This document shows, one piece after another, positions 1 to 64,000 of a stretch of DNA of 64,000 nucleotides. The stretch covers positions 62,001-126,000 of the forward strand of contig NZ_JABEZU010000003.1 of assembly GCF_013149785.1 (NCBI RefSeq), read 5' to 3'. A program made the position numbers and the translations under genes. The notes below the pieces were generated by a model. The model saw nothing but the letters and a program-made list of their open reading frames with translations. It was not told the origin of the DNA and did not search any database. The stretch's first letter is position 1. Each line of letters starts with the position of its first letter. The DNA comes from Isoptericola halotolerans. Lineage in GTDB: Bacteria > Actinomycetota > Actinomycetes > Actinomycetales > Cellulomonadaceae.

Positions 1-1150
<1,150 letters not shown>

Positions 1151-1244
1151 GCTCTGGCGCGACGGTTCGACCCGGTGCACCGGCCGATGAGCACCACCTC
1201 GCCGCCCTGGTTTCTGCTCGGGCGACGTCGCTGACACCCCGAGG

Positions 1245-1595
1245 TCAGTCCAGGTCGAGGTGCAGCCTCAGCGCGTCCTCGACGGCCGCGAGTTGTTCAC
1301 GTGTCAGGCGGCCCGCACGTTCGACCAGTCGTGAGACGTCCAACGCCCGAACCTGCTCTGCCTGCGCCTTGGAGTCGCGTGGCAGTCCGGAGGACTCCTG
1401 GTCGATCAGCACCTGGAACGTCAGCACCCGGCGAGTGCTGCTCGTCAGTGGCACGACCGTGAGGACGCCGCGTCCGAGGCGTCGCGCCACCCTGTTGTGC
1501 GCGTCGTGGGACACGATGACGACCGGCCGGACCTTGTCGGACTTGGAACCTCGCGAGGGGTCGAGGTCCGCGAGCCAGATCTCACCGCGGTGCAT
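1245..1595 (-). CDS. MazF-family endoribonuclease toxin
   Basis: Predicted 116-residue toxin of the MazF/PemK family, which cleaves single-stranded RNA at short specific sites and halts growth when free of its antitoxin. The start MHRGEIWLADLDP, the KVRPVVIVS strand and the VVPLTSS segment are the family hallmarks; the RGEIW Arg/Glu region and the Thr-Ser of PLTSS belong to the active-site face. Its ATG lies inside the last codons of the upstream antitoxin gene (14-base overlap), so the two are almost certainly co-translated. A longer open frame exists upstream of the ATG but lies within the antitoxin gene. The target RNA sequence cannot be predicted. Confidence 0.9.
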   Translation of the reverse strand: MHRGEIWLADLDPSRGSKSDKVRPVVIVSHDAHNRVARRLGRGVLTVVPLTSSTRRVLTFQVLIDQESSGLPRDSKAQAEQVRALDVSRLVERAGRLTREQLAAVEDALRLHLDLD

Positions 1596-1815
1596 CGGCG
1601 TCCAGTCCGTCGCCGACGGTCGCATCCCAGGCGTCGGCATCGTCCGAGTCCGCCCACTCCTCGATCGCCTCGGCGTACTCGGCCTCCAGGTCACGGGCCT
1701 GCAACGCCTTGATCGCGGCATGGATCGTCGCCGAGCGTGAGGACAGTCCCACGCGCTCGGCGTAGGCATCCAGGTAGCGCAGATCTTGCTCCCGCAGGCT
1801 CACACTGACTTTCAT
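1582..1815 (-). CDS. Ribbon-helix-helix antitoxin (MazE9-like) for the downstream MazF
   Basis: Predicted 77-residue protein. The first residues, MKVSVSLREQDLRYLD, form the beta strand and first helix of a ribbon-helix-helix DNA-binding fold, followed by an acidic C-terminal tail (EYAEAIEEWADSDDADAWD) that typically threads into the toxin. It should neutralise MazF and repress its own promoter as a dimer. The ATG at 1813-1815 is chosen over an in-frame ATG 11 codons upstream because the RHH strand starts here. A -10-like TAGCAT on the minus strand (1823-1828) ends 7 nt upstream, suggesting a leaderless mRNA. The antitoxin precedes the toxin, the usual order. Confidence 0.85.
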   Translation of the reverse strand: MKVSVSLREQDLRYLDAYAERVGLSSRSATIHAAIKALQARDLEAEYAEAIEEWADSDDADAWDATVGDGLDADAPR

Positions 1816-1907
1816 ACCCTTGATGCTACTCCGGTAGTCCGCTCCCATGCCCGGGACTCGGAGGGGACACCCGAGTGCCCGGTGCGCGCAGCGGATAGCC
1901 TGCTCGG
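1816..1907. promoter_or_regulatory. Divergent promoter region between antitoxin and pat
   Basis: This 92-bp region separates two divergent genes. On the plus strand TAGCCT (1896-1901) ends 6 nt before the pat ATG; on the minus strand TAGCAT (1823-1828) ends 7 nt before the antitoxin ATG. Both spacings would place transcription starts at or next to the start codon (leaderless mRNAs). No clear -35 hexamers or RHH operator repeats were recognised. Assignment is from spacing and hexamer match only. Confidence 0.45.
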
Positions 1908-4628
1908 ATGGAGGATCTGCGCCCCGCCCCCTACCCGGTCGAGTGGGAGGCCGACGTCGTGCTGCGCGACGGCACCACGATGCACGTGCGCCCGATCCGG
2001 CCCGACGACGCCGATGCGATCCAGCGGTTCCAGGAGGGCCAGTCGGAGCGGTCCGCGTACTTCCGGTTCTTCGCGCCCATCAAGCGGCTCACGGACCGTG
2101 AGCTCTCGCGCCTCGTCACCCTCGACCACCAGGACCGCGTCGCCCTGGTCGCGGTCCGCCCCGGGACGGACGACGACGGCGCCGAGCGCGACGACGTCCT
2201 CGGCGTCGCCCGGTTCGACGTCATCACCGACGGCGAGGCGGAGGTCGCGTTCAACATCGCCGACTCCGTGCAGGGCAAGGGTCTGGCCTCCGTGCTCCTG
2301 GAGCACGTCGCGGCGGCCGCGCGCGAGCGCGGGGTGCGGCGCTTCACGGCGGAGGTCCTGCCGCAGAACTCCTCGATGCTCGGGGTCTTCCGCGACGCGG
2401 GCTACGAGATCAGCCAGCACCTGGACGACGGCATCGTCTCCGTCGGCATCGACCTCGACCCCACCGAGCGCTCTCGCGCCGTCATGGCCGACCGGGAGCA
2501 CCGCGCCGAGGCGCGCTCGATGGCGGGCCTGCTGTCGGCGCGCCGCGTCCTGCTGGTCGGGCCCGGCCGGGGGGAGCAGGGGCACGACGACGGCACCCCC
2601 GAGGCGCTGCTCGCCCGTCGCGTCCTGGACGCCCAGGTCAACGACCCCGGCGACACCGAGCTCGTCGTCCTCGACCCGCCCGGCGACGTGCCCGACGGCG
2701 TGGAGCACGCGGCCGGGTGGGACGCCGTCGGGCAGGTCGATCTCGCCCTGCTGGCCGTGGAGCCCGACGACGCCGTGGACACCGTCCGGCGGATCGCCGC
2801 CACCGGGGCGCGCGGCGTCGTCGTGCTGTCCGGCGGGTACGCCGAGGCCGGCACCGACGGCCTGGAACGCCGCCGCGAGCTGCTGCGCACCGCGCACGCC
2901 GCCGGGATGCGCGTCGTGGGGCCGGTCTCCTACGGGGTGCTCACCACCACGCCGGGTGCCGCCCTGCGCGCCAGCCTCGCCCTGCACCCGCCGCGGCCCG
3001 GCGTCGTCGGCCTCTTCTGCCAGTCGGCGGCGGCCGCCGTCACCCTGGCCGCGACGTTGGAACGGCGCGGACTCGGTGTCTCGTCGATGGTCTCTGCGGG
3101 CCACCGCGCCGACGTCTCCGGCAACGACCTCATGCAGTACTGGCAGGACGACGACGCCACCGAGGTCGTGTGCCTGTACCTGGAGTCCATCGGCAACCCG
3201 CGCAAGTTCTCCCGCATCGCGCGGCGGCTGTCCGCCGTCAAGCCGGTGGTGGTGGCCACCGCGGGCCGGTCCGGCCAGGTGGTCCCGCCCGGGCACGCCG
3301 TGCGCGCCACGCACGCCCCGCGACGGCTGCTGGACGAGCTGCTGCGCCAGTCCGGCGTCATCCAGGCCGCCAACACCCACCAGCTCATGGACATCGCCCA
3401 GGTCCTCGCCCACCAGCCGCTCCCGGCCGGGGGCCGCGTGGGGATCCTCGCGTCCTCGGCGGCGCTCGCTGCCCTCGTCGCGGAGGCCGCGGCGTCAGCC
3501 GGCCTGACCGTGGCCGCCTCCAGCGACTTCCTGCGCCCGCACGCCCGCGAGGAGCAGATCGCCCAGACCGTCGACGCGCTCTACGCACCCGGCGCGTGCG
3601 ACGCTGTCGTCGTCGTGGACGTGCCCGTCGTCCAGCCGCGTACCGGGGCGATCGCCCGGGCGGTGGCCGAGGCCGCCGCCCGCACCGGGCGCACCACCGT
3701 CGCCTCCATGCTCGGGCTGCACGGCATGCCGGACGAGCTCACCGCCGAGGCGCCCGACGGCCGCATCGTCCGCATCCCGGCGTTCTCCACGCCCGAGGAC
3801 GCCGTCGTCGCGCTCGGCAAGGTGGTCGAGCACGCCGGCTCCCGGGCCGAGGAGCGCGGCCACTACGTGATGCCCGACGGCGTGGACGCGCGCCGGGCGC
3901 GCCGCCTCGTCACCGGCTGGCTCGCCGGGCGTGACGCGTGCGACCTCGACGCCGACGAGGCCGCCGAGCTGCTCGCCTGCTACGGCCTGCGCCTGTGGCC
4001 GTCCCGGCAGGTCAGCACGCCCGAGGAGGCGGTCGCCGTCGCGGACGAGCTCGGCTGGCCCGTCGCGCTGAAGAGCGCCTCGCCCGCGCTGCGGCACCGC
4101 AGCGACCTCGGGGGAGTGCGGCTCGACATCGCCGACGCCGCCGAGCTGCGCGCCGACGTCGCCCGGATGCGGGAGAACGCCGCCACGGTGCTCGGCGTGC
4201 AGGACGCGGTCTTCGAGGTCCAGTCCATGGCGCCGGTGGGGGTCTCCTGCGTGATCCGCTGCGCCGAGGACCCGCTGTTCGGCCCGATGGTGTCCTTCGG
4301 GCTGGCCGGCGACGCCGTCGACCTGCTCGACGACGTCGCGCACGGCATCCCGCCCCTGACCGACGTGGACGTCTCGGCCCTGGTGAGCACCGTGCGCGCC
4401 GCGCCGCGGCTGTACGGCTACGGGGGAGCGCCGCCCGCGGACGTCGACGCGCTCGAGGACGTCCTCGCCCGTGTCTCCGTCATGGCCGACGACCTGCCCG
4501 AGCTCGCCTCCCTGGAGCTGTACCCCGTGACGGTGGCCGAGCAGGGCGCCTCGGTGCTGCACGCCACCGTGCGGCTGCGCCCCGCGGGCCGCCGCGCCGA
4601 CTCCCTGCGCCGCGCCCTGCCGGGCTGA
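1908..4628 (+). CDS. Pat-type protein lysine acetyltransferase: N-terminal GNAT fused to ADP-forming acyl-CoA synthetase-like domains
   Basis: Predicted 906-residue cytoplasmic protein. Residues about 20-185 form a GNAT acetyltransferase with the acetyl-CoA loop VQGKGLA at 121-127. The rest resembles NDP-forming acyl-CoA synthetases: a CoA-binding Rossmann region from about 205, a succinyl-CoA-ligase-like domain containing ADVSGNDLMQYW, and a C-terminal ATP-grasp with VALKSASPALRHRSDLGGV. GNAT-first order is typical of actinobacterial Pat, reversed relative to Salmonella Pat; these enzymes acetylate and inactivate acyl-CoA synthetases. The segment where active synthetases carry a catalytic-His SHTG-type motif reads VPPGHAVRATHAP, and the CoA-binding glycine loop is poor, so the large part is probably regulatory. 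Putative leaderless start at 1908. Confidence 0.85.
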   Translation: MEDLRPAPYPVEWEADVVLRDGTTMHVRPIRPDDADAIQRFQEGQSERSAYFRFFAPIKRLTDRELSRLVTLDHQDRVALVAVRPGTDDDGAERDDVLGVARFDVITDGEAEVAFNIADSVQGKGLASVLLEHVAAAARERGVRRFTAEVLPQNSSMLGVFRDAGYEISQHLDDGIVSVGIDLDPTERSRAVMADREHRAEARSMAGLLSARRVLLVGPGRGEQGHDDGTPEALLARRVLDAQVNDPGDTELVVLDPPGDVPDGVEHAAGWDAVGQVDLALLAVEPDDAVDTVRRIAATGARGVVVLSGGYAEAGTDGLERRRELLRTAHAAGMRVVGPVSYGVLTTTPGAALRASLALHPPRPGVVGLFCQSAAAAVTLAATLERRGLGVSSMVSAGHRADVSGNDLMQYWQDDDATEVVCLYLESIGNPRKFSRIARRLSAVKPVVVATAGRSGQVVPPGHAVRATHAPRRLLDELLRQSGVIQAANTHQLMDIAQVLAHQPLPAGGRVGILASSAALAALVAEAAASAGLTVAASSDFLRPHAREEQIAQTVDALYAPGACDAVVVVDVPVVQPRTGAIARAVAEAAARTGRTTVASMLGLHGMPDELTAEAPDGRIVRIPAFSTPEDAVVALGKVVEHAGSRAEERGHYVMPDGVDARRARRLVTGWLAGRDACDLDADEAAELLACYGLRLWPSRQVSTPEEAVAVADELGWPVALKSASPALRHRSDLGGVRLDIADAAELRADVARMRENAATVLGVQDAVFEVQSMAPVGVSCVIRCAEDPLFGPMVSFGLAGDAVDLLDDVAHGIPPLTDVDVSALVSTVRAAPRLYGYGGAPPADVDALEDVLARVSVMADDLPELASLELYPVTVAEQGASVLHATVRLRPAGRRADSLRRALPG

Positions 4629-4695
4629 CGGCGGCGTGCGACTGCTCTGTCCACAGCAGGTCACACGGCGTTGCCAGGAGTGGGAAGATGGGCGG

Positions 4696-5295
4696 GTGCC
4701 TTCTGCGACCGCCCGCAAGAACCTTCGCGACGACCTGACCGCCCACGTGTTCCGGGCCGGGTACTACCCGGACCTGGTCAACGACGTGATCGACGTCGCG
4801 CTCGCCGACGAGCCCGTCCTCGCGCACCTCGTCCAGGCGGAGACCACGTTCGACAGCCAGGTGCGCCGTCACCTGACCGTCCTCGTGCTGACCCCGACGC
4901 GCCTGGTCGCCGCGCACGTCGACGACCACGAGGGCGACGCCGCCAACCCGTCGTCCGCCGCGGCCACCACCGAGGCCGTACCCCTCGGCGAGGTGCGGTC
5001 CGTCGCGCTCACGCACGTCGTGGCCGAGCCCGCCGACCACCGGCCCGGGGACAGCGCCGCCGAGCTGACGCTCGCGGTCGGCTGGGGCGCGGTCTCCCGC
5101 CTCGACCTCGAGCCCGCGACGTGCCCGGACCCGAACTGCGAGGCCGACCACGGGTACACCGGGCAGATCACACCCGACGACATCGTCGTGCGGGTCTCCG
5201 ACGCCGCCGAGGGGCGCGACGCCGTGCGCCGTGCCGCCGCGTTCGCCCGCGAGCTCTCGGCCGCCACCGGGGTGGGCGGGCGCCCCACCCGATGA
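4696..5295 (+). CDS. DUF5998 family protein
   Basis: Predicted 199-residue cytoplasmic protein of unknown function, conserved in actinobacteria next to the phosphodiesterase that follows. It begins with a helical segment (LRDDLTAHVFRAGYYPDLVNDVIDVAL), then alternating strands, and carries a CPDPNCEADHGYTG segment with two Cys and a His that could bind metal or form a disulfide. The GTG start at 4696 lies 6 nt after GAAGAT (4684-4689), a -10-like hexamer. The in-frame region further upstream overlaps the spacer after pat and has no support. Its stop overlaps the next start by 4 bases, so the two are translationally coupled. No enzymatic motif was recognised. Confidence 0.75.
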   Translation: MPSATARKNLRDDLTAHVFRAGYYPDLVNDVIDVALADEPVLAHLVQAETTFDSQVRRHLTVLVLTPTRLVAAHVDDHEGDAANPSSAAATTEAVPLGEVRSVALTHVVAEPADHRPGDSAAELTLAVGWGAVSRLDLEPATCPDPNCEADHGYTGQITPDDIVVRVSDAAEGRDAVRRAAAFARELSAATGVGGRPTR

Positions 5296-6500
5296 CCGCG
5301 ATCCCGCTGCCCGACGACCTCGTCGCGCCGTCCTACGGCACCGACTCCCTGGCCGCGGTCCTCCCGGCAGCCGCCGGCTGCCTCGGCGTGGACGTCACCA
5401 CCAGCACCGGCCTGCGGTCGACCGCCTGCGCGGCCGCGCTGGGTCTGCCGGCCGCGCGGCGCGTCGTCGTCGTCATGGTGGACGGCCTCGGCCTGCACAA
5501 CCTCGCCGAGCGCGGCGGGCACGCACCGTTCCTGCGCCGCCTGCTGCCCGAAGCGCACTCGTTGGTGACCAGCTTCCCGTCGACGACGGCGGCCGCGCTC
5601 GCCACCTTCGGCACCGGCACCGCACCGGGCCTGACCGGCATGCTGGGGTACACCCAGCGCAACCCCGCCACCGGCGGGCTGGCCACCATGGTGTCCTGGC
5701 AGGAGCAGTCCGACCCGTACCGGCCCGAGCCCAAGACCTCTGCGCCGCTGGGCACCGACCCGGCCGACCTGCAGCGCGAGCCCACGGTCTTCGAGGCGCT
5801 CGGCGCCGGGGTCAGTGTCGTGGCCCCCGGTCCTGCCAAGTTCGCCGGGTCCGGCATGACGCGCGCCGCCCTGCGCGGACCGCGCTACGTGGTGGCCGAG
5901 ACGTTCGCCGAGCGCGTCGACGCGACGCTGCGGGCCCTGCGCGACGACGGGCTCGTCTACCTCTACCAGGGCGAGGTCGACGCGGTCGGGCACCAGCACG
6001 GACCGGACTCGTGGCAGTGGGGCGACGCGCTGGAGGCCACCGACGCCGAGCTGCGCCGCCTCGCCGCGAGCGTCCCGGCCGGCACCCTGATCCTCGTCAC
6101 CGCCGACCACGGCCAGGTCACGACCGACCCCGCCCGCCAGCACGACGTCGCCGCCGTCCCCGCCCTCGACCAGGACGTCGCCCTGCTCGGTGGCGAGCCG
6201 CGCATGACCCACGTCTACGCCGCCCCCGGCGCGGACCCCGCGGGGATCGCGCAGCGGTGGGCCGCCACGCTGGGTGAGGACGCCGTCGTCGTGCCGCGCG
6301 ACGCCGCGACCGACGCCGGCTGGCTCGGGCCCGTGGCCGACCACGTGCTGCCCGCGGTGGGTGACGTGCTCGTCGCCGCGCGGGGGAGGGCCACCGTCGT
6401 CGACTCCCGGCTGCACTCCGCCAACGCCCGGCGCATGCCGGGCGTCCACGGGTCGCTGACGCCCACCGAGATGGTCGTCCCGCTGCTCGTCGCCTTCTGA
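5292..6500 (+). CDS. Alkaline phosphatase superfamily / nucleotide pyrophosphatase-phosphodiesterase
   Basis: Predicted 402-residue enzyme of the type I phosphodiesterase/nucleotide pyrophosphatase group. The metal Asp lies in VVVVMVDGLG, the nucleophile Thr in TSFPSTTAAALATFGTG, DAVGHQHGP supplies an Asp/His pair, and VTADHGQV a further Asp-His; LHSANARRMPGVHGSLTPTE closes the site. It should hydrolyse a phosphodiester or phosphomonoester with two divalent metals. No signal peptide is visible, so it is probably cytoplasmic despite the superfamily's frequent secretion. It is coupled to DUF5998 (ATGA overlap) and followed by thymidine kinase after 26 bp, matching a conserved actinobacterial order. 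The physiological substrate is unknown. Confidence 0.85.
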   Translation: MTAIPLPDDLVAPSYGTDSLAAVLPAAAGCLGVDVTTSTGLRSTACAAALGLPAARRVVVVMVDGLGLHNLAERGGHAPFLRRLLPEAHSLVTSFPSTTAAALATFGTGTAPGLTGMLGYTQRNPATGGLATMVSWQEQSDPYRPEPKTSAPLGTDPADLQREPTVFEALGAGVSVVAPGPAKFAGSGMTRAALRGPRYVVAETFAERVDATLRALRDDGLVYLYQGEVDAVGHQHGPDSWQWGDALEATDAELRRLAASVPAGTLILVTADHGQVTTDPARQHDVAAVPALDQDVALLGGEPRMTHVYAAPGADPAGIAQRWAATLGEDAVVVPRDAATDAGWLGPVADHVLPAVGDVLVAARGRATVVDSRLHSANARRMPGVHGSLTPTEMVVPLLVAF

Positions 6501-6526
6501 ACACCGCCGTCTGACAGGATCTGAGC

Positions 6527-7171
6527 ATGGCCGAGCTCGTCTTCTTCTCCGGGACCATGGACAGCGGCAAGTCGACGCTGGCCCTGCAGACGGACCACAA
6601 CCACCGCGCCCGCGGACGCCACGGCATCATCTTCACGCGCAACGACCGCGCCGGCGCGGCCCGGCTGTCGTCGCGGCTCGGCCTCGAGGTCGACGCGCGC
6701 GAGGTCACCGAGGACACCGACTTCTGGCAGGTCATCACCGCCGAGCGGCAGCACGGCCACGTCGTGGACTACCTGGTGTGCGACGAGGCGCAGTTCTACT
6801 CGCCCGCGCAGGTCGAGCAGCTCGCGCGCCTGGTCGACGAGATCGAGATGGACGTCTTCGCGTTCGGCATCACCGCCGACTTCCGCACCCGGTTGTTCCC
6901 CGGCTCGGCACGTCTCGTGGAGCTCGCCGACCGCATGGAGGTGCTGCAGGTGCAGTCCCTGTGCTGGTGCGGGGCGCGGGCCACCCACAACGCCCGGACC
7001 GTCGGCGGGGTCATGGTCGTCGAGGGCGACCAGGTCGTCGTCGGGGACGTCGCCTCCGGGGCGGAGGTCGCCTACGAGGTGCTGTGCCGCCGGCACCACA
7101 TGCGACGGATGACCCAAGACACCGCCCGGCGGCTCGCGCCGTCGACGGACACGCTGCTCGACATGCACTGA
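6527..7171 (+). CDS. tdk: Thymidine kinase (TK1 type)
   Basis: Predicted 214-residue cytosolic kinase that phosphorylates thymidine to dTMP with ATP in nucleotide salvage. The P-loop is FFSGTMDSGKST at residues 6-17, the catalytic Glu lies in CDEAQFY, and the lid zinc site is made by CWCG and the later LCRRHH. Length and order match bacterial TK1-type enzymes. The -10-like CAGGAT (6515-6520) ends 6 nt before the ATG, arguing for a leaderless transcript separate from the phosphodiesterase upstream, although read-through is also possible over the 26-bp gap. The dUTPase at 11.2 kb is a second dTTP-related enzyme in the window. Confidence 0.95.
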   Translation: MAELVFFSGTMDSGKSTLALQTDHNHRARGRHGIIFTRNDRAGAARLSSRLGLEVDAREVTEDTDFWQVITAERQHGHVVDYLVCDEAQFYSPAQVEQLARLVDEIEMDVFAFGITADFRTRLFPGSARLVELADRMEVLQVQSLCWCGARATHNARTVGGVMVVEGDQVVVGDVASGAEVAYEVLCRRHHMRRMTQDTARRLAPSTDTLLDMH

Positions 7172-7186
7172 GCGGTGCGACCGGCC

Positions 7187-8422
7187 TCAGGACGAGGGGC
7201 GCGCACCGCCGAACACGATCTCGTCCCAGCTCGGCACCTGCGCGCGCCCCTTGCGCGGGGAGCGCCGACCGGACTTGCCCGGCTTGGGCGGGGCGGGGAC
7301 GTCGCCCAGGACCGCCGACGGCACGGGCGCCGCAGTGCCCGGCACCACCGGTTCGGTCGCCACGGGGTCCGAGGTCACGGGCTCCGCAACCACCGGGTCG
7401 GTCGCCGTCGGTCCGGGACCGTCCGTACCTGGCGTCGACGGTGAACCTTCCGGGCCGCTCGCGGCTCCCCGGTCGGTCTCCGGCTCGGTGGCCGGTGACC
7501 CGCTGCCACGCGCGGAGCCGGTCTCCGGCGCAGGGTCCTCGTCCGTGGCCTGCTCGGCGGGCGCTGCGCCCGGCGAGTCGGCCGAGCCGGCGCTGCGCGA
7601 GGCACGCTGCGCGTCGCGCCGCGCACCGAGGTCGACCACGCTCGCGCCGTCGTCGGGCACGGGTGGGGGTGTCAGATCGAGGGGCAGCTCCTGGTCCTGC
7701 GGGCCGGCGTCGCTGCGTCGGGGCCGTTGCGCCGGACGCTGACCGCGCCGACCTGCCAGGTCGTCGAGCAGCCGTGCCGTGGCGTCGCCCGCCGGATCGG
7801 GTGGTGCGGGGCGTCGCCGGTCGACCACGCCGGGCACGCCCAGCACCTCGGGGGAGACCGGGTCGTCGGGCTGCCCGAGCCAGCGCGCCTCGTCGTCCAG
7901 CGCGACCACGACGCGGCCCTTGGGGTCGAACGACCAGCGGGCGGTGCGCTCGCGCTCCCCGGCGGTGAAGCGGACCTCCACGTGCCACGGGGCGTTGCCC
8001 TCGCGCCGGGCGGTCCACGTGGCCTCGCCCTCGCGGACGCCCCGCGCGGCCAGACGGCTGTCCGCCAGCTCACCCAGGTCGGTCTTCCCCTCGGGGTCGA
8101 CGTGGTGGGTGCGCACCTGGTTGACGACGTGGTCGCGTTCGGTGATGACCGGCCACTCGTAGCGGCGCACGTGCTCCAGGGGAAGCCCGGAGGTCTCGGC
8201 CAGGTCCTCGGCCGTCGCCCCGGCGCGCAGTCGTGCCTGCACCTCGCGGGGACGCAGCGTCGCCGCGGACTCGGCCTGCAGCGCCTCGGTCCGCGGCCTG
8301 TCGCGACGGACCGCGGCCCGCAGCGCCTCGGTGATCGTCAAGGTGTGCTCGACGCCGTCCGGGCCGCGCAGGACCAGGCGCTCGGCGTCCTCGTGCAACG
8401 TCACGAGCTCGAGCTCTGCCAT
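7187..8422 (-). CDS. sepH: Septation protein SepH (DUF3071)
   Basis: Predicted 411-residue actinobacterial cell-division protein. SepH binds FtsZ and promotes assembly of division filaments. The N-terminal domain (about 1-230) matches DUF3071, starting MAELELVTLHEDAERLVLRG, with a helix-turn-helix-like stretch (LRPREVQARLRAGATAEDLAETSGLPLEHVRRY, here described in pieces in the family). A long low-complexity region rich in Pro, Ala, Thr and Asp follows. The extreme C-terminus carries the conserved QVPSWDEIVFGG motif. AGGAGG lies about 5 nt upstream of the ATG. It converges on tdk, with 15 bp between the two stops. Confidence 0.9.
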   Translation of the reverse strand: MAELELVTLHEDAERLVLRGPDGVEHTLTITEALRAAVRRDRPRTEALQAESAATLRPREVQARLRAGATAEDLAETSGLPLEHVRRYEWPVITERDHVVNQVRTHHVDPEGKTDLGELADSRLAARGVREGEATWTARREGNAPWHVEVRFTAGERERTARWSFDPKGRVVVALDDEARWLGQPDDPVSPEVLGVPGVVDRRRPAPPDPAGDATARLLDDLAGRRGQRPAQRPRRSDAGPQDQELPLDLTPPPVPDDGASVVDLGARRDAQRASRSAGSADSPGAAPAEQATDEDPAPETGSARGSGSPATEPETDRGAASGPEGSPSTPGTDGPGPTATDPVVAEPVTSDPVATEPVVPGTAAPVPSAVLGDVPAPPKPGKSGRRSPRKGRAQVPSWDEIVFGGARPSS

Positions 8423-8560
8423 GGTTCCTCCTCACGCCCGCCCGCACGGCGGGCCCGCTCGTTCGAGGGTGCCACCCGTGACGGCCCGCCGCGTGCAGGC
8501 GCGTCGGTGTGCCGCGAATCCTCGGTTGCTCGTGGCCCGGGCGCTGGACAGGATGACCCC

Positions 8561-9226
8561 GTGGAGAACCTGATGGCCGGAGTCAGCGTCCTCGAGACGG
8601 CAGCCGTCTTCGTCGCGGCGGTCTCCGGGGCGCTGGCCGCCGTGCGCAAGCGGTTCGACCTGTTCGGCGTGCTGGTGCTGGCCTGGGTGTGCGGGCTCGG
8701 CGGCGGCATCCTGCGCGACCTGCTCATCGGCGACACCCCGCCGGTGGGCATCTCGAGCTGGCGGCTGGTCGTCGCGGCGCTCGCGGCGGGACTGGTCACG
8801 TTCGTGCTGCACCCGGGGCTGGCCCGGCTGCGCCGCTCCGTGGTCGTGCTCGACGCCGCCGCGCTGTCGTTGTTCGTCGTCCAGGGCACGACCAAGTCGT
8901 TGGAGCTCGACGCCGGGCTGCTCGCCTCGCTCGTCGTCGGTGTCCTCACGGGCGTCGGGGGTGGTGTCCTGCGCGACATGCTCGTGGGCGAGACGCCCCT
9001 GATCTTCGCCGACCGGCAGCTCTACGCCGTCCCGGCGATCCTCGGCGCGGGCGCCGTCGTCGTGCTGTGGGAGACGGGGTGGTGGGCGTGGTGGTCCGCG
9101 CTGTGCGTCGTGGCCTTCGTGCTGGGCTTCCGGCTGCTGTCCCTCGCGCTCGGCTGGGTCGTGCCGCACGTCGGCGGCGGCTGGACCGGCCGGTGGGGCC
9201 GGGAATCGGGCAGGATGGACGGGTGA
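8561..9226 (+). CDS. TRIC/UPF0126-family membrane protein (putative cation channel)
   Basis: Predicted 221-residue integral membrane protein with about seven hydrophobic segments. The two family-diagnostic glycine-rich repeats GLGGGILRDLLIGDTPP and GVGGGVLRDMLVGETP show the internal two-fold repeat of prokaryotic trimeric intracellular cation channels (formerly UPF0126). Related proteins conduct monovalent cations; some are linked to glycine uptake. I start at GTG 8561 because the -10-like CAGGAT (8549-8554) ends exactly 6 nt before it, as in neighbouring genes; the ATG at 8573 is the alternative. It is divergent from sepH. Its stop overlaps the next GTG (GTGA), so the next gene is coupled. 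Confidence 0.85.
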   Translation: MENLMAGVSVLETAAVFVAAVSGALAAVRKRFDLFGVLVLAWVCGLGGGILRDLLIGDTPPVGISSWRLVVAALAAGLVTFVLHPGLARLRRSVVVLDAAALSLFVVQGTTKSLELDAGLLASLVVGVLTGVGGGVLRDMLVGETPLIFADRQLYAVPAILGAGAVVVLWETGWWAWWSALCVVAFVLGFRLLSLALGWVVPHVGGGWTGRWGRESGRMDG

Positions 9227-10065
9227 CCTCACAGCCTGCCCTCCCGTCCGCACCCGAGATCGCCGACCTGCGCTCCCTGGCCCGATCGCTCGCGCTCGAG
9301 GCCGGGGCGATGGTGCGTGGTGGCCGCCCCGACCGGGTCGTGGTCGCGGCCACGAAGTCCACCGACGTCGATCCGGTGACCGAGATGGACCGCGCCTCGG
9401 AGGCCCTGCTGCGCCGGCGTCTGGCCGCTCGCCGTCCGCAGGACGCGATCCTCGGTGAGGAGGGCGACGACGTCCCCGGCACGAGCGGTCTGACGTGGGT
9501 CGTGGATCCGATCGACGGGACCGTCAACTACCTGTACGGCATCGCCTCCTACGCCGTCTCCGTGGCCGTGGTGGCGGGCGGGACCGACCCGGCCACCTGG
9601 ACGCCGCTGGCCGGGGCCGTGCACTCCGTGGTGGACGGCGTGACCTGGACGGCGGCCCGCGGTCAGGGTGCTGAGAAGGACGGTCGGGAGCTGCGGGTGC
9701 GCGAGGCGACCTCGCTCGCGACCTGCCTGGTCGGCACCGGCTTCGGGTACGACGCGACGCGACGGGCGCACCAGGCCCGCGTGCTGGGGCAGGTGCTGCC
9801 CCGGGTGCGCGACATCCGCCGTCTCGGTGCGGCGGCCATCGACCTGTGCCTCCTCGCCGAGGGCTCCCTCGACCTCTACTACGAGCGTGGTCTCAACCCG
9901 TGGGACGTCGCCGCCGGAGGCCTGGTGGCCGTCGAGGCCGGTGCCGCGCTGTCCGGGCTGCGGGGAGCGCCCGCGACGCAGCTCATGACCGTCGCCGGGG
10001 CGCCGGCGCGGCAGACGGAGCTGGTGGCCCTGCTGGAGGCCGCTGACGCCGACGGGCTCGAGTGA
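9223..10065 (+). CDS. Inositol monophosphatase family protein (SuhB/HisN-like)
   Basis: Predicted 280-residue metal-dependent phosphatase of the inositol monophosphatase superfamily. Conserved motifs occur in order: LGEEG (first metal Glu), WVVDPIDGTVNYLYG (metal Asp pair), and NPWDVAAGGLVAVEAGA near the C-terminus. Substrates could be inositol phosphate, histidinol phosphate or PAP; the sequence does not decide. The GTG start overlaps the channel gene's stop by 4 bases. CAGGAT (9211-9216) also lies 6 nt upstream inside the preceding gene, so it may have its own leaderless start as well as coupling. Confidence 0.9.
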   Translation: MTSQPALPSAPEIADLRSLARSLALEAGAMVRGGRPDRVVVAATKSTDVDPVTEMDRASEALLRRRLAARRPQDAILGEEGDDVPGTSGLTWVVDPIDGTVNYLYGIASYAVSVAVVAGGTDPATWTPLAGAVHSVVDGVTWTAARGQGAEKDGRELRVREATSLATCLVGTGFGYDATRRAHQARVLGQVLPRVRDIRRLGAAAIDLCLLAEGSLDLYYERGLNPWDVAAGGLVAVEAGAALSGLRGAPATQLMTVAGAPARQTELVALLEAADADGLE

Positions 10066-10253
10066 CCCGGCGCGAGGCTGAGATCAGCTACTGTTTGCGC
10101 TGGTCAACCCGGGTGTGACCGGCGCGACACGGCGTCGTGTCGCGTACCCGCCACGAATAGTGCAGAATCCGGGGGCCGACCGGGAACAAAACCAGTCCGC
10201 CGAGCATTACCAGCGCGTACCGCCACCGACCCCCACGGAGTGTGACACCACAG

Positions 10254-10553
10254 ATGGCAACCGACTACGACGCACCCCGCAAGAACGAAGAGGACAACGA
10301 GCAGGACTCCATCCAGGAGCTCCAGGCCCGTCGTTCCGACAAGTCGTCGGGTGTCGTCGACGAGGACGAGACGGAAGCCGCGGAAGGGTTCGAGCTCCCG
10401 GGCGCCGACCTGTCCGGCGAGGAGCTCGCGGTGCGCGTCCTTCCCCGCCAGGCTGACGAGTTCACGTGCTCGAGCTGCTTCCTCGTGCACCACCGCAGCC
10501 AGCTGGCCTACGAGAAGAAGGGCCAGATGATCTGCACGGAGTGCGCCGCCTGA
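10254..10553 (+). CDS. DUF4193 family zinc-ribbon-like protein
   Basis: Predicted 99-residue soluble protein of the actinobacterial DUF4193 family. It starts MATDYDAPRKNEED, has an acidic middle (VVDEDETEAAEGFELPGADLSGEEL), and ends with CSSC then CTEC, a four-cysteine zinc-ribbon pattern. Function is unknown; members are small, abundant and broadly conserved in the phylum. The ATG at 10254 gives the canonical family N-terminus, with GGAG at 10237-10240; an in-frame GTG at 10242 would add four residues but sits too close to that GGAG. It has a 188-bp upstream gap and a hairpin downstream, so it is probably monocistronic. Confidence 0.9.
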   Translation: MATDYDAPRKNEEDNEQDSIQELQARRSDKSSGVVDEDETEAAEGFELPGADLSGEELAVRVLPRQADEFTCSSCFLVHHRSQLAYEKKGQMICTECAA

Positions 10554-10590
10554 CGTTCGAGCCTGGCACCAGTCCAGTCCCCGACACCCG

Positions 10591-10620
10591 GGCCGTCATG
10601 TCCTCGACGTGACGGCCTTC
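10591..10620 (+). terminator. Hairpin downstream of the DUF4193 gene
   Basis: GGCCGTCA (10591-10598) and TGACGGCC (10610-10617) form a perfect 8-bp stem with an 11-nt loop, followed by only a short T/C stretch. It lies between the DUF4193 stop and the convergent DUF3093 gene, a suitable place for a terminator. Confidence 0.5.
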
Positions 10621-10659
10621 GTCGTCCCCGGACCGTGCGGGCCGACGGCGCCGGAGCGC

Positions 10660-11154
10660 TCAGCGGGCCGCCGCCTCCTCGATCGCCGCGGCCAGGTCGT
10701 CCGGACGGCGCGTGGAGATCAACCAGTACGGCGTCGGGTCCAGCGGGTCCACCAGCTCCGCCTTGAGCCCCGTGCGGGCCCAGCTGCGCAGGCAGACGTA
10801 CGCGCGGGCGTCGAGCTCCGGCCCGAGCTGTACCCGCATCTCCTCCGCGCTGAACACGGGGGTGACGGGCCCCAGCAGGCCGACGGGGACGTGGGCGGTC
10901 CCGGCGCGCAGCTCGCCGTCGGCTACCTCGACCACCGGGGCGGTGGCGACCAGGGCGGCGATCACGCCCGCCGCGGCCAGGATCCCTGCGCCCGGCGCGA
11001 CCAGCGGGGCGACGGGCAGGACCACCACGGCCACGATCACCCCGAGCCCCACCGCGGCGACCCACGCGCCCGGTCCCGGCAGCAGGCGCTCGCGGAACAG
11101 CGGTGTCGGCGCCGAGCCGGTGGTGTCGGATGATCGCGTGGACGCGTCGTTCAT
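10660..11154 (-). CDS. DUF3093 family membrane protein
   Basis: Predicted 164-residue protein. After a polar N-terminus and the segment FRERLLPGPGAWV it has two adjacent hydrophobic helices (VGLGVIVAVVVLP and ILAAAGVIAALVATAP), then a soluble C-terminal domain with YVCLRSWARTGLKAELVDPLDPTPYWLISTRRPDDL, the DUF3093 signature. Function is unknown. It is one of a conserved actinobacterial set with DUF4193, dUTPase and DUF3710. The ATG at 11154 avoids a 34-codon upstream extension that would cover the divergent dut promoter; GATGAT lies 6 nt upstream as a weak -10-like element. Confidence 0.85.
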   Translation of the reverse strand: MNDASTRSSDTTGSAPTPLFRERLLPGPGAWVAAVGLGVIVAVVVLPVAPLVAPGAGILAAAGVIAALVATAPVVEVADGELRAGTAHVPVGLLGPVTPVFSAEEMRVQLGPELDARAYVCLRSWARTGLKAELVDPLDPTPYWLISTRRPDDLAAAIEEAAAR

Positions 11155-11197
11155 GCGTACATCATCGCAGGCCCCAGGTGTCCGATAGGCTGCCCCG

Positions 11198-11683
11198 GTG
11201 CCTGAGAATGCGAGCCCGCCGGTGACCGACCCGAGCACGCTCGACGTGCTCGTCACGATCCTGGACGACGGCGTTCCCGTGCCCGCCTACGCCCATCCGG
11301 GCGACGCCGGTGCGGACCTGGTCACGACGCGCGACGTCGAGCTCGCCCCCGGCACGCGCGACGTCGTGCCGACCGGTGTGGCGATCGCGCTGCCGGAGGG
11401 CTTCGCGGCCTTCGTCCACCCCCGTTCCGGCCTCGCGGCGAAGCACGGCGTCACCGTCGTCAACGCCCCCGGCACCATCGACGCCGGGTACCGGGGCGAG
11501 ATCAAGGTCGTGCTGGCCAACACCGACGCCACCGAGACCGTCCGGCTGAGCCGTGGTGACCGCATCGCCCAGCTCGTGGTCCAGCGCGTCGAGCACGCCC
11601 GCTTCCTGGTGGCGGACCGTCTGCCCGGGTCGCACCGCGGCGACGGCGGGTTCGGGTCGAGCGGTGGGATCACGCCCGCCTGA
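11198..11683 (+). CDS. dut: dUTP diphosphatase (dUTPase)
   Basis: Predicted 161-residue homotrimeric dUTPase that hydrolyses dUTP to dUMP and diphosphate, keeping uracil out of DNA and supplying the dTMP pathway. All five trimeric dUTPase motifs are visible in order: HPGDAGADL, LPEGFAAFVHPRSGLAAK, NAPGTIDAGYRGEIKVVLAN, RGDRIAQLVVQ, and the C-terminal P-loop-like GDGGFGSSG. The GTG start at 11198 follows TAGGCT (11186-11191) by 6 nt, a strong leaderless-promoter pattern. It is divergent from the DUF3093 gene, with 43 bp between starts. Confidence 0.97.
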   Translation: MPENASPPVTDPSTLDVLVTILDDGVPVPAYAHPGDAGADLVTTRDVELAPGTRDVVPTGVAIALPEGFAAFVHPRSGLAAKHGVTVVNAPGTIDAGYRGEIKVVLANTDATETVRLSRGDRIAQLVVQRVEHARFLVADRLPGSHRGDGGFGSSGGITPA

Positions 11684-11692
11684 CCTGCGCGT

Positions 11693-11747
11693 TTAGACCG
11701 GTGCCACGATCGGTCTAACCTGGATACAGGACGGCGTGCGCGCCGTC
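11693..11747 (+). promoter_or_regulatory. Promoter with inverted repeat and leader hairpin upstream of the DUF3710 gene
   Basis: TTAGACCG (11693-11700) and CGGTCTAA (11711-11718) form a perfect inverted repeat with a 10-nt spacer. The same bases supply a -35-like TTAGAC and a -10-like TAACCT (11716-11721) spaced by 17 bp, so a protein bound to the repeat would cover the promoter. Downstream, GACGGCG (11730-11736) and CGCCGTC (11741-11747) could form a 7-bp leader hairpin before AAGGAG (11762-11767). No regulator is identified. Confidence 0.4.
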
Positions 11748-11774
11748 GGAATCGACGAGACAAGGAGATCCCTG

Positions 11775-12530
11775 GTGGGTCTGTTCCGGCGCAAGGCGTC
11801 GACGAAGGCGACCGAGTCCGCCGCTGCGGACGAGACCGCTGCCGCTCCGGGCGGAGAGCCCGGGGGCGCGGAGCCGACGGCGGCGCCCGCGGGGCGCGGA
11901 CCGTACGACTCCTCGCAGGTGACGGCCATGGGGCCGCGCGTGGACCTCGGAGCGGTCTGGCTGCCGGTGCTGCCCGGGCTGCAGCTGCGCATGGAGGTCG
12001 ACAAGAAGTCGCAGAAGGTCACCGGAGTGGCGGCCTCGCTGCAGGGCTCCGTGCTGCAGGTGCAGGCCTTTGCCGCGCCCAAGACAGGTGGCATCTGGGA
12101 CGAGGTGCGCGAGGAGATCGCAGCGTCCCTGACCAAGCAGGGCGGGACGGTCGACGACGTCCCCGGCGCGTTCGGCCGCGAGCTCGTGGCGCGCATCCCG
12201 GCGAAGACGGCCGAGGGCAAGCCGGCGGTACGGCCGGCGCGGTTCATCGGCCACGACGGCCCGCGCTGGTTCCTGCGCGGCGTGCTGTCCGGGCGCGCCG
12301 CCGTCGACACCGAGGCCGCCAAGCCGCTGGAGTCGGTCTTCGCGAACATCGTCGTCGTCCGCGACTCGAACCCTCGCCCGCCCCGGGACCTGCTCACGCT
12401 CACGTTGCCGCGGCAGGCCCGCAAGGACGGTGCGGGGGCCGACACCACGGACGGGCTCCCCGACACGACGCCGCAGGCCCCGTCCTTCGACCCGCTCACG
12501 CGCGGGCCGGAGATCACCGAGATCCGCTGA
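11775..12530 (+). CDS. DUF3710 family protein
   Basis: Predicted 251-residue soluble protein of an actinobacterial family of unknown function. After a charged, Ala/Pro-rich N-terminus (about 60 residues) comes the conserved domain: RVDLGAVWLPVLPGLQLRMEV, VQAFAAPKTGGIWDEVREEIAASL and PRWFLRGVLSGRAA. GTG 11775 was chosen because AAGGAG (11762-11767) lies 7 nt upstream; a 13-codon upstream extension would start within the leader hairpin. It probably forms an operon with the OB-fold and DUF3159 genes that follow within 8 bp and with a 4-base overlap, respectively. Confidence 0.85.
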   Translation: MGLFRRKASTKATESAAADETAAAPGGEPGGAEPTAAPAGRGPYDSSQVTAMGPRVDLGAVWLPVLPGLQLRMEVDKKSQKVTGVAASLQGSVLQVQAFAAPKTGGIWDEVREEIAASLTKQGGTVDDVPGAFGRELVARIPAKTAEGKPAVRPARFIGHDGPRWFLRGVLSGRAAVDTEAAKPLESVFANIVVVRDSNPRPPRDLLTLTLPRQARKDGAGADTTDGLPDTTPQAPSFDPLTRGPEITEIR

Positions 12531-12538
12531 GGCCCCCG

Positions 12539-12907
12539 GTGTCCCTGCGCAGCATGGTCCGCACGGCTCTCGCCTCCACCGACGAGGTCGCCGCCGACGA
12601 GGAGCGCACGGCCGCGGCGCTGGTGACGGGCTGTCGCCCGCTCGAGGAGCTCGAGCCGCGTCATCGCGGCGTTGCTTCCGGCGTCCTGCGCTCGGTCGTG
12701 CTGCGTCCACGACAGAACGTCCCCAGCGTGGAGGCCGAGCTGTACGACGGGTCGGGGACGTTGCACCTGGTCTGGCTCGGGCGCCGGGAGATCGCCGGCA
12801 TCGAGCCAGGGCGGCGGCTGCGCGTCGAGGGCATGGTGACGGTCCGCGACGGCCGGCGCACGATGTTCAACCCCCGGTACGAGCTGCGCGCGCGGGCCGG
12901 CGAATGA
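12539..12907 (+). CDS. OB-fold nucleic acid-binding domain protein
   Basis: Predicted 122-residue soluble protein. Residues about 45-118 form an OB-fold: RGVASGVLRSVVLRP, EAELYDGSGTLHLVWLGR, GRRLRVEGMVTVRDGRRTMFNPRYEL, as in the anticodon-binding or RecG wedge-type tRNA_anti family. It probably binds single-stranded nucleic acid or RNA; the partner is unknown. The GTG start is 8 bp after the DUF3710 stop and its TGA overlaps the ATG of DUF3159 (ATGA), so it is the middle gene of a three-gene operon conserved in actinobacteria. There is no strong Shine-Dalgarno sequence, which suggests translational coupling. Confidence 0.8.
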   Translation: MSLRSMVRTALASTDEVAADEERTAAALVTGCRPLEELEPRHRGVASGVLRSVVLRPRQNVPSVEAELYDGSGTLHLVWLGRREIAGIEPGRRLRVEGMVTVRDGRRTMFNPRYELRARAGE

Positions 12908-13722
12908 GCCGGCAGGACGAGGAGCACGAGGACCACGTGAACGACCAGCGCCACGCTCCCGAGGCGACGACCGGCGACCCGACGTCCTCCGGCGAGGGGC
13001 CACGTCGCGGGATGCGCGCCGTGACCGCCGACTCCTTCTCGTTCACCGAGGCGGTCGGCGGGGTACGGGGCGTCGTCGAGGCGATCCTGCCGGGACTCGT
13101 CTTCGTCGTCGTCTACGTCGTCACGCAGGACCTCCCGCCGTCGTTGCTGTCAGCGGTGGGGGCCGCGCTGGTGGCCGTCGTGGCACGCCTGGTCCAGCGC
13201 ACCCCTGTCACCCAGGCTCTCGGCGGCGTGCTCGGGATCGCCGTCGGTGTCGTGTGGGCGTGGCGGTCGGGCGAGGCCCAGGACTTCTACGTCGTCGGGC
13301 TGTGGACCAACGCCGCCTACCTGCTCGCCTTCGTGATCTCCATCCTGGTGCGCTGGCCCCTGGTGGGCCTCGTCGTCGAGGGGATCCGGGCCGGATTCTC
13401 CGACCCGTCGACCCGTCGCGCCGGGGCCGACAGCGACACGGAGCCTGCCGAGGACGGGCAGGAGAGCCCGTTCGCCGCGTTGGCGGCCTGGCGGTCCGAC
13501 GCCGGGCTCGTGCGCCGCTACACCATCGCCAGCTGGTTCTGGGTGGGCCTCTTCGCCGTGCGCCTGGTGGTCAAGGTCCCGCTCTACCTGAACGGCGACG
13601 TCGGGTGGCTCGGCACCATGCACCTGATCCTCGGCGTCCCGCTGTGGGGTCTCGTGCTGTGGCTCACCTGGGTCGTGGTGCGCGGCGCTCACTCCCGTGG
13701 CCGGGAGCCTGCCGCGACCTGA
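12904..13722 (+). CDS. DUF3159 family integral membrane protein
   Basis: Predicted 272-residue membrane protein of the DUF3159 family, unknown function. A hydrophilic N-terminus of about 45 residues precedes FTEAVGGVRGVVEAILPGLVFVVVYV and then five or six hydrophobic segments, with a polar acidic loop (GADSDTEPAEDGQESPF) between the third and fourth. Conserved charged residues occur in VRWPLVGLVVEG. It overlaps the OB-fold gene by 4 bases. It lies tail to tail with the TrkA-type genes, 16 bp apart. A transport role is often guessed for the family, but nothing in the sequence proves it. Confidence 0.85.
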   Translation: MSRQDEEHEDHVNDQRHAPEATTGDPTSSGEGPRRGMRAVTADSFSFTEAVGGVRGVVEAILPGLVFVVVYVVTQDLPPSLLSAVGAALVAVVARLVQRTPVTQALGGVLGIAVGVVWAWRSGEAQDFYVVGLWTNAAYLLAFVISILVRWPLVGLVVEGIRAGFSDPSTRRAGADSDTEPAEDGQESPFAALAAWRSDAGLVRRYTIASWFWVGLFAVRLVVKVPLYLNGDVGWLGTMHLILGVPLWGLVLWLTWVVVRGAHSRGREPAAT

Positions 13723-13738
13723 GGTTGGCGAGCCGCCC

Positions 13739-14413
13739 TCAGCCGAGCTCGGGCCCGTCGACGACGAGTCGCTGCAACATGTCAGGGTCGGACTCCTGGC
13801 CGGTGACGAGCATCAGCTCGTCGCCGGCCTCCAGCGCGTCGTCCGGGGTCGGGCTGAAGGGCCGGATGCCGCGCACCACGCAGGCCAGGACGACGTCCGG
13901 CGGCCAGACCACGTCGCTGACCCGCAGGCCCACCAGCGGGGACTCCTCGGGCAGGGTCACCTCGAGGATGTCGGCGCCCGACTGGTGGAAGGTGAAGATC
14001 CGCACCAGGTCGCCGACCGACACGGCCTCCTCGACCATGGCGGTCATGATGCGCGGCGTCGAGACCGCGACGTCGACGCCCCACGACTCGTCGAACATCC
14101 ACTCGTTGCGCGGGTTGTTGACCCGGGCGACCGTGCGGGGCACGGCGAATTCCGTCTTGCTGAGCAGGGAGAACACGAGGTTGACCTTGTCGTCCCCGGT
14201 GGCCCCCACCACGACGTCCGCCGAGGACACGTCCGCCCCGTCGAGGGAGGACGTCTCGCAGGCGTCGGCCAGGACCCAGTCGGCGTCGGGGACCTGGGAG
14301 ACCCGCATGGCCGACGGGTTCTTGTCCACCAGGACGACGTCGTGGTCGTTGGCGAGGAGCTCGGAGGCGATGGACCGGCCGACCGACCCGGCACCGGCGA
14401 TGACGACACGCAT
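13739..14413 (-). CDS. TrkA-type K+ uptake regulatory protein (RCK domain), second subunit
   Basis: Predicted 224-residue cytosolic regulator. The Rossmann start MRVVIAGAGSVGRSIASELL binds NAD or a nucleotide; the first acidic residue after strand two is in VVLVDKNP. The RCK-N domain (about 1-125) is followed by a RCK-C/TrkA-C domain (about 140-224) with SPLVGLRVSD and GDELMLVTG. Such proteins gate potassium channels or transporters. Its ATG overlaps the previous gene's stop by one base (TGATG on the coding strand), so the pair is co-translated. This two-gene arrangement is known as ceoB/ceoC in mycobacteria. No TrkH/KtrB channel is in the window; the divergent KimA-like gene is the evident partner candidate. 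Confidence 0.88.
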   Translation of the reverse strand: MRVVIAGAGSVGRSIASELLANDHDVVLVDKNPSAMRVSQVPDADWVLADACETSSLDGADVSSADVVVGATGDDKVNLVFSLLSKTEFAVPRTVARVNNPRNEWMFDESWGVDVAVSTPRIMTAMVEEAVSVGDLVRIFTFHQSGADILEVTLPEESPLVGLRVSDVVWPPDVVLACVVRGIRPFSPTPDDALEAGDELMLVTGQESDPDMLQRLVVDGPELG

Positions 14414-15087
14414 CAGTCCTGGTCCTCCTCGGGCCCGGGGGTGTGGGTGATCAGCCTCTCGACCCGGGCGGCGTCGTCGGCGTGCATGAGCACGTGCAGC
14501 TCGTCGTTCTCCTGCAGCAGGGTGTCCGGCGCCACGAGCCGCGCCTCGGCGTACCGTGTGAGGAACGCGACCCGTGCGCCGGTGGTCGCCTCGATGCGGC
14601 GCACGGACTTGCCGAGCCAGTCGGGGTGGTAGTCGACCTGCGCGAGCCGGACGACACCGGTGGGGTCGCGGTACTCGTCGGTCGCCCCGAGCGGGAGCAT
14701 GCGCCGCATGACCTGGTCCGCGGTCCAGCGGACCGTCGCGACGGTCGGGATGCCGAGGCGCTGGTAGATCTCGGCCCGGTGCGGGTCGTAGATCCGTGCG
14801 ACGACGTGGTCGACACCGTAGGTCTCCCGGGCGACCCGTGCGGCGAGCACGTTGGAGTTGTCGCCGTCGGAGACCGCGGCGAACCCGTAGGTGTCCTCGA
14901 TCCCGGCCTGCACGAGCGTCTCGCGGTCGAAGCCGACGCCGGTCACCTTGTGGCCGGCGAAGTCGGGGCCGAGCCGGCGGAAGGCGTCGGGGTTCTGGTC
15001 GATGACCGCGACCGAGTGGCCGCGCGCCTCGATCTCCTGCGCGAGCGAGGAGCCCACGCGGCCGCATCCCATGATCACGAAGTGCAC
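14413..15087 (-). CDS. TrkA-type K+ uptake regulatory protein (RCK domain), first subunit
   Basis: Predicted 224-residue paralogue of the downstream protein, with the same RCK-N plus RCK-C architecture: HFVIMGCGRVGSSLAQEI at the start, VAVIDQNPDAFRRL marking the nucleotide-binding acidic position, and WLGKSVRRIEATTGARVAFL opening the C-terminal ligand domain. The GTG start at 15087 is preceded on its strand by TAGCGT (15096-15101) with 8 nt between, consistent with a leaderless transcript. It is divergent from the KimA-like transporter across only 78 bp, suggesting shared control of potassium uptake. Confidence 0.88.
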   Translation of the reverse strand: MHFVIMGCGRVGSSLAQEIEARGHSVAVIDQNPDAFRRLGPDFAGHKVTGVGFDRETLVQAGIEDTYGFAAVSDGDNSNVLAARVARETYGVDHVVARIYDPHRAEIYQRLGIPTVATVRWTADQVMRRMLPLGATDEYRDPTGVVRLAQVDYHPDWLGKSVRRIEATTGARVAFLTRYAEARLVAPDTLLQENDELHVLMHADDAARVERLITHTPGPEEDQD

Positions 15088-15165
15088 ACCACGGAACGCT
15101 ATACCCCTGGCAGCCGGTGTGCCGACCCGCGCCGGGACGCCCCGTCGGGCATAGCATGAGTCACC
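15088..15165. promoter_or_regulatory. Divergent promoter region, trkA-type pair versus KimA-like transporter
   Basis: A 78-bp intergenic region. On the plus strand TAGCAT (15152-15157) ends 8 nt before GTG 15166; on the minus strand TAGCGT (15096-15101) ends 8 nt before GTG 15087. Both genes therefore appear to be transcribed without a 5' leader. There is no room for a c-di-AMP (ydaO) riboswitch. Confidence 0.45.
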
Positions 15166-17163
15166 GTGTCGGACATCGCAGACGCCGCGAAGCGGCTGCT
15201 CCTAGGGCGCCCCTTGCGCAGCGAGAGCTCGAAGCGCTCTCTCCTGCCCAAGCGCGTCGCGCTGCCGGTGTTCGCCTCGGACGCGCTGTCGTCGATGGCG
15301 TACGCCCCGGACGAGATCCTGCTGATGCTCGCGCTCGCGGGCATCGCGGCCACCGCGTTCTCCCCGTGGGTCGGGCTCGTCGTCGTGGTCGTCCTGCTGG
15401 TGGTGGTCGCCTCCTACCGCCAGATCGTGCGCGCGTACCCCTCCGGTGGTGGCGACTACGAGGTCGCGACGACCAACCTGGGCCCGACGGCGGGCATCGG
15501 GGTCGCCTCGGCGCTCATGCTCGACTACGTGCTCACCGTGGCGGTGTCGTTGTCCGCGGCGTCGCAGTACCTCGCGGTGCTCGTCCCGTCGGCTCGCGGC
15601 CACGAACCGCTCGTGGCCGCCGCGCTGGTCGCCGCGCTGACGGTGGTGAACCTGCGCGGCGTGCGCGAGTCCGCCTGGGTCTTCGTCGTGGTGATCTACT
15701 GCTTCATGGCCGCGCTCGGGGTGCTCGCCGTCGTCGGCGCGGTGCGGTTCTGGTCCGGTGACATGCCGCAGGCGCCCAGCGCCGACCTGGAGCTGGTCCC
15801 CGCGGCCGGGTACGAGCAAGGGCTGCTCGGCATCGCCGGCGCGTTCCTCGTCGCGCGTGCCTTCGCCTCGGGCGCCGTCGCGCTGACCGGCGTCGAGTCC
15901 ATCACCAGCGACGTGCCGGCCTTCCGCCGGCCGAAGAGGCGCAACGCCGCCACCACGCTCGCGCTGCTGGGCGCGATCTCGGCCGCGATGCTCATGACGA
16001 TCCTGTTCCTCGCGCAGGCGACGGGCGTGAAGTTCGTCGAGGACCCCGCCACGCAGCTCACCCGGGACGGGGTGCCCGTCGGCGACGACTACGAGCAGCA
16101 TCCCGTCCTCGCCCAGCTGGCCGAGACGGTGTTCGGCGGGTTGTCCGTGGTCGCCGCGATCACGATCGGCGTCACCGCGCTGGTGCTGCTGCTCGCCGCC
16201 AACACGGCCTTCCACGGGTTCCCGGTCCTGGGGTCGCTGCTCGCCAAGGACGGGTACCTGCCCCGTCAGCTGCACACCCGCGGTGACCGCATGGCGTTCT
16301 CCAACGGCATCGTCACGCTCGCGATCGCGGCCGGCGTGCTGGTGCTCGTCTTCAACGCCGAGGTCACGACCCTCATCCAGCTCTACATCGTGGGGGTCTT
16401 CGTCTCGTTCACCCTCTCCCAGCTCGGGATGCTGCGGCACTGGACGCGCGAGCTGCGCAAGGAGCCCTCGCGCGCCGTCCGGGCCCGGATGAAGTGGTCG
16501 AGGGCGCTCAACGGCCTGGGTTTCGGCCTGACCTCGGCCGTCCTGGTGATCGTCCTGGTCACGAAGTTCACCCATGGCGCCTGGATCACGGTGGTCGCGA
16601 TGGCCGTGCTCTTCGTGCTCATGCGCGCCATCCGCAAGCACTACGACCGGGTGCGGTCCGAGCTCGCGCTCGACGACCTGTCCCGGGCGCGCGCGCTGCC
16701 CAGCCGCGTGCACGCCGTGGTGCTCGTCTCGCGGGTCCACAAGCCGACGATGCGTGCGCTCGCCTACGCGCGGGCGTCCCGACCTTCCTCGCTGGAAGCC
16801 GTGACGGTGGGTGTGGACGCCGACGAGATCGCCGACCTGCGCCAGCGGTGGGAGGCGCTGGACCTGCCGGTGCCGTTGCGGGTGCTGGACTCGCCCTACC
16901 GCGAGATCACCCGCCCGGTCCTGCACTACGTGCGGTCGCTGCGCAGCGAGTCCCCGCGCGACCTCGTCGTGGTGTACATCCCCGAGTACGTCGTGGGCCG
17001 GTGGTGGGAGCACCTGCTGCACAACCAGTCGGCGCTGCGGCTCAAGGGCCGGCTGCTGTTCACCCCGGGCGTGGTCGTCGCCTCCGTCCCGTGGCAGCTC
17101 TCCTCGTCCGCGGGGTACACGGGACTCGAGAGTGACGAGGTCGAGGGCCGCCGACCGCTCTGA
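15166..17163 (+). CDS. APC-superfamily potassium transporter, KimA-like
   Basis: Predicted 665-residue membrane transporter. Residues about 35-505 contain around twelve transmembrane segments; about 510-665 form a cytosolic domain. It matches the KimA (YdaO) family along its length: LLGRPL near the N-terminus, SDALSSMAYAPDEIL, SYRQIVRAYPSGGGDYEVA, DYVLTVAVSLSA, LTGVESI, FSNGIVTL and HNQSALRLKGRL near the end. KimA imports K+ by proton symport and is inhibited by c-di-AMP. Assignment to KimA rather than a generic amino-acid permease rests on these motifs and on the divergent TrkA-type genes. The start is a GTG with a -10-like element 8 nt upstream. Confidence 0.8.
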   Translation: MSDIADAAKRLLLGRPLRSESSKRSLLPKRVALPVFASDALSSMAYAPDEILLMLALAGIAATAFSPWVGLVVVVVLLVVVASYRQIVRAYPSGGGDYEVATTNLGPTAGIGVASALMLDYVLTVAVSLSAASQYLAVLVPSARGHEPLVAAALVAALTVVNLRGVRESAWVFVVVIYCFMAALGVLAVVGAVRFWSGDMPQAPSADLELVPAAGYEQGLLGIAGAFLVARAFASGAVALTGVESITSDVPAFRRPKRRNAATTLALLGAISAAMLMTILFLAQATGVKFVEDPATQLTRDGVPVGDDYEQHPVLAQLAETVFGGLSVVAAITIGVTALVLLLAANTAFHGFPVLGSLLAKDGYLPRQLHTRGDRMAFSNGIVTLAIAAGVLVLVFNAEVTTLIQLYIVGVFVSFTLSQLGMLRHWTRELRKEPSRAVRARMKWSRALNGLGFGLTSAVLVIVLVTKFTHGAWITVVAMAVLFVLMRAIRKHYDRVRSELALDDLSRARALPSRVHAVVLVSRVHKPTMRALAYARASRPSSLEAVTVGVDADEIADLRQRWEALDLPVPLRVLDSPYREITRPVLHYVRSLRSESPRDLVVVYIPEYVVGRWWEHLLHNQSALRLKGRLLFTPGVVVASVPWQLSSSAGYTGLESDEVEGRRPL

Positions 17164-17181
17164 GCAAGGGACAATGGGTCG

Positions 17182-18477
17182 GTGACCCGACCCCGCCGAT
17201 CGTCCCCCCGCCCCCGCCCCGTCGACCCGAACGTCGGCCTCGAGCTCGTGCTCGAGGTCGGTCCCGTCGCCCACGGCGGCCACTGCGTCGCGCGGCACGA
17301 GGGCCGTGTCGTCTTCGTGCGGCACACGCTGCCCGGTGAGACCGTCCGTGCACGCGTGACGGAAGGCGGCAAGAAGTTCTGGCGCGCGGATGCCGTCGAG
17401 GTCCTGGAGTCGTCCGCGGACCGGGTCGAACCGGCCTGGCCGGCCGCCGGCCCCGGTGGCGCGGGGGGCGGCGAGCTCTCGCACGTCTCCCTGCCCGCCC
17501 AGCGCCGGTGGAAGGCGGCCGTCGTGGCGGAACAGCTGCAGCGGCTCGCCGGCCTGGAGCTCGATGTCACCGTCGAGGCCGCACCGGGCGACGACGAGAA
17601 CCACGGGTTGGGGTACCGCACCCGCGTCGAGCTCGTGACCGACGGCGGGGGGCGCGCGGGCATGCGGCGCTTCCGTTCGCACGACGTCGTCACGCTCGAC
17701 GCGATGCCGCTGGGGACCCCGGAGGTGGCGGCGCTCGCAGAGAGCGAGAGCGTGTTCACCCACCGTTGGCGCCCGGGCCAGCGCATCGAGCTCGTGGCGC
17801 CGGCCGGTGGCGAGACGCCGATGGTGCTCGTCGACGGCACGCCGTGGCGACGGGGCCGGCCGGACTTCCGTCCCAACGCCCGCCGCTCGGTGAGCGAGAC
17901 GGTGACGGTGGGCGGCACCGAGCACCGCTACCGGGTCGCTGCGGACGGGTTCTGGCAGGTGCACCGCGAGGCGCCGGCCGTGCTGGCCGGCGCGGTGCTG
18001 GACGCCGTCGGTGACGTCACCGGGCGGACCGTCCTCGACCTGTACTCGGGGGCCGGGCTGTTCACGCTCCCGCTCGCGGCCGCCGTCGGGGAGCAGGGGC
18101 GTGTCGTCGCGGTCGAGGGCGACGAGCAGGCCGTGAAGGACGCCCGACGCAACGTGCACGGCCTGGACCAGGTCGACCTGCGCCTGGGCGCGGTGGACCG
18201 GGTGCTCGCCGGCAGCGCAGGTGACGCCCAGGGCGACGTCGGTCCGGCCGACGTCGTGGTGCTGGACCCGCCGCGTGCGGGCGCCGGGCGCACCGTCGTC
18301 GACGCGATCGCGGGCCGGGCGCCGGGTCGGATCGTCTACGTGGCGTGCGACCCGGCGGCGCTGGCACGCGACATCGGCCTGCTCGCCGGGCACGGCTACG
18401 GCCTGACGAGCCTGCGGGCGTTCGACCTGTTCCCGCACACCCACCACGTGGAGTGCGTGGCGGTCCTGGACCGCTGA
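17182..18477 (+). CDS. TrmA/RumA-type SAM-dependent RNA methyltransferase
   Basis: Predicted 431-residue enzyme. An N-terminal TRAM RNA-binding domain (about 20-80: VGPVAHGGHCVARHEGRVVFVRHTLPGE in family form) is followed by a central region and a C-terminal Rossmann methyltransferase: VLDLYSGAGLFTLPLA for SAM, VVLDPPRAGAG with the catalytic DPPR loop, and YVACDPAALARD containing the nucleophilic Cys. These enzymes form 5-methyluridine in tRNA or 23S rRNA. The four iron-sulfur cysteines of RlmD/RumA are not evident in the central region. GACAAT (17170-17175) lies 6 nt before the GTG. Confidence 0.88.
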   Translation: MTRPRRSSPRPRPVDPNVGLELVLEVGPVAHGGHCVARHEGRVVFVRHTLPGETVRARVTEGGKKFWRADAVEVLESSADRVEPAWPAAGPGGAGGGELSHVSLPAQRRWKAAVVAEQLQRLAGLELDVTVEAAPGDDENHGLGYRTRVELVTDGGGRAGMRRFRSHDVVTLDAMPLGTPEVAALAESESVFTHRWRPGQRIELVAPAGGETPMVLVDGTPWRRGRPDFRPNARRSVSETVTVGGTEHRYRVAADGFWQVHREAPAVLAGAVLDAVGDVTGRTVLDLYSGAGLFTLPLAAAVGEQGRVVAVEGDEQAVKDARRNVHGLDQVDLRLGAVDRVLAGSAGDAQGDVGPADVVVLDPPRAGAGRTVVDAIAGRAPGRIVYVACDPAALARDIGLLAGHGYGLTSLRAFDLFPHTHHVECVAVLDR

Positions 18478-18499
18478 CCCTCCCGGTACGGTCGGGGTC

Positions 18500-18925
18500 A
18501 TGGACGGGGGAACCACGGACGGACGAGGGCCGGTGCGCCGCTGGCTGCCGCTGCGACTGGCGGTGGTCGCGGTGGTGGCGCTGGCCGGTCTCGTGGTCGC
18601 GCTGCTCGTGCGGCAAGAGGATCCGGACCTGGTCCTCAACAGCTACCGGGGCGCACCGGCCGGTGCGGAAGCCACGGAGGGCATGGAGCCGGGCTGGGTC
18701 CTCGGGCAGGACGGGCGGCTGGCCGTCTACGCGGCGGGCAGCTCGTCCTGCCCGTGGACGCCGACGTCGGTCACCGCCGAGGGCGACCTGGTCTCGGTCC
18801 GTCTCGAGGTCGACGACGGCATGTGCACGGCGGACATGGTCTACACCACGCACGTCGTGGCCCTCCCGGCGGGGGTCGACCCGCAGTCGCTCGAGGTGGA
18901 GCTGGAGCTGGTCGCCCCGGGGTGA
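18500..18925 (+). CDS. Hypothetical membrane-anchored protein with an extracytoplasmic domain
   Basis: Predicted 141-residue protein of no recognised family. A basic N-terminus is followed by one hydrophobic helix at about residues 20-38 (LAVVAVVALAGLVVALLV), so it is probably membrane-anchored with the remainder outside. The outer part includes SSSCPWTP and DDGMCTADM; the two cysteines could form a disulfide. Codon use matches the neighbours. TACGGT (18487-18492) ends 7 nt before the ATG, suggesting its own leaderless transcript. It ends 19 bp before the convergent DUF5701 stop. Confidence 0.65.
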   Translation: MDGGTTDGRGPVRRWLPLRLAVVAVVALAGLVVALLVRQEDPDLVLNSYRGAPAGAEATEGMEPGWVLGQDGRLAVYAAGSSSCPWTPTSVTAEGDLVSVRLEVDDGMCTADMVYTTHVVALPAGVDPQSLEVELELVAPG

Positions 18926-18944
18926 CCCGGGACCGCCGGACGTC

Positions 18945-19607
18945 TCAGGCGAGCCGCGCCGCGGCCGAGGCGAAGCCGAGCCAGGTGTGCCGGTTGCCCC
19001 ACCAGCACCAGCCGACCTTGGCAGCGCCGCGGCGCTCGATGCCGCCCCGGCCGGTGCCGTTGGAGATCCACACCGCCGGCGTGCGCGTGTCGAACGAGCC
19101 GTCCGGCTTGCGCAGCCGGGAGCCGATCGTCATGAAGCACCGGTTGCGTTCCAGCGCCGTGGGGTCCTGCAGCACCCAGTGCAGGCCCTCGGCCAGGGTC
19201 AGCGGGCTGCGGCCGCGCCCGGCGATCTCGGGCGACGCCTCGGCGGGGGACCAGTTCGCCAGGTCGTCGCCCCGGTCCGGGCCGACGACGGCGTAGACGT
19301 CGCTGGTGGGCTCGTCGACGCCCGTGGGGGCGAAGGCGTCGACGTCGGGCATGTCGACGACGACGAACCCGGGACGCTCGTCCGTGCCGCTGCGGGTGCG
19401 GACCTGGCGGCGCAGGTGCGGCGCGAGGGACGACGGCGGCAGGTGCCGGGGGTGCACCACGAGCAGGGAGCCCTCGGGCGCGCGTCGGGCGAGCTCTGCG
19501 GCGGCCGAGTGCAGGGCTGCGGGGTCGAGGGTTCCGTGGTCGGTCAGCAGGCCGAGCTCGACCAGGTGGGCGGCCTGGGTGGCGAGGGAGGGCAGGGGTG
19601 CGGGCAC
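18945..19607 (-). CDS. DUF5701 family protein
   Basis: Predicted 220-residue soluble protein of unknown function. Recognisable segments are LLTDHGTLDPAALHSAAAEL near the N-terminus, a central ADVYAVVGPDRGDDLANWSPAEA-like stretch, and a C-terminal CFMTIGSRL then WCWWGNRHTWLGFASAAARL, rich in Trp and Cys and typical of DUF5701. The start is GTG 19607 because GGAAGGA lies 5-6 nt upstream; the frame extends 26 codons further but into the acn promoter region. It is divergent from aconitase, with 239 bp between. Confidence 0.75.
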   Translation of the reverse strand: MPAPLPSLATQAAHLVELGLLTDHGTLDPAALHSAAAELARRAPEGSLLVVHPRHLPPSSLAPHLRRQVRTRSGTDERPGFVVVDMPDVDAFAPTGVDEPTSDVYAVVGPDRGDDLANWSPAEASPEIAGRGRSPLTLAEGLHWVLQDPTALERNRCFMTIGSRLRKPDGSFDTRTPAVWISNGTGRGGIERRGAAKVGWCWWGNRHTWLGFASAAARLA

Positions 19608-19702
19608 GCGGGGTCCTTCCGTGGGGGGAGCGGCCAGGGTGCAACGCCTGGCGGCCCGACGGTGTTCCCGACCGTGTCGGGTCACGGTGAGGCACCCCTA
19701 AG

Positions 19703-19720
19703 TATCTTGACGTCAAGATA
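19703..19720. promoter_or_regulatory. Perfect 18-bp palindromic operator upstream of aconitase
   Basis: TATCTTGACGTCAAGATA is a perfect 18-bp palindrome in a region otherwise lacking AT-rich sequence. It contains a -35-like TTGACG (19707-19712), with a -10-like TATGCT at 19728-19733 (15-bp spacer). A dimeric regulator bound here would cover the aconitase promoter. The regulator is not encoded next to it. Confidence 0.6.
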
Positions 19721-19846
19721 TATGGGTTATGCTGGGGCCAGCCCGGCGGCCTGTGCGTACGCTGGGCGGAGCCCCCGGAAACCTCGGCGTCGGAACCATC
19801 TCCCGATCGGTGCCCGCGCCGGAAAGCCCCCGTAGAAGGAGCCGCA

Positions 19847-22600
<2,754 letters not shown>

Positions 22601-22619
22601 CGCGTCCGACGCACACCGT

Positions 22620-22660
22620 CCGACGCCCCGTCGCTCCCTGGTGGAGCGGCGGGGCGTCGG
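22620..22660. terminator. Bidirectional terminator hairpin between acnA and the alpha/beta hydrolase gene
   Basis: CCGACGCCCCG with TCGCTCC (22620-22637) pairs with GGAGCGG and CGGGGCGTCGG (22643-22660) around a CTGGT loop: an 18-bp stem with one G-T wobble. It lies between two convergent stop codons and is suited to terminate both genes. Confidence 0.8.
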
Positions 22661-22672
22661 CCGTCTGCCCGC

Positions 22673-23527
22673 TCAGGCGGGCACCCGGGTGACGTGGTCG
22701 ACGACGGCCCGCGCGACCGCGGGGTCGTCCAGCACGCGGTTGTGGCCGAGCCCCTCGACGAGGAGCAGCTCGCTGCCCGGGTGCGCGGTGTGGAGCCGGC
22801 GAGCGTCGGCGGGGTCGTTCATCGAGTCGGTGGTGCTCTGGACGAACAGGGTCGGGACGTGGGCCGGGACCGGGTGGTGGGTCAGGTCGAGCTCGGTACG
22901 TGGCGCGTCGACCGCGGGGAACATGACGCGCGCGGCACGGTCGGCGAGCCGGTCGTGCAATCGCGGCGGGAGCCCGGACTGGCGGACGAACGAGCCGATG
23001 ACGGACTCGAACCCGGTGGGCGCCGCGATCGACACGAAGCGCTCCGCGGCGAGCCCGTCCCGCAGGGCGAGACCGGCGGCCATGGCCCCGAGGGAGTGCC
23101 CGACGACGGCTGCCGCAGGGCCGACCTGTTCCTGGACCGCTCGGAGCGTGGCAGCGTGCTGGACGGCCTGGGTGGAGCGGCCGGAGGAGTCGCCGTGCGC
23201 GACGCCGTCGAAGGCGACGGGCTGCAGGCCCGCGGACTCGAACGCCTCGACGAGCCGGGCGAACCGCGAGGCACGCAGCTGCCAGCCGTGGACGAGCAGC
23301 ACCGGGGGAGCGTCGGGATCTCCCCAGGCGTAGGTGGCCACCCGCTCGTCACCGACCCGGACGAGGCGACGGCGTGCGGCGTCGTGCACCGGCTGGTCGA
23401 CGGGCCGGATGCGGGAGGGCGGACCGACGCGGCGCATGGCGCGGACGCCGAGCCCCACGGCGAGCGGCGGGGCGAGGGTGCCCAGCACACGGAAGCCGGT
23501 GCGGACGGGAGCGGGGACGAACGGCAC
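22673..23527 (-). CDS. Alpha/beta hydrolase
   Basis: Predicted 284-residue hydrolase. VLLVHGWQL supplies the oxyanion region, GHSLGAMAAG the nucleophile elbow with catalytic Ser, DSMNDP the probable acid, and EGLGHNRVLDDP the catalytic His. The N-terminal 60 residues are hydrophobic and basic (FRVLGTLAPPLAVGLGVRAMRRVG), possibly a membrane-associated helix. GTG 23527 is preferred because GGAGG lies 5 nt upstream; an upstream in-frame GTG at 23569 falls within the operator region. It is divergent from a TetR gene and probably repressed by it. The substrate is unknown. Confidence 0.85.
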   Translation of the reverse strand: MPFVPAPVRTGFRVLGTLAPPLAVGLGVRAMRRVGPPSRIRPVDQPVHDAARRRLVRVGDERVATYAWGDPDAPPVLLVHGWQLRASRFARLVEAFESAGLQPVAFDGVAHGDSSGRSTQAVQHAATLRAVQEQVGPAAAVVGHSLGAMAAGLALRDGLAAERFVSIAAPTGFESVIGSFVRQSGLPPRLHDRLADRAARVMFPAVDAPRTELDLTHHPVPAHVPTLFVQSTTDSMNDPADARRLHTAHPGSELLLVEGLGHNRVLDDPAVARAVVDHVTRVPA

Positions 23528-23553
23528 GGGGACCTCCGGAGGACCAAGTAGGT

Positions 23554-23594
23554 GTACGACCGTTCGCACAGTAACACTGAACGAACGGTCGTAC
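23554..23594. promoter_or_regulatory. Double TetR-type operator between hydrolase and tetR
   Basis: GTACGACCGTTCG (23554-23566) and its exact reverse complement CGAACGGTCGTAC (23582-23594) are separated by 15 bp. Each arm is itself an imperfect palindrome (ACGA-ACGG-TCGT), so the region may hold two dimer sites, one per divergent promoter. The right arm overlaps a -10-like TACTAT (23592-23597) that ends 6 nt before the tetR ATG. Confidence 0.75.
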
Positions 23595-23603
23595 TATCAC
23601 TCC

Positions 23604-24254
23604 ATGACGCCGATCCCGGAGCCTGCCCCGACCGACGGTCGCCGAGCGAGAGGCGACCGCACCCGCCGGGTCGTTCTCGACCACGCGGTGCAGGTCGCCT
23701 CCGTCGACGGGCTCGGCGGGCTGACCTTCGGCACGCTGGCAGCCGCCGCGCCCGTGAACAAGAGCGCGATCGCCGGGCTTTTCGGCTCCAAGGAGGGGCT
23801 CCAGCTCGCCGTCGTGGACCATGCCCGTGGCACGTTCGTCGACGAGGTGGTGGTCCCTGCTCGTTCCGCCGAGCCGGGCCTCCCGCGGCTGTGGGCCCTC
23901 GTCGGTTCCTGGACCGTCTACTCCCGTTCCCGGGTGTTCGCCGGTGGCTGCTTCTTCCGAGCGGCGGAGGTCGAGCTCGACGGTCGCGCACCGGGACCGG
24001 TGCGCGACGCCGTGGTGGAGACCCAGGAGCAGTGGGACGGCTACCTGACCCACCATGCCGACCTGGCGGCCGCCGCGGGACAGCTCGAGGCGGAGACCGA
24101 CGCCGTCCAGGTCGCCTTCGAGATCAACGCCCTGCTGGGCGCTGCGAACGACCGCTCGCTGCTGTTCGCCGACGACGGCGTCTACGCCCGGGCGAGCCGC
24201 GCGATCCGGGCGGCGTTGCTCGCGAGGGGCGCCGACCCCACCCTGCTCGCGTGA
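23604..24254 (+). CDS. TetR/AcrR family transcriptional regulator
   Basis: Predicted 216-residue repressor. Residues about 17-65 form the TetR helix-turn-helix domain: RRVVLDHAVQVAS, GLTFGTLAAAAPVNKSAIAGLFGSKEGLQLAVVDHA. The C-terminal part matches the TetR_C group with FAGGCFFRAAEVEL and a conserved ALLGAANDRSLLF. It should repress itself and the divergent hydrolase through the paired inverted repeat between them. A -10-like TACTAT ends 6 nt before the ATG, with no Shine-Dalgarno sequence, so a leaderless mRNA is likely. The inducer is unknown; it could be a lipophilic hydrolase substrate. Confidence 0.88.
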   Translation: MTPIPEPAPTDGRRARGDRTRRVVLDHAVQVASVDGLGGLTFGTLAAAAPVNKSAIAGLFGSKEGLQLAVVDHARGTFVDEVVVPARSAEPGLPRLWALVGSWTVYSRSRVFAGGCFFRAAEVELDGRAPGPVRDAVVETQEQWDGYLTHHADLAAAAGQLEAETDAVQVAFEINALLGAANDRSLLFADDGVYARASRAIRAALLARGADPTLLA

Positions 24255-24282
24255 GGGGGAGGGCTCGACGGCAGGGCCGGGT

Positions 24283-25632
24283 TCAGGCGAAGCCGAAGAC
24301 CACGGGAAAGGCCACCACGACCAGCGTCGCCCAGGCGGCGTAGACCGGCAGGTAGGCCGTCTGCCACGTCTCCAGCGCACCGAACCCTCGCCGTCGGCGA
24401 CAGAATCCCGCCAGCAGCCATCCGGTGCGCACCAGGTGGACCAGCAGCAGGAGGTTCAGCCCGAGCGCCGCGACCTTGTTGGGGCTGGCGCCGAACTCCG
24501 CGATGCGTGTGAGCATCGCCGTCAGGGCGACGGTGTCGACCGCGAGGGCGGCGACCACCATCGCGAGCTGGAGGACGTCGAACAGGCCGGGTCGTGCGAG
24601 CGGGTCGCGCGCCGAGATCGAGTAGAGCAGCAGCGCGAGCACCAGGATCAGCACCGCGTCGAGCAGGAGGAGCAGCCCGCGGTCGACGGTGGTCAGTCCG
24701 CCGACCGCGACGAGCACGGTGAACGACACGGCCAGCATCACGGTCGTGAGCGGCGTGAAGACGCGTGTCAGCACGGGAGCCATGTTCTCGACGACCTGCT
24801 GCTTGGCCTCGACCAGCCAGGCCGCGACGATCAGGGCGCCCGGCACGCCGAACGGGATCAACCACTGTTCGAGAGCGGGCTCGAGGTCGACGTCGACCAG
24901 GCCCAGCAGCCCGAAGGTGAGGCCGACGAGCACACCGCTGCCCAGGGTGATGAGCGCGACGTAGATCGCCAGCTCACCGGTGAAGCGGACGAAGTCCATG
25001 CGACGGTCGGACGATCGCCACCGGCCCCCCACGTATGCCAGGCCGACGAGCGCCCAGGGCACGACCGGTGCGTGGACGGCGGCCAGGACGACGGTCGAGC
25101 CGGAGGGGTCGAAGGGGTAGGCGTTCAGCACCACGCCGAGGACGGCGAACGCTGCGCCCAGCATGCCCAGCGTGCGCCAGGTCAGCCGCCGCTTCCACGC
25201 CAGGTACCCGGCCAGGAACGGTGCGACGAGCAAGCCGGCGTTGCGCAGCAGGGTGCTCTCGTCCCAGAAGGTGGTGCCGAGCTTGACGGCCAGGCCCGCA
25301 CCGAGGGCGAGCGTGAGAACGACGGTGAGCTCCCGGCGTGCCTCCGACGAGCCGGCGTCGTCGGCGTCGGGCACGAGCACGAGCTGCTTCCACAGTCGCT
25401 CCGAGTGCTCGCGGGCGAACTCGCGCGAGATCGCGTCCAGGCGACCGAGGCGCTTGACGGCGACGAGGAAGGCCTCGTCGTCGTCGAGCCCGGTGGCGGT
25501 CAGGTCGGCCACCCGTTCGCGCAGGTGATCCTCCATCTCGTCCACGTCGGCAGGAGCGATGGCGCGGTGCCGGTGGACGTAGTCGCGCCACCGGGCGACC
25601 TGGGTCTCCAGGCTCGTCGTGGAGTCCGTCAT
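24283..25632 (-). CDS. Permease-prefix-domain membrane protein controlled by PadR
   Basis: Predicted 449-residue protein. Residues 1-75 form a soluble helical permease prefix domain (VDEMEDHLRERVADLTATGLDDDEAFLVAVKRLG in family form). About ten to twelve hydrophobic segments follow from residue 105 to the C-terminus. No transporter signature was recognised. Its ATG overlaps the PadR stop by 4 bases, so regulator and membrane protein are co-translated. PadR plus a permease-prefix protein is a common actinobacterial and firmicute pairing linked to antimicrobial or envelope stress; that role is inference here. Confidence 0.8.
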   Translation of the reverse strand: MTDSTTSLETQVARWRDYVHRHRAIAPADVDEMEDHLRERVADLTATGLDDDEAFLVAVKRLGRLDAISREFAREHSERLWKQLVLVPDADDAGSSEARRELTVVLTLALGAGLAVKLGTTFWDESTLLRNAGLLVAPFLAGYLAWKRRLTWRTLGMLGAAFAVLGVVLNAYPFDPSGSTVVLAAVHAPVVPWALVGLAYVGGRWRSSDRRMDFVRFTGELAIYVALITLGSGVLVGLTFGLLGLVDVDLEPALEQWLIPFGVPGALIVAAWLVEAKQQVVENMAPVLTRVFTPLTTVMLAVSFTVLVAVGGLTTVDRGLLLLLDAVLILVLALLLYSISARDPLARPGLFDVLQLAMVVAALAVDTVALTAMLTRIAEFGASPNKVAALGLNLLLLVHLVRTGWLLAGFCRRRRGFGALETWQTAYLPVYAAWATLVVVAFPVVFGFA

Positions 25633-26003
25633 GCGAACCCTCCTGCGGTGGCGGGGCCGCCCGGCAGCGGCCTCGAGACGGCCTCCCAGGCCTGGTTCAA
25701 CGTCTTGCTCACGACGTGCCACTGCGCCTGGCGCTCGGCGAGCGTCTCCCGGCCGGCCGCGGTGATCGCGTAGTGCTTGCGGCGCCGTCCCGACTCCGAC
25801 CGGCCCCAGCTCGCCTCGACGAGCCCGTGGCGCTCCAGGCGGTGCAGCAGCGGGTACAGCATCCCGTCGGTCCACTCCATGTGGCCGTCGGACAGCTCGG
25901 CAACGCGTCTGGCGATGGCGTAGCCGTACGACTCGCCCTCGGCGAGGATGCCGAGCACGAGGGGTGTCGCGGAGGCTGCGACCAGGTCCTTTTCGATGTG
26001 CAC
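25629..26003 (-). CDS. PadR family transcriptional regulator
   Basis: Predicted 124-residue winged-helix repressor. SATPLVLGILAEGESYGYAI and ELSDGHMEWTDGMLYPLLHRLERHGLV are the PadR-family helices, RRRKHYAITAAGRETLAE is the wing and following helix, and the C-terminal helix is the dimerisation arm. It should bind its own promoter, where two direct repeats are seen, and release it on ligand binding. The GTG at 26003 has GGAG upstream. The partner gene starts within its stop codon. Confidence 0.9.
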   Translation of the reverse strand: MHIEKDLVAASATPLVLGILAEGESYGYAIARRVAELSDGHMEWTDGMLYPLLHRLERHGLVEASWGRSESGRRRKHYAITAAGRETLAERQAQWHVVSKTLNQAWEAVSRPLPGGPATAGGFA

Positions 26004-26024
26004 GGGTCTCCATCCCTCGATCTG

Positions 26025-26055
26025 CTAGGTATTAAACCCTCGCAGTTCTAGGTAT
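26025..26055 (-). promoter_or_regulatory. Direct repeats in the padR promoter
   Basis: CTAGGTAT occurs at 26025-26032 and again at 26048-26055 (23 bp start to start, about two helical turns), in one of the few AT-containing stretches of the region. On the coding (minus) strand these read ATACCTAG, 20-45 bp upstream of the padR start. They are candidate PadR binding sites. Confidence 0.5.
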
Positions 26056-26104
26056 GGCAAGCGCCGGAGCGGTTCAGGACCGGCCGTCCGGTCAGCCGCG
26101 CACC

Positions 26105-27004
26105 TCAGGTGTCGGCGAGCACCCGGGCCAGGGCCTCCGCGCCCATGCGGCGCACCCACTCGTGCTCGGGACCGGACTCGAGCATCGACGTCGACATCGT
26201 CAGGGCCCAGCCGCGGGCGCGGAGCCAGACCGGGTCGTCGTGCGGGTAGCGGTCCGAGAGTGCCTCCCCGTAGACCGTGCGACCCGTGGCGTCGAGCACG
26301 AGCCACGCGGCCGCCAGGTCCGTCGCCGGGTCGCCGGAGGTCATGTCCCCGAAGTCGACGACGGCGGCCAGCCCGTGCGGCTCCGCGCTCGCGCCGTCGT
26401 CGAGCACGAGGTTGCCGGGGTGCGGGTCGCCGTGGATCCACAGCGGCGGCCCGTCCCAGGCGGGAGCATCGACGAGCCGGGACCACAGGGCGAGCACGCG
26501 GTCGCCGTCGGGCACGATGCCGCGCTCGACGCGCCCGTGCACCGCCGCACCCCGCGTGGGCAGTGCCGCGCTGCGGAAGGGGTTGACCGGGGCGTCCGGT
26601 GGTGCCGGTACGTGCAGCGCCCGGTGGAAGGCAGCCAAGGGTCCGGCGGCCGTGCGCCGCTGCTCCACCGGGACGTCCGCGGCGCGGAGGCCGGCGATCC
26701 ACGGCACCACCGACCATGACCACGGATACCCCAGGGCCGGACTCGGACGGCCGACCCGCACCGCGACGGGCACGGCGACCGGCAACCGCGCGGCCAGGAC
26801 CGGCAGCCACTGCTGCTCGTGCTCCACCAGGTGTGCGGCGATCTCGCGGCGCGGCACCCGGACGGCCAGGTCGTCGCCGAGACGCAGCATGACGTTGTCC
26901 CAGCCCTCGGCCACGGGGCGCAGGGGGAGCGCGGCCAGGTCGGGATGCTGCTCGGCGAGGAGCGCGCGCACCAGGGCGACGGTGACGTCCAGGTCGGCCT
27001 TCAC
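26105..27004 (-). CDS. Aminoglycoside phosphotransferase family protein
   Basis: Predicted 299-residue kinase-fold protein. The N-terminal lobe contains [20 protein letters not shown] with the ATP-binding Lys/Arg region, the catalytic loop is [13 protein letters not shown], and the metal Asp follows in [20 protein letters not shown]. This fold phosphorylates aminoglycosides, homoserine, choline or other small molecules, so antibiotic resistance should not be assumed. The GTG start is 2 bp upstream of nothing obvious; it lies 10 bp after the Nudix stop on the same strand and may be the last gene of a GuaB1-Nudix-kinase unit. Confidence 0.85.
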
Positions 27005-27014
27005 GAGATGGTGC

Positions 27015-27707
27015 TCACAGGTCGAGCTCCAGCTCGTGGGCCCGGTCCCAGTCCTCGGTCCAGCCCAGGTGGTCGAACATCGCGTCGAGGATGCCCCCGG
27101 TGAAGCCCCAGACCAGGTGCTGCGTGCCGCCGTCGTCCACGAGGAAGCCGGGACCGCTCCAGACCTGCCCGCCCCGGCGCAGGACGGTGGTCACGCGGTT
27201 CGAGGGGTGCAGCAGATCGGCCACCGGCGCGCGGAAGACGTGCGCGGACTCGGCCGGGTCGACGACGCCCACGGCGGACTGCCGGGCCCACCAGCCGAGC
27301 ACCGGCGTGACGACATGGTTGCTGACGGGCATCGGCAACGACTCCAGGATGCCGAGAACCTCCACGCCCGCGGTGTCCACCCCGGTCTCCTCGGTGGCCT
27401 CGCGCAGCGCCGCCTCCACGACACCCTCGTCCGGCTCCACGCGCCCGCCGGGGAACGCCACCTGTCCCGCGTGGGAGCGCAGCGTGGCAGCGCGCGCCAG
27501 CAGCAGGACGTCCAGGTCGCGGTGCACGGCCAGCGCCTGGGCGTCGTGCTCCGCGGCGAGCGAGTCCAGGACGCCGAACAGGACCAGCACGGCGGCGGGG
27601 CGGGCCGCCGAGAGGTCGATCTCGCCGCGGGCATGGCGCCAGGGCCCCGTGAAGGCACCGTCGTCGGCCAGCGCGGCGAGCTGGTCGCGTGCGGTGGGCC
27701 CGTTCAC
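27015..27707 (-). CDS. Nudix hydrolase, CoA diphosphatase-like
   Basis: Predicted 230-residue Nudix enzyme. The Nudix box reads [24 protein letters not shown] (G-x5-E-x7-RE-x2-EE-x-G), preceded by [12 protein letters not shown], which is the NuCoA signature of coenzyme A diphosphatases. It should cleave CoA or acyl-CoA into 4'-phosphopantetheine and 3',5'-[15 protein letters not shown] near the C-terminus also fits this group. The GTG at 27707 begins 4 nt after the GuaB1 stop, so the genes are co-transcribed; an upstream extension would run inside guaB1. Confidence 0.85.
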
Positions 27708-27711
27708 GACG

Positions 27712-29232
<1,521 letters not shown>

Positions 29233-29394
29233 TCAGGTCTTCCCGCCGGCCACTGTCGAACCTATCGTGCGACGGCGGTCGGCGGTCGGCGGTGCCCCCG
29301 ACGTCCCCACGGTCGTCGCGCCGTCCCCACGGGGACCGCACAGCCACGTGGCGAACACGGCTTAGAGTTGTCGGATGACCAGTGGGAGGAACGC

Positions 29395-31284
29395 ATGGGG
29401 CTGCTGAGCACGATCGAGACGCCCGCGGACGTGCGACGGCTGAGCCCTGCGCGGACGCGGCAGCTCGCGACCGAGATCCGCGACTTCCTGGTCGAGAACG
29501 TCTCGCGCACCGGCGGGCACCTCGGGCCGAACCTCGGCGTCGTCGAGCTGACGATCGCGATGCACCGCGCCTTCGCCTCGCCGCGTGACACGTTCGTCTT
29601 CGACACCGGCCACCAGTGCTACGTCCACAAGCTCCTGACCGGCCGCCAGGACTTCTCGGCGCTGCGCAAGCGCGACGGGCTGTCCGGCTATCCGAGCCGG
29701 GCGGAGTCCGAGCACGACGTCGTGGAGAACTCGCACGCCTCGACGGCGCTGTCGTGGGCCGACGGCATCGCCAAGGCCAACACCGTCCAAGGGCGGGACG
29801 ACCGGCACGTGGTGGCCGTCATCGGTGACGGGGCCCTCACCGGCGGCATGGCCTGGGAGGCGATCAACAACATCGCCGCGGACGCCGACCGCCGCCTCGT
29901 CATCGTCGTCAACGACAACGGTCGCTCCTACTCGCCGACGATCGGCGGCGTCGCCAACCACCTGGACACGCTGCGGGTCACCCGCGGCTACGAGGCGTTC
30001 CTCGGCTGGGGCAAGCGCACGCTGCACCGCACCGGCGCGCCGGGACGGTTCGCCTACGACTGGCTGCACGGCCTGAAGAAGGGCCTCAAGGACGTCGTCG
30101 CCCCGCAGGGCATGTTCGAGGACCTCGGGCTGAAGTACATCGGGCCCGTCGACGGCCACGACACCGAGGCCACCGAGGCGGCGCTCCGTCGCGCCAAGGC
30201 GTTCGGCGGTCCGGTGATCGTGCACGTCATCACCGAGAAGGGCCGCGGCTACACCCCGGCCGAGGAGGACGTCGCCGACCGGTTCCACGCCGTCGGCAAG
30301 ATCCACCCCGAGACCGGGCTTCCGGTGGCGCCGTCACGCTTCGGCTGGACCCAGGTGTTCGCCGACGAGATCGTCGAGATCGGCCGACGGCGCAGCGACG
30401 TCGTCGCGATCACCGCGGCGATGCTGCACCCCGTGGGCCTCGCCCCGTTCGCGCAGGAGTTCCCCGAGCGGACCTTCGACGTCGGCATCGCCGAGCAGCA
30501 CGCCGTCACCTCGGCCGCCGGCATGGCGTTCGCCGGGCTGCACCCCGTCGTCGCCGTCTACGCCACCTTCCTCAACCGTGCGTTCGACCAGGTCCTCATG
30601 GACGTGGCGCTGCACAAGGCCGGGGTGACGTTCGTGCTGGACCGGGCGGGCATCACCGGCGACGACGGCGCGAGCCACAACGGCATGTGGGACATGGCGA
30701 TGCTGCGCATCGTGCCCGGCCTGCGCCTGGCCGCCCCGCGCGACGAGGTGACGCTGCGCTCGGCGCTGCGCACCGCCGTCGACGTCGACGACGCCCCCAC
30801 CGTGGTCCGCTACCCCAAGGGCGCGCTCGGCGACCCGATCGAGGCGATCGAGGAGCTCGAGGGCGTCGACGTCGTCGCGCGCCACGCGCCCGCCGCTACG
30901 GCCCCCGCGGGCCGTCGCGTGCTCGTGGTCGGGGTCGGCTCGATGGCGGGCGCGGCGCTCGTCACCGGGGAGTCGCTGGCCGTGCACGGTCTCGAGGTCG
31001 ACGTGGTCTCCCCGACCTGGGTGCTGCCGGTCCCGGAGCGCCTGGTCAAGCTGACCGGTGAGCACGACCTGGTGGTCACCCTCGAGGACGGTGTGGTCGA
31101 CGGCGGCGTCGGGGCGATGCTCGCCCAGCGCGCCGCCGAACAGGGCGTGCGCACCGCCTTCGTGCACCGCGGCCTGCCGGTCGAGTTCCTCGACCACGCC
31201 TCACGCGATCAGATCGTCACCGAGCAGAGGCTCCGGGCCGAGGACGCCGTCCGGGACGCGCTGGCCGCGCTCGCGCAGGACTGA
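29395..31284 (+). CDS. dxs: 1-deoxy-D-xylulose-5-phosphate synthase
   Basis: Predicted 629-residue ThDP-dependent enzyme joining pyruvate and glyceraldehyde 3-phosphate, the first step of the MEP isoprenoid pathway. Motifs: [15 protein letters not shown] with the substrate His, [17 protein letters not shown], ThDP motif [16 protein letters not shown], and [17 protein letters not shown] with the catalytic Glu. The C-terminal transketolase domain is intact ([19 protein letters not shown]). The ATG at 29395 follows GGAGG (29385-29389); an open frame runs far upstream but is antisense to guaB1. A -10-like TAGAGT lies at about 29363. Confidence 0.97.
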
Positions 31285-31303
31285 GCCGGCGGCCGACGAC
31301 CTC

Positions 31304-32404
31304 TCAGGAGTGGGTGACCTTCACCGCCCGCTCGACGACGCCGTGCAGGTCGCCCGACTCGGCGAACCAGGCGCGCTGCTGCGCCGCCCCGCCGCCGGTC
31401 GACCAGAGGCGCCCGAGCAGCTCGGTGACGACGTCCAGGTCGCCGGTGTCCACGAGGGCGTCCCGCACGTGCTGGACGAGCTGCCCGACGACATCGTGGG
31501 CGGGCGCAGGCTTCCAGGTCAGGGGTGACACGAGGTTCTCGGAGAGCCCGGACCGCCCTGCGCGCCAGGCCGCCGTGCGTTCCAGCTCGACACCGGGGTC
31601 GGCGGCCGGGCGTCCGTCGGCGGCCTCGCGGGCCGCCGTCTCGACGAGGCCGCGCACCAGAGCGGCGACCAGCGTCGTGGTGTCCGGGTCGAGACACACG
31701 TCCATGACGCGCACCTCGACCGTCGGGTAGCGGGGCGAGAGTCGCGCGTCGAAGAACACCATGTTCCGGTCCAGGACGGTCTCGGTCGCCACGAGGGCGT
31801 CGACGGCGGCGTGGTAGGCCTCCGGCGTGCCGAAGTGCCGGGTGGGGCCGGCGGTCGGCCACCGCATCCATACCTGGGACCGGAAGCTCGCGTAGTCGGT
31901 GTCCTCGCCCTGCCAGAAGGGTGAGTTGCTGCTCAGGGCCATGATGGTGGCCAGCCACGGTCCGATCCGGTCGACGACGGCGACGCCCTCGGCGTCGTCC
32001 TCGACGGCGACGTGCACGTGGCACCCGCAGGTGAGCTGCTCGCGGGCCGTCATGCCGAAGACGTGCCGGGCCCGCTGGTAGCGCAGCCGCGACACCGTGG
32101 TGCCCGTGAAAGCGATCGGGGACGTGGCCAGAGCGACCGCGCGTGCCTCGACACGGTCCGCGGCGTCCTGGGCCCTGGCGCGGCCGGCCCGGATCTCCGC
32201 GGCGAGGTCCGTCAGGGAGGCGTGCGGATGCGTGGCGGTCTCGAGCTGCTCCTCCATGAACTCCGGCTCCAGCGCGCCCGTGCCGCCGCCCTTGGCCGGG
32301 TGACCGGACGCCTCCAGGGCCTCGGCGGCCTGGGCGACGGGCGAGCCGTCGGGCCCGACCAGCAGGAACTCTTCCTCGACCCCCATGGTGCGCGGCTTCG
32401 TCAT
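31304..32404 (-). CDS. Carboxylate-amine ligase, glutamate-cysteine ligase 2 (YbdK) family
   Basis: Predicted 366-residue ATP-dependent ligase related to gamma-glutamylcysteine synthetases. MGVEEEFLLV is the family start motif with metal Glu residues; EEQLETATHPHASL, CGCHVHVAVED and TVEVRVMDVCLDPDTT follow. It may join glutamate to cysteine or another amine; many actinobacteria keep several paralogues of uncertain substrate, some in ergothioneine synthesis, but no egt genes are adjacent. The ATG at 32404 is favoured because CATGAT on its strand ends 6 nt upstream; the ATG at 32386 just before GVEEE is the alternative. Confidence 0.85.
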   Translation of the reverse strand: MTKPRTMGVEEEFLLVGPDGSPVAQAAEALEASGHPAKGGGTGALEPEFMEEQLETATHPHASLTDLAAEIRAGRARAQDAADRVEARAVALATSPIAFTGTTVSRLRYQRARHVFGMTAREQLTCGCHVHVAVEDDAEGVAVVDRIGPWLATIMALSSNSPFWQGEDTDYASFRSQVWMRWPTAGPTRHFGTPEAYHAAVDALVATETVLDRNMVFFDARLSPRYPTVEVRVMDVCLDPDTTTLVAALVRGLVETAAREAADGRPAADPGVELERTAAWRAGRSGLSENLVSPLTWKPAPAHDVVGQLVQHVRDALVDTGDLDVVTELLGRLWSTGGGAAQQRAWFAESGDLHGVVERAVKVTHS

Positions 32405-32510
32405 GTCGGCATCATGGGGCCAGGTCCCGCTGGTCGCGCGTCGACACGCTGCCGCCGACACGTCAGGGCGCGGACACCCGCCGTTCACGCGCGTCTGCTT
32501 GAAATCGACC

Positions 32511-33398
32511 ATGGGTCGTACTCGCACCGTCGTGGCCGCGCTGGGCATCCCGCTGGTGGCTGCGACGGCAGCGGCCGCGATCGTCGTGGTGCTGAGGCGC
32601 CAGGCGGCGCTCGCCCGACGCCGGATCGGCAAGGCGCTCGGCGAGGTCGCCCTGGACGCCGACCGCGTGTGGCGCCGGCGCTACGCGGGAGAACCGCTCG
32701 AGCTGCTCGTGATCGGTGACTCCGTCGCCGCGGGGCTCGGTGCGGAGCGGCGCAAGGACACGCTCGGGGCGCGCGTCGCCCGCGGGGTGGGCACGAGGCT
32801 GCAGCGCCCCGTGCGGCTGCGGTGCGCCGCCGTCGTCGGCTCGGAGTCCTCGGCCCTGGCCGCCCAGATCGACACGCTGGACACCGGCTACCGGCCCGAC
32901 GTGGCGCTGATCGTCGTGGGCGGCAACGACGTGACCCACCGGGTCCCCCCGACGGTGTCCGCCCGCCATCTCGTCGAGGCGATCGAACGGCTCCAGGTGC
33001 GGGGGAGCGCCGTCGTGGTCGGCACCTGCCCGGACCTCGGCGCGCTGCGCGCCGTGCCCCAACCCCTGCGCACGCTCGGTTCGCGGGCCTCGCGGCAGCT
33101 GGCCGCGGTCCAGTCGGTCGCCGCCCGCCGGGCCGGGGCGCACACCGTGTCGCTGGCCGACGTCGTCGGGCCGTTCTTCGTCTCGTCCCCGGAGGAGGCC
33201 TTCAGCCTGGACCGTTTCCACCCGAGCGCGCTGGGGTACCGCCGCACGGCCAAGGCGCTGGTGCCCTCGGTGCTGGTCGCGCTCGGCGAGCGTGACGAGC
33301 TGCCACCGGGCCACGGCGCCCCCGACCCCCTCGCCGGGACGCGGCGTCGGCCCCGCGGCGGACGTCGAGGTCGCGCCGGGGGCCGACGTCGCGGCTGA
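32511..33398 (+). CDS. SGNH/GDSL hydrolase, membrane-anchored
   Basis: Predicted 295-residue esterase/lipase-like hydrolase. The N-terminus has one hydrophobic helix (residues about 8-27) acting as signal or anchor. Catalytic blocks: GDSVAAG (block I Ser), a Gly-containing block II, VGGNDVTH (block III Asn) and LDRFHPSALGYRR (Asp-x-x-His). The tail is very basic (RRRPRGGRRGRAGGRRRG), which may bind nucleic acid or acidic envelope polymers. Substrate unknown. It is divergent from the ligase gene with 106 bp between. The ATG at 32511 is the first in-frame ATG that gives a clean anchor; longer extensions overlap the divergent gene. Confidence 0.85.
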   Translation: MGRTRTVVAALGIPLVAATAAAAIVVVLRRQAALARRRIGKALGEVALDADRVWRRRYAGEPLELLVIGDSVAAGLGAERRKDTLGARVARGVGTRLQRPVRLRCAAVVGSESSALAAQIDTLDTGYRPDVALIVVGGNDVTHRVPPTVSARHLVEAIERLQVRGSAVVVGTCPDLGALRAVPQPLRTLGSRASRQLAAVQSVAARRAGAHTVSLADVVGPFFVSSPEEAFSLDRFHPSALGYRRTAKALVPSVLVALGERDELPPGHGAPDPLAGTRRRPRGGRRGRAGGRRRG

Positions 33399-33409
33399 CG
33401 CTCGCGGGC

Positions 33410-34099
33410 CTAGCGATCCTGGTCGTCCGCCTCGGCGAGCGCGGTGAGCCACTCCGCCCAGAACTTCTTCCACTGGTCGGCCTCGGCCGCGGTGGGGATC
33501 GACTCGTGCGTGGCCGTCAGCCGGCACCGGTCACCGACGGCGTCCGTCGACAGCATGAGGACCCCCTGGTCGACGTCCCCGTCGGGGCCGCTCTCGGTAA
33601 GGGTGAAGCGTGGCCGCTTCACCCCGGGCCGGGACCGCGGCACGAGCGTCAGGCCCGGCACGAGCGTGTCCGGTCCGCCGTCGTCCAGCAGCCGGGCGCG
33701 GACCGTCTGCCGGTCCGCGTCGAGCAGCCTGGACCGGCTGATCGTGAAGGTGCCGTCCGGCATCTGGCCCGGCAGCCGGATGCCGGTGATGCGCTCGTAG
33801 CCCACCACCACCGTCTGCACCCACCAGCCGGAGAAGGTGGCACGCTCGGTCACCCACGCGACGATCTCGGGGTGCGAGGCGGACCGGCCGGGTCCCGCGT
33901 CGATGTCTGCGACCCACTCGTCCCAGCCGAGGCCGGTCGCCTCGCGGACACGCTGGTCGGACAGCTCTGGTTCGCTGACCCAGCCGCCGGCGCCGGTGGC
34001 GGGTGCGGACAACAGGTGGCGTCGGGCGGCGGCGTAGCGCTCGCCGGTGCGGACCATGCGCTCGCGGACGCGGCGCTTGAACGACTCCTGGGTGGTCAT
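33410..34099 (-). CDS. DUF4287/SRPBCC-like domain protein
   Basis: Predicted 229-residue soluble protein. The N-terminal half (FKRRVRERMVRTGERYAAARRHLL, then GLGWDEWVADIDAG and HPEIVAWVTERATFSGWWVQTVVVGYERITGIR) matches DUF4287-type regions found fused to SRPBCC proteins. The C-terminal half looks like a degenerate START/AHSA1 fold ending in WKKFWAEWLTALAEA. A hydrophobic-ligand role is possible but unproven. The ATG at 34099 has CAGGAG 5 nt upstream. It converges on the SGNH gene with 11 bp between stops. Confidence 0.7.
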   Translation of the reverse strand: MTTQESFKRRVRERMVRTGERYAAARRHLLSAPATGAGGWVSEPELSDQRVREATGLGWDEWVADIDAGPGRSASHPEIVAWVTERATFSGWWVQTVVVGYERITGIRLPGQMPDGTFTISRSRLLDADRQTVRARLLDDGGPDTLVPGLTLVPRSRPGVKRPRFTLTESGPDGDVDQGVLMLSTDAVGDRCRLTATHESIPTAAEADQWKKFWAEWLTALAEADDQDR

Positions 34100-34344
34100 G
34101 GGGACTCCTGTGCTCGCTGGCGCGCCACCTGCGGCTCGCGCCCACCGGTGCCGCACCGGAACACGGATGTCCTGCGCGACGCGTCGAGCACTCGAGGTCC
34201 CCTTTGCCCTCACCTCCGGGCGACTGCCCGGTGGTCCCGGTGGCGCGAGCACCGGTCCGAGGGTGGGGCGGGACGCACCGCCCGATCCCGACCATACTCC
34301 GGACCGTCACGCCCTGCCAGGGCTCGTGCCGGTAGCGTGCTGGG

Positions 34345-35004
34345 GTGATCTGGCTGTTCGACCTCGACAACACGCTCGTGAACCGCGACGCCGCGTTCGC
34401 CGCCTGGGCGGGCAAGGCGGTCGCCGACCACGGGCGTACCGACGCAGACCTCGCGGCGATCGTGGCGGCCGACGACGGCGGCTTCTCCCGCAAGGCCGAC
34501 CTCGCCCGGGTGATCATCGACCGACTCGGGCTGCCGGACGACGTCCCGGCGACCATCGAGCTCTTCCGTGCCGGGATCCGCGAGCACGTCGAGGCCTACC
34601 CGGGGGTGCTCGACACCCTCGACGTGCTGCGTGGCGCCGGCCACCTCGTCGGTGTCGTGACCAACGGCGACCCGGCCCAGCAGCGCGGCAAGATCGCCCG
34701 CTGCGACGTCGAGCGCCACGTCGACGCGATCGTCGTGTCGGGGGAGGAGGGCGTCGAGAAGCCGGACCCGCGCCTCGTCGAGACCGCCCTCGAACGGCTG
34801 GGTGCGGCGGACGCCGACCGGCGCGACGTCTGGATGATCGGCGACGCCGCCCACGCCGACGTCGCGGTCGGCCGGGCGGCCGGCACCCGCACCGGGTGGG
34901 TGTCCCACGGGCGGGAGTGGTCGGGCGGCGCGCGGCCCGACGTCGTCGCCGCAAGCACTCGCGACGTCGTGGCGCTCGCGGCCTCGCCGGCGCACGGTCG
35001 CTGA
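34345..35004 (+). CDS. HAD family hydrolase
   Basis: Predicted 219-residue haloacid-dehalogenase-type phosphatase. Motif I is FDLDNTLV (nucleophile and acid Asp at residues 6 and 8), motif II VVTNGD, motif III Lys in EKPDPRLVE, motif IV IGDAAHADV. A helical cap lies between motifs I and II (C1 type). It probably dephosphorylates a small phosphorylated metabolite. TAGCGT (34333-34338) ends 6 nt before the GTG start, a leaderless pattern. It is divergent from the DUF4287-like gene (245 bp apart, nothing else seen there). Confidence 0.85.
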   Translation: MIWLFDLDNTLVNRDAAFAAWAGKAVADHGRTDADLAAIVAADDGGFSRKADLARVIIDRLGLPDDVPATIELFRAGIREHVEAYPGVLDTLDVLRGAGHLVGVVTNGDPAQQRGKIARCDVERHVDAIVVSGEEGVEKPDPRLVETALERLGAADADRRDVWMIGDAAHADVAVGRAAGTRTGWVSHGREWSGGARPDVVAASTRDVVALAASPAHGR

Positions 35005-35138
35005 GTGCTGCCGGGGCGCGGCGTGGCGGAACCTCACGCATCAGCGGCCGACGGGTGAGCTTCCGCGACGTCGGTCGAGGACGGTGCCGTGGGACCTCGT
35101 CCTTCAGCGGTGCCTTGCTCGGCACCGGACGCACCGGC

Positions 35139-35166
35139 GGCCCGGTCCCGACGTCGGGACCGGGCC
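35139..35166. terminator. Perfect 28-nt palindrome between the HAD gene and fadB
   Basis: Bases 35139-35152 (GGCCCGGTCCCGAC) are followed immediately by their exact reverse complement (35153-35166). The hairpin lies in the 206-bp gap between two convergent genes and most likely terminates both. No T-run follows on either strand. Confidence 0.7.
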
Positions 35167-35210
35167 ACCGGTGGTGTCACCCGGGGAGGGCATCGTCAGG
35201 TGACCTCGGC

Positions 35211-37361
35211 TCAGGCGGAGCCCCCGGGGACGTTCGCGACACCGTCGGGCAGGAGCCTGCGGCCGAGCACCCGCTCGCTGTACCCGGTGCGGTCCAGGTA
35301 CGGCGTGATCCCACCGGTGTGGAAGCCCCACCCGGCGCCGAGGATCATGCACAGGTCGATCTGGGACGGGTCGGACACGACCTGCTCGTCGAGCATGTGC
35401 CCGATCTCGACCGTCAGCGCGGTGAGCACCGAGTCCAGCACGCCCGCGGCGTCCAGCACCGGGGTGCCGGCGCGACCCTCGGTGCCCGCCGGCAGCGCCT
35501 CGCCGAACACGCCCTGGATCGCCGGGTCCACCGGCTTCGGCAGCCCGCGGCCCGGTGCGTCGAGCACGACTCGCGTGCCGTCGGCGACGATCTTCTCCAG
35601 CCCGGCCGAGCGGGGGAACCGGTCGCCGAGGTCCTCGCGCAGCGAGGTCAGCACGTGCAGCCCGACGGCGGGACCGACCAGGTCGAACAGCTCGAAGGTG
35701 GGCATCGGGAAGCCCAGCGGCGCCAGGGCGGTGTCCGCGACCTCCACCGAGGTGCCGTTCTCGACCGCCTCGACGACCTTGCCCATGACGAGCACCAGCA
35801 GCCGGTTCACGACGAAGCCGGGACGGTCGGCCACGAGCACCGCCGTCTTGCGCAGGCTCTTCGTGATCGCGAACGCGGTGGCCAGGGCCTCGTCCGAGGT
35901 GTGCTCGGCGTTGACGACCTCCACCAGCGGCATCTGGGCCACCGGGTTGAAGAAGTGGATCCCGACCACGCGCTCGGGGTGGCGCAGGTCCGCGGCCATC
36001 TCGGTGATCGACAGCGCCGAGGTGTTGGTCGCCAGGACCGTGTCCTCGCCGACGATCTCCTCGAGCTCGGCGAAGACCTTCTTCTTCAGGCCCATGACCT
36101 CGGTGACCGCCTCGATCACGACGTCGCAGGAGGCGAGGTCGGTGATCTCGGTGGTGCCCGAGACGCTGGCGACGATGCGGTCACCGACCTCCGGCTTCAT
36201 CCGGCCGCGAGCGACCAGCTTGTCCACGGTGCTGCGGACGAAGCCCAGGCCCTTCTCGACGCGCTCGGTGTCCAGGTCGCGCATGACGACCGGGACGCCC
36301 AGACGCTGCGAGACCAGCAGCGCGATCTGGGCGGCCATCAGCCCGGCACCCACGATGCCGACGCGCGTCACCGGCCTGGCGAGCCTCTTGTCCGGCGCGC
36401 CCTTCGGCTTCTTGCCCGACGACGTGAGCTGGAACGCGTAGACGCTCGCCCGCATCTCGTCGGACATGATGAGGTCGGCCAGCGCCTCGTCCTCGGCGGC
36501 GAACGCCTCCTCGCGCGAGGCGGTGCGGGCACCCGCCAGCAGGTCCAGCGCGCGGTAGGGGGCCGGCCGGGAGCCGTGGATCACCGCGTCGAGGCGCTCG
36601 CGGGTGGCGTGCACGACGGCGTCCCACACGGGCTGCGGGTCGAGCTCCCGCCGCGCCGGGGTGACCTCACCGCGCAGCACGCGGGCGGCCCAGTCGACCG
36701 ACCGCTCGAGGAAGTCCGCGGCCTCGAACAGCTCGTCGACCAGGCCGATCTCGAGGGCCTCGGCGGGCTTGAACGGCTTGTTCGCCGCCGGCCGGGTGAG
36801 GAGCACGTCGACGGCCTTCTCGATGCCGACCAGGCGCGGGACGAGGTAGGCGCCGCCCCAGCCCGGCACGAGCCCGAGACCGGTCTCGGGCAGTCCGAGC
36901 GCTGCGGCGTCGGACGCCACGGAGCGGTAGTCGCAGTTCAGCGCGACCTCGAGGCCGCCACCGAGCGCCAGGCCGTTGACGAACGCGAACGTCGGCACGC
37001 CCATGGTGTGCAGCAGCTCGTAGGCGGTGTGGCCCGAGCGGCCGAGCTCGAGCGCCTGCTCGCGTGAGGTCACCGCCCCGACGCCGAGGAGATCGGCGCC
37101 CGCGGCGAGGAAGTAGGGCTTGCCGGTGACGCCGACGCCGACGATCTCACCGGCGGCGGCCCGCTGCTGCAGTGCCCTCAGTGCCGCGGTGAGCTCGGCG
37201 AGGCCCTCGGGGCCGAGGGTGCTCGGCTTGGTGTGGTCGAGCCCGTTGTCGAGGGTGACGAGCGCGAGGGTGCCGCCGCCGTCGGGCAGGGCGACGTCGC
37301 GCACGAGCGAGTGGGTGACGCGCTCGGTGCGCCCCTGCGAGGTCTGGGTGGTCTCCGCCAT
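35211..37361 (-). CDS. fadB: Fatty-acid oxidation multifunctional protein: enoyl-CoA hydratase / 3-hydroxyacyl-CoA dehydrogenase
   Basis: Predicted 716-residue enzyme. The N-terminal crotonase domain (about 30-260) has VNGLALGGGLEVALNCDYR for the oxyanion hole and LPETGLGLVPGWGG with the catalytic Glu region. From about 330 the NAD-binding domain starts RVGIVGAGLMAAQIA; HFFNPVAQMPLVEVV carries the catalytic His of the dehydrogenase, then DRPGFVVNRLL. It catalyses hydration and oxidation of enoyl-CoA in beta-oxidation. The gene starts 7 bp after the thiolase stop, forming a fadA-fadB operon. Confidence 0.93.
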   Translation of the reverse strand: MAETTQTSQGRTERVTHSLVRDVALPDGGGTLALVTLDNGLDHTKPSTLGPEGLAELTAALRALQQRAAAGEIVGVGVTGKPYFLAAGADLLGVGAVTSREQALELGRSGHTAYELLHTMGVPTFAFVNGLALGGGLEVALNCDYRSVASDAAALGLPETGLGLVPGWGGAYLVPRLVGIEKAVDVLLTRPAANKPFKPAEALEIGLVDELFEAADFLERSVDWAARVLRGEVTPARRELDPQPVWDAVVHATRERLDAVIHGSRPAPYRALDLLAGARTASREEAFAAEDEALADLIMSDEMRASVYAFQLTSSGKKPKGAPDKRLARPVTRVGIVGAGLMAAQIALLVSQRLGVPVVMRDLDTERVEKGLGFVRSTVDKLVARGRMKPEVGDRIVASVSGTTEITDLASCDVVIEAVTEVMGLKKKVFAELEEIVGEDTVLATNTSALSITEMAADLRHPERVVGIHFFNPVAQMPLVEVVNAEHTSDEALATAFAITKSLRKTAVLVADRPGFVVNRLLVLVMGKVVEAVENGTSVEVADTALAPLGFPMPTFELFDLVGPAVGLHVLTSLREDLGDRFPRSAGLEKIVADGTRVVLDAPGRGLPKPVDPAIQGVFGEALPAGTEGRAGTPVLDAAGVLDSVLTALTVEIGHMLDEQVVSDPSQIDLCMILGAGWGFHTGGITPYLDRTGYSERVLGRRLLPDGVANVPGGSA

Positions 37362-37368
37362 GGTCAGT

Positions 37369-38640
37369 TCAGCCCTCCGTGGTTGCCGGGACGTGGCCCG
37401 AGTAGTCGGCGTGGTGCGGGTTCTCCCAGATCACGGTGCCGCCCTGTCCGAGCCCGACGCACATGGTCGTGATGCCGTAGCGGACCTCGGGATGCTGGGC
37501 GAACTGGCGGGCGAGCTGCGTCATGAGACGCACGCCCGAGCTGGCCAGCGGGTGGCCGACGGCGATCGCGCCGCCGTAGCGGTTGACGCGCTCGTCGTCG
37601 TCGGCGATGCCGTAGTGGTCCAGGAAGCTGAGCACCTGCACGGCGAAGGCTTCGTTGATCTCGAACAGGCCGATGTCGTCGATGCTCAGCCCTGCCTTCG
37701 CGAGCGCCTTGTCGGTGGCCGGTACGGGCCCGTAGCCCATGATCTCCGCCGGGACGCCGGCGAAGGCGTAGGAGACCATCCGCATGGCGGCCGGCAGGCC
37801 GAGCTCGTCGGCGGTCTCGCCCGCCGCGAGCAGCGACACGGTGGCGCCGTCGGTGAGCGGCGAGGCGTTGCCGGCCGTGACGCGGCCCCCGGGCCGGAAC
37901 GGCGTCTTGAGACCGGCGATGCCCTCGACGGTGGTGCTGGGCCGGGGGAGCTCGTCGGCGGTGGCCAGGCCCCACCCCTGCTCGGTCGAGCGGACGGCGA
38001 CGGGCACGATCTCCGGGCCGATGTCGCCGTTGGCGACGGCCTTGGCGTACTTGGCCTGGGTGTCGACCGCGTACGCGTCGGCCCGCTCCTTGGTCAGGTG
38101 CGGGAACTTGTCGTGCAGGTTCTCGGCTGTCACGCCCATGTTGAGCGCGGCCGGGTCGACCAGCTTCTCGGCGAGGAACCGCGGGTTGGGGTCGGCGTCC
38201 AGGCCCATGGGGTGGCGCCCCATGTGCTCCACCCCACCGGCGACGACGACGTCGGACGCGCCGACGGCGATGCTGGAGGCCGTGGTGGTCACCGCGGTCA
38301 TGGCGCCGGCGCACATGCGGTCGATCGCGTAGCCGGGCACGGAGTGCGGCAGTCCCGCCAGGAGGCCGACCGTGCGGCCGAGGGTGAGCCCCTGGTCGCC
38401 CTGCTGGGTGGTCGCGGCGATCGCGACCTCGTCGATCCGGTCGAGGGGGAGTCCGGGGTGGCGGCGCAGCAGCTCGCGCAGGGCCTTGACGACGAGGTCG
38501 TCGGCCCGCGTCTCGGCGAGGAGCCCGTCGGCCTTGGCCTTGCCGAAGGGGGTGCGCACCCCCTCGACGAAGACCACGTCGCGCAGTGCGCGGGGGGCCG
38601 GGTCGCGGGTCGTGCCGGGGGCCTGGGGGGCCACGGTCAT
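37369..38640 (-). CDS. fadA: Acetyl-CoA acyltransferase (thiolase)
   Basis: Predicted 423-residue thiolase cleaving 3-ketoacyl-CoA in the last step of beta-oxidation. The nucleophilic Cys lies in DRMCAGAMTAV, the second site in INEAFAVQ, the His in GGAIAVGHPLASSG, and the second Cys in TTMCVGLGQGG. GGAG precedes the ATG. It is the first gene of the fadAB pair. The 161 bp upstream contain no other gene; a minus-strand TATGCT near 38750 is a possible -10. Confidence 0.95.
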   Translation of the reverse strand: MTVAPQAPGTTRDPAPRALRDVVFVEGVRTPFGKAKADGLLAETRADDLVVKALRELLRRHPGLPLDRIDEVAIAATTQQGDQGLTLGRTVGLLAGLPHSVPGYAIDRMCAGAMTAVTTTASSIAVGASDVVVAGGVEHMGRHPMGLDADPNPRFLAEKLVDPAALNMGVTAENLHDKFPHLTKERADAYAVDTQAKYAKAVANGDIGPEIVPVAVRSTEQGWGLATADELPRPSTTVEGIAGLKTPFRPGGRVTAGNASPLTDGATVSLLAAGETADELGLPAAMRMVSYAFAGVPAEIMGYGPVPATDKALAKAGLSIDDIGLFEINEAFAVQVLSFLDHYGIADDDERVNRYGGAIAVGHPLASSGVRLMTQLARQFAQHPEVRYGITTMCVGLGQGGTVIWENPHHADYSGHVPATTEG

Positions 38641-38801
38641 GGCAGCTCCGTCCGTTGCGGTGGTTCGGTTCCGACGGTGCCGGGAGCATCGTCGCTCGGA
38701 GCCTCCGGAGGATCACCCGGGGCTCAGGTACACGCTACCGCGCGTACCGGAAACAGCATAGACCATCTGAGACCGAGTATCAGGAGCTTGTCGGCGGCTG
38801 G

Positions 38802-40037
38802 TCACACCTCGGCGAAGGCGGTCGCCAACCGTTCGGCGAGCAGGCCGATCTGCCACTCGCGCGCCTGTCGGCCGCGCAGGAAGTCGGCGATCTCCGGAGC
38901 CCCCGCGGGCCGAGGAGGCGTCCAGCACACCCGGCGCAGGGCATCCGGCTGCAGGAGGTTCTCGGACGGCACGCTGTGCTCCTGCGAGAGCTGCGACACG
39001 ATCTCGCGGGCCGCGTCGAGGCGACGCGCTGCGACCGGGTCTCGGTCCGCCCAGGCGCGGGGTGCGGGAGGGGCGTCCGTCCGGGGCCCGCGCGTCGAGG
39101 GCAGCGCATCCTCGTCGAGGGCGAGCGCCGCGTCGATCGCCTGCTGCCACACCGGCGCACGCCGTCGGGCACCCTTGGTCGCGAACTCCGGCAGCGCGAC
39201 GAGCTGCGGCACGGTGCGCGGCAGGGCCTTGGCCGCTGCGACGATCGCGCGATCGGGCAGGACGCGGCCGGGCGAGACGTCCCGCTGGCGGGCGTTCGCC
39301 TCTCGCGCCTCCCACAGGCTGCGGACGACGGCGAGGCGTCGCTGCCCCGTGACCGTGTGGCTGCCGGAGGTGCGGCGCCAGGGCTCCACCCGCGGCGGCG
39401 CGGGCGGCAACGTCCGCACGTGCTCGAACTCCTGGGCCGCCCACTCGCTCTTGCCCGCCGCGGCCAGGCGTTCGGCGAGCACGTCCCGCACGGCCACGAG
39501 CACCTCGACGTCCAGCGCGGCGTACCGCAACCAGTCCTCGGGCAGCGGACGCGTCGACCAGTCGACCGCCGAGTGCTCCTTGGCCAGCCCGAGCCCCAGG
39601 GTGTCGGCCACGACGGCGGCGAGGCCGACCCGCGGCATCCCCAGCAGGCGGGCGGCCAGCTCGGTGTCGAACAGGCTCGCCGGCCGCAGCCCGTGCTCGG
39701 TGAAGCCGGGCAGGTCCTGGGAGGCGGCGTGCAGCACCCACTCGGCGTCCCCGACGGCCTCGCCCAGCGCGGACAGGTCAGGCAGCGGCACGGGGTCGAT
39801 CAGCGCCGTGCCGGCACCCTCCCGACGGACCTGGACCAGGTACGTCGACTGGCCGTACCGGTATCCCGAGGCGCGTTCCGCGTCCGCGGCGACCGGTCCC
39901 GAACCCGCCGCGAAGGCCTCGACCACCCGTGCGAGCGCCTGCGGGGTGTCCACGACCCGCCCGACGCCGTCGGCGGGCTCGGTCAGCGGGGCGATCTCGA
40001 CGTCGTCGGTGGCGTCGGCAGGCAGGGCTGAGCTCAT
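38802..40037 (-). CDS. RNase D-like 3'-5' exonuclease with HRDC domain
   Basis: Predicted 411-residue nuclease. The DEDDy exonuclease domain (about 30-210) shows VAADAERA (Asp-x-Glu), HAASQDLP, LFDTELAARLLG and YAALDVEVL (Tyr-x3-Asp). The C-terminal part holds an HRDC domain (about 245-320) and a second helical region. It would trim 3' ends of structured RNAs. VAADAERASGYRY is typical of actinobacterial members. Its ATG overlaps the DUF3000 stop by 4 bases, a conserved pair in this phylum. Confidence 0.88.
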   Translation of the reverse strand: MSSALPADATDDVEIAPLTEPADGVGRVVDTPQALARVVEAFAAGSGPVAADAERASGYRYGQSTYLVQVRREGAGTALIDPVPLPDLSALGEAVGDAEWVLHAASQDLPGFTEHGLRPASLFDTELAARLLGMPRVGLAAVVADTLGLGLAKEHSAVDWSTRPLPEDWLRYAALDVEVLVAVRDVLAERLAAAGKSEWAAQEFEHVRTLPPAPPRVEPWRRTSGSHTVTGQRRLAVVRSLWEAREANARQRDVSPGRVLPDRAIVAAAKALPRTVPQLVALPEFATKGARRRAPVWQQAIDAALALDEDALPSTRGPRTDAPPAPRAWADRDPVAARRLDAAREIVSQLSQEHSVPSENLLQPDALRRVCWTPPRPAGAPEIADFLRGRQAREWQIGLLAERLATAFAEV

Positions 40038-40615
40038 GGACCTACCGTACGGCGCCGCACGTCCAGCGCGGTCACCCCGTCCGGCAGCGGTGGCAGCCCG
40101 CCCGCCGTCGACATCAGGTCCGCCCAGACCTCCAGGTGCGCGCCGAGGTCGGTGCCGGTCGGCGTCCAGGAGGCACGGATCTCCAGGTCGACGGCCGCGG
40201 GCGTGGCCTCCAGCTCCCCGTAGCTCTGGGAGAGCACCCGCGTGACCGTCCCGCCGGCGGCGATCGCGCCGACCCCGGCCGCCCCGAGGTTCTCCGTGAC
40301 CCACGTCCAGGCGACGTCGCCGAGCATCTCCTCGGCGGCCAGCTCCGCCTCCAGCCGCGTGCGCACCAGCGTCACGACCCGGAAGTCACCACGCCACGCC
40401 TCCTGGCCGTCCGGGTCGTGCAGACCCACGAACCTCCCGGTGGCGATCTCGTCCTCGTCGAGGAAGACCTCGCCCTCCAGGGCCAGCGAGAACGGGGCCA
40501 CCCGCCGGGGCCCCGGAACCTCGACCAGCCGGACCTCCGGGCGCAGGCGACGCCCGCGCAGCGAGGCCAGGGCGGCCGCGAACCGTTCCGGCACGTCACG
40601 CTGGGTTCCGCTCAC
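40034..40615 (-). CDS. DUF3000 family protein
   Basis: Predicted 193-residue soluble protein of unknown function, conserved upstream of the RNase D-like gene in actinobacteria. Recognisable segments are VPERFAAALASLRGRRLRPEVRL, APFSLALEGEV and GRFVGLHDPDGQEAWRGDFRVVTLVRT. The GTG at 40615 follows TACGGT on its own strand (40622-40627) by 6 nt, supporting this start over a 20-codon extension. It is coupled to the nuclease gene. Confidence 0.82.
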   Translation of the reverse strand: MSGTQRDVPERFAAALASLRGRRLRPEVRLVEVPGPRRVAPFSLALEGEVFLDEDEIATGRFVGLHDPDGQEAWRGDFRVVTLVRTRLEAELAAEEMLGDVAWTWVTENLGAAGVGAIAAGGTVTRVLSQSYGELEATPAAVDLEIRASWTPTGTDLGAHLEVWADLMSTAGGLPPLPDGVTALDVRRRTVGP

Positions 40616-40654
40616 CGCACCACCGTACGACGCGGGCCGGTGTCCGGATCCCGG

Positions 40655-40690
40655 CGCGTGGGCGTGTCGCCCCACGCGGACGACTAGGCT
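40655..40690 (+). promoter_or_regulatory. Inverted repeat and -10-like element upstream of gnd
   Basis: CGCGTGGG (40655-40662) and CCCACGCG (40671-40678) form a perfect 8-bp inverted repeat with an 8-nt spacer. TAGGCT at 40685-40690 is a good -10 hexamer, putting the repeat over the -35 zone. The gnd start at 40759 has its own AGGA-type ribosome site. Candidate operator; no regulator identified. Confidence 0.4.
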
Positions 40691-40758
40691 GGTCGCGGCC
40701 TCCCGGGCACGCCGTCAGCAGGCGCCCGGACACGCTCTTCACGAGGAAGCAGGAATCG

Positions 40759-42207
40759 ATGACAGCACGTGCCCAGATCGGTGTCACCGGACTCGCGGTG
40801 ATGGGTCGCAACCTCGCGCGCAACTTCGCCCGCCACGGCTACACCGTGGCCGTGCACAACCGCAGCTACGCCAAGACGCAGTCCCTGGTCGAGGAGGCCG
40901 GCCACGAGGGCGACTTCGTGCCGTCCGAGTCGATGGCCGACTTCGTGGCCTCGCTGGAACGACCGCGCAAGGTCGTCATCATGGTCAAGGCGGGTGCCGC
41001 GACCGACGCCGTCATCGACGAGCTGCTGCCGCTGCTCGAGGAGGGCGACATCGTCGTCGACGCCGGCAACGCGCACTTCCCGGACACCATCCGCCGCGAG
41101 GAGGCGCTGAGCGCCCGCGGCCTTCACTTCGTGGGCACCGGCGTGTCCGGCGGTGAGGAGGGCGCGCTGCTCGGCCCGTCGATCATGCCCGGTGGCACCC
41201 GCGAGTCCTACGAGTCGCTCGGGCCCATCCTCGAGGCGATCTCCGCGAAGGTCGACGGCACGCCGTGCTGCACCTACGTCGGCCCGAACGGTGCCGGGCA
41301 CTTCGTGAAGATGGTGCACAACGGCATCGAGTACGCCGACATGCAGCTCATCGCCGAGGCCTACGACCTGCTCAAGCAGGGACTCGGTGCCTCGGCGGCG
41401 GAGATCGGCCAGATCTTCGCCGAGTGGAACTCCGGCGACCTCGAGTCCTTCCTCATCGAGATCACGGCCGACGTGCTGCAGCACGTCGACGCCGAGACCG
41501 GGTCCGCCTTCGTCGACATCGTCCTGGACCAGGCCGAGCAGAAGGGCACCGGCCGCTGGACGGTGCAGAACGGCCTCGACCTGGGCGTGCCCATCACCGG
41601 CATCGCCGAGGCGACCTTCGCCCGCGCGCTGTCCGGCTCCGTCCCGCAGCGCGAGGCGGGCCACGCGGCGCTGCCCGCGCACACCCAGGAGTGGGAGATC
41701 GGGGCGGACGACGACTCCCGCGCCCGTTTCGTGGAGGACGTCCGGCTGGCCCTGTACGCGTCGAAGGTCGTCGCCTACTCCCAGGGCTTCGACCAGATCG
41801 CCGCGGCGTCCGCCGAGAACGGCTGGGACATCGACCGTGGCGCGATGGCCCGCATCTGGCGCGGTGGGTGCATCATCCGCGCCCGCTTCCTCAACCGGAT
41901 CACCGAGGCGTACGAGCGGGACGCCAACCTCCCGCTGCTGCTCGCCGACGAGTACTTCACGAACGCGGTCGGCAACGGTCTCGCGGCGTGGCGCCGGGTC
42001 GTGGCCGCCGCGGCGCAGAACGGCGTCCCGACGCCCGCCTTCAGCTCCTCGCTCGCGTACTACGACGGTGTGCGCGCCGAGCGCCTCCCGGCGGCGCTGA
42101 TCCAGGCGCAGCGCGACTTCTTCGGTGCGCACACCTACCGCCGGACCGACCGCGAGGGGACGTTCCACACCCAGTGGTCCGCCGACCGTACCGAGCAGGA
42201 GGCCTGA
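40759..42207 (+). CDS. gnd: 6-phosphogluconate dehydrogenase (decarboxylating)
   Basis: Predicted 482-residue NADP-dependent enzyme of the oxidative pentose phosphate pathway, making ribulose 5-phosphate, CO2 and NADPH. GVTGLAVMGRNLARN binds NADP, VSGGEEGALLGPSIMPGG binds substrate, and KMVHNGIEYADMQLI carries the catalytic Lys and the Glu. Full length; the C-terminal helical domain and tail are intact. It ends 8 bp before the first ATP-grasp gene, so read-through into the ligase-racemase genes is likely even though the pathways differ. Confidence 0.97.
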   Translation: MTARAQIGVTGLAVMGRNLARNFARHGYTVAVHNRSYAKTQSLVEEAGHEGDFVPSESMADFVASLERPRKVVIMVKAGAATDAVIDELLPLLEEGDIVVDAGNAHFPDTIRREEALSARGLHFVGTGVSGGEEGALLGPSIMPGGTRESYESLGPILEAISAKVDGTPCCTYVGPNGAGHFVKMVHNGIEYADMQLIAEAYDLLKQGLGASAAEIGQIFAEWNSGDLESFLIEITADVLQHVDAETGSAFVDIVLDQAEQKGTGRWTVQNGLDLGVPITGIAEATFARALSGSVPQREAGHAALPAHTQEWEIGADDDSRARFVEDVRLALYASKVVAYSQGFDQIAAASAENGWDIDRGAMARIWRGGCIIRARFLNRITEAYERDANLPLLLADEYFTNAVGNGLAAWRRVVAAAAQNGVPTPAFSSSLAYYDGVRAERLPAALIQAQRDFFGAHTYRRTDREGTFHTQWSADRTEQEA

Positions 42208-42215
42208 GAACCCTC

Positions 42216-43550
42216 GTGAGCAGCTCACCTGCGGAGTCCGGGGCCGCGGGCCCCGGGTTCCACCCCGTGATCGTCGGGTCGGACATCGGCGTGTACGGCC
42301 TGACGCGTTCCTTCCACGAGCAGTACGGCCTGCGGACCACCGTGGTCGCGTTCGCCGAGCCCGGCCCCATCGCGCACTCCCAGCTCATCGACACCGTGCT
42401 GTCCGGCACGGCGCCCGCCGAGATCGTCGCGACGCTGGAGCGGGTGGCCACCGAGCGGCGTGCGGCGGGCCACCGCGAGCCCTTGCTGCTGCAGTCGAAC
42501 ATGGACTGGGTGGTGCGGATCCTCGCCCACCACCGCGCCGTGCTCGAGACGGCGGGCTACGTGCTGCCGTACGCGGACGTCGAGCTCATCGACCGGATCT
42601 GCGACAAGGCCGAGTTCTCGGCCGTGTGCGCCGAGCTCGGCATCCCCACACCGGACACCGTCATCCAGGACTTCGCCGCCGCCGCGGACGAGCAGTGGAA
42701 GCCGGAACCCGTGGCCTTCGACTACCCGGTGATCGCCAAGCCGGCCTCCAGCGCCGACTACCACGACGTGCGGTTCACGGGGAAGAAGAAGATCTACGAG
42801 ATCGCCACGCCCGACGAGCTCGACCGGCTCTGGTCGTCCTTGCGTGGCGCCGGCTTCCGTGGCCGGTTCCTGGTGCAAGAGATGATCCCGGGCGACGACA
42901 CCCAGATGCGTTCGGTGACCACCTACTCCGACACCTCGGGCCGGGTCACCCTGCGGTGCTCCGCCCGGGTGCTCCTCGAGGAGCGCACCCCGGCCGCCCG
43001 GGGGAACCCCTCGGCGATGATCGTCGAGCCGGTCAAGGAGATCCTCGACGCCGCGCAGCGGATCTGCGAGCGCACCGGGTGGCGCGGGTTCGCGAACTTC
43101 GACGTCAAGCTGGACCCGCGCGACGGCGTCTACAAGTTCTTCGAGCAGAACCCCCGCATCGGCCGGAACAACTACTACCTCACCGCAGGTGGGCAGAACC
43201 CGACCGAGGTGCTCGTGGACGACGTGATCCGCGGCGAGCGTCGCGAGCTCGTCACCGCCCGGCGCGAGGTCCTGTACTCCGTGGTGCCGCACGCGCTGCT
43301 GCGCCGCTACGTGCTGGACCAGGGGCTGCGCGCCCGTGTGGTCGGGCTGATGCGCACCGGGCGGTCGGTGCACCCGCTGCGGTACCCCGCCGACGCGAGC
43401 CCGCGCCGTCGTCTCTACGTGCTGACCGCCCTGGTCAACCACGTGCGCAAGTACCGGCGCTACTACCCGACCAGTGCGCTGCGGGCCAACTACGACGCTG
43501 CGCAGGCCGCGTCGGCCGCCCGGCCCTCGGCGGGACGGGGGAGCCGATGA
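42216..43550 (+). CDS. ATP-grasp carboxylate-amine ligase 1 (candidate D-amino-acid bridge ligase)
   Basis: Predicted 444-residue ATP-grasp ligase. FHPVIVGSDIGVYGLTRSF opens an N-terminal preATP-grasp domain; FDYPVIAKPASSADYHDV and GKKKIYE supply nucleotide-binding lysines; FLVQEMIPGDDTQM the adenine strand; GFANFDVKLDPRDG and FFEQNPRIGRNNYY the metal Asp/Glu/Asn set. Overall form resembles the D-aspartate ligase (Asl) group that attaches D-Asp to the peptidoglycan stem. The C-terminus is basic and tyrosine-rich (NHVRKYRRYYP). The GTG start lies 8 bp after gnd with AGGAGG 13 nt upstream, a long spacing. The next gene overlaps by 4 bases. Substrate is inferred. Confidence 0.8.
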   Translation: MSSSPAESGAAGPGFHPVIVGSDIGVYGLTRSFHEQYGLRTTVVAFAEPGPIAHSQLIDTVLSGTAPAEIVATLERVATERRAAGHREPLLLQSNMDWVVRILAHHRAVLETAGYVLPYADVELIDRICDKAEFSAVCAELGIPTPDTVIQDFAAAADEQWKPEPVAFDYPVIAKPASSADYHDVRFTGKKKIYEIATPDELDRLWSSLRGAGFRGRFLVQEMIPGDDTQMRSVTTYSDTSGRVTLRCSARVLLEERTPAARGNPSAMIVEPVKEILDAAQRICERTGWRGFANFDVKLDPRDGVYKFFEQNPRIGRNNYYLTAGGQNPTEVLVDDVIRGERRELVTARREVLYSVVPHALLRRYVLDQGLRARVVGLMRTGRSVHPLRYPADASPRRRLYVLTALVNHVRKYRRYYPTSALRANYDAAQAASAARPSAGRGSR

Positions 43551-44842
43551 ACCGGCGGCTGCAACCGGTCGTCCTCGGCGGCGACATCGGTGCGTACTCC
43601 CTGGCGCGCACCTTCCACGAGGCGTACGGCGTCAAGCCGGTGGTCGTCTCCGGGATGTCCACCGGCCTGGTGCGACACTCGCGGATCCTGCACCACGTCG
43701 CCGAGCCGCGCATCGACGACCCCGACGCGATCGTGGCCCGGCTGCGTGCGGTGGCCGCCGAGCACACCGACGCCGACCTGATCGTCATGGGGTCGGCGGA
43801 CTGGCTCGTGCGCACCCTGGTGGAGAACCGCGACCGCCTGGAGGACCTCTACACGATCCCGTACGTCGGCGAGGAGCTGCTCCTGCGGCTGACCGACAAG
43901 GAGGGCTTCGGCGACCTGTGCGCCGAGCTCGGGATCGCGCACCCCACGACGGTCGTGCACGACGTCGCGGCCGGGGGCCGGCCGGACACCTCCGGTCTGA
44001 CGTTCCCCGTCATCGCCAAGGCGGCGAGCACCGCCGCCTATCACGACGTCGAGTTCGCGGGGAAGAAGAAGGTCTTCCTCGTCGACACGCGCGAGGAGCT
44101 CGAGGGGCTGCTGGGTCGGGTCCGCGACGCCGGGTACGCGGGCTCGTTCGTCATCCAGGACTACATCCCCGGCGACGACTCGGGGATGCGGATCCTCACC
44201 TGCTACTCGGACGCGAACGGCAAGGTGCGCTTCTCGGCGTTCGGCCACGTGCTCCTCGAGGAGCACACCCCCGGCGCCCTCGGCAACCCCGCCGGCATCA
44301 TCACGCAGGTGCAGCCCGACGTCGTCGAGCAGGCGACTCGCCTGCTGGAGCACGTCGGCTGGACGGGTTTCGCGAACTTCGACCTGAAGTACGACCCGCG
44401 CGACGGTCGCTACGTGTTCTTCGAGCTCAACCCGCGGCTGGGGCGCTCGAACTTCTACATCGCGGCGGCGGGGGCCCACGCGGTGAAGTTCTCGGTGCAC
44501 GAGCACCTGCACGGGCTCGACCCGGACCCTCGTGCGGTGCTCGGTGCCGACGTGCCGGTGTCCGCCACCGGCGAGCTCGAGGCCCGCAGCCTCTACACGG
44601 TGCTGCCGGGTCCGCTGCTGCGCCGCTACGTGCTCGACGGCGACGTCCGCGCCGAGGCGCGCCGGCTCGCACGTCGCGGACGGTCCACCAACCCGTTGTG
44701 GTACCGGGCCGAGACGGACCCGCGCCGCATCGCCTACCTCTGCGTCGCGCAGCTCAACCAGTGGCGCAAGTACGCGCGCCACTACCCGCTGGCCGAGGCG
44801 CGCCGGCTGGCCTGGCACGGGCCGGCGACGGGAACGGCGTGA
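43547..44842 (+). CDS. ATP-grasp carboxylate-amine ligase 2 (paralogue, candidate D-amino-acid bridge ligase)
   Basis: Predicted 431-residue paralogue of the preceding ligase with motifs in register: LQPVVLGGDIGAYSLARTFHE, LTFPVIAKAASTAAYHDVEF, GKKKVFLVDT, FVIQDYIPGDDSGM, GFANFDLKYDPRDG and FFELNPRLGRSNFY. Both carry all ATP and metal residues, so both look active; they differ in the N-terminal third and after residue 330, where acceptor specificity may lie. It also ends with a basic Trp/Tyr stretch (QLNQWRKYARHYP). ATGA overlap with ligase 1 and GGGGGAG 4-5 nt upstream of the ATG; its stop overlaps the racemase start. Confidence 0.8.
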   Translation: MNRRLQPVVLGGDIGAYSLARTFHEAYGVKPVVVSGMSTGLVRHSRILHHVAEPRIDDPDAIVARLRAVAAEHTDADLIVMGSADWLVRTLVENRDRLEDLYTIPYVGEELLLRLTDKEGFGDLCAELGIAHPTTVVHDVAAGGRPDTSGLTFPVIAKAASTAAYHDVEFAGKKKVFLVDTREELEGLLGRVRDAGYAGSFVIQDYIPGDDSGMRILTCYSDANGKVRFSAFGHVLLEEHTPGALGNPAGIITQVQPDVVEQATRLLEHVGWTGFANFDLKYDPRDGRYVFFELNPRLGRSNFYIAAAGAHAVKFSVHEHLHGLDPDPRAVLGADVPVSATGELEARSLYTVLPGPLLRRYVLDGDVRAEARRLARRGRSTNPLWYRAETDPRRIAYLCVAQLNQWRKYARHYPLAEARRLAWHGPATGTA

Positions 44843-45576
44843 GCGAGCCCGAGCCCCTCGCGGGTGCACCGACGCCGCCGGTCGGGGTGATCGGCGGCGT
44901 CGGCCCCCTCGCGACGGCGTACTTCCTGCAGCGTGTCGTCCAGCTGACGGAGGCCGACCGGGACCAGGAGCACGTCGACATGGTCGTGCTGAACCACGCC
45001 ACGGTGCCGGACCGGACGGACTTCGTCGTCGGCCGCTCGACGCTGGACCCGGGACCGGTGCTCGCCCGCGACGCACGGCGGCTGGAGGACTTCGGGGTCC
45101 GCTTCCTGGTGATGCCGTGCAACACGGCGCACTACTTCACCCAGCAGGTGCTCGACGCGATCACCGTGCCGTTCGTGTCGATCGTCGACGTGACCGTGGA
45201 GGCTGCCCGGCGCCGTGACCCGTCGCTGACGAAGGTCGGCCTGCTGGCCACCGCGGGGACCGTGGCCTCGGGGGTCTACGCCGACGCGTTCGGCGCCCAC
45301 GGCATCGAGGCGGTGACGCCCGACGAGGCCGACCAGGCGCTGGTCAGCACCGTGATCTACGACCAGGTCAAGGCGGGGCTCCCCGCCGACGTCGAGATCC
45401 TGCGTGCCGTGGCCGGGCGACTGGTCGAGCAGGGCGCCGGCGTCGTCGTGCTGGGCTGCACCGAGCTGTCGGTCGCCGCCGTCGATCACGGGCTGCTCGA
45501 CGAGCCGCCCTTCCTCGACTCGATGGACGAGCTCGTCCGCGCGACCATCACCCGCGCCGGTCACCGCGTCCGCTGA
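44839..45576 (+). CDS. Aspartate/glutamate racemase family protein
   Basis: Predicted 245-residue cofactor-independent amino-acid racemase. VGVIGGVGPLATAYFLQRVV is the N-terminal signature; the two catalytic cysteines are Cys94 in VMPCNTAHYF and Cys206 in VLGCTELS, as needed for two-base racemisation. PCNTAH and GCTEL with a family length near 240 favour aspartate racemase (RacX/YgeA group) over MurI. Its GTG overlaps the ligase 2 stop (GTGA). The coupling suggests it supplies D-Asp or D-Glu to the ligases, paralleling the asl-rac pair of Enterococcus faecium. Confidence 0.85.
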   Translation: MSEPEPLAGAPTPPVGVIGGVGPLATAYFLQRVVQLTEADRDQEHVDMVVLNHATVPDRTDFVVGRSTLDPGPVLARDARRLEDFGVRFLVMPCNTAHYFTQQVLDAITVPFVSIVDVTVEAARRRDPSLTKVGLLATAGTVASGVYADAFGAHGIEAVTPDEADQALVSTVIYDQVKAGLPADVEILRAVAGRLVEQGAGVVVLGCTELSVAAVDHGLLDEPPFLDSMDELVRATITRAGHRVR

Positions 45577-45622
45577 ACGGGTCCGCGGCCCTGGCTCTGC
45601 GGCCCCCCGCGCAGGGGTGCGC

Positions 45623-46114
45623 TCAGCCGAGCTCCGACGTGCCCGCGTAGAGGTGGAGCACCGGCACGTGCAGCACCTCACGGGCACGGGAGGCCCAGTC
45701 CGTGTGGAACGTGTCCTCCACGGCGTGCGGGTAGGTCACCACGACGACCTCGTCGCCACCGTCGGACACGGCACGTCGCAGGGTGGGCAGCGGGTCGTCC
45801 TCGGTGACCTCGCCGGAGGCCACGGAGCCGGCAGCTCGCAGGAGCCCCACCGACTCGGCGACCTGCTCGGCGGCGGTCGCTGTCGCCTCCGCCGGGTCCG
45901 GCTCGCGCCCGACGAGGTCCTCCCAGGCCGCGCGCAGCTCCAGCATGCCGAGGTGGTCGAGCACCGACGCCACGACGTTGTGCTCCGTGTCCGCGGGGAC
46001 GAGCACCCGGTAGGTGACGTCGTCGTCGGGGTGCAGCGACGTGATGTGCTCGACGTCGGCCGAGGTCAGTGCGTCTTCGGTGAGGACCACGACGGTCCGA
46101 GGTGCGTCCGGCAT
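45623..46114 (-). CDS. Hypothetical Rossmann-like protein, possibly universal-stress-protein-related
   Basis: Predicted 163-residue soluble protein with no firm family. Strand-helix alternation (RTVVVLTEDAL, VTYRVLVPADTEHNVVASVLDHLGML, DEVVVVTYPHAVEDTF, LHVPVLHLYAG) suggests a flavodoxin or UspA-like alpha/beta sandwich, but the UspA ATP-binding glycine motif is absent. TAGGTT on its strand (46121-46126) ends 6 nt before the ATG, a leaderless pattern. It lies downstream of the RibD-like gene on the same strand, 9 bp apart. Confidence 0.65.
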   Translation of the reverse strand: MPDAPRTVVVLTEDALTSADVEHITSLHPDDDVTYRVLVPADTEHNVVASVLDHLGMLELRAAWEDLVGREPDPAEATATAAEQVAESVGLLRAAGSVASGEVTEDDPLPTLRRAVSDGGDEVVVVTYPHAVEDTFHTDWASRAREVLHVPVLHLYAGTSELG

Positions 46115-46123
46115 GGCAGCAAC

Positions 46124-46918
46124 CTACGGCACCGTCGCCGCCGGTGCCCGGTGAGCCTCCGGGTGACCGCGCAGGTCCCAGCGGGCCAGCTGGGTGCCCG
46201 ACGGCGCGGCGAGCAGGTGGGCGAGCCGTGCCGCACGCACGCGGGCGGTGGCGGCCTCGCGAGCGGCGGCCACGATCCGGCCGGGACCCGGTCCCACGAG
46301 CAGGGGAGCGGTCGTCAGGCACAGCTCGTCCACCAGGTCCGCGGACAGCATCGAGGCCAGCAGGCGCGGACCGCCCTCGCACAGCACCCGGGACATCCCC
46401 CGCTCGGCGAGCGCGGCGGTGCCGGCCGCGAGATCGATCGTGTCGCCGTCGCCCGCCACGATCACCCGGTCGGCGCCGACCTGCGCGGACGCGGAGGTCT
46501 CACCGGCCGCACCGGTGACGACCCAGGGCGGTCGCGCGCCGTCCAGGACGCTGCCCGGGAGCCGTCCGCTGCGCGTGACCAGTGCCAGCTCCAGAGGCCG
46601 CTCGGCGAGGTGCCCCAGCCCACGGGGACGGGTCAGGGACGTGTATCCCTCGTCGCGGGCGGTCCCGGCGCCCACGAGCACGACGTCGGCGAGGGCGCGC
46701 AGGACGCGGAACACCCGCCAGTCGGCGGTGTCGTTGATCGAGCCCGACCGGCCGTCGTCGCCCCAGGCGCCCCCGTCCACGCTGACGATCATGTTCGCGC
46801 GCACGTGCCGGCGCGCGGGCAGGGCGTACAGCGAGGCCAGTCTCCGTTCCGCCGGGTCGGCGGGGACGTCCTCCGGTTCCGGGAGCAGCAGCCGCAGCGG
46901 CGGGGTGGTCGAACTCAC
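46124..46918 (-). CDS. RibD C-terminal / dihydrofolate-reductase-like pyrimidine reductase
   Basis: Predicted 264-residue stand-alone reductase domain of the riboflavin-pathway RibD family. VRANMIVSVDGGAWGDDGRSGSIND matches the substrate-binding start, ADVVLVGAGTARDEGY and RVLCEGGPRLLASMLSADLVDELCLT the NADPH-binding core. No deaminase domain is fused, as commonly seen in actinobacteria where the reductase is separate. Reductase substrate could be the riboflavin intermediate or another pteridine-like compound. The GTG start has TACGCT 7 nt upstream on its strand and is divergent from zapE by 38 bp. Confidence 0.82.
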   Translation of the reverse strand: MSSTTPPLRLLLPEPEDVPADPAERRLASLYALPARRHVRANMIVSVDGGAWGDDGRSGSINDTADWRVFRVLRALADVVLVGAGTARDEGYTSLTRPRGLGHLAERPLELALVTRSGRLPGSVLDGARPPWVVTGAAGETSASAQVGADRVIVAGDGDTIDLAAGTAALAERGMSRVLCEGGPRLLASMLSADLVDELCLTTAPLLVGPGPGRIVAAAREAATARVRAARLAHLLAAPSGTQLARWDLRGHPEAHRAPAATVP

Positions 46919-46956
46919 AACGGCCAGCGTACGGCTCGGACGTAGGCTGGAGGATC
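46919..46956. promoter_or_regulatory. Compact divergent promoter, ribD-like gene versus zapE
   Basis: Only 38 bp separate the two start codons. On the plus strand TAGGCT (46943-46948) lies 8 nt before the zapE GTG; on the minus strand TACGCT (46926-46931) lies 7 nt before the ribD-like GTG. The two -10 elements are therefore 11 bp apart and their polymerase footprints must overlap. Confidence 0.5.
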
Positions 46957-48051
46957 GTGACCGCCGTCCAGTCCTCCACCTCCCGCGCGATCCCGGGCCC
47001 CGACGACCTCACCCCCAGGTCCCTGGTGTCGGTCCGGCCCGCCGTGTCGTCCCGACGGCTGCTGGACGACCTCGTCCCGCCGCCGCACTTCGACGACGCC
47101 CGGTTCTCGACGTACCGGGCCAACCCGGAGCACCCGAGCCAGGCTCGCGTCCTGTCGCGCCTCGAGGAGGTGGCGGCCGAGATCGTCGCCCCGGCGCCCT
47201 CCGGTCTGCGGGCGCTGCTGGGCCGCCGTCGGCCGGCGCCGGCGGTGTACATGGACGGCGGGTTCGGCGTCGGCAAGACGCACCTGCTCACCTCGCTCGC
47301 GCACGCCGTCACCGAGGCCTCGGGCGAGGGGAGCGCCGCCTACGGCACCTTCGTGGAGTACACGAACCTCGTGGGTGCGCTGGGCTTCCTGCCCACCGTG
47401 GACGCCCTCGCCGGCCGCCAGCTGGTCTGCATCGACGAGTTCGAGCTGGACGACCCGGGCGACACCGTGCTGATGTCGCGACTCCTGCGTGAGCTCGCCG
47501 ACCGCGGCGTCGCGCTCGCCGCGACGTCCAACACCCTGCCCGACGCCCTGGGGGAGGGGCGGTTCGCCGCCGAGGACTTCCTGCGCGAGATCCAGGCGCT
47601 CGCCGAGCGCTTCGAGGTGCTCCGCGTCGACGGCGAGGACTACCGTCACCGAGCCGTCGTGACCGATGCCGAGCCGTTGCCGCTGGAGTCGGTCCGGGCG
47701 GCGGTCGAGGCCCGGCCACGAGCGGCGCTGGACGACTTCGCCGATCTCCTCGCCCACCTGTCCACGGTGCACCCGAGCCGGTACGGCGCCCTGCTCGACG
47801 ACGTCGAGATGGTCGCGCTGACCGGGGTGCGCCCGGTGACCCGTCAGGAGGTCGCGCTGCGGCTGGTCGTGCTGATCGACCGGCTCTACGACCGCGACGT
47901 CCCGGTGCTGCTCGCCGACGTGGACGCGGCGGCGCAGCGGGCGCTGTTCACCGACGAGATGCTCCGCGGTGGCTATCGCAAGAAGTACTTCCGGGCGCTC
48001 TCCCGCCTCGGTTCCCTGGCCCAGGAGGGCCGGCGCCTGGCCACCGACTGA
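46957..48051 (+). CDS. zapE: Cell division protein ZapE / AFG1-like ATPase
   Basis: Predicted 364-residue P-loop ATPase. Walker A is GGFGVGKTHLL, Walker B LVCIDEFELDDPGD, followed by the sensor region LAATSNTLPDALGEGRF, the ZapE/AFG1 signature. ZapE in proteobacteria associates with the Z ring; the actinobacterial role is less known. The C-terminal GGYRKKYFRALSRLGSL is conserved. It ends in a hairpin that spans both this stop codon and the convergent one. Confidence 0.9.
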   Translation: MTAVQSSTSRAIPGPDDLTPRSLVSVRPAVSSRRLLDDLVPPPHFDDARFSTYRANPEHPSQARVLSRLEEVAAEIVAPAPSGLRALLGRRRPAPAVYMDGGFGVGKTHLLTSLAHAVTEASGEGSAAYGTFVEYTNLVGALGFLPTVDALAGRQLVCIDEFELDDPGDTVLMSRLLRELADRGVALAATSNTLPDALGEGRFAAEDFLREIQALAERFEVLRVDGEDYRHRAVVTDAEPLPLESVRAAVEARPRAALDDFADLLAHLSTVHPSRYGALLDDVEMVALTGVRPVTRQEVALRLVVLIDRLYDRDVPVLLADVDAAAQRALFTDEMLRGGYRKKYFRALSRLGSLAQEGRRLATD

Positions 48052-48065
48052 CCCGGACGGGTCAG
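48048..48065. terminator. Short shared hairpin at the convergent zapE / GH13-like stops
   Basis: CTGACCC (48048-48054) and GGGTCAG (48059-48065) flank a GGAC loop. The stem contains the TGA of zapE on one arm and the TGA of the opposite gene on the other, giving a very compact potential bidirectional terminator. Confidence 0.45.
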
Positions 48066-49738
48066 GTCTGCTCGGCGGCGACGTCGCGGCGCAGCACGAC
48101 GATCGCGCGGGCGGGCAGCCGGAGCCGGCCCGCGACCAGGTGCGTCGCCTGCTGCCCCCAGGAGGCGGCGACCCGCCAGGACCCGACGGGCGCGGGCAGG
48201 TGCTCGGACAGGTCGATCTCGACGCCGTGGGGCTGCGTCACGGTCGCCAGGGCGCTGTCACCGCGGCGCAGGACCAGCACGCCGGGCCCGGTGCTCGACT
48301 CGACACGGCGGGCGAGGTCGGCGAGCGACGACGGGCGCAGCGTCAGGAGCTGACGTGCCCAGGCCACGAGGCGTCGCGAGGCCAGGTCGGGCATGGCCAC
48401 CGGCACGTGCTCGGTGTCGAGCACCAGCGGGGTCCCTGCGAGCGTCGCGAACGCGAGCAGCGCGGCGCGGGCGTCGACGACCGTTCGCGGCGCGGGTGCC
48501 GCGGTACCGGAGCGGGCGCTCTCGGACCAGGGTGTCGCGTGCGCGGCGGCGGGGAGCCGGGTGAGGTCGTCGACGAGCACCGGTGCCGACCGGGCGGCCG
48601 CCCGGTGCGCACGTCGCAGGGTGGCGGGGGCGCGGGCGTGCACGCCACCTGGCGGGAACGCCGCGTCGGCGATCTCCAGGAGGTCGTGCGTGGGCTCCGG
48701 TCCGTCGTCGGTGAGGATGCGGCCGACGACGGACGTGAGCCGGTCGCTGCGGCCCGGTCCGTCCATGAGGAGGGTGCGCAGCCGGCCGGTACCAGCCGCG
48801 ACGGCCTGGACGGCCTCGGCGAGCTCGCTGAGGAAGGGCATGCCGGAACGGTCCACGAGGACCTCGACGTCCAGCAGGAGCCCGTCGACGTGGTAGTCCT
48901 CGAGCCAGCGCCGCGCGTCGGCGACGAGGAAGTCGCGGGCTCCCCGGTTGCCCGACCCGTCGAGGTTGATCCGCGGGCTGTCGCGCCGCTGCGCCGTGCC
49001 GGAGCGCGGTCCGATCCGTGAGCCGCTCGCGTAGGGGCCGAACGCGTGCAGACCCAGGGCGTCGGCCACGGCCCAACGGTGCGGGAGGTCCAGGACGACG
49101 GCGAGTCCCGCCTGGTGCGCACGGTCGACGAAGCGCTGCAGGGCCGCCGGGCCGCCGTAGCGGTCGTGCACGGCGAAGAGCCGTACCCCGGCCTCGGGTC
49201 CAGCGACGGGGTCGAAGGCGGAGAGCGGCGAGAGCTCGACGCCGTCCACGCCCAGCGCCGCGACGGCGGGCAGCAACCGGCCTGCGGCATCGAGGGTTCC
49301 GTCGGGGGTGGCGGTGGTGACGTCGAGGTGCAGCAGGACGCCTCGGGTCAGGTCCACGCCGCGCCAGGTCGAGTCGTGCCAGGTGAAGTCCTCGTCGAGG
49401 ACCCGGCTGGGGCCGTGGATGCCGTGCGGCAGGAGGGTGCTGCAGGGGTCGGGCAGGGGAGGGCCGCCGTCGATCGAGAACGCGTAGTCGGTGCCGGGCG
49501 GGAGACGGTCGTCGGCGCGCCAGTATCCCGGTTCGTGCGCACCGACGAGGCGCATGGTCCGCCGGACGGGCGTGCCGGTCGCACGGGGCAGCACGACCTC
49601 GACGGAGCGTGCACGCGGCGCCCAGACGAACGGTTGGCGTCCGGGCCAGCGTTCCTTGGCCCGGGGTTGCGGTGCACGGGTGCCGGGGGCGAACGCTGCC
49701 TCGTCGGGAGGATCGGCTGCGGTCACGCCCGACACCAT
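48062..49738 (-). CDS. Degenerate GH13 protein related to malto-oligosyltrehalose trehalohydrolase (TreZ)
   Basis: Predicted 558-residue protein. An N-terminal CBM48-like domain (FVWAPRARSVEVVLP, LPDPCSTLLPHGIHGPSRV) precedes a TIM-barrel that aligns with TreZ (GVLLHLDVTTATPDGTLDAA, VDGVELSPLSAF, DRYGGPAALQRFVD, RINLDGSGNRG, WLEDYHVDGLLLD). The nucleophile-position Asp is kept in GLLLDVEV, but region I reads DLPHRW instead of DVVYNH, the acid/base AESD motif is replaced by LLMDGPGR, and the final NHDQ motif is missing. It is therefore probably not a hydrolase; it could be a glucan-binding or regulatory pseudoenzyme. The ATG at 49738 or the GTG next to it could be the start. Confidence 0.75.
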   Translation of the reverse strand: MVSGVTAADPPDEAAFAPGTRAPQPRAKERWPGRQPFVWAPRARSVEVVLPRATGTPVRRTMRLVGAHEPGYWRADDRLPPGTDYAFSIDGGPPLPDPCSTLLPHGIHGPSRVLDEDFTWHDSTWRGVDLTRGVLLHLDVTTATPDGTLDAAGRLLPAVAALGVDGVELSPLSAFDPVAGPEAGVRLFAVHDRYGGPAALQRFVDRAHQAGLAVVLDLPHRWAVADALGLHAFGPYASGSRIGPRSGTAQRRDSPRINLDGSGNRGARDFLVADARRWLEDYHVDGLLLDVEVLVDRSGMPFLSELAEAVQAVAAGTGRLRTLLMDGPGRSDRLTSVVGRILTDDGPEPTHDLLEIADAAFPPGGVHARAPATLRRAHRAAARSAPVLVDDLTRLPAAAHATPWSESARSGTAAPAPRTVVDARAALLAFATLAGTPLVLDTEHVPVAMPDLASRRLVAWARQLLTLRPSSLADLARRVESSTGPGVLVLRRGDSALATVTQPHGVEIDLSEHLPAPVGSWRVAASWGQQATHLVAGRLRLPARAIVVLRRDVAAEQT

Positions 49739-49901
49739 AGTCCTGTCCGGGCGTCGGCGGCGCGAAGGTCCGCACTGCGGTGCGGCCACGGACGGGGGCG
49801 GCGGGGTGACGTGGCGTGACGCGATGGTATCGATTCGAGGTCCTGATAAAAAAGTGTGCCAAGCGGGAGCGAGCAGAGGCCTGCACTGGTAGACCTGGAG
49901 C

Positions 49902-50135
49902 ATGAGCACAGACCAGGGGGAGGGCAGCCCCGCACCGGGCCGGCATCTCCTCGACGAGTCGATCGCGTCGCAGGCCCGGATCGCGCCGCGCCGCCGGTCG
50001 CTCACGGAACCGCACGGCGACCCGCGGCGAGGCGGGGACGCGACCAAGGCGCCGACCTCGCTGTCGCAGCCGGAACGACAGGCGCACGACGGAGCGTCGA
50101 GCGGGCACTCCTGGGACGACCCCGACGAGCTCTGA
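49902..50135 (+). CDS. Small hypothetical hydrophilic protein
   Basis: Predicted 77-residue protein, highly charged and probably disordered: LLDESIASQARIAPRRRSL then a Gly/Asp/Ser-rich tail ending SWDDPDEL. No family recognised. Codon third positions are almost all G or C, as in neighbours, which argues that it is real. The upstream 160 bp contain an unusual A-rich run (GATAAAAAAG near 49846-49855) that may be a promoter element. No good ribosome site: GGAG sits only 1 nt before the ATG. Confidence 0.5.
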   Translation: MSTDQGEGSPAPGRHLLDESIASQARIAPRRRSLTEPHGDPRRGGDATKAPTSLSQPERQAHDGASSGHSWDDPDEL

Positions 50136-50151
50136 CAGCTCCGGGGAGCCA

Positions 50152-50475
50152 TCAGCGCGGTCGGCGGTCCGCTCCCACCTCGATCAGCCGCGGCATGCCC
50201 GCGGGCGCCACCTCGCTCACGGCGAGGTAGCGCGCCTCGGCCCGGTGAAGCCGGATGTGCTCGTCCAGCGACCACTGCGGCCCGTTGCGCAGGACCATGC
50301 CGCACGAGCAGTCGATCTCCACGCTGCCGTCGTCGTGGTGGCGGGCCTGCCCGACGGTGACGTGCGAGGCGCGAGCCCGCACCTTGGCGCGATGCATCAC
50401 GGCGGAGACGGCCGGAGGGCTCTCGGCGCTGCGGGCGGGTTCCACGTCGGCGAGCCTACCCGTCGTGCCCGTCAT
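50152..50475 (-). CDS. Small hypothetical protein with CSCG motif
   Basis: Predicted 107-residue soluble protein, unknown family. VEIDCSCGMVLRNGPQWSLDEHIRLHRAEARYL contains two Cys and two His in C-x-C...H-x3-H spacing, reminiscent of a zinc-finger-like site; it also resembles single-domain proteins of mobile elements, but no such context is present. Its ATG overlaps the stop of the HNH nuclease gene (ATGA), so the two are co-translated, which hints at a functional link, possibly inhibitory. Confidence 0.6.
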   Translation of the reverse strand: MTGTTGRLADVEPARSAESPPAVSAVMHRAKVRARASHVTVGQARHHDDGSVEIDCSCGMVLRNGPQWSLDEHIRLHRAEARYLAVSEVAPAGMPRLIEVGADRRPR

Positions 50476-51218
50476 CCCTCCGTCGGCAGAGGCTCGTCGG
50501 GGCAGGTGGACAGGACCCGCACCATGGCGTCCCGTTCCGCCTCGGTGACCCACAGCTCGTAGCGCACCTTCACGGCGACCTGCCGGGCGACGTACTCGCA
50601 GCGGTACGGCGTGTGCGGGGGCAGCCAGGTGGCGGCGTCGCCGTCTCCCTTGGCGCCGTTGGCGGGACCGTCGACGGCCAGGAGGTTGAGCGGGTCGTTG
50701 GCGAACTCCCGGCGGGTCTCGGTGTCGAGCTGCTGGGCACCCTTCTGCCAGGCGTCCGACAGGGCGACCACGTGATCGATCTGCACGGCGGTCGACGTGG
50801 TCTGCCCGCGCTGGAACTCGATCACCGTGCCGGTGAACGGCTCGGCCAGGGTGCCGGTGAGGACCACGCACTCCTCGGTGCCGTCCTGGTAGGTCACCTC
50901 GGTCAGGTCGCGGGCCAGGATGTCGTTGCGGGTGTCGCACCCGTTGCGGTCGACGTCGGCCCAGGCGGGACCGAACTCGTCCCGGTCGTACCCCGTCTTC
51001 GGCGCGCGCCCCTTGACCTCGAGCTGGTCGACGCCGGCCAGGGCGGTTCCTGGTGACGCAGTCGTCCCTGCCCCGGTCGTCAGGGTGGCGAACGGCCCGT
51101 CGGTGCCGGAGGCGAGGTCGTCGACCAGGACGACACCACCGGCGAGGAGGACGGCGACCAGCAGCATGAGCAGCCGTCGGCGGCCCCGCGGGCCGGTGGT
51201 CGAGGGCGGTCGCGACAC
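50472..51218 (-). CDS. Secreted or membrane-anchored HNH family endonuclease
   Basis: Predicted 248-residue nuclease with an N-terminal transmembrane or signal segment (RRLLMLLVAVLLAGGVVLV, about residues 16-34). The nuclease core, of the HNH/DUF1524 type seen in secreted actinobacterial nucleases, has QIDHVVALSDAWQKGAQQL, NDPLNLLAVDGPANGAKGDGDAATWLPP and CEYVARQVAVK; the His in IDHVVAL and the Asn in DPLNLLAV are likely catalytic and metal residues. The GTG at 51218 has AAGGAG 6 nt upstream. It probably degrades extracellular DNA. The downstream gene overlaps its stop. Confidence 0.85.
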   Translation of the reverse strand: MSRPPSTTGPRGRRRLLMLLVAVLLAGGVVLVDDLASGTDGPFATLTTGAGTTASPGTALAGVDQLEVKGRAPKTGYDRDEFGPAWADVDRNGCDTRNDILARDLTEVTYQDGTEECVVLTGTLAEPFTGTVIEFQRGQTTSTAVQIDHVVALSDAWQKGAQQLDTETRREFANDPLNLLAVDGPANGAKGDGDAATWLPPHTPYRCEYVARQVAVKVRYELWVTEAERDAMVRVLSTCPDEPLPTEG

Positions 51219-51293
51219 GGATGTCTCCTTCGTGAGGTTCGTCCGCATCCTGGCGGACCTGGTCGACCGCGACGAGCAGCGTCGCTGGGACGA

Positions 51294-51327
51294 CGAGAGC
51301 CCCGGACCGATCGGTCCGGGGCTCTCG
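51294..51327 (-). terminator. Perfect 34-nt palindrome after tRNA block 1
   Basis: A 17-bp perfect inverted repeat with no loop; the left half begins CGAGAGCCCCGGACCGA. It starts 3-4 nt past the CCA end of tRNA-Val on the minus strand and lies before the HNH gene. No T-run follows, so it is a hairpin-only terminator or a processing signal. It is repeated almost exactly at 51923-51960. Confidence 0.75.
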
Positions 51328-51330
51328 CGG

Positions 51331-51405
51331 TGGTGGGCGATACTGGGATCGAACCAGTGACCTCTTCCGTGTCAGGGAAGCGCGCTACCGCTGCGCCAAT
51401 CGCCC
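51331..51405 (-). tRNA. tRNA-Val(GAC), copy 1, CCA encoded
   Basis: Clover-leaf: acceptor GGGCGAT pairs with ATCGCCC, D-arm GGCGCAGCGGTAGCGC, anticodon stem CTTCC/GGAAG around the loop CTGACAC (anticodon GAC), T-arm with the normal TTCGATC loop. The sequence is identical to copy 2 at 51962-52036. It starts one nucleotide after the CCA of tRNA-Gly, implying a dicistronic precursor. Confidence 0.95.
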
Positions 51406-51406
51406 G

Positions 51407-51482
<76 letters not shown>

Positions 51483-51610
51483 ACGGCCGGACAGGCCCGA
51501 GGAGAAATCCCCGGCGATCCGGCGCCTGTGGAACATTACTGGACGTACCGCGTGCTGGTCCAATCGCGCCGGGTGTGACCTGCACCTCGACCGCGCGAGG
51601 AGGGCCGCCG

Positions 51611-51889
51611 TCAGGCGGACTGCCGGGCGGCGAGGCGGGCCTGGACCTCCGGGCGGCGCAGAGGAGGGACGGACGGCGGGGGCTGCTTCCGGGCAGGAAG
51701 CTCGCCCAGCAGCCGCGTCACGATCGCGGCGATCTCGGCCGCCGCGGTCTCGCACGGCTCGCGCGACGCGGCGGCCGCGTTCGACGCGACCCCGGTGACC
51801 TTGCGGACGAACTGGGCGGCGGCCGCCTCGATCTCCTCGGGGGTGGCCGGCGGCTCGAGGCCGCGCAGCGTGGTGATGTTCCGGCACAT
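51611..51889 (-). CDS. DUF2277 family protein
   Basis: Predicted 92-residue soluble protein of unknown function. The N-terminus MCRNITTLRGLEPPATPEEIEAAAAQFVRKVTG is the DUF2277 hallmark (CRNI then helices), and the C-terminal part is Pro/Arg-rich (RKQPPPSVPPLRRPEVQAR). TAGCGT on its strand (51897-51902) ends 7 nt before the ATG. It lies between two tRNA blocks transcribed in the same direction, downstream of the hairpin that ends block 2. Confidence 0.85.
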   Translation of the reverse strand: MCRNITTLRGLEPPATPEEIEAAAAQFVRKVTGVASNAAAASREPCETAAAEIAAIVTRLLGELPARKQPPPSVPPLRRPEVQARLAARQSA

Positions 51890-51922
51890 GGCCACGACGC
51901 TACGCCTGGCGGGTGGGCCATG

Positions 51923-51960
51923 CACGAGAGCCCCGGACCGATCGGTCCGGGGCTCTCGTG
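51923..51960 (-). terminator. Perfect 38-nt palindrome after tRNA block 2
   Basis: A 19-bp perfect inverted repeat; its inner 34 bases equal the hairpin of block 1. It starts 1-2 nt past the encoded CCA of tRNA-Val and separates the tRNA operon from the DUF2277 promoter. No T-run follows. Confidence 0.75.
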
Positions 51961-51961
51961 G

Positions 51962-52036
51962 TGGTGGGCGATACTGGGATCGAACCAGTGACCTCTTCCG
52001 TGTCAGGGAAGCGCGCTACCGCTGCGCCAATCGCCC
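51962..52036 (-). tRNA. tRNA-Val(GAC), copy 2, CCA encoded
   Basis: Same sequence as copy 1 (acceptor GGGCGAT, anticodon loop CTGACAC, normal T-loop). The region 51925-52036 matches 51294-51405 with a constant 631-bp offset and one visible mismatch. Confidence 0.95.
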
Positions 52037-52037
52037 G

Positions 52038-52108
52038 AGGTGGGTACGGGATTCGAACCCGTGTATACGGCTTTGCAGGCCGCTGCCTCGCCTCTCGGCC
52101 AACCCACC
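52038..52108 (-). tRNA. tRNA-Cys(GCA), CCA not encoded
   Basis: Acceptor GGTGGGT/ACCCACC, D-arm with GGCCGAGAGGC, anticodon loop CTGCAAA (GCA), T-loop TTCGAAT. The discriminator T is followed by CGG, so CCA must be added. Lies one nucleotide from tRNA-Val copy 2 in a Gly-Cys-Val order common in actinobacteria. Confidence 0.93.
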
Positions 52109-52166
52109 AGGAGAAGACGTGCTCTCCCGCTTCCTCGTCTCCGAGACCGCAGGGAGGGGGCCTCCG

Positions 52167-52239
<73 letters not shown>

Positions 52240-52365
52240 GCGACCGGGCATCGAGGGTGACCCCCGTCGTTCCGGCGCGAGGGAAACACTAGTTGACCCA
52301 TCCCGAATACGTCCAATCGCCGCAGGCGGTGTGGCGAGGGCGCGGCCTGACATACCGTTCGCTGC

Positions 52366-53472
52366 GTGGACGAACCGACCTCCTGGGCCTCCTTCGCCGG
52401 CCGACTCGCCGTCGACGTCGTGGAGTGCGTCGATCTGGAGCACGACGCGCACCGGCTCGCCGAGCCGGGGCCGTGGTTCGTCGTCGTCGACTTCGAGTCC
52501 TTCGGCCGGGGCGGGCGGGCCCGTGCCTGGCGCTTCGCCCGCGTGTCCGACGGTGGCCCACCCGGCGGGACGTCGCCGTCAGGCAGCGCCTGGCAGGGCC
52601 CTGAGCCGGGGGACTGGCACAGCTCGATGGACCGCGCGACCTACGAGGCCGCCGTGCGCCGGGTGCGCGAGCACGTCCGCGAGGGCACCGTCTACCAGGT
52701 CAACGTCTGCCGGGTGCTGCAGGCACCGTTGCCGGCCAGGGGCGACCGCGTCACCGGCGAGCCGGACGCCGCGGCCCTCGCCGGACGCCTCGCCGTCGGG
52801 AACCCGGCACCGTACGCGGCCGCCGTGCACGTGCCCGCAGGCTCCGGCGTCGACCCGGTCTGGGTCGTCTCGGCGTCACCGGAGCTGTACCTGTCCCTGG
52901 ACGGCGGGGACCTGGGGTCGGGCCCGATCAAGGGCACCGCGCGCACGCCGGCCGGGCTCACGGCGAAGGACCGGGCCGAGAACGTCATGATCACCGACCT
53001 GGTGCGCAACGACCTGCACCGGGTGTGCCGACCGGGGACGGTCGCCGTCACCGACCTCCTGGCCGTGGAGGAGCACCCAGGCCTCGTGCACCTCGTCTCC
53101 CGCGTCCACGGCGCGCTGTCGGAGACCGTCGCCACGTCCGCCGATCGTTGGGGGAGCGTGCTGCGTGCCACGTTCCCGCCGGGCTCCGTCTCCGGGGCGC
53201 CCAAGTCGTCGGCGCTGCGGATCATCGAGGAGCTCGAGACAGCCCCCCGCGGGCCGTACTGCGGCGCGGTGGGCTGGGTGGACGGCGGCCGGGCCGAGCT
53301 CGCCGTCGGCATCCGGACCTTCTGGTGGGAACGCGGCCCGCACGACGACGGCGTGCTGCGGTTCGGGACCGGGGCAGGGATCACCTGGGGTTCGGACCCC
53401 GCCGCGGAGTGGCGCGAGACGGAGCTCAAGGCAGCGCGCCTGGTCGGGCTGGCCTCGACGACCAGCCGATGA
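52366..53472 (+). CDS. pabB: Chorismate-binding enzyme, aminodeoxychorismate synthase component I-like
   Basis: Predicted 368-residue member of the anthranilate/aminodeoxychorismate/isochorismate synthase family. The chorismate core shows EGTVYQVNVCRVL, VVSASPELYLSL, GPIKGTARTPAG, ENVMITDLVRNDLHRVC, FPPGSVSGAPKSSALRIIEELE and GPYCGAVGWVDGG. PIKGTARTP and the Lys of GPIKGT favour PabB over TrpE. The N-terminal domain is short compared with E. coli PabB. With the PabC-like gene two genes downstream it suggests 4-aminobenzoate synthesis for folate; the glutaminase PabA is not in the window. TACCGT (52353-52358) ends 7 nt before the GTG. Confidence 0.88.
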   Translation: MDEPTSWASFAGRLAVDVVECVDLEHDAHRLAEPGPWFVVVDFESFGRGGRARAWRFARVSDGGPPGGTSPSGSAWQGPEPGDWHSSMDRATYEAAVRRVREHVREGTVYQVNVCRVLQAPLPARGDRVTGEPDAAALAGRLAVGNPAPYAAAVHVPAGSGVDPVWVVSASPELYLSLDGGDLGSGPIKGTARTPAGLTAKDRAENVMITDLVRNDLHRVCRPGTVAVTDLLAVEEHPGLVHLVSRVHGALSETVATSADRWGSVLRATFPPGSVSGAPKSSALRIIEELETAPRGPYCGAVGWVDGGRAELAVGIRTFWWERGPHDDGVLRFGTGAGITWGSDPAAEWRETELKAARLVGLASTTSR

Positions 53473-54113
53473 GTTCGCGGCCCCGGCCGGGTCGTCAGGG
53501 CATGACCCTCGTGACCTGTGACCTGTCAGTCTCCCTCGACGGCTACGCCGCCGGCCCTCGCCCGACGCGTGAACGCCCCTTCGGGGACGTCGTGGGCACC
53601 GGTGAGGTGCTGCACGGCTGGATGTTCGACCACGCTCCGGACCACGCGGACGAGATCGCCCGGATCGTCGACGCCGGCGCCTTCGTGATGGGTCGGCGGA
53701 TGTTCGGCCCGGACAGCGGGCCCTGGGACCTCGGCTGGCGCGGCTGGTGGGGCGAGGACCCGCCGTACCACGCGCCGGTGTTCGTCCTCACGCATCACGA
53801 GCGTGACCCGTTGCCCATGGAGGGCGGCACCACCTTCCACTTCGTCACCGGAGGCCTGCGCGAGGCGGTGGCGCGCGCCCGCGACGCCGCCGGGACGCGG
53901 GACGTCGCCGTGGCCGGTGGCGTCACGACGGTGAACGCCTGCCTGGCTGCGGGGCTGATCGACGAGCTGCGCCTGCACGTCTCGCCGGTGGTGCTCGACA
54001 TCCCGGGCGGGGTGCGGCTCTTCGACGGCGTGGGCCGCATCGGGCTCGAGGCGACCGACGTGCGGCACACGCCCGAGGTGACGCACCTGACCTACCGGCG
54101 TCGGGCAGACTGA
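53469..54113 (+). CDS. Dihydrofolate reductase family / RibD C-terminal domain protein
   Basis: Predicted 214-residue reductase-like protein. LVTCDLSVSLDGYAAGP, AFVMGRRMFGPDSGPWDLGW, FVLTHHERDP and VAVAGGVTTVNACLAAGLIDELRLHVSPVVL are the YyaP/RibD_C motifs for NADPH-dependent reductases. The substrate is unknown; it lies between two para-aminobenzoate genes, so a pterin or folate link is tempting but unproven. The ATG at 53469 overlaps the PabB stop (ATGA); the ATG at 53502, nearer the domain, is a reasonable alternative. Confidence 0.8.
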   Translation: MSSRPRPGRQGMTLVTCDLSVSLDGYAAGPRPTRERPFGDVVGTGEVLHGWMFDHAPDHADEIARIVDAGAFVMGRRMFGPDSGPWDLGWRGWWGEDPPYHAPVFVLTHHERDPLPMEGGTTFHFVTGGLREAVARARDAAGTRDVAVAGGVTTVNACLAAGLIDELRLHVSPVVLDIPGGVRLFDGVGRIGLEATDVRHTPEVTHLTYRRRAD

Positions 54114-54117
54114 CCCC

Positions 54118-54984
54118 ATGAGTCTTGTCATCTGGGCCGAGGGCCGGTTGGTCGCAGCAGGGGAGGCCGCGATGAGTGCGGTCGACCACGGCATCACCGT
54201 GGGCGACGGCGTCTTCGAGACGTGCACGGTCTTCGACGGGCACGTCTTCGCGCTCACCCGTCACCTGGCGCGCCTCGCACGGTCGGCCAAGGGCCTGGGC
54301 CTGCAGGCCCCGGACGAGAGCAGGGTGCGCGAGGGCGTCGCGGCAGTCGTGGAAGAGATGGCTGCGACGGTGGGCCCGTTCGACGGCCGGCTGCGCATCA
54401 CCGTGACCGCCGGCGTCGGCCCGCTCGGCTCCGGGCGCGTGGAGGGGGCCCAGACGGTCGTGGTGGCCGCCCAGGACTCCGTCATGGCTCCCACCTCACG
54501 CTCGGTGCGCTCCCCGTGGCCGCGCAACGAGCGGTCGGCCATCGCCGGCCTCAAGACGACGTCGTACGCCGAGAACGTCGTGGCCCTCGCCCACGCGAAG
54601 GACCAGGGCGCCGACGAGACGATCCTGCCCAACACGGTCGGCGACCTGTGCGAGGGGACGGGCTCGAACGTCTTCGTCGAGCGGGCCGGCGAGCTTGTCA
54701 CCCCCCGGCTCGACACCGGGGCGCTCGCGGGCATCACCCGCGAGCTCGTGCTCGAGTGGGGTGCCGAGGCCGGCCTGCCCGTCCGCGAGGCGCGCGAGGG
54801 CGAGCTGCCGTTCGACGTGCTCGACGAGGTCAGCGCCGGGCGGGCGGGTCTGGTGCTCACGTCCTCGGGCCGCAACGTCCAGCCCGTGACCTGGCTCGAC
54901 GGCGTCGACGTCGCCGTGGGCGAGGTCTCGCGCGAGGTGCGCGACCTGTTCGAGGTGCGCTGTCGCGAGCGCCTCGACCCCTGA
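54118..54984 (+). CDS. pabC: PLP-dependent class IV aminotransferase family, 4-amino-4-deoxychorismate lyase-like
   Basis: Predicted 288-residue fold-type IV PLP enzyme. SAVDHGITVGDGVFETCTVFDG, the Lys in IAGLKTTSYAENVVAL, and ADETILPNTVGDLCEGTGSNVF with the cofactor-phosphate loop are diagnostic; similarity includes D-amino-acid and branched-chain aminotransferases. Proximity to PabB supports lyase function (ADC to 4-aminobenzoate plus pyruvate). It starts 4 bp after the DHFR-like stop; CAGACT (54106-54111) also lies 6 nt before the ATG. Confidence 0.85.
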   Translation: MSLVIWAEGRLVAAGEAAMSAVDHGITVGDGVFETCTVFDGHVFALTRHLARLARSAKGLGLQAPDESRVREGVAAVVEEMAATVGPFDGRLRITVTAGVGPLGSGRVEGAQTVVVAAQDSVMAPTSRSVRSPWPRNERSAIAGLKTTSYAENVVALAHAKDQGADETILPNTVGDLCEGTGSNVFVERAGELVTPRLDTGALAGITRELVLEWGAEAGLPVREAREGELPFDVLDEVSAGRAGLVLTSSGRNVQPVTWLDGVDVAVGEVSREVRDLFEVRCRERLDP

Positions 54985-55082
54985 GGCCTCACCTGGGCGG
55001 ACGCCCGTCGCGCTGTGGTCCACGCCGCAGCGGCCCGGTTTGGTCCCGCGCCCGATCTGTGACTACTATCGACCTCGCACTC

Positions 55083-55154
55083 GGGCGATTGGCGCAGTGG
55101 TAGCGCGCTTCGTTCACACCGAAGAGGTCACTGGTTCGAACCCAGTATCGCCCA
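55083..55154 (+). tRNA. tRNA-Val(CAC), CCA not encoded
   Basis: Acceptor GGGCGAT/ATCGCCC, D-arm as in the GAC copies with one G for A-type change, anticodon stem CTTCG/CGAAG around TTCACAC (CAC), T-loop TTCGAAC. Discriminator A is followed by CCG. A hairpin terminator begins 12 nt downstream. Confidence 0.95.
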
Positions 55155-55166
55155 CCGAGCAGAAGA

Positions 55167-55203
55167 GCCCCTGACCCGCCGTAGCGCAGGTCAGGGGCCT
55201 TTA
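55167..55203. terminator. Terminator after tRNA-Val(CAC), shared with the methyltransferase gene
   Basis: GCCCCTGAC (55167-55175) and GTCAGGGGC (55190-55198) form a perfect 9-bp stem followed by CTTT on the plus strand. The stop of the convergent methyltransferase gene (55191) lies inside the right arm. Confidence 0.85.
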
Positions 55204-55802
55204 GCGTTCATGGTGCCGCGGCGTCGCATCCGGTACCACCGTGGTGCGGTCCGGTTCATCGGGAAGCCCAGCCCCGAGGTGTCGGCAGGCTCGACGGAGA
55301 GCAGCTCCCAGCGGGCGAACGCCGCCTCGACCTCGTGGGGTGCGACGCCCTCGGTCATCCAGCGCAGCCGGGGCCCGAAGGCCAGCAGCAGCAGGGTCGC
55401 CCCCGGTGCGGCGAGCGCGGTCACCCCACGCCCGACGTCGGTCCGCTGCTCCGCAGTCAGGCCTTGGAGGCACCCGACGTCGAGGAAGAGGTCGAAGGTC
55501 CCGACGCCGGCGGACTCGAGGTTCGTCACGTCGCCCACCACGTAGGTGGCCCGCGCCGGTGCCGTCCGTCTCGCCGCGTCGATCGCGCGCGGGACGAGGT
55601 CGATCCCGACGGCTTCCCATCCTCGTCGTGCGAGCGTGGACGTGTGCTGGCCGCGTCCGCACCCGAGGTCGAGCGCCCGGCCGAACGGTGGGCGCCGCTC
55701 TGCCTCCTCGCGGTCGAGCAACGGCCCCAGCCCGGCGGTCCCACCCCGGTACCTCTCCCACGGAGTGAGGCCGAGCCGGTACAGCATCGCGTAGTTCGTC
55801 AT
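55191..55802 (-). CDS. Class I SAM-dependent methyltransferase
   Basis: Predicted 203-residue methyltransferase. ALDLGCGRGQHTSTLA is the SAM glycine motif, AVGIDLVPRAIDAA the acidic residue after strand two, and DLFLDVGCLQGLTAEQR motif IV. The N-terminus MTNYAMLYRLGLTPWERY is seen in many small actinobacterial methyltransferases of unknown substrate; tellurite-resistance TehB-like folding is possible. GGAGGG lies 7 nt before the ATG at 55802. Its stop falls within the terminator stem of tRNA-Val. Confidence 0.85.
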   Translation of the reverse strand: MTNYAMLYRLGLTPWERYRGGTAGLGPLLDREEAERRPPFGRALDLGCGRGQHTSTLARRGWEAVGIDLVPRAIDAARRTAPARATYVVGDVTNLESAGVGTFDLFLDVGCLQGLTAEQRTDVGRGVTALAAPGATLLLLAFGPRLRWMTEGVAPHEVEAAFARWELLSVEPADTSGLGFPMNRTAPRWYRMRRRGTMNAKGP

Positions 55803-55960
55803 GCGAGCGCCCTCCCCGGTCCCATGACAGCACGCCCGGTCACCGGCGTCCATGCCCAAAATGGGTGGTTCCGACGCGCGCACCTCGTGAATGTTTGGCA
55901 CCGTCAGGGTGACGAACGGCACAGGGCTGTGTGCCGGGCTGGCACCAGGTGGAGGCCTTG

Positions 55961-58900
55961 ATGAGCGATCGGCGCGGCATGACGCGACGGGGGACCGCGA
56001 CGGGTCGGCGGCCGAGAGGGCGGCGGGGGTGGTCGGTGCTGGGCGTCCTGGCCCTCGCGCTGCCCATGGTCGTTGTCCCGGCGACGACGGCGTCGGCGGC
56101 GACGTGGGGTATCCAGAAGCAGGAGCTGTCGTCCGGTCCGTACGAACCGGGGGAGCAGGTCCAGTGGTCCCTGTCGATCTCGTGCTCCGACCCGAACGCC
56201 GACCCCTGCGTCCCCACGACCCTGACGGACCCCCTGCCGGACGGGCTGAGCCTGGTCAGCGCCTCGATCCAGAGCGGGGGTGGCGCGACAGGCCCCGACC
56301 TCGTCGCCGATACAGACACCGACACTGTCACGTACACGGCGGACAGCGTGCCCAACGGCGGGCAGGTGCAGATCCTCGTCACGGCAGAGGTCGACGCGGA
56401 CATCCCCTACGGGACGACGAGCCTCACGAACACCGCGTCGGTCGTCTCGGACAACGCGGACGAGGCGCAGGCGACCGACGACATCGACATCGTGGTGCCG
56501 CTGATCGTCGACTCGGAGACCACCAAGACGATCGAGCCCGACGGCGCTCTCGCCGTACCCGGCACCTCGGCGACCATGACGATCGGCGGGACCAACACGT
56601 CGAACGACGCCGTCGACACGCTCGTCATCCAGGACCCGGTCGACCCCGCCGCCGACCCGAACCCGTTCACCTACCTGGAGTTCGTGGGATGGGGCGACGT
56701 GACCTGGCCCGCCGGGGCTACGTCGGCCGACGTGACCTACACCTGTGCCGACGGGTCGAGCCCGACGGAGAGCACCACCACCGCGGACACCCTGCCCGAG
56801 CCGCCGGCCGGTTGCGTCGTCGAGGGCTTCACCGTGGTGTTCAGCGGCGAGATCGAGCAGGGCGCGACCGCCACCCTGCCGGTCGACGTCCAGCAGAGCG
56901 ACGCGGTCACCGACCTCGCCGAGACCACCACCGTCACCAACGACACGTCGTCGTACGTGACGCACCCCGACGGCGAGTCGGACCCGACGACGGCGAGCGA
57001 CGACTACGTCATCACGCCCCCGGACAACAGCGTCGAGGCCTTCAAGAGCTTCGACCCGGCGACGGTGAGCGCCGGTGACCCGACGACCGTGACCATCGGC
57101 GGGACCAACACGGGCACCCCGGTCGACACCCTGACCATCACCGAGCCGGCACCGGGGACCCCCAGCCCGTTCGAGGGGGACGACCCGATCACCTTCACGG
57201 GGTGGGGTACCGACGGTGCCGGCGCCGGGGTGGCCTGGCCCGCCGACGCCGACGCCGCGTCCGTGACCTTCACGTGTGCGGACGGCACCACGACCGACCC
57301 GATCGACGCGACGGCCCCTGACACGCTGCCCGACCCGCCGGTCGGGTGCGAGGTCGTCGGCTTCTCGGTCACCTTCACCGGCGACATCGTCACCGGGGGG
57401 CAGGCCACCATCCCCTTCACGGCGGACACCGACCCCGACCAGGACGCCGAGGACGTCACGCACACCAACGAGATCGCGGCGAACGTCCCCAACGCCGACG
57501 ACACGGCCTCGGCGGACCTCGTGACCCTGACCGACCGGCTGGCGACGGACACGGACAAGCTCATCTCGCCGTCGACCTTCCCCGCCGTGCCCGGCCAGGC
57601 GGTCATCGTCCAGCTCCCGACGCAGCTCCTGCCGTTCGGCCCGGAGGGCTCCACCACCAACGCCGACCAGGTCGTCGTCCAGGACCCGATCGACCCCGCG
57701 AACCCGGACGACTTCTCCGAGAACTTCGTCCCGACGGCGGTCCGGTCCACGGACGTGCCGGCCAACTCCACGCTGACCGTCAACTACTGGAACGGCGCGG
57801 AGTGGGTCCCGGCGCCCGACTGCGGTCCCTACGCCGGGCCCGACACGGTGAGCTGCGACCTGCCGGCCGACGCGCAGGGCGTGCAGTTCGTCTACGACTC
57901 CACGGGCGACGGCTTCCCGCCCGGCACAAGCTTCCAGCCCAACTTCGTCGCGGAGTACACCGGCCCGACGGACCGTGACGACCCGATCGAGAACTGCGGT
58001 TCCTCCAGCGGGTCGTCCGGCACCGTGGCACCCACCGAGCCGGCGATCGGCTGCGCCACCGTGGACCCGTTCCCGGTGGACCCGGGCCCCGGACTGGACT
58101 TCATCGCCAAGGACTTCCTCGGTGAGCAACCCGTCAGCGTGCTGGCCCGCTCGGACGACCAGGTGACCGCGCAGATCACCTGGTCGACCAACGGCTTCTC
58201 CGGTGTGGACCCGATGGTCATCTCCGACATCGCCGACCCGGAGACCACCGCGATCGCCGACTCGTTCTACGACGCCTTCGACCTGGTGCGGATCGAGGCG
58301 ATCGACGCGTCCGTCGACCCCCTGATCGGGTTCGACGCCATCATCGGCGTCGAGCTGTACGACGGGACGACCTGGGTCCAGGCGACCGACTCCACCTGCA
58401 CGGTCAGTACTCCGTGCGACGGCGGCATGCCGGCGGTGGACCTCACGACCGCCGAGCAGGAGTCGACCGTCTCGGCGCGCGTGGTCTACACCGAGTCCCC
58501 GTCGCGCAGCGTCACGCCCGCCGACCCGACGGCGCCCGCCGCCGGCGACGGTGTCGCCCGGTCCACGCAGGCTGACGGCCGCCACCTGGACCTGACGTTC
58601 GAGGTGCGGGACGTCAAGCGGTCGGACGGGTCACCGGCCCTCGGCTCGACGAACGGCACGATCTACAACACGGCCGACCCTGGCCTCGTGAACGACACCG
58701 CCCGCGGTACGGCGACCTTCGACGGCGACGAGTACACGGACACCGACGACGCCGACGTCCTCATCATCGACCAGCCCCTGAACGTGACCGTCGCCAAGGA
58801 CTGGACCGGCGGGCCGATCTCGGTGCCGCCGCCCGGCACCCCCGAACAGTTCTACCCGTCGACGACGGTGACGATCGCGGGCACCAACGCCTCGGCCGCC

Positions 58901-61900
58901 AAGGTGGACCAGCTCCGTCTGGTCGAACCGGGAGCCCCCGACTCCGGCGCCCTGCAGACGGCCGACGGCACACCGCCCTTCGACGTGTTCGACCTGACGG
59001 TGATCGAGCTGACCCCACCCGACGGGGCGACGTCCACCACGGTGACGCTGACGGACGACGACGGCACCACCGAGCAGCTCGACGAGGCCGGGGCCGAGGC
59101 GCTCACCGCCGCCGACCTGGCGGACGTCGTCGGGATCGAGGTCTCCTACGACGGTCTCGTGGAGCCGGGTGCCACGGGATCGATGGACCTCACGCTGCGG
59201 CTCCGTGGGACGGACCGGTACACCGGTGAGACGCTGCTCGACGGCGAAGGCACGATCGTCACCCAGAACCCCGTGCCGAACGGGGCGGCCGCGACGATCA
59301 ACGACCCGGGCGGCACCGACGACGACGTCCGTCAGGCCTACGACGACGCGGACATGACGCTGCAGACGGCGTCGATCGAGCTCGAGGTCGGTAAGTCGTT
59401 CGACCCGGACACGGTGATCGAACCCTTCCGCGGTGCGAACCAGTCCGATGACCCGGTGGTCATGACCCTCACGGGCCAGCCGCTCGGCCCGTCGCGCAGC
59501 GTCGAGATGGTGCTCGTCGACGACGACCCACAGTTCTGGAACCAGTACGACTTCGTCGGGTTCGACCCGAGCGCCTCGCTGGTCACCCCGATCCAGCAGG
59601 TCCAGGTCGACGCGTTCGTCGGCGGCGTGTTCTCCGGCAACCCCGGCTCCCCGGACCCCGTGACGCGCGCCGGGGGCGACTGGGTCCTCGACGACGACGT
59701 CTCCGGCACCTTCGACCTGCCCGCCGGTGTAGCGCCGGAGGACGTGCAGGGACTGCGGTTCACGTTCACCCGCACCGACGGGGCGGTCTGGGAGAACCCG
59801 GCCACCCCGACGCAGCCGGTGCCGATCCAGATCCTGCGCCGCGACGACCTGCGCTCCGGGGGCGAGGTGCTGCCGGACCTCGAGGCCAACCCTCCGGCCC
59901 CGGGCGAGGACGCGCCGGGCGTGGCGAGCAACACGGTCCAGGGCTCCACCACCGGCGCCGACCTGGTGGTCGACCCCGACACCGGTGACACGGTGCCTGT
60001 CAGTGCGGACGACGACGCCGCGGCGTCGATCCTGTACCAGCACGCCACGAACGCCGTGGAGATCGTCAAGGACTTCCGCGGTGTGGTGTCCGGCGGGACC
60101 GAACCACCGGACGCCGTCGTGCCCATGAACATCACGGTCACGAACACCGGTGACCGGCCGATCGTCGACCCGGTGATCATCGACGACCCGATGCCGACCG
60201 ACGACGATGGGGCACAGCTCCGGCTCGCCGATGTCGACCAGCCGTTCTCCTACACGCTGGACGGTGCCACCCCCGACCCCGTCAACGGCGCACCCATGCC
60301 GACCGATCCCGGTGACGTGACGGTCGCCCAGTCCGGCGACATCGACTCGCTGGAGTTCACGTTCCCCGAGGGGACCGTGCTCGAGGTCGGCCAGACGTAC
60401 ACGATCACCGTCCAGGTGCAGTTCCGCGTCACCCTGGCGGCCGGGACCACGCTCGAGAACACCGCCGGCGTGATCGGGGACCGCCCGTGGGACGAGTGCG
60501 TCACGCGCCTGGACGACGGGACGGGCGCCTGCGAGGCCGACGCCGACGTCACGACCGTGCCCTCGGCGGCGCTCAGCCAGTCCAAGCTGGTCAAGGCGAC
60601 GAACGACGAGTACCCCCTGGGCCTCATCGTCGACCCTGACCAGCCCGGAGACGTCCAGCCCGAGGACTGCGTGCCCAACGCCGCCGGCTTCTACGCCTAT
60701 CCGTGCACCCCGGTCATCCCGCCGGGCGAGAGCCAGACGTGGCGGATCCGGGTGGACAATGTCGGCAACCTGCCCCTGAGCAAGGTCGTCTTCTACGACC
60801 GGTTCCCGGCGATCGGCGACACCGGTTCGTTCGCGGACTCGGAACGCGGCTCGGCCTGGGGTCCGTACTTCACCGACGACCCGCTCCCGCGGGTCGTCAA
60901 CGCCCCGGGCGACTCCACGGTCGAGTACTTCTACACGACCGTCGACGACTACTGCATGGACGACATCAACGACCCGCTCAACGAGCCGATCTGCCCGGAC
61001 GACCCGGAGACCGGCTGGGCACCGCTGACCACCGACCTGGCCGACAGCGTCCTGCAGGACATCACGGCGATCAAGAACGTCGTGACCTTCCCGGAGGGCG
61101 AGTTCTTCCAGCCGGGTCAGTTCATCGCCCTCGAGGCGACGTCGACCACGCCGCCGGAGGCGCCGGAGGCCGGCGACCGGTCGATCGCCTGGAACTCGGC
61201 TGCCGCGTCCGGTGTGGCCATCCTGCCGAGCGGGAACCAGACCAACCTGCTGCCTACCGAGGGCACCAAGGTCGGCGTCGCGACGGCCACCGGGTCGTTG
61301 AACGTCGTGAAGTTCGCCTTCGGCGACGGGTCGCAGTACGCGCCGGAGGAGTTTCAGCTCTTCGTGCAGTGCACCTCGGCCGTCGGTACCTGGGTGGAGA
61401 CGGAGCTCGAGCCGATACCGATCACCGTGCCCCTCGGAGGGGCGGTGACGGTGCCGAACCTGCCCTACGGGGCCGAGTGCACGATCGTCGAGGACGGCTC
61501 GAACGGCGAGACGGAGCTGGTCGTCGGGACGGTCACCATCGGTCAGGAGCCCGATATCGCCGGCATCACCGCCGTCAACGTCTACCAGCTGTCCAGCATC
61601 GAGATCTCCAAGGAGGTCGTCACCGACGCGGTCGACCAGGACGGCAACCCCGTGCCGTTCGGCCCCTTCGAGGCCACCGTGGAGTGCACGTTCCTCGGCG
61701 ACCCCGTGTACGCGGAGGGTTACGGCCCGGACGCACCCATGGTGGTCACCATCGAGGACGGCGAGACGGTCGAGCTGACGGGCCTCCCCGTGAACTCGGA
61801 GTGCACGGTGACGGAGACCGGGACCGGCAACGCCTCGTCGGTGACGATCACGGTGGCGCAGGCCGGTCAGGACCCCGTCGTCACCGACGGCCCGTCCGCG

Positions 61901-64000
61901 GACCTCACCCTGGAGCCCGACGTCCTGGGTGAAAGCACCAACGACGTCACGCTCACCAACACCTACGACGTCGGCGCGATCGACCTGCTCAAGGTCGTCG
62001 ACGGCGAGGGTGCGGAGCAGTACGGCGCCGGGCCGTTCACGATCGCCGTGGTGTGCACCTACGACGACGACGGCGACGGTCCGGGCGGCCCGCGGACCGT
62101 CTACGACGGTGAGGTCGTCCTCGGCGCGGCGGGCCCGCTGGACGCCCAGATCGCGAACCTGCCCGCCGGAGCGGAGTGCACGATCACCGAGATCGACGAC
62201 GGCGGCGCGACCGGTGCGGTCGTCCTGCCCGGGACGGTCACGGTGGGTGCCGGCGAGACGGCCGAGGTGATCATCACCAACACGTTCGACGTCGGGGTGA
62301 TCGAGGTCGACAAGGAGCTCGAAGGTCTCGGAGCCCTCTACGGCCCCGGACCGTTCGAGGTCACCGTGGCGTGCACGTACGAGGGTGTCGACATCCCGGT
62401 CCCCGGCGGCGCGGCGCGCGAGCTCCTGCCGGGGGAGCCCGTGACCTTCGACGGGCTCCCCGTCGGGGCGGAGTGCACCGTCACCGAGACCGACGACTTC
62501 GGTGCCTCCTCGACCACGGTGAGCGTCGACGGCGGCGAACCGGTGGACGGCACCAGCGTCGACGTGGTGGTGCCGCCCGCGGACGGTGGCGACCCCACCG
62601 CGGTGACCGTCACGATGACCAACACCTTCGCCACGGCGCCGCTGGTGGTGCGCAAGGCGGTCGACGGCGACGGTGCGGAGTTCGCCCCGCCGATGCCCGA
62701 CCTGCCGCCCCTGCCGGAGCTCCCGGATGGGCCGATCGACGCCGACACGCTCGCCGAGCTGCTGGAGCTCGTGGCGCAGTACCTGAGCGAGGTGCCGTTC
62801 GACGAGTTCCCGTACGAGGTGACCGTCGAGTGCACGACCTCCTTGGGGGAGGAGGTCCCGATCCCGGGCGGCGGCGTGCGCGCCTTCGGTCCCGGGTTCC
62901 CCGGGCTGTACTTCGGCCTGCCGGACGGGGCCACCTGCACGGTCACCGAGACGGTGACCGGCGGTGCGATCTCGGTGAGCATCGCCCCGGACCCCGTGGC
63001 GATCGACGGCGGTGCGACCGTCCTGGACCCCGTCGAGGTCGTGGTGACCAACAGCTACGACCTCGGGTCGATCGAGGTCGAGAAGGTCGTGGACGGTCCG
63101 GCGGCCGAGTTCGTCACCGCACCCTTCGAGGTGTCGCTCGACTGCACCTTCGAGGGACAGGCGATCGAGGTACCGGGCGGCGCGACCCGCACGGTGACAC
63201 CGGACGAACCGGCCACCTACGACGGTCTGCCGATCGGCGCCGAGTGCGTGGTCACCGAGACCGACGACGCCGGCGCCGCCGCCTCGACGGTGTCCACCAC
63301 CGTGGACGGCGGCGACCCGGGCGAGGTCGTGGTCCCGGGCATCGACGGCGAGGCCGTCGTGACGGTGACCAACACCTTCGCAGCGGGCTCACTGGAGGTC
63401 GAGAAGGTGGTCGACGGCGAGGGAGCCGAGCTGTGGGGCACCGGGCCGTTCGAGGTGTCGCTGGCCTGCACCTTCCAGGGCGAGGCGATCGAGGTCCCGG
63501 GAGGGGAAGCGCGCGACCTCGAGCCCGGCGACACCGTCGTCTACGACGGGCTGCCGGTCGACGCGCAGTGCGTCGTGACCGAGACCGGGACCGGTGGCGC
63601 GACGTCCACGGCGGTCGCCGCGGTCACCGACGGCGGTGAACCGGGTGCGGTGGTGGTCCCCGGACCCGACGCCGACCTGCCGACGGTGGTCGTGACGAAC
63701 ACCTTCGGCGTCGGTCAGGTCGTCGTCACCAAGACGCTCGCCGGGAAGGGCGCGGCCGAGCACACCGGCGACGTGCTGACGGTCGAGCTGGCCTGCACCC
63801 GGGACATCGACGGCGAGCAGGTCGAGATCGACGTCCCGGGCGGCGCGGAGCGCGAGCTGAGCGCGGCGGGTGACTGGTCAGCCGTCTACGAAGACCTGCC
63901 GCAGGGTGCGACGTGCACGCTGGCCGAGACCGACGCCGGTGACGCCCGGTCGGTGTCGGTCACGGTGGCCGGCGAGACGACCACGGCGGACCCGGCGGAG
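55961..64000 (+). CDS. Giant secreted repeat protein (DUF11-like plus DUF5979 repeats), 3' end beyond the window
   Basis: An uninterrupted reading frame of 2,680 codons from ATG 55961 to the window edge, with GGTGGAGG 5 nt upstream. Residues 1-47 form a Sec signal peptide: basic RRPRGRRGW, hydrophobic VLGVLALALPMVVV, and ATTASAA for cleavage. The next ~1,700 residues hold irregular beta-sandwich repeats beginning KTIEP, KSFDP and KDW with TVTIGGTNTG-type strands, as in bacterial DUF11/conserved-repeat surface proteins. From about residue 1,778 eight DUF5979-type repeats occur. Composition is strongly acidic (Asp, Thr, Val, Gly) and almost lysine-free except at repeat starts. An LPXTG-type anchor is expected past the edge. 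Likely adhesin or surface fibre. Confidence 0.85.
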   Translation, partial: MSDRRGMTRRGTATGRRPRGRRGWSVLGVLALALPMVVVPATTASAATWGIQKQELSSGPYEPGEQVQWSLSISCSDPNADPCVPTTLTDPLPDGLSLVSASIQSGGGATGPDLVADTDTDTVTYTADSVPNGGQVQILVTAEVDADIPYGTTSLTNTASVVSDNADEAQATDDIDIVVPLIVDSETTKTIEPDGALAVPGTSATMTIGGTNTSNDAVDTLVIQDPVDPAADPNPFTYLEFVGWGDVTWPAGATSADVTYTCADGSSPTESTTTADTLPEPPAGCVVEGFTVVFSGEIEQGATATLPVDVQQSDAVTDLAETTTVTNDTSSYVTHPDGESDPTTASDDYVITPPDNSVEAFKSFDPATVSAGDPTTVTIGGTNTGTPVDTLTITEPAPGTPSPFEGDDPITFTGWGTDGAGAGVAWPADADAASVTFTCADGTTTDPIDATAPDTLPDPPVGCEVVGFSVTFTGDIVTGGQATIPFTADTDPDQDAEDVTHTNEIAANVPNADDTASADLVTLTDRLATDTDKLISPSTFPAVPGQAVIVQLPTQLLPFGPEGSTTNADQVVVQDPIDPANPDDFSENFVPTAVRSTDVPANSTLTVNYWNGAEWVPAPDCGPYAGPDTVSCDLPADAQGVQFVYDSTGDGFPPGTSFQPNFVAEYTGPTDRDDPIENCGSSSGSSGTVAPTEPAIGCATVDPFPVDPGPGLDFIAKDFLGEQPVSVLARSDDQVTAQITWSTNGFSGVDPMVISDIADPETTAIADSFYDAFDLVRIEAIDASVDPLIGFDAIIGVELYDGTTWVQATDSTCTVSTPCDGGMPAVDLTTAEQESTVSARVVYTESPSRSVTPADPTAPAAGDGVARSTQADGRHLDLTFEVRDVKRSDGSPALGSTNGTIYNTADPGLVNDTARGTATFDGDEYTDTDDADVLIIDQPLNVTVAKDWTGGPISVPPPGTPEQFYPSTTVTIAGTNASAAKVDQLRLVEPGAPDSGALQTADGTPPFDVFDLTVIELTPPDGATSTTVTLTDDDGTTEQLDEAGAEALTAADLADVVGIEVSYDGLVEPGATGSMDLTLRLRGTDRYTGETLLDGEGTIVTQNPVPNGAAATINDPGGTDDDVRQAYDDADMTLQTASIELEVGKSFDPDTVIEPFRGANQSDDPVVMTLTGQPLGPSRSVEMVLVDDDPQFWNQYDFVGFDPSASLVTPIQQVQVDAFVGGVFSGNPGSPDPVTRAGGDWVLDDDVSGTFDLPAGVAPEDVQGLRFTFTRTDGAVWENPATPTQPVPIQILRRDDLRSGGEVLPDLEANPPAPGEDAPGVASNTVQGSTTGADLVVDPDTGDTVPVSADDDAAASILYQHATNAVEIVKDFRGVVSGGTEPPDAVVPMNITVTNTGDRPIVDPVIIDDPMPTDDDGAQLRLADVDQPFSYTLDGATPDPVNGAPMPTDPGDVTVAQSGDIDSLEFTFPEGTVLEVGQTYTITVQVQFRVTLAAGTTLENTAGVIGDRPWDECVTRLDDGTGACEADADVTTVPSAALSQSKLVKATNDEYPLGLIVDPDQPGDVQPEDCVPNAAGFYAYPCTPVIPPGESQTWRIRVDNVGNLPLSKVVFYDRFPAIGDTGSFADSERGSAWGPYFTDDPLPRVVNAPGDSTVEYFYTTVDDYCMDDINDPLNEPICPDDPETGWAPLTTDLADSVLQDITAIKNVVTFPEGEFFQPGQFIALEATSTTPPEAPEAGDRSIAWNSAAASGVAILPSGNQTNLLPTEGTKVGVATATGSLNVVKFAFGDGSQYAPEEFQLFVQCTSAVGTWVETELEPIPITVPLGGAVTVPNLPYGAECTIVEDGSNGETELVVGTVTIGQEPDIAGITAVNVYQLSSIEISKEVVTDAVDQDGNPVPFGPFEATVECTFLGDPVYAEGYGPDAPMVVTIEDGETVELTGLPVNSECTVTETGTGNASSVTITVAQAGQDPVVTDGPSADLTLEPDVLGESTNDVTLTNTYDVGAIDLLKVVDGEGAEQYGAGPFTIAVVCTYDDDGDGPGGPRTVYDGEVVLGAAGPLDAQIANLPAGAECTITEIDDGGATGAVVLPGTVTVGAGETAEVIITNTFDVGVIEVDKELEGLGALYGPGPFEVTVACTYEGVDIPVPGGAARELLPGEPVTFDGLPVGAECTVTETDDFGASSTTVSVDGGEPVDGTSVDVVVPPADGGDPTAVTVTMTNTFATAPLVVRKAVDGDGAEFAPPMPDLPPLPELPDGPIDADTLAELLELVAQYLSEVPFDEFPYEVTVECTTSLGEEVPIPGGGVRAFGPGFPGLYFGLPDGATCTVTETVTGGAISVSIAPDPVAIDGGATVLDPVEVVVTNSYDLGSIEVEKVVDGPAAEFVTAPFEVSLDCTFEGQAIEVPGGATRTVTPDEPATYDGLPIGAECVVTETDDAGAAASTVSTTVDGGDPGEVVVPGIDGEAVVTVTNTFAAGSLEVEKVVDGEGAELWGTGPFEVSLACTFQGEAIEVPGGEARDLEPGDTVVYDGLPVDAQCVVTETGTGGATSTAVAAVTDGGEPGAVVVPGPDADLPTVVVTNTFGVGQVVVTKTLAGKGAAEHTGDVLTVELACTRDIDGEQVEIDVPGGAERELSAAGDWSAVYEDLPQGATCTLAETDAGDARSVSVTVAGETTTADPAE
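61292..64000 (+). repeat. Eight tandem DUF5979-type domain repeats in the giant secreted protein
   Basis: Repeat starts (by the Lys-bearing first strand) are near 61292, 61595, 61973, 62294, 62636, 63065, 63386 and 63713: periods of 303-429 nt, about 100-143 residues. Each has a first strand like SIEVEKVVDG, a Cys in ACTF/ECT-type strands, a second Cys in ECTVTET, and a final VTNTF. Longest interruptions are in repeat 5 (Pro-rich insert) . The last repeat is cut by the window. Confidence 0.85.

What the first reader, a model, noticed from the sequence alone, without database searches (positions are those of the whole stretch)
42216..45576. Two coupled ATP-grasp ligases plus Asp/Glu racemase: candidate two-step D-amino-acid peptidoglycan bridge system
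Seen: two paralogous ligases with complete ATP and metal motifs and a racemase with both catalytic cysteines (94, 206), joined by ATGA and GTGA overlaps. Known: in Enterococcus faecium a single ATP-grasp D-aspartate ligase is encoded with an aspartate racemase and adds D-Asp to the stem Lys; many Micrococcales have D-Asp or D-Glu in their cross-bridge (A4 types). Inference: this locus makes and attaches the D-residue; the duplication could mean two successive additions, two acceptors (alpha/beta carboxyl), or D-Asp versus D-Glu specificity. A two-ligase arrangement is, as far as I know, not characterised.
Basis: partly seen in the sequence, partly recalled or inferred. Interest (0 to 1): 0.85.

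Follow-up and report, generated by a model that had tools for sequence, protein, structure and literature searches.

The report
Two-ligase D-amino-acid wall-bridge cassette
Three genes in a soil bacterium (Isoptericola) look like the machinery that makes D-aspartate and builds the D-amino-acid bridge that ties its cell wall together, with a second ligase from a D-glutamate-type branch; the set sits in a chromosomal slot where relatives carry other bridge ligases.

Summary
In detail: 42216-45576 carries two intact ATP-grasp ligases (Lig1, Lig2; 43% identical) and an Asp/Glu-type racemase, joined by ATGA and GTGA overlaps. The genome is an Isoptericola. 17 of 18 genomes of the genus (own included) have tandem ligases; 16 have the triad, one has Lig1 with another ligase and no adjacent racemase.

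The ligases form two deep clades. Clade D (Lig2) has a racemase beside it in 41 of 42 genes and shares clade-discriminating residues with ligases of lactobacilli. Clade E (Lig1) has no racemase of its own and occurs in taxa reported with D-Glu bridges. FemAB bridge enzymes, where present, lie near a ligase in 20 of 22 genomes; Isoptericola has none. The cassette sits after gnd, in a slot whose content varies across the family.

Best reading: Lig2 plus racemase adds D-Asp to the stem (well supported); Lig1 is a D-Glu-type ligase on the same bridge, perhaps adding a second residue (inferred). Against the latter: Xylanimonas cellulosilytica has the same triad and is published as L-Lys-D-Asp. Reported composition agreed with racemase presence in 8 of 10 comparable taxa (p=0.10), or 8 of 11 if one set aside afterwards is counted.

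The parts
42216..43550 (+). Lig1: clade E (D-Glu-type, inferred) ATP-grasp ligase, 444 aa, with residues R247 and Q311 typical of Lig1
   Evidence: R in 23 of 24 and Q in 24 of 24 Lig1 sequences
43547..44842 (+). Lig2: clade D (racemase-linked, D-Asp-type) ATP-grasp ligase, 431 aa, with S83, I216, R228, L298, S301
44839..45576 (+). Asp/Glu-type racemase, 245 aa, Cys94 and Cys207; inferred aspartate racemase
40759..42207 (+). gnd (6-phosphogluconate dehydrogenase; name given from recall, no family scan made): conserved left border of the ligase slot
   Evidence: directly upstream of the first ligase in 63 of 115 held ligase loci, some of them duplicates
46124..46918 (-). RibD_C-domain gene, part of the recurring right flank of the slot
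46957..48051 (+). AFG1-like ATPase, part of the recurring right flank of the slot

Best explanation
The cassette builds the interpeptide bridge of the peptidoglycan in the cytoplasm. The racemase makes D-Asp; Lig2 activates a D-Asp carboxylate with ATP and joins it to the side-chain amine of the stem diamino acid, as AslA does in lactic acid bacteria. Lig1 is a paralogue from the branch without racemase and uses D-Glu (already made for the stem peptide) or a similar donor on the same precursor, most likely as a second bridge residue. Shown by sequence: the genes, the clades, the racemase linkage, the slot, and the absence of FemAB matches. Inferred: donors, acceptor, order, and that both residues lie in one bridge.
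For: A racemase lies within 2 kb of 41 of 42 clade D genes and of 4 of 73 other clade E genes, those four being Brachybacterium loci that also hold a clade D gene. In 50 named genomes a strong racemase match (204 bits or more) is present in 19 of 20 with a clade D ligase and 0 of 30 without (7 of the remaining 31 genomes, Demequina among them, have a weaker match of at most 81 bits). Ligases of three lactobacilli (L. curvatus with a racemase next door, L. crispatus next to asnB, L. fermentum) are 27-31% identical to the window pair and have C, Y, K, S at four columns where clade D mostly has S/C, H/Y, R/K, S and clade E has N, T/V, T/S, N; AslA with racD is the known D-Asp system (PMC4155827, passages). 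FemAB lies near a ligase in 20 of 22 genomes that have it and gave no match in 18 of 18 genomes of the window's genus. Lig1 is kept where the partner is clade E and no racemase is adjacent (G003, G035). Brachybacterium and Helcobacillus loci show a like pattern: one clade E ligase of a common branch plus either a second clade E ligase (5 loci) or clade D with racemase (4 loci). Reported composition fits racemase presence in 8 of 10 taxa.
Against: X. cellulosilytica has Lig1, Lig2 and racemase but is published as L-Lys-D-Asp; Isoptericola is also L-Lys-D-Asp by my recall. A. (Cellulomonas) carbonis has clade D plus racemase but is reported as L-Orn-D-Glu. B. nesterenkovii is reported with Asp, yet the genome that fits it by size has no racemase match. 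I had also expected a racemase in A. solisilvae and A. fermentans: the genome that fits A. solisilvae by size has none; both are reported with L-Asp. A. subterranea (D-Ser-D-Glu) and A. neuii, now Winkia (Lys-Lys-D-Glu), have one ligase and no FemAB match, so bridge length is not simply ligases plus Fem. Bifidobacteria carry clade E ligases although D-Asp bridges are recalled for some of them. Promicromonospora and Myceligenerans carry both clades at separate loci. The composition test alone is weak (one-sided p=0.10). No donor or acceptor was measured.
Confidence: 0.52

Rival explanations
1. The bridge is the single D-Asp that is published; Lig2 and the racemase make it, and Lig1 acts on a different acceptor or only under some conditions (another wall polymer, a substituent on the stem D-Glu, or D-Glu in place of D-Asp when D-Asp is short).
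For: Xylanimonas with the same triad is published as L-Lys-D-Asp. Lig1 has residues of its own, R247 and Q311, that the other clade E ligases listed lack.
Against: Lig1 overlaps Lig2 in the window and is kept in 17 of 17 genomes of the genus in which a cassette was found, also when the partner ligase is another one. The recurring pair in Brachybacterium suggests a shared bridge.
Confidence: 0.33
2. Both ligases use D-Asp and are partly redundant, or form one complex with Lig1 as helper subunit.
For: Overlapping genes and common descent.
Against: Lig1 has the clade E state at the five discriminating columns, keeps the invariant columns, and occurs without an adjacent racemase in G003 and G035.
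Confidence: 0.08
3. The genes serve a peptide natural product or another non-wall ligation.
For: The best structural matches include an L-amino acid ligase and PylC besides PurK and biotin carboxylases.
Against: Conservation in the genus; of seven neighbouring frames scanned, five gave thiolase, DUF3000, 3'-5' exonuclease, RibD_C and AFG1 domains, two gave nothing, and none an NRPS or transporter domain; FemAB neighbours in other lineages; homology to ligases of lactobacilli.
Confidence: 0.04
4. The racemase is a cysteate racemase, as NCBIfam would name it, and the donor is D-cysteate or the gene is unrelated to the bridge.
For: P0003 scores 231.7 bits to CuyB, over its cut-off of 190, and better than to asp_race (205.9); the L. 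curvatus racemase is the other way round (185 to CuyB, 238.7 to asp_race).
Against: All five other clade D-linked racemases tested pass the CuyB cut-off, among them those of X. cellulosilytica and A. bogoriensis, whose bridges are reported with D-Asp, so passing it does not exclude an aspartate racemase.
Confidence: 0.03

Closest known systems
AslA/Aslfm D-aspartate ligase with RacD aspartate racemase (Lactococcus lactis, Enterococcus faecium, lactobacilli)
   Same: ATP-grasp ligase, linked racemase, homologous sequence (27-31% to three ligases of lactobacilli), shared discriminating residues for Lig2; the beta-aspartyl phosphate chemistry is known there (PMC4155827, passages)
   Different: Two tandem ligases of different clades instead of one, in a slot after gnd. 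Aslfm and AslA of L. lactis themselves were not available for comparison.
Single clade E ligase of Cellulomonas and Pengzhenrongella
   Same: Same slot after gnd in those loci where gnd is held; the discriminating residues of Lig1, with few exceptions in the clade
   Different: One ligase, no racemase beside it; Lig1 adds R247 and Q311. That this clade is a D-Glu ligase is inferred, not shown.
Brachybacterium two-ligase loci
   Same: One clade E ligase of a common branch plus a clade E or a clade D-racemase partner
   Different: Meso-DAP wall, no gnd in the held stretch, and the clade D pair lies on the opposite strand.
FemABX tRNA-dependent bridge transferases
   Same: Work on the same kind of bridge (PMC2922099, passages); found near ligases of this family in other genera
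   Different: Different fold and donor; no match in the window's genus.

Membership tests
Asl-type D-aspartate ligase system | ATP-grasp ligase homologous to ligases of lactobacilli | tested here: met
   both window ligases 27-31% identical to three of them, E from 8e-53 to 4e-77; ATP-grasp fold. The D-Asp bridge of these three species is recalled; PMC4155827 states it for most lactobacilli.
Asl-type D-aspartate ligase system | Linked aspartate-type racemase with two cysteines | tested here: met
   Cys94 and Cys207, 38% identical to the L. curvatus racemase over 198 residues; PF01177 and TIGR00035 over cut-off
Asl-type D-aspartate ligase system | Discriminating residues shared with the ligases of lactobacilli (Lig2) | tested here: met
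   S/C, H/Y, R/K, S at Lig2 83, 132, 228, 301; not shared at 216 and 298. The role of these residues is inferred.
Asl-type D-aspartate ligase system | The same residues in Lig1 | tested here: not met
   N95, T145, T245, N318, the clade E state; Lig1 is therefore not filed as a D-Asp ligase
Asl-type D-aspartate ligase system | Ligation of D-Asp to a peptidoglycan precursor | not testable with these tools
   needs an enzyme assay
Proposed D-glutamate bridge ligase (clade E) | No linked racemase; found where the bridge is reported with D-Glu | tested here: inconclusive
   4 of 73 other clade E genes near a racemase; D-Glu reported for Pengzhenrongella, A. subterranea and A. neuii; I know of no assayed clade E enzyme
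CuyB cysteate racemase (NCBIfam) | Score over the curated cut-off | tested here: inconclusive
   231.7 bits against 190, but racemases of organisms reported with D-Asp also pass
FemABX transferase route | PF02388 match in the genome | tested here: not met
   0 of 18 genomes of the genus; the same model rang in 6 of the 38 genomes of that call and in 3 of 14 controls

The most novel reading that the evidence does not exclude
Isoptericola and Xylanimonas build a mixed D,D bridge (D-Glu and D-Asp) with two ATP-grasp ligases and no tRNA-dependent enzyme, their L-Lys-D-Asp type being incomplete; and the slot after gnd is a swappable peptidoglycan-type locus whose cassettes set the bridge across the family.
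Probability: 0.33. Interest if true: 0.8.

Novelty: new variant of a known kind. Interest (0 to 1): 0.6.

Why it matters
Peptidoglycan type (D-Asp, D-Glu, one or two residues) is a long-used taxonomic marker of Actinobacteria whose genes are, as far as I know, mostly unassigned. This analysis proposes the genes, a set of residues that separates D-Asp-type from D-Glu-type ligases, and a chromosomal slot whose content needs 11 changes on a gnd tree (fewer if only the well-supported branches are trusted). It would make bridge type predictable from a genome and testable, and it predicts a second bridge residue in Isoptericola that would correct published wall types.

Tried and rejected
Direct comparison with Aslfm of E. 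faecium was not possible; sequence search of solved structures gave only weak matches to D-Ala-D-Ala ligase and carbamoyl-phosphate synthetase, so ligases of lactobacilli found on plasmid records served instead. The wall composition of Isoptericola was sought without result; PMC11839211 and PMC11382707 held nothing on it (passages). The rule 'bridge length = ligases + FemAB' was considered and dropped because of Actinotalea and Winkia. Calling the racemase a cysteate racemase was considered less likely, not excluded. The search of the genus of G022 covered 5 genomes, 0 of 5 with a racemase match, and did not find C. flavigena, whose bridge contains D-Asp (PMC3035266, passages).

Left out of the 8 of 10 count: A. 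solisilvae (reported L-Asp; G115, which fits by size and is 9% contaminated, has no racemase match; I set it aside after seeing this, and with it the count is 8 of 11); A. fermentans (reported L-Asp; no genome fits by both size and contig number); B. faecium (two genomes of its size and contig number, G300 without and G309 with a match); C. flavigena (genome not identified).

Exceptions to the discriminating residues: L128 (clade E-like, R at Lig1 column 245, no racemase in the held stretch), L127 and L131 (mixed states), L130 (mixed, racemase beside it). The residues were picked on the same sequences that define the clades; the ligases of lactobacilli are the only check from outside, and they agree at four columns and not at the others. 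The gnd tree has a weak backbone, and gnd may travel with the cassette.
Full report
WHAT IS THERE. The three genes are as described: Lig1 42216-43550, Lig2 43547-44842 and a racemase 44839-45576, with ATGA and GTGA overlaps, 8 bases after the stop of gnd. The ligases are 43% identical. NCBIfam and Pfam recognise them weakly as carbamoyl-phosphate-synthase-like ATP-grasp proteins. Confident models (pLDDT 94.4 and 94.1) match ATP-grasp enzymes in the PDB at 12-19% identity among the 50 hits listed for each. The racemase cysteines are 94 and 207. Synonymous change exceeds non-synonymous change (dS 0.46, dN 0.05 for Lig1 against L003).

ORGANISM AND CONSERVATION. In one search, 42 of 58 genomes match Lig1; in the genus 17 of 18 (own included) have two adjacent ligases, and the one without a match is 74% complete. 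One search shows the racemase, in part where the held stretch ends, beside the pair in 16 of these 17; G003 has Lig1 with a clade E ligase and no adjacent racemase. G035 of a sister genus has that second arrangement too.

TWO CLADES. A quick tree of 146 ligase rows splits, midpoint rooted, into clade D (48 rows) and clade E (98 rows, Lig1 included) with SH-aLRT 99. Some long branches meet, so inner placements are unsure. With duplicates taken out, a racemase lies within 2 kb of 41 of 42 clade D genes (not Demequina), 4 of 73 other clade E genes (Brachybacterium loci that also hold clade D) and 17 of 19 Lig1 genes, which reflects their Lig2 partner. I then searched 50 named genomes, the limit of a call: I had listed 60 of the 80 loci, leaving out most uncultured genomes, and dropped ten more, eight or so of them further Cellulomonas and other clade E loci. 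A racemase match of 204 bits or more occurs in 19 of 20 genomes with clade D and 0 of 30 without; 7 further matches are of 81 bits or less, six in genomes without clade D and one in Demequina, besides second matches in two genomes. Two clade assignments were checked by fetching L151 and L152.

DISCRIMINATING RESIDUES. Five columns separate the clades completely or nearly so: Lig1 N95, S233, T245, I315, N318 against Lig2 S83, I216, R228, L298, S301. Lig1 has the clade E state at all five and in addition R247 and Q311, in 23 of 24 and 24 of 24 Lig1 sequences. Ligases of L. curvatus, L. crispatus and L. fermentum carry C, Y, K, S at the columns of Lig2 83, 132, 228 and 301, a clade D-like state, and differ from both clades at others. 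In L. curvatus the ligase follows aspS and a racemase, in L. crispatus it follows asnB, in L. fermentum no racemase is annotated in the stretch shown. That most lactobacilli have D-Asp or D-Asn bridges, made by AslA, with racD in the same operon in L. lactis, is from PMC4155827 (passages); the types of these three species are recalled. That ATP-grasp ligases make D-Asp and D-Glu cross-links is stated in general in PMC2922099 (passages).

CROSS-BRIDGE CONTEXT. FemAB, the family of tRNA-dependent bridge enzymes, is matched in 22 of the 50 named genomes and lies within about 7 kb of a ligase in 20 of them (not in G076 and G091; read from the coordinates). It gave no match in 18 of 18 genomes of the window's genus and in X. 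cellulosilytica. So the ligase family belongs to bridge synthesis, and in Isoptericola the ATP-grasp ligases are the only bridge enzymes found. The model rang in 3 of 14 control genomes.

A VARIABLE SLOT. gnd lies directly upstream of the first ligase in 63 of 115 held ligase loci (duplicates included); two more are adjacent but scored negative because their frames were taken stop to stop. The slot holds E, D plus racemase, Lig1 plus D plus racemase, or Lig1 plus E, and is often followed by the RibD_C and AFG1 genes. On a gnd tree of 58 rows the four states need 11 changes (least possible 3; shuffled mean 24.9). The backbone is weak; starred branches force at least 4 changes each for E and for D plus racemase.

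TEST AGAINST PUBLISHED WALLS (passages only). Match: A. bogoriensis D-Asp, racemase; A. subterranea D-Ser-D-Glu, none (PMC8878594); Pengzhenrongella D-Glu, genus level, none in P. frigida (PMC11165906); A. neuii (Winkia) Lys-Lys-D-Glu, none (PMC6113628); X. cellulosilytica D-Asp, racemase (PMC3035249); A. ferrariae D-Asp, racemase, by size; B. avium with Asp, racemase, and B. vulturis without Asp, none, by size (PMC6090031). Mismatch: A. carbonis D-Glu, racemase; B. nesterenkovii Asp, none, by size (PMC10581053). That is 8 of 10, one-sided Fisher p 0.10, suggestive only; A. solisilvae, for which I had expected a racemase, would make it 8 of 11. The racemase was found in 8 of 19 genomes of the Actinotalea group and in 15 of 38 of the Brachybacterium group.

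MECHANISM. Lig2 with the racemase fits the AslA/RacD scheme: L-Asp to D-Asp, activation by ATP, ligation to the side-chain amine of the stem diamino acid. I put this part at about 0.85. Lig1 is of the branch that needs no racemase of its own, because D-Glu is already made for the stem peptide (recalled biochemistry). It stays when the partner differs, as in Brachybacterium, where a clade E ligase of a common branch pairs with a second clade E ligase or with clade D. Two-residue D-Glu-D-Glu and D-Asp-D-Glu bridges in Brachybacterium are recalled, not read; the papers seen give amino acid content and type A4gamma. The simplest extension is a second residue in the Isoptericola bridge, about even odds given the published L-Lys-D-Asp of Xylanimonas.

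VERDICT. A real, conserved system; a new variant (tandem, two-clade) of the known Asl/RacD kind; the D-Asp part is solid by inference, the function of Lig1 is open and testable.

Noticed in passing
window 51331-52239: A cluster of five tRNA genes on the minus strand (Val-Gly, then Val-Cys-Gly) with repeated anticodons.
   Followed up: no
L102 and L036: L102, titled Xylanimonas cellulosilytica 352_XCEL, has a ligase that groups with Actinomyces relatives, and L036, titled Cellulosimicrobium cellulans DE0111, groups with Cellulomonas in the ligase and gnd trees; the titles look wrong.
   Followed up: partly
L057/L151, L065/L152, L060/L094, L095/L027: Myceligenerans, Promicromonospora and Antribacter carry a clade E ligase near FemAB and, at a separate locus, a clade D ligase with racemase. 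That L027 (G019) is the Antribacter genome is inferred from near-identical coordinates.
   Followed up: partly
L047: Actinotalea subterranea is reported with D-Ser in its bridge but has one ligase and no FemAB match; the enzyme for D-Ser is unexplained.
   Followed up: no
L109:4700-7200: Demequina sediminis has tandem clade E and clade D ligases without a nearby racemase; its clade D ligase has A where 46 of 48 clade D rows have R or K.
   Followed up: partly
L088, L090, L096, L097, L106, L110, L111, L117: Clostridia carry clade D-like ligases, with a racemase alongside in the seven loci from the genome scan; L117 (Subdoligranulum plasmid record) was not checked for one.
   Followed up: partly
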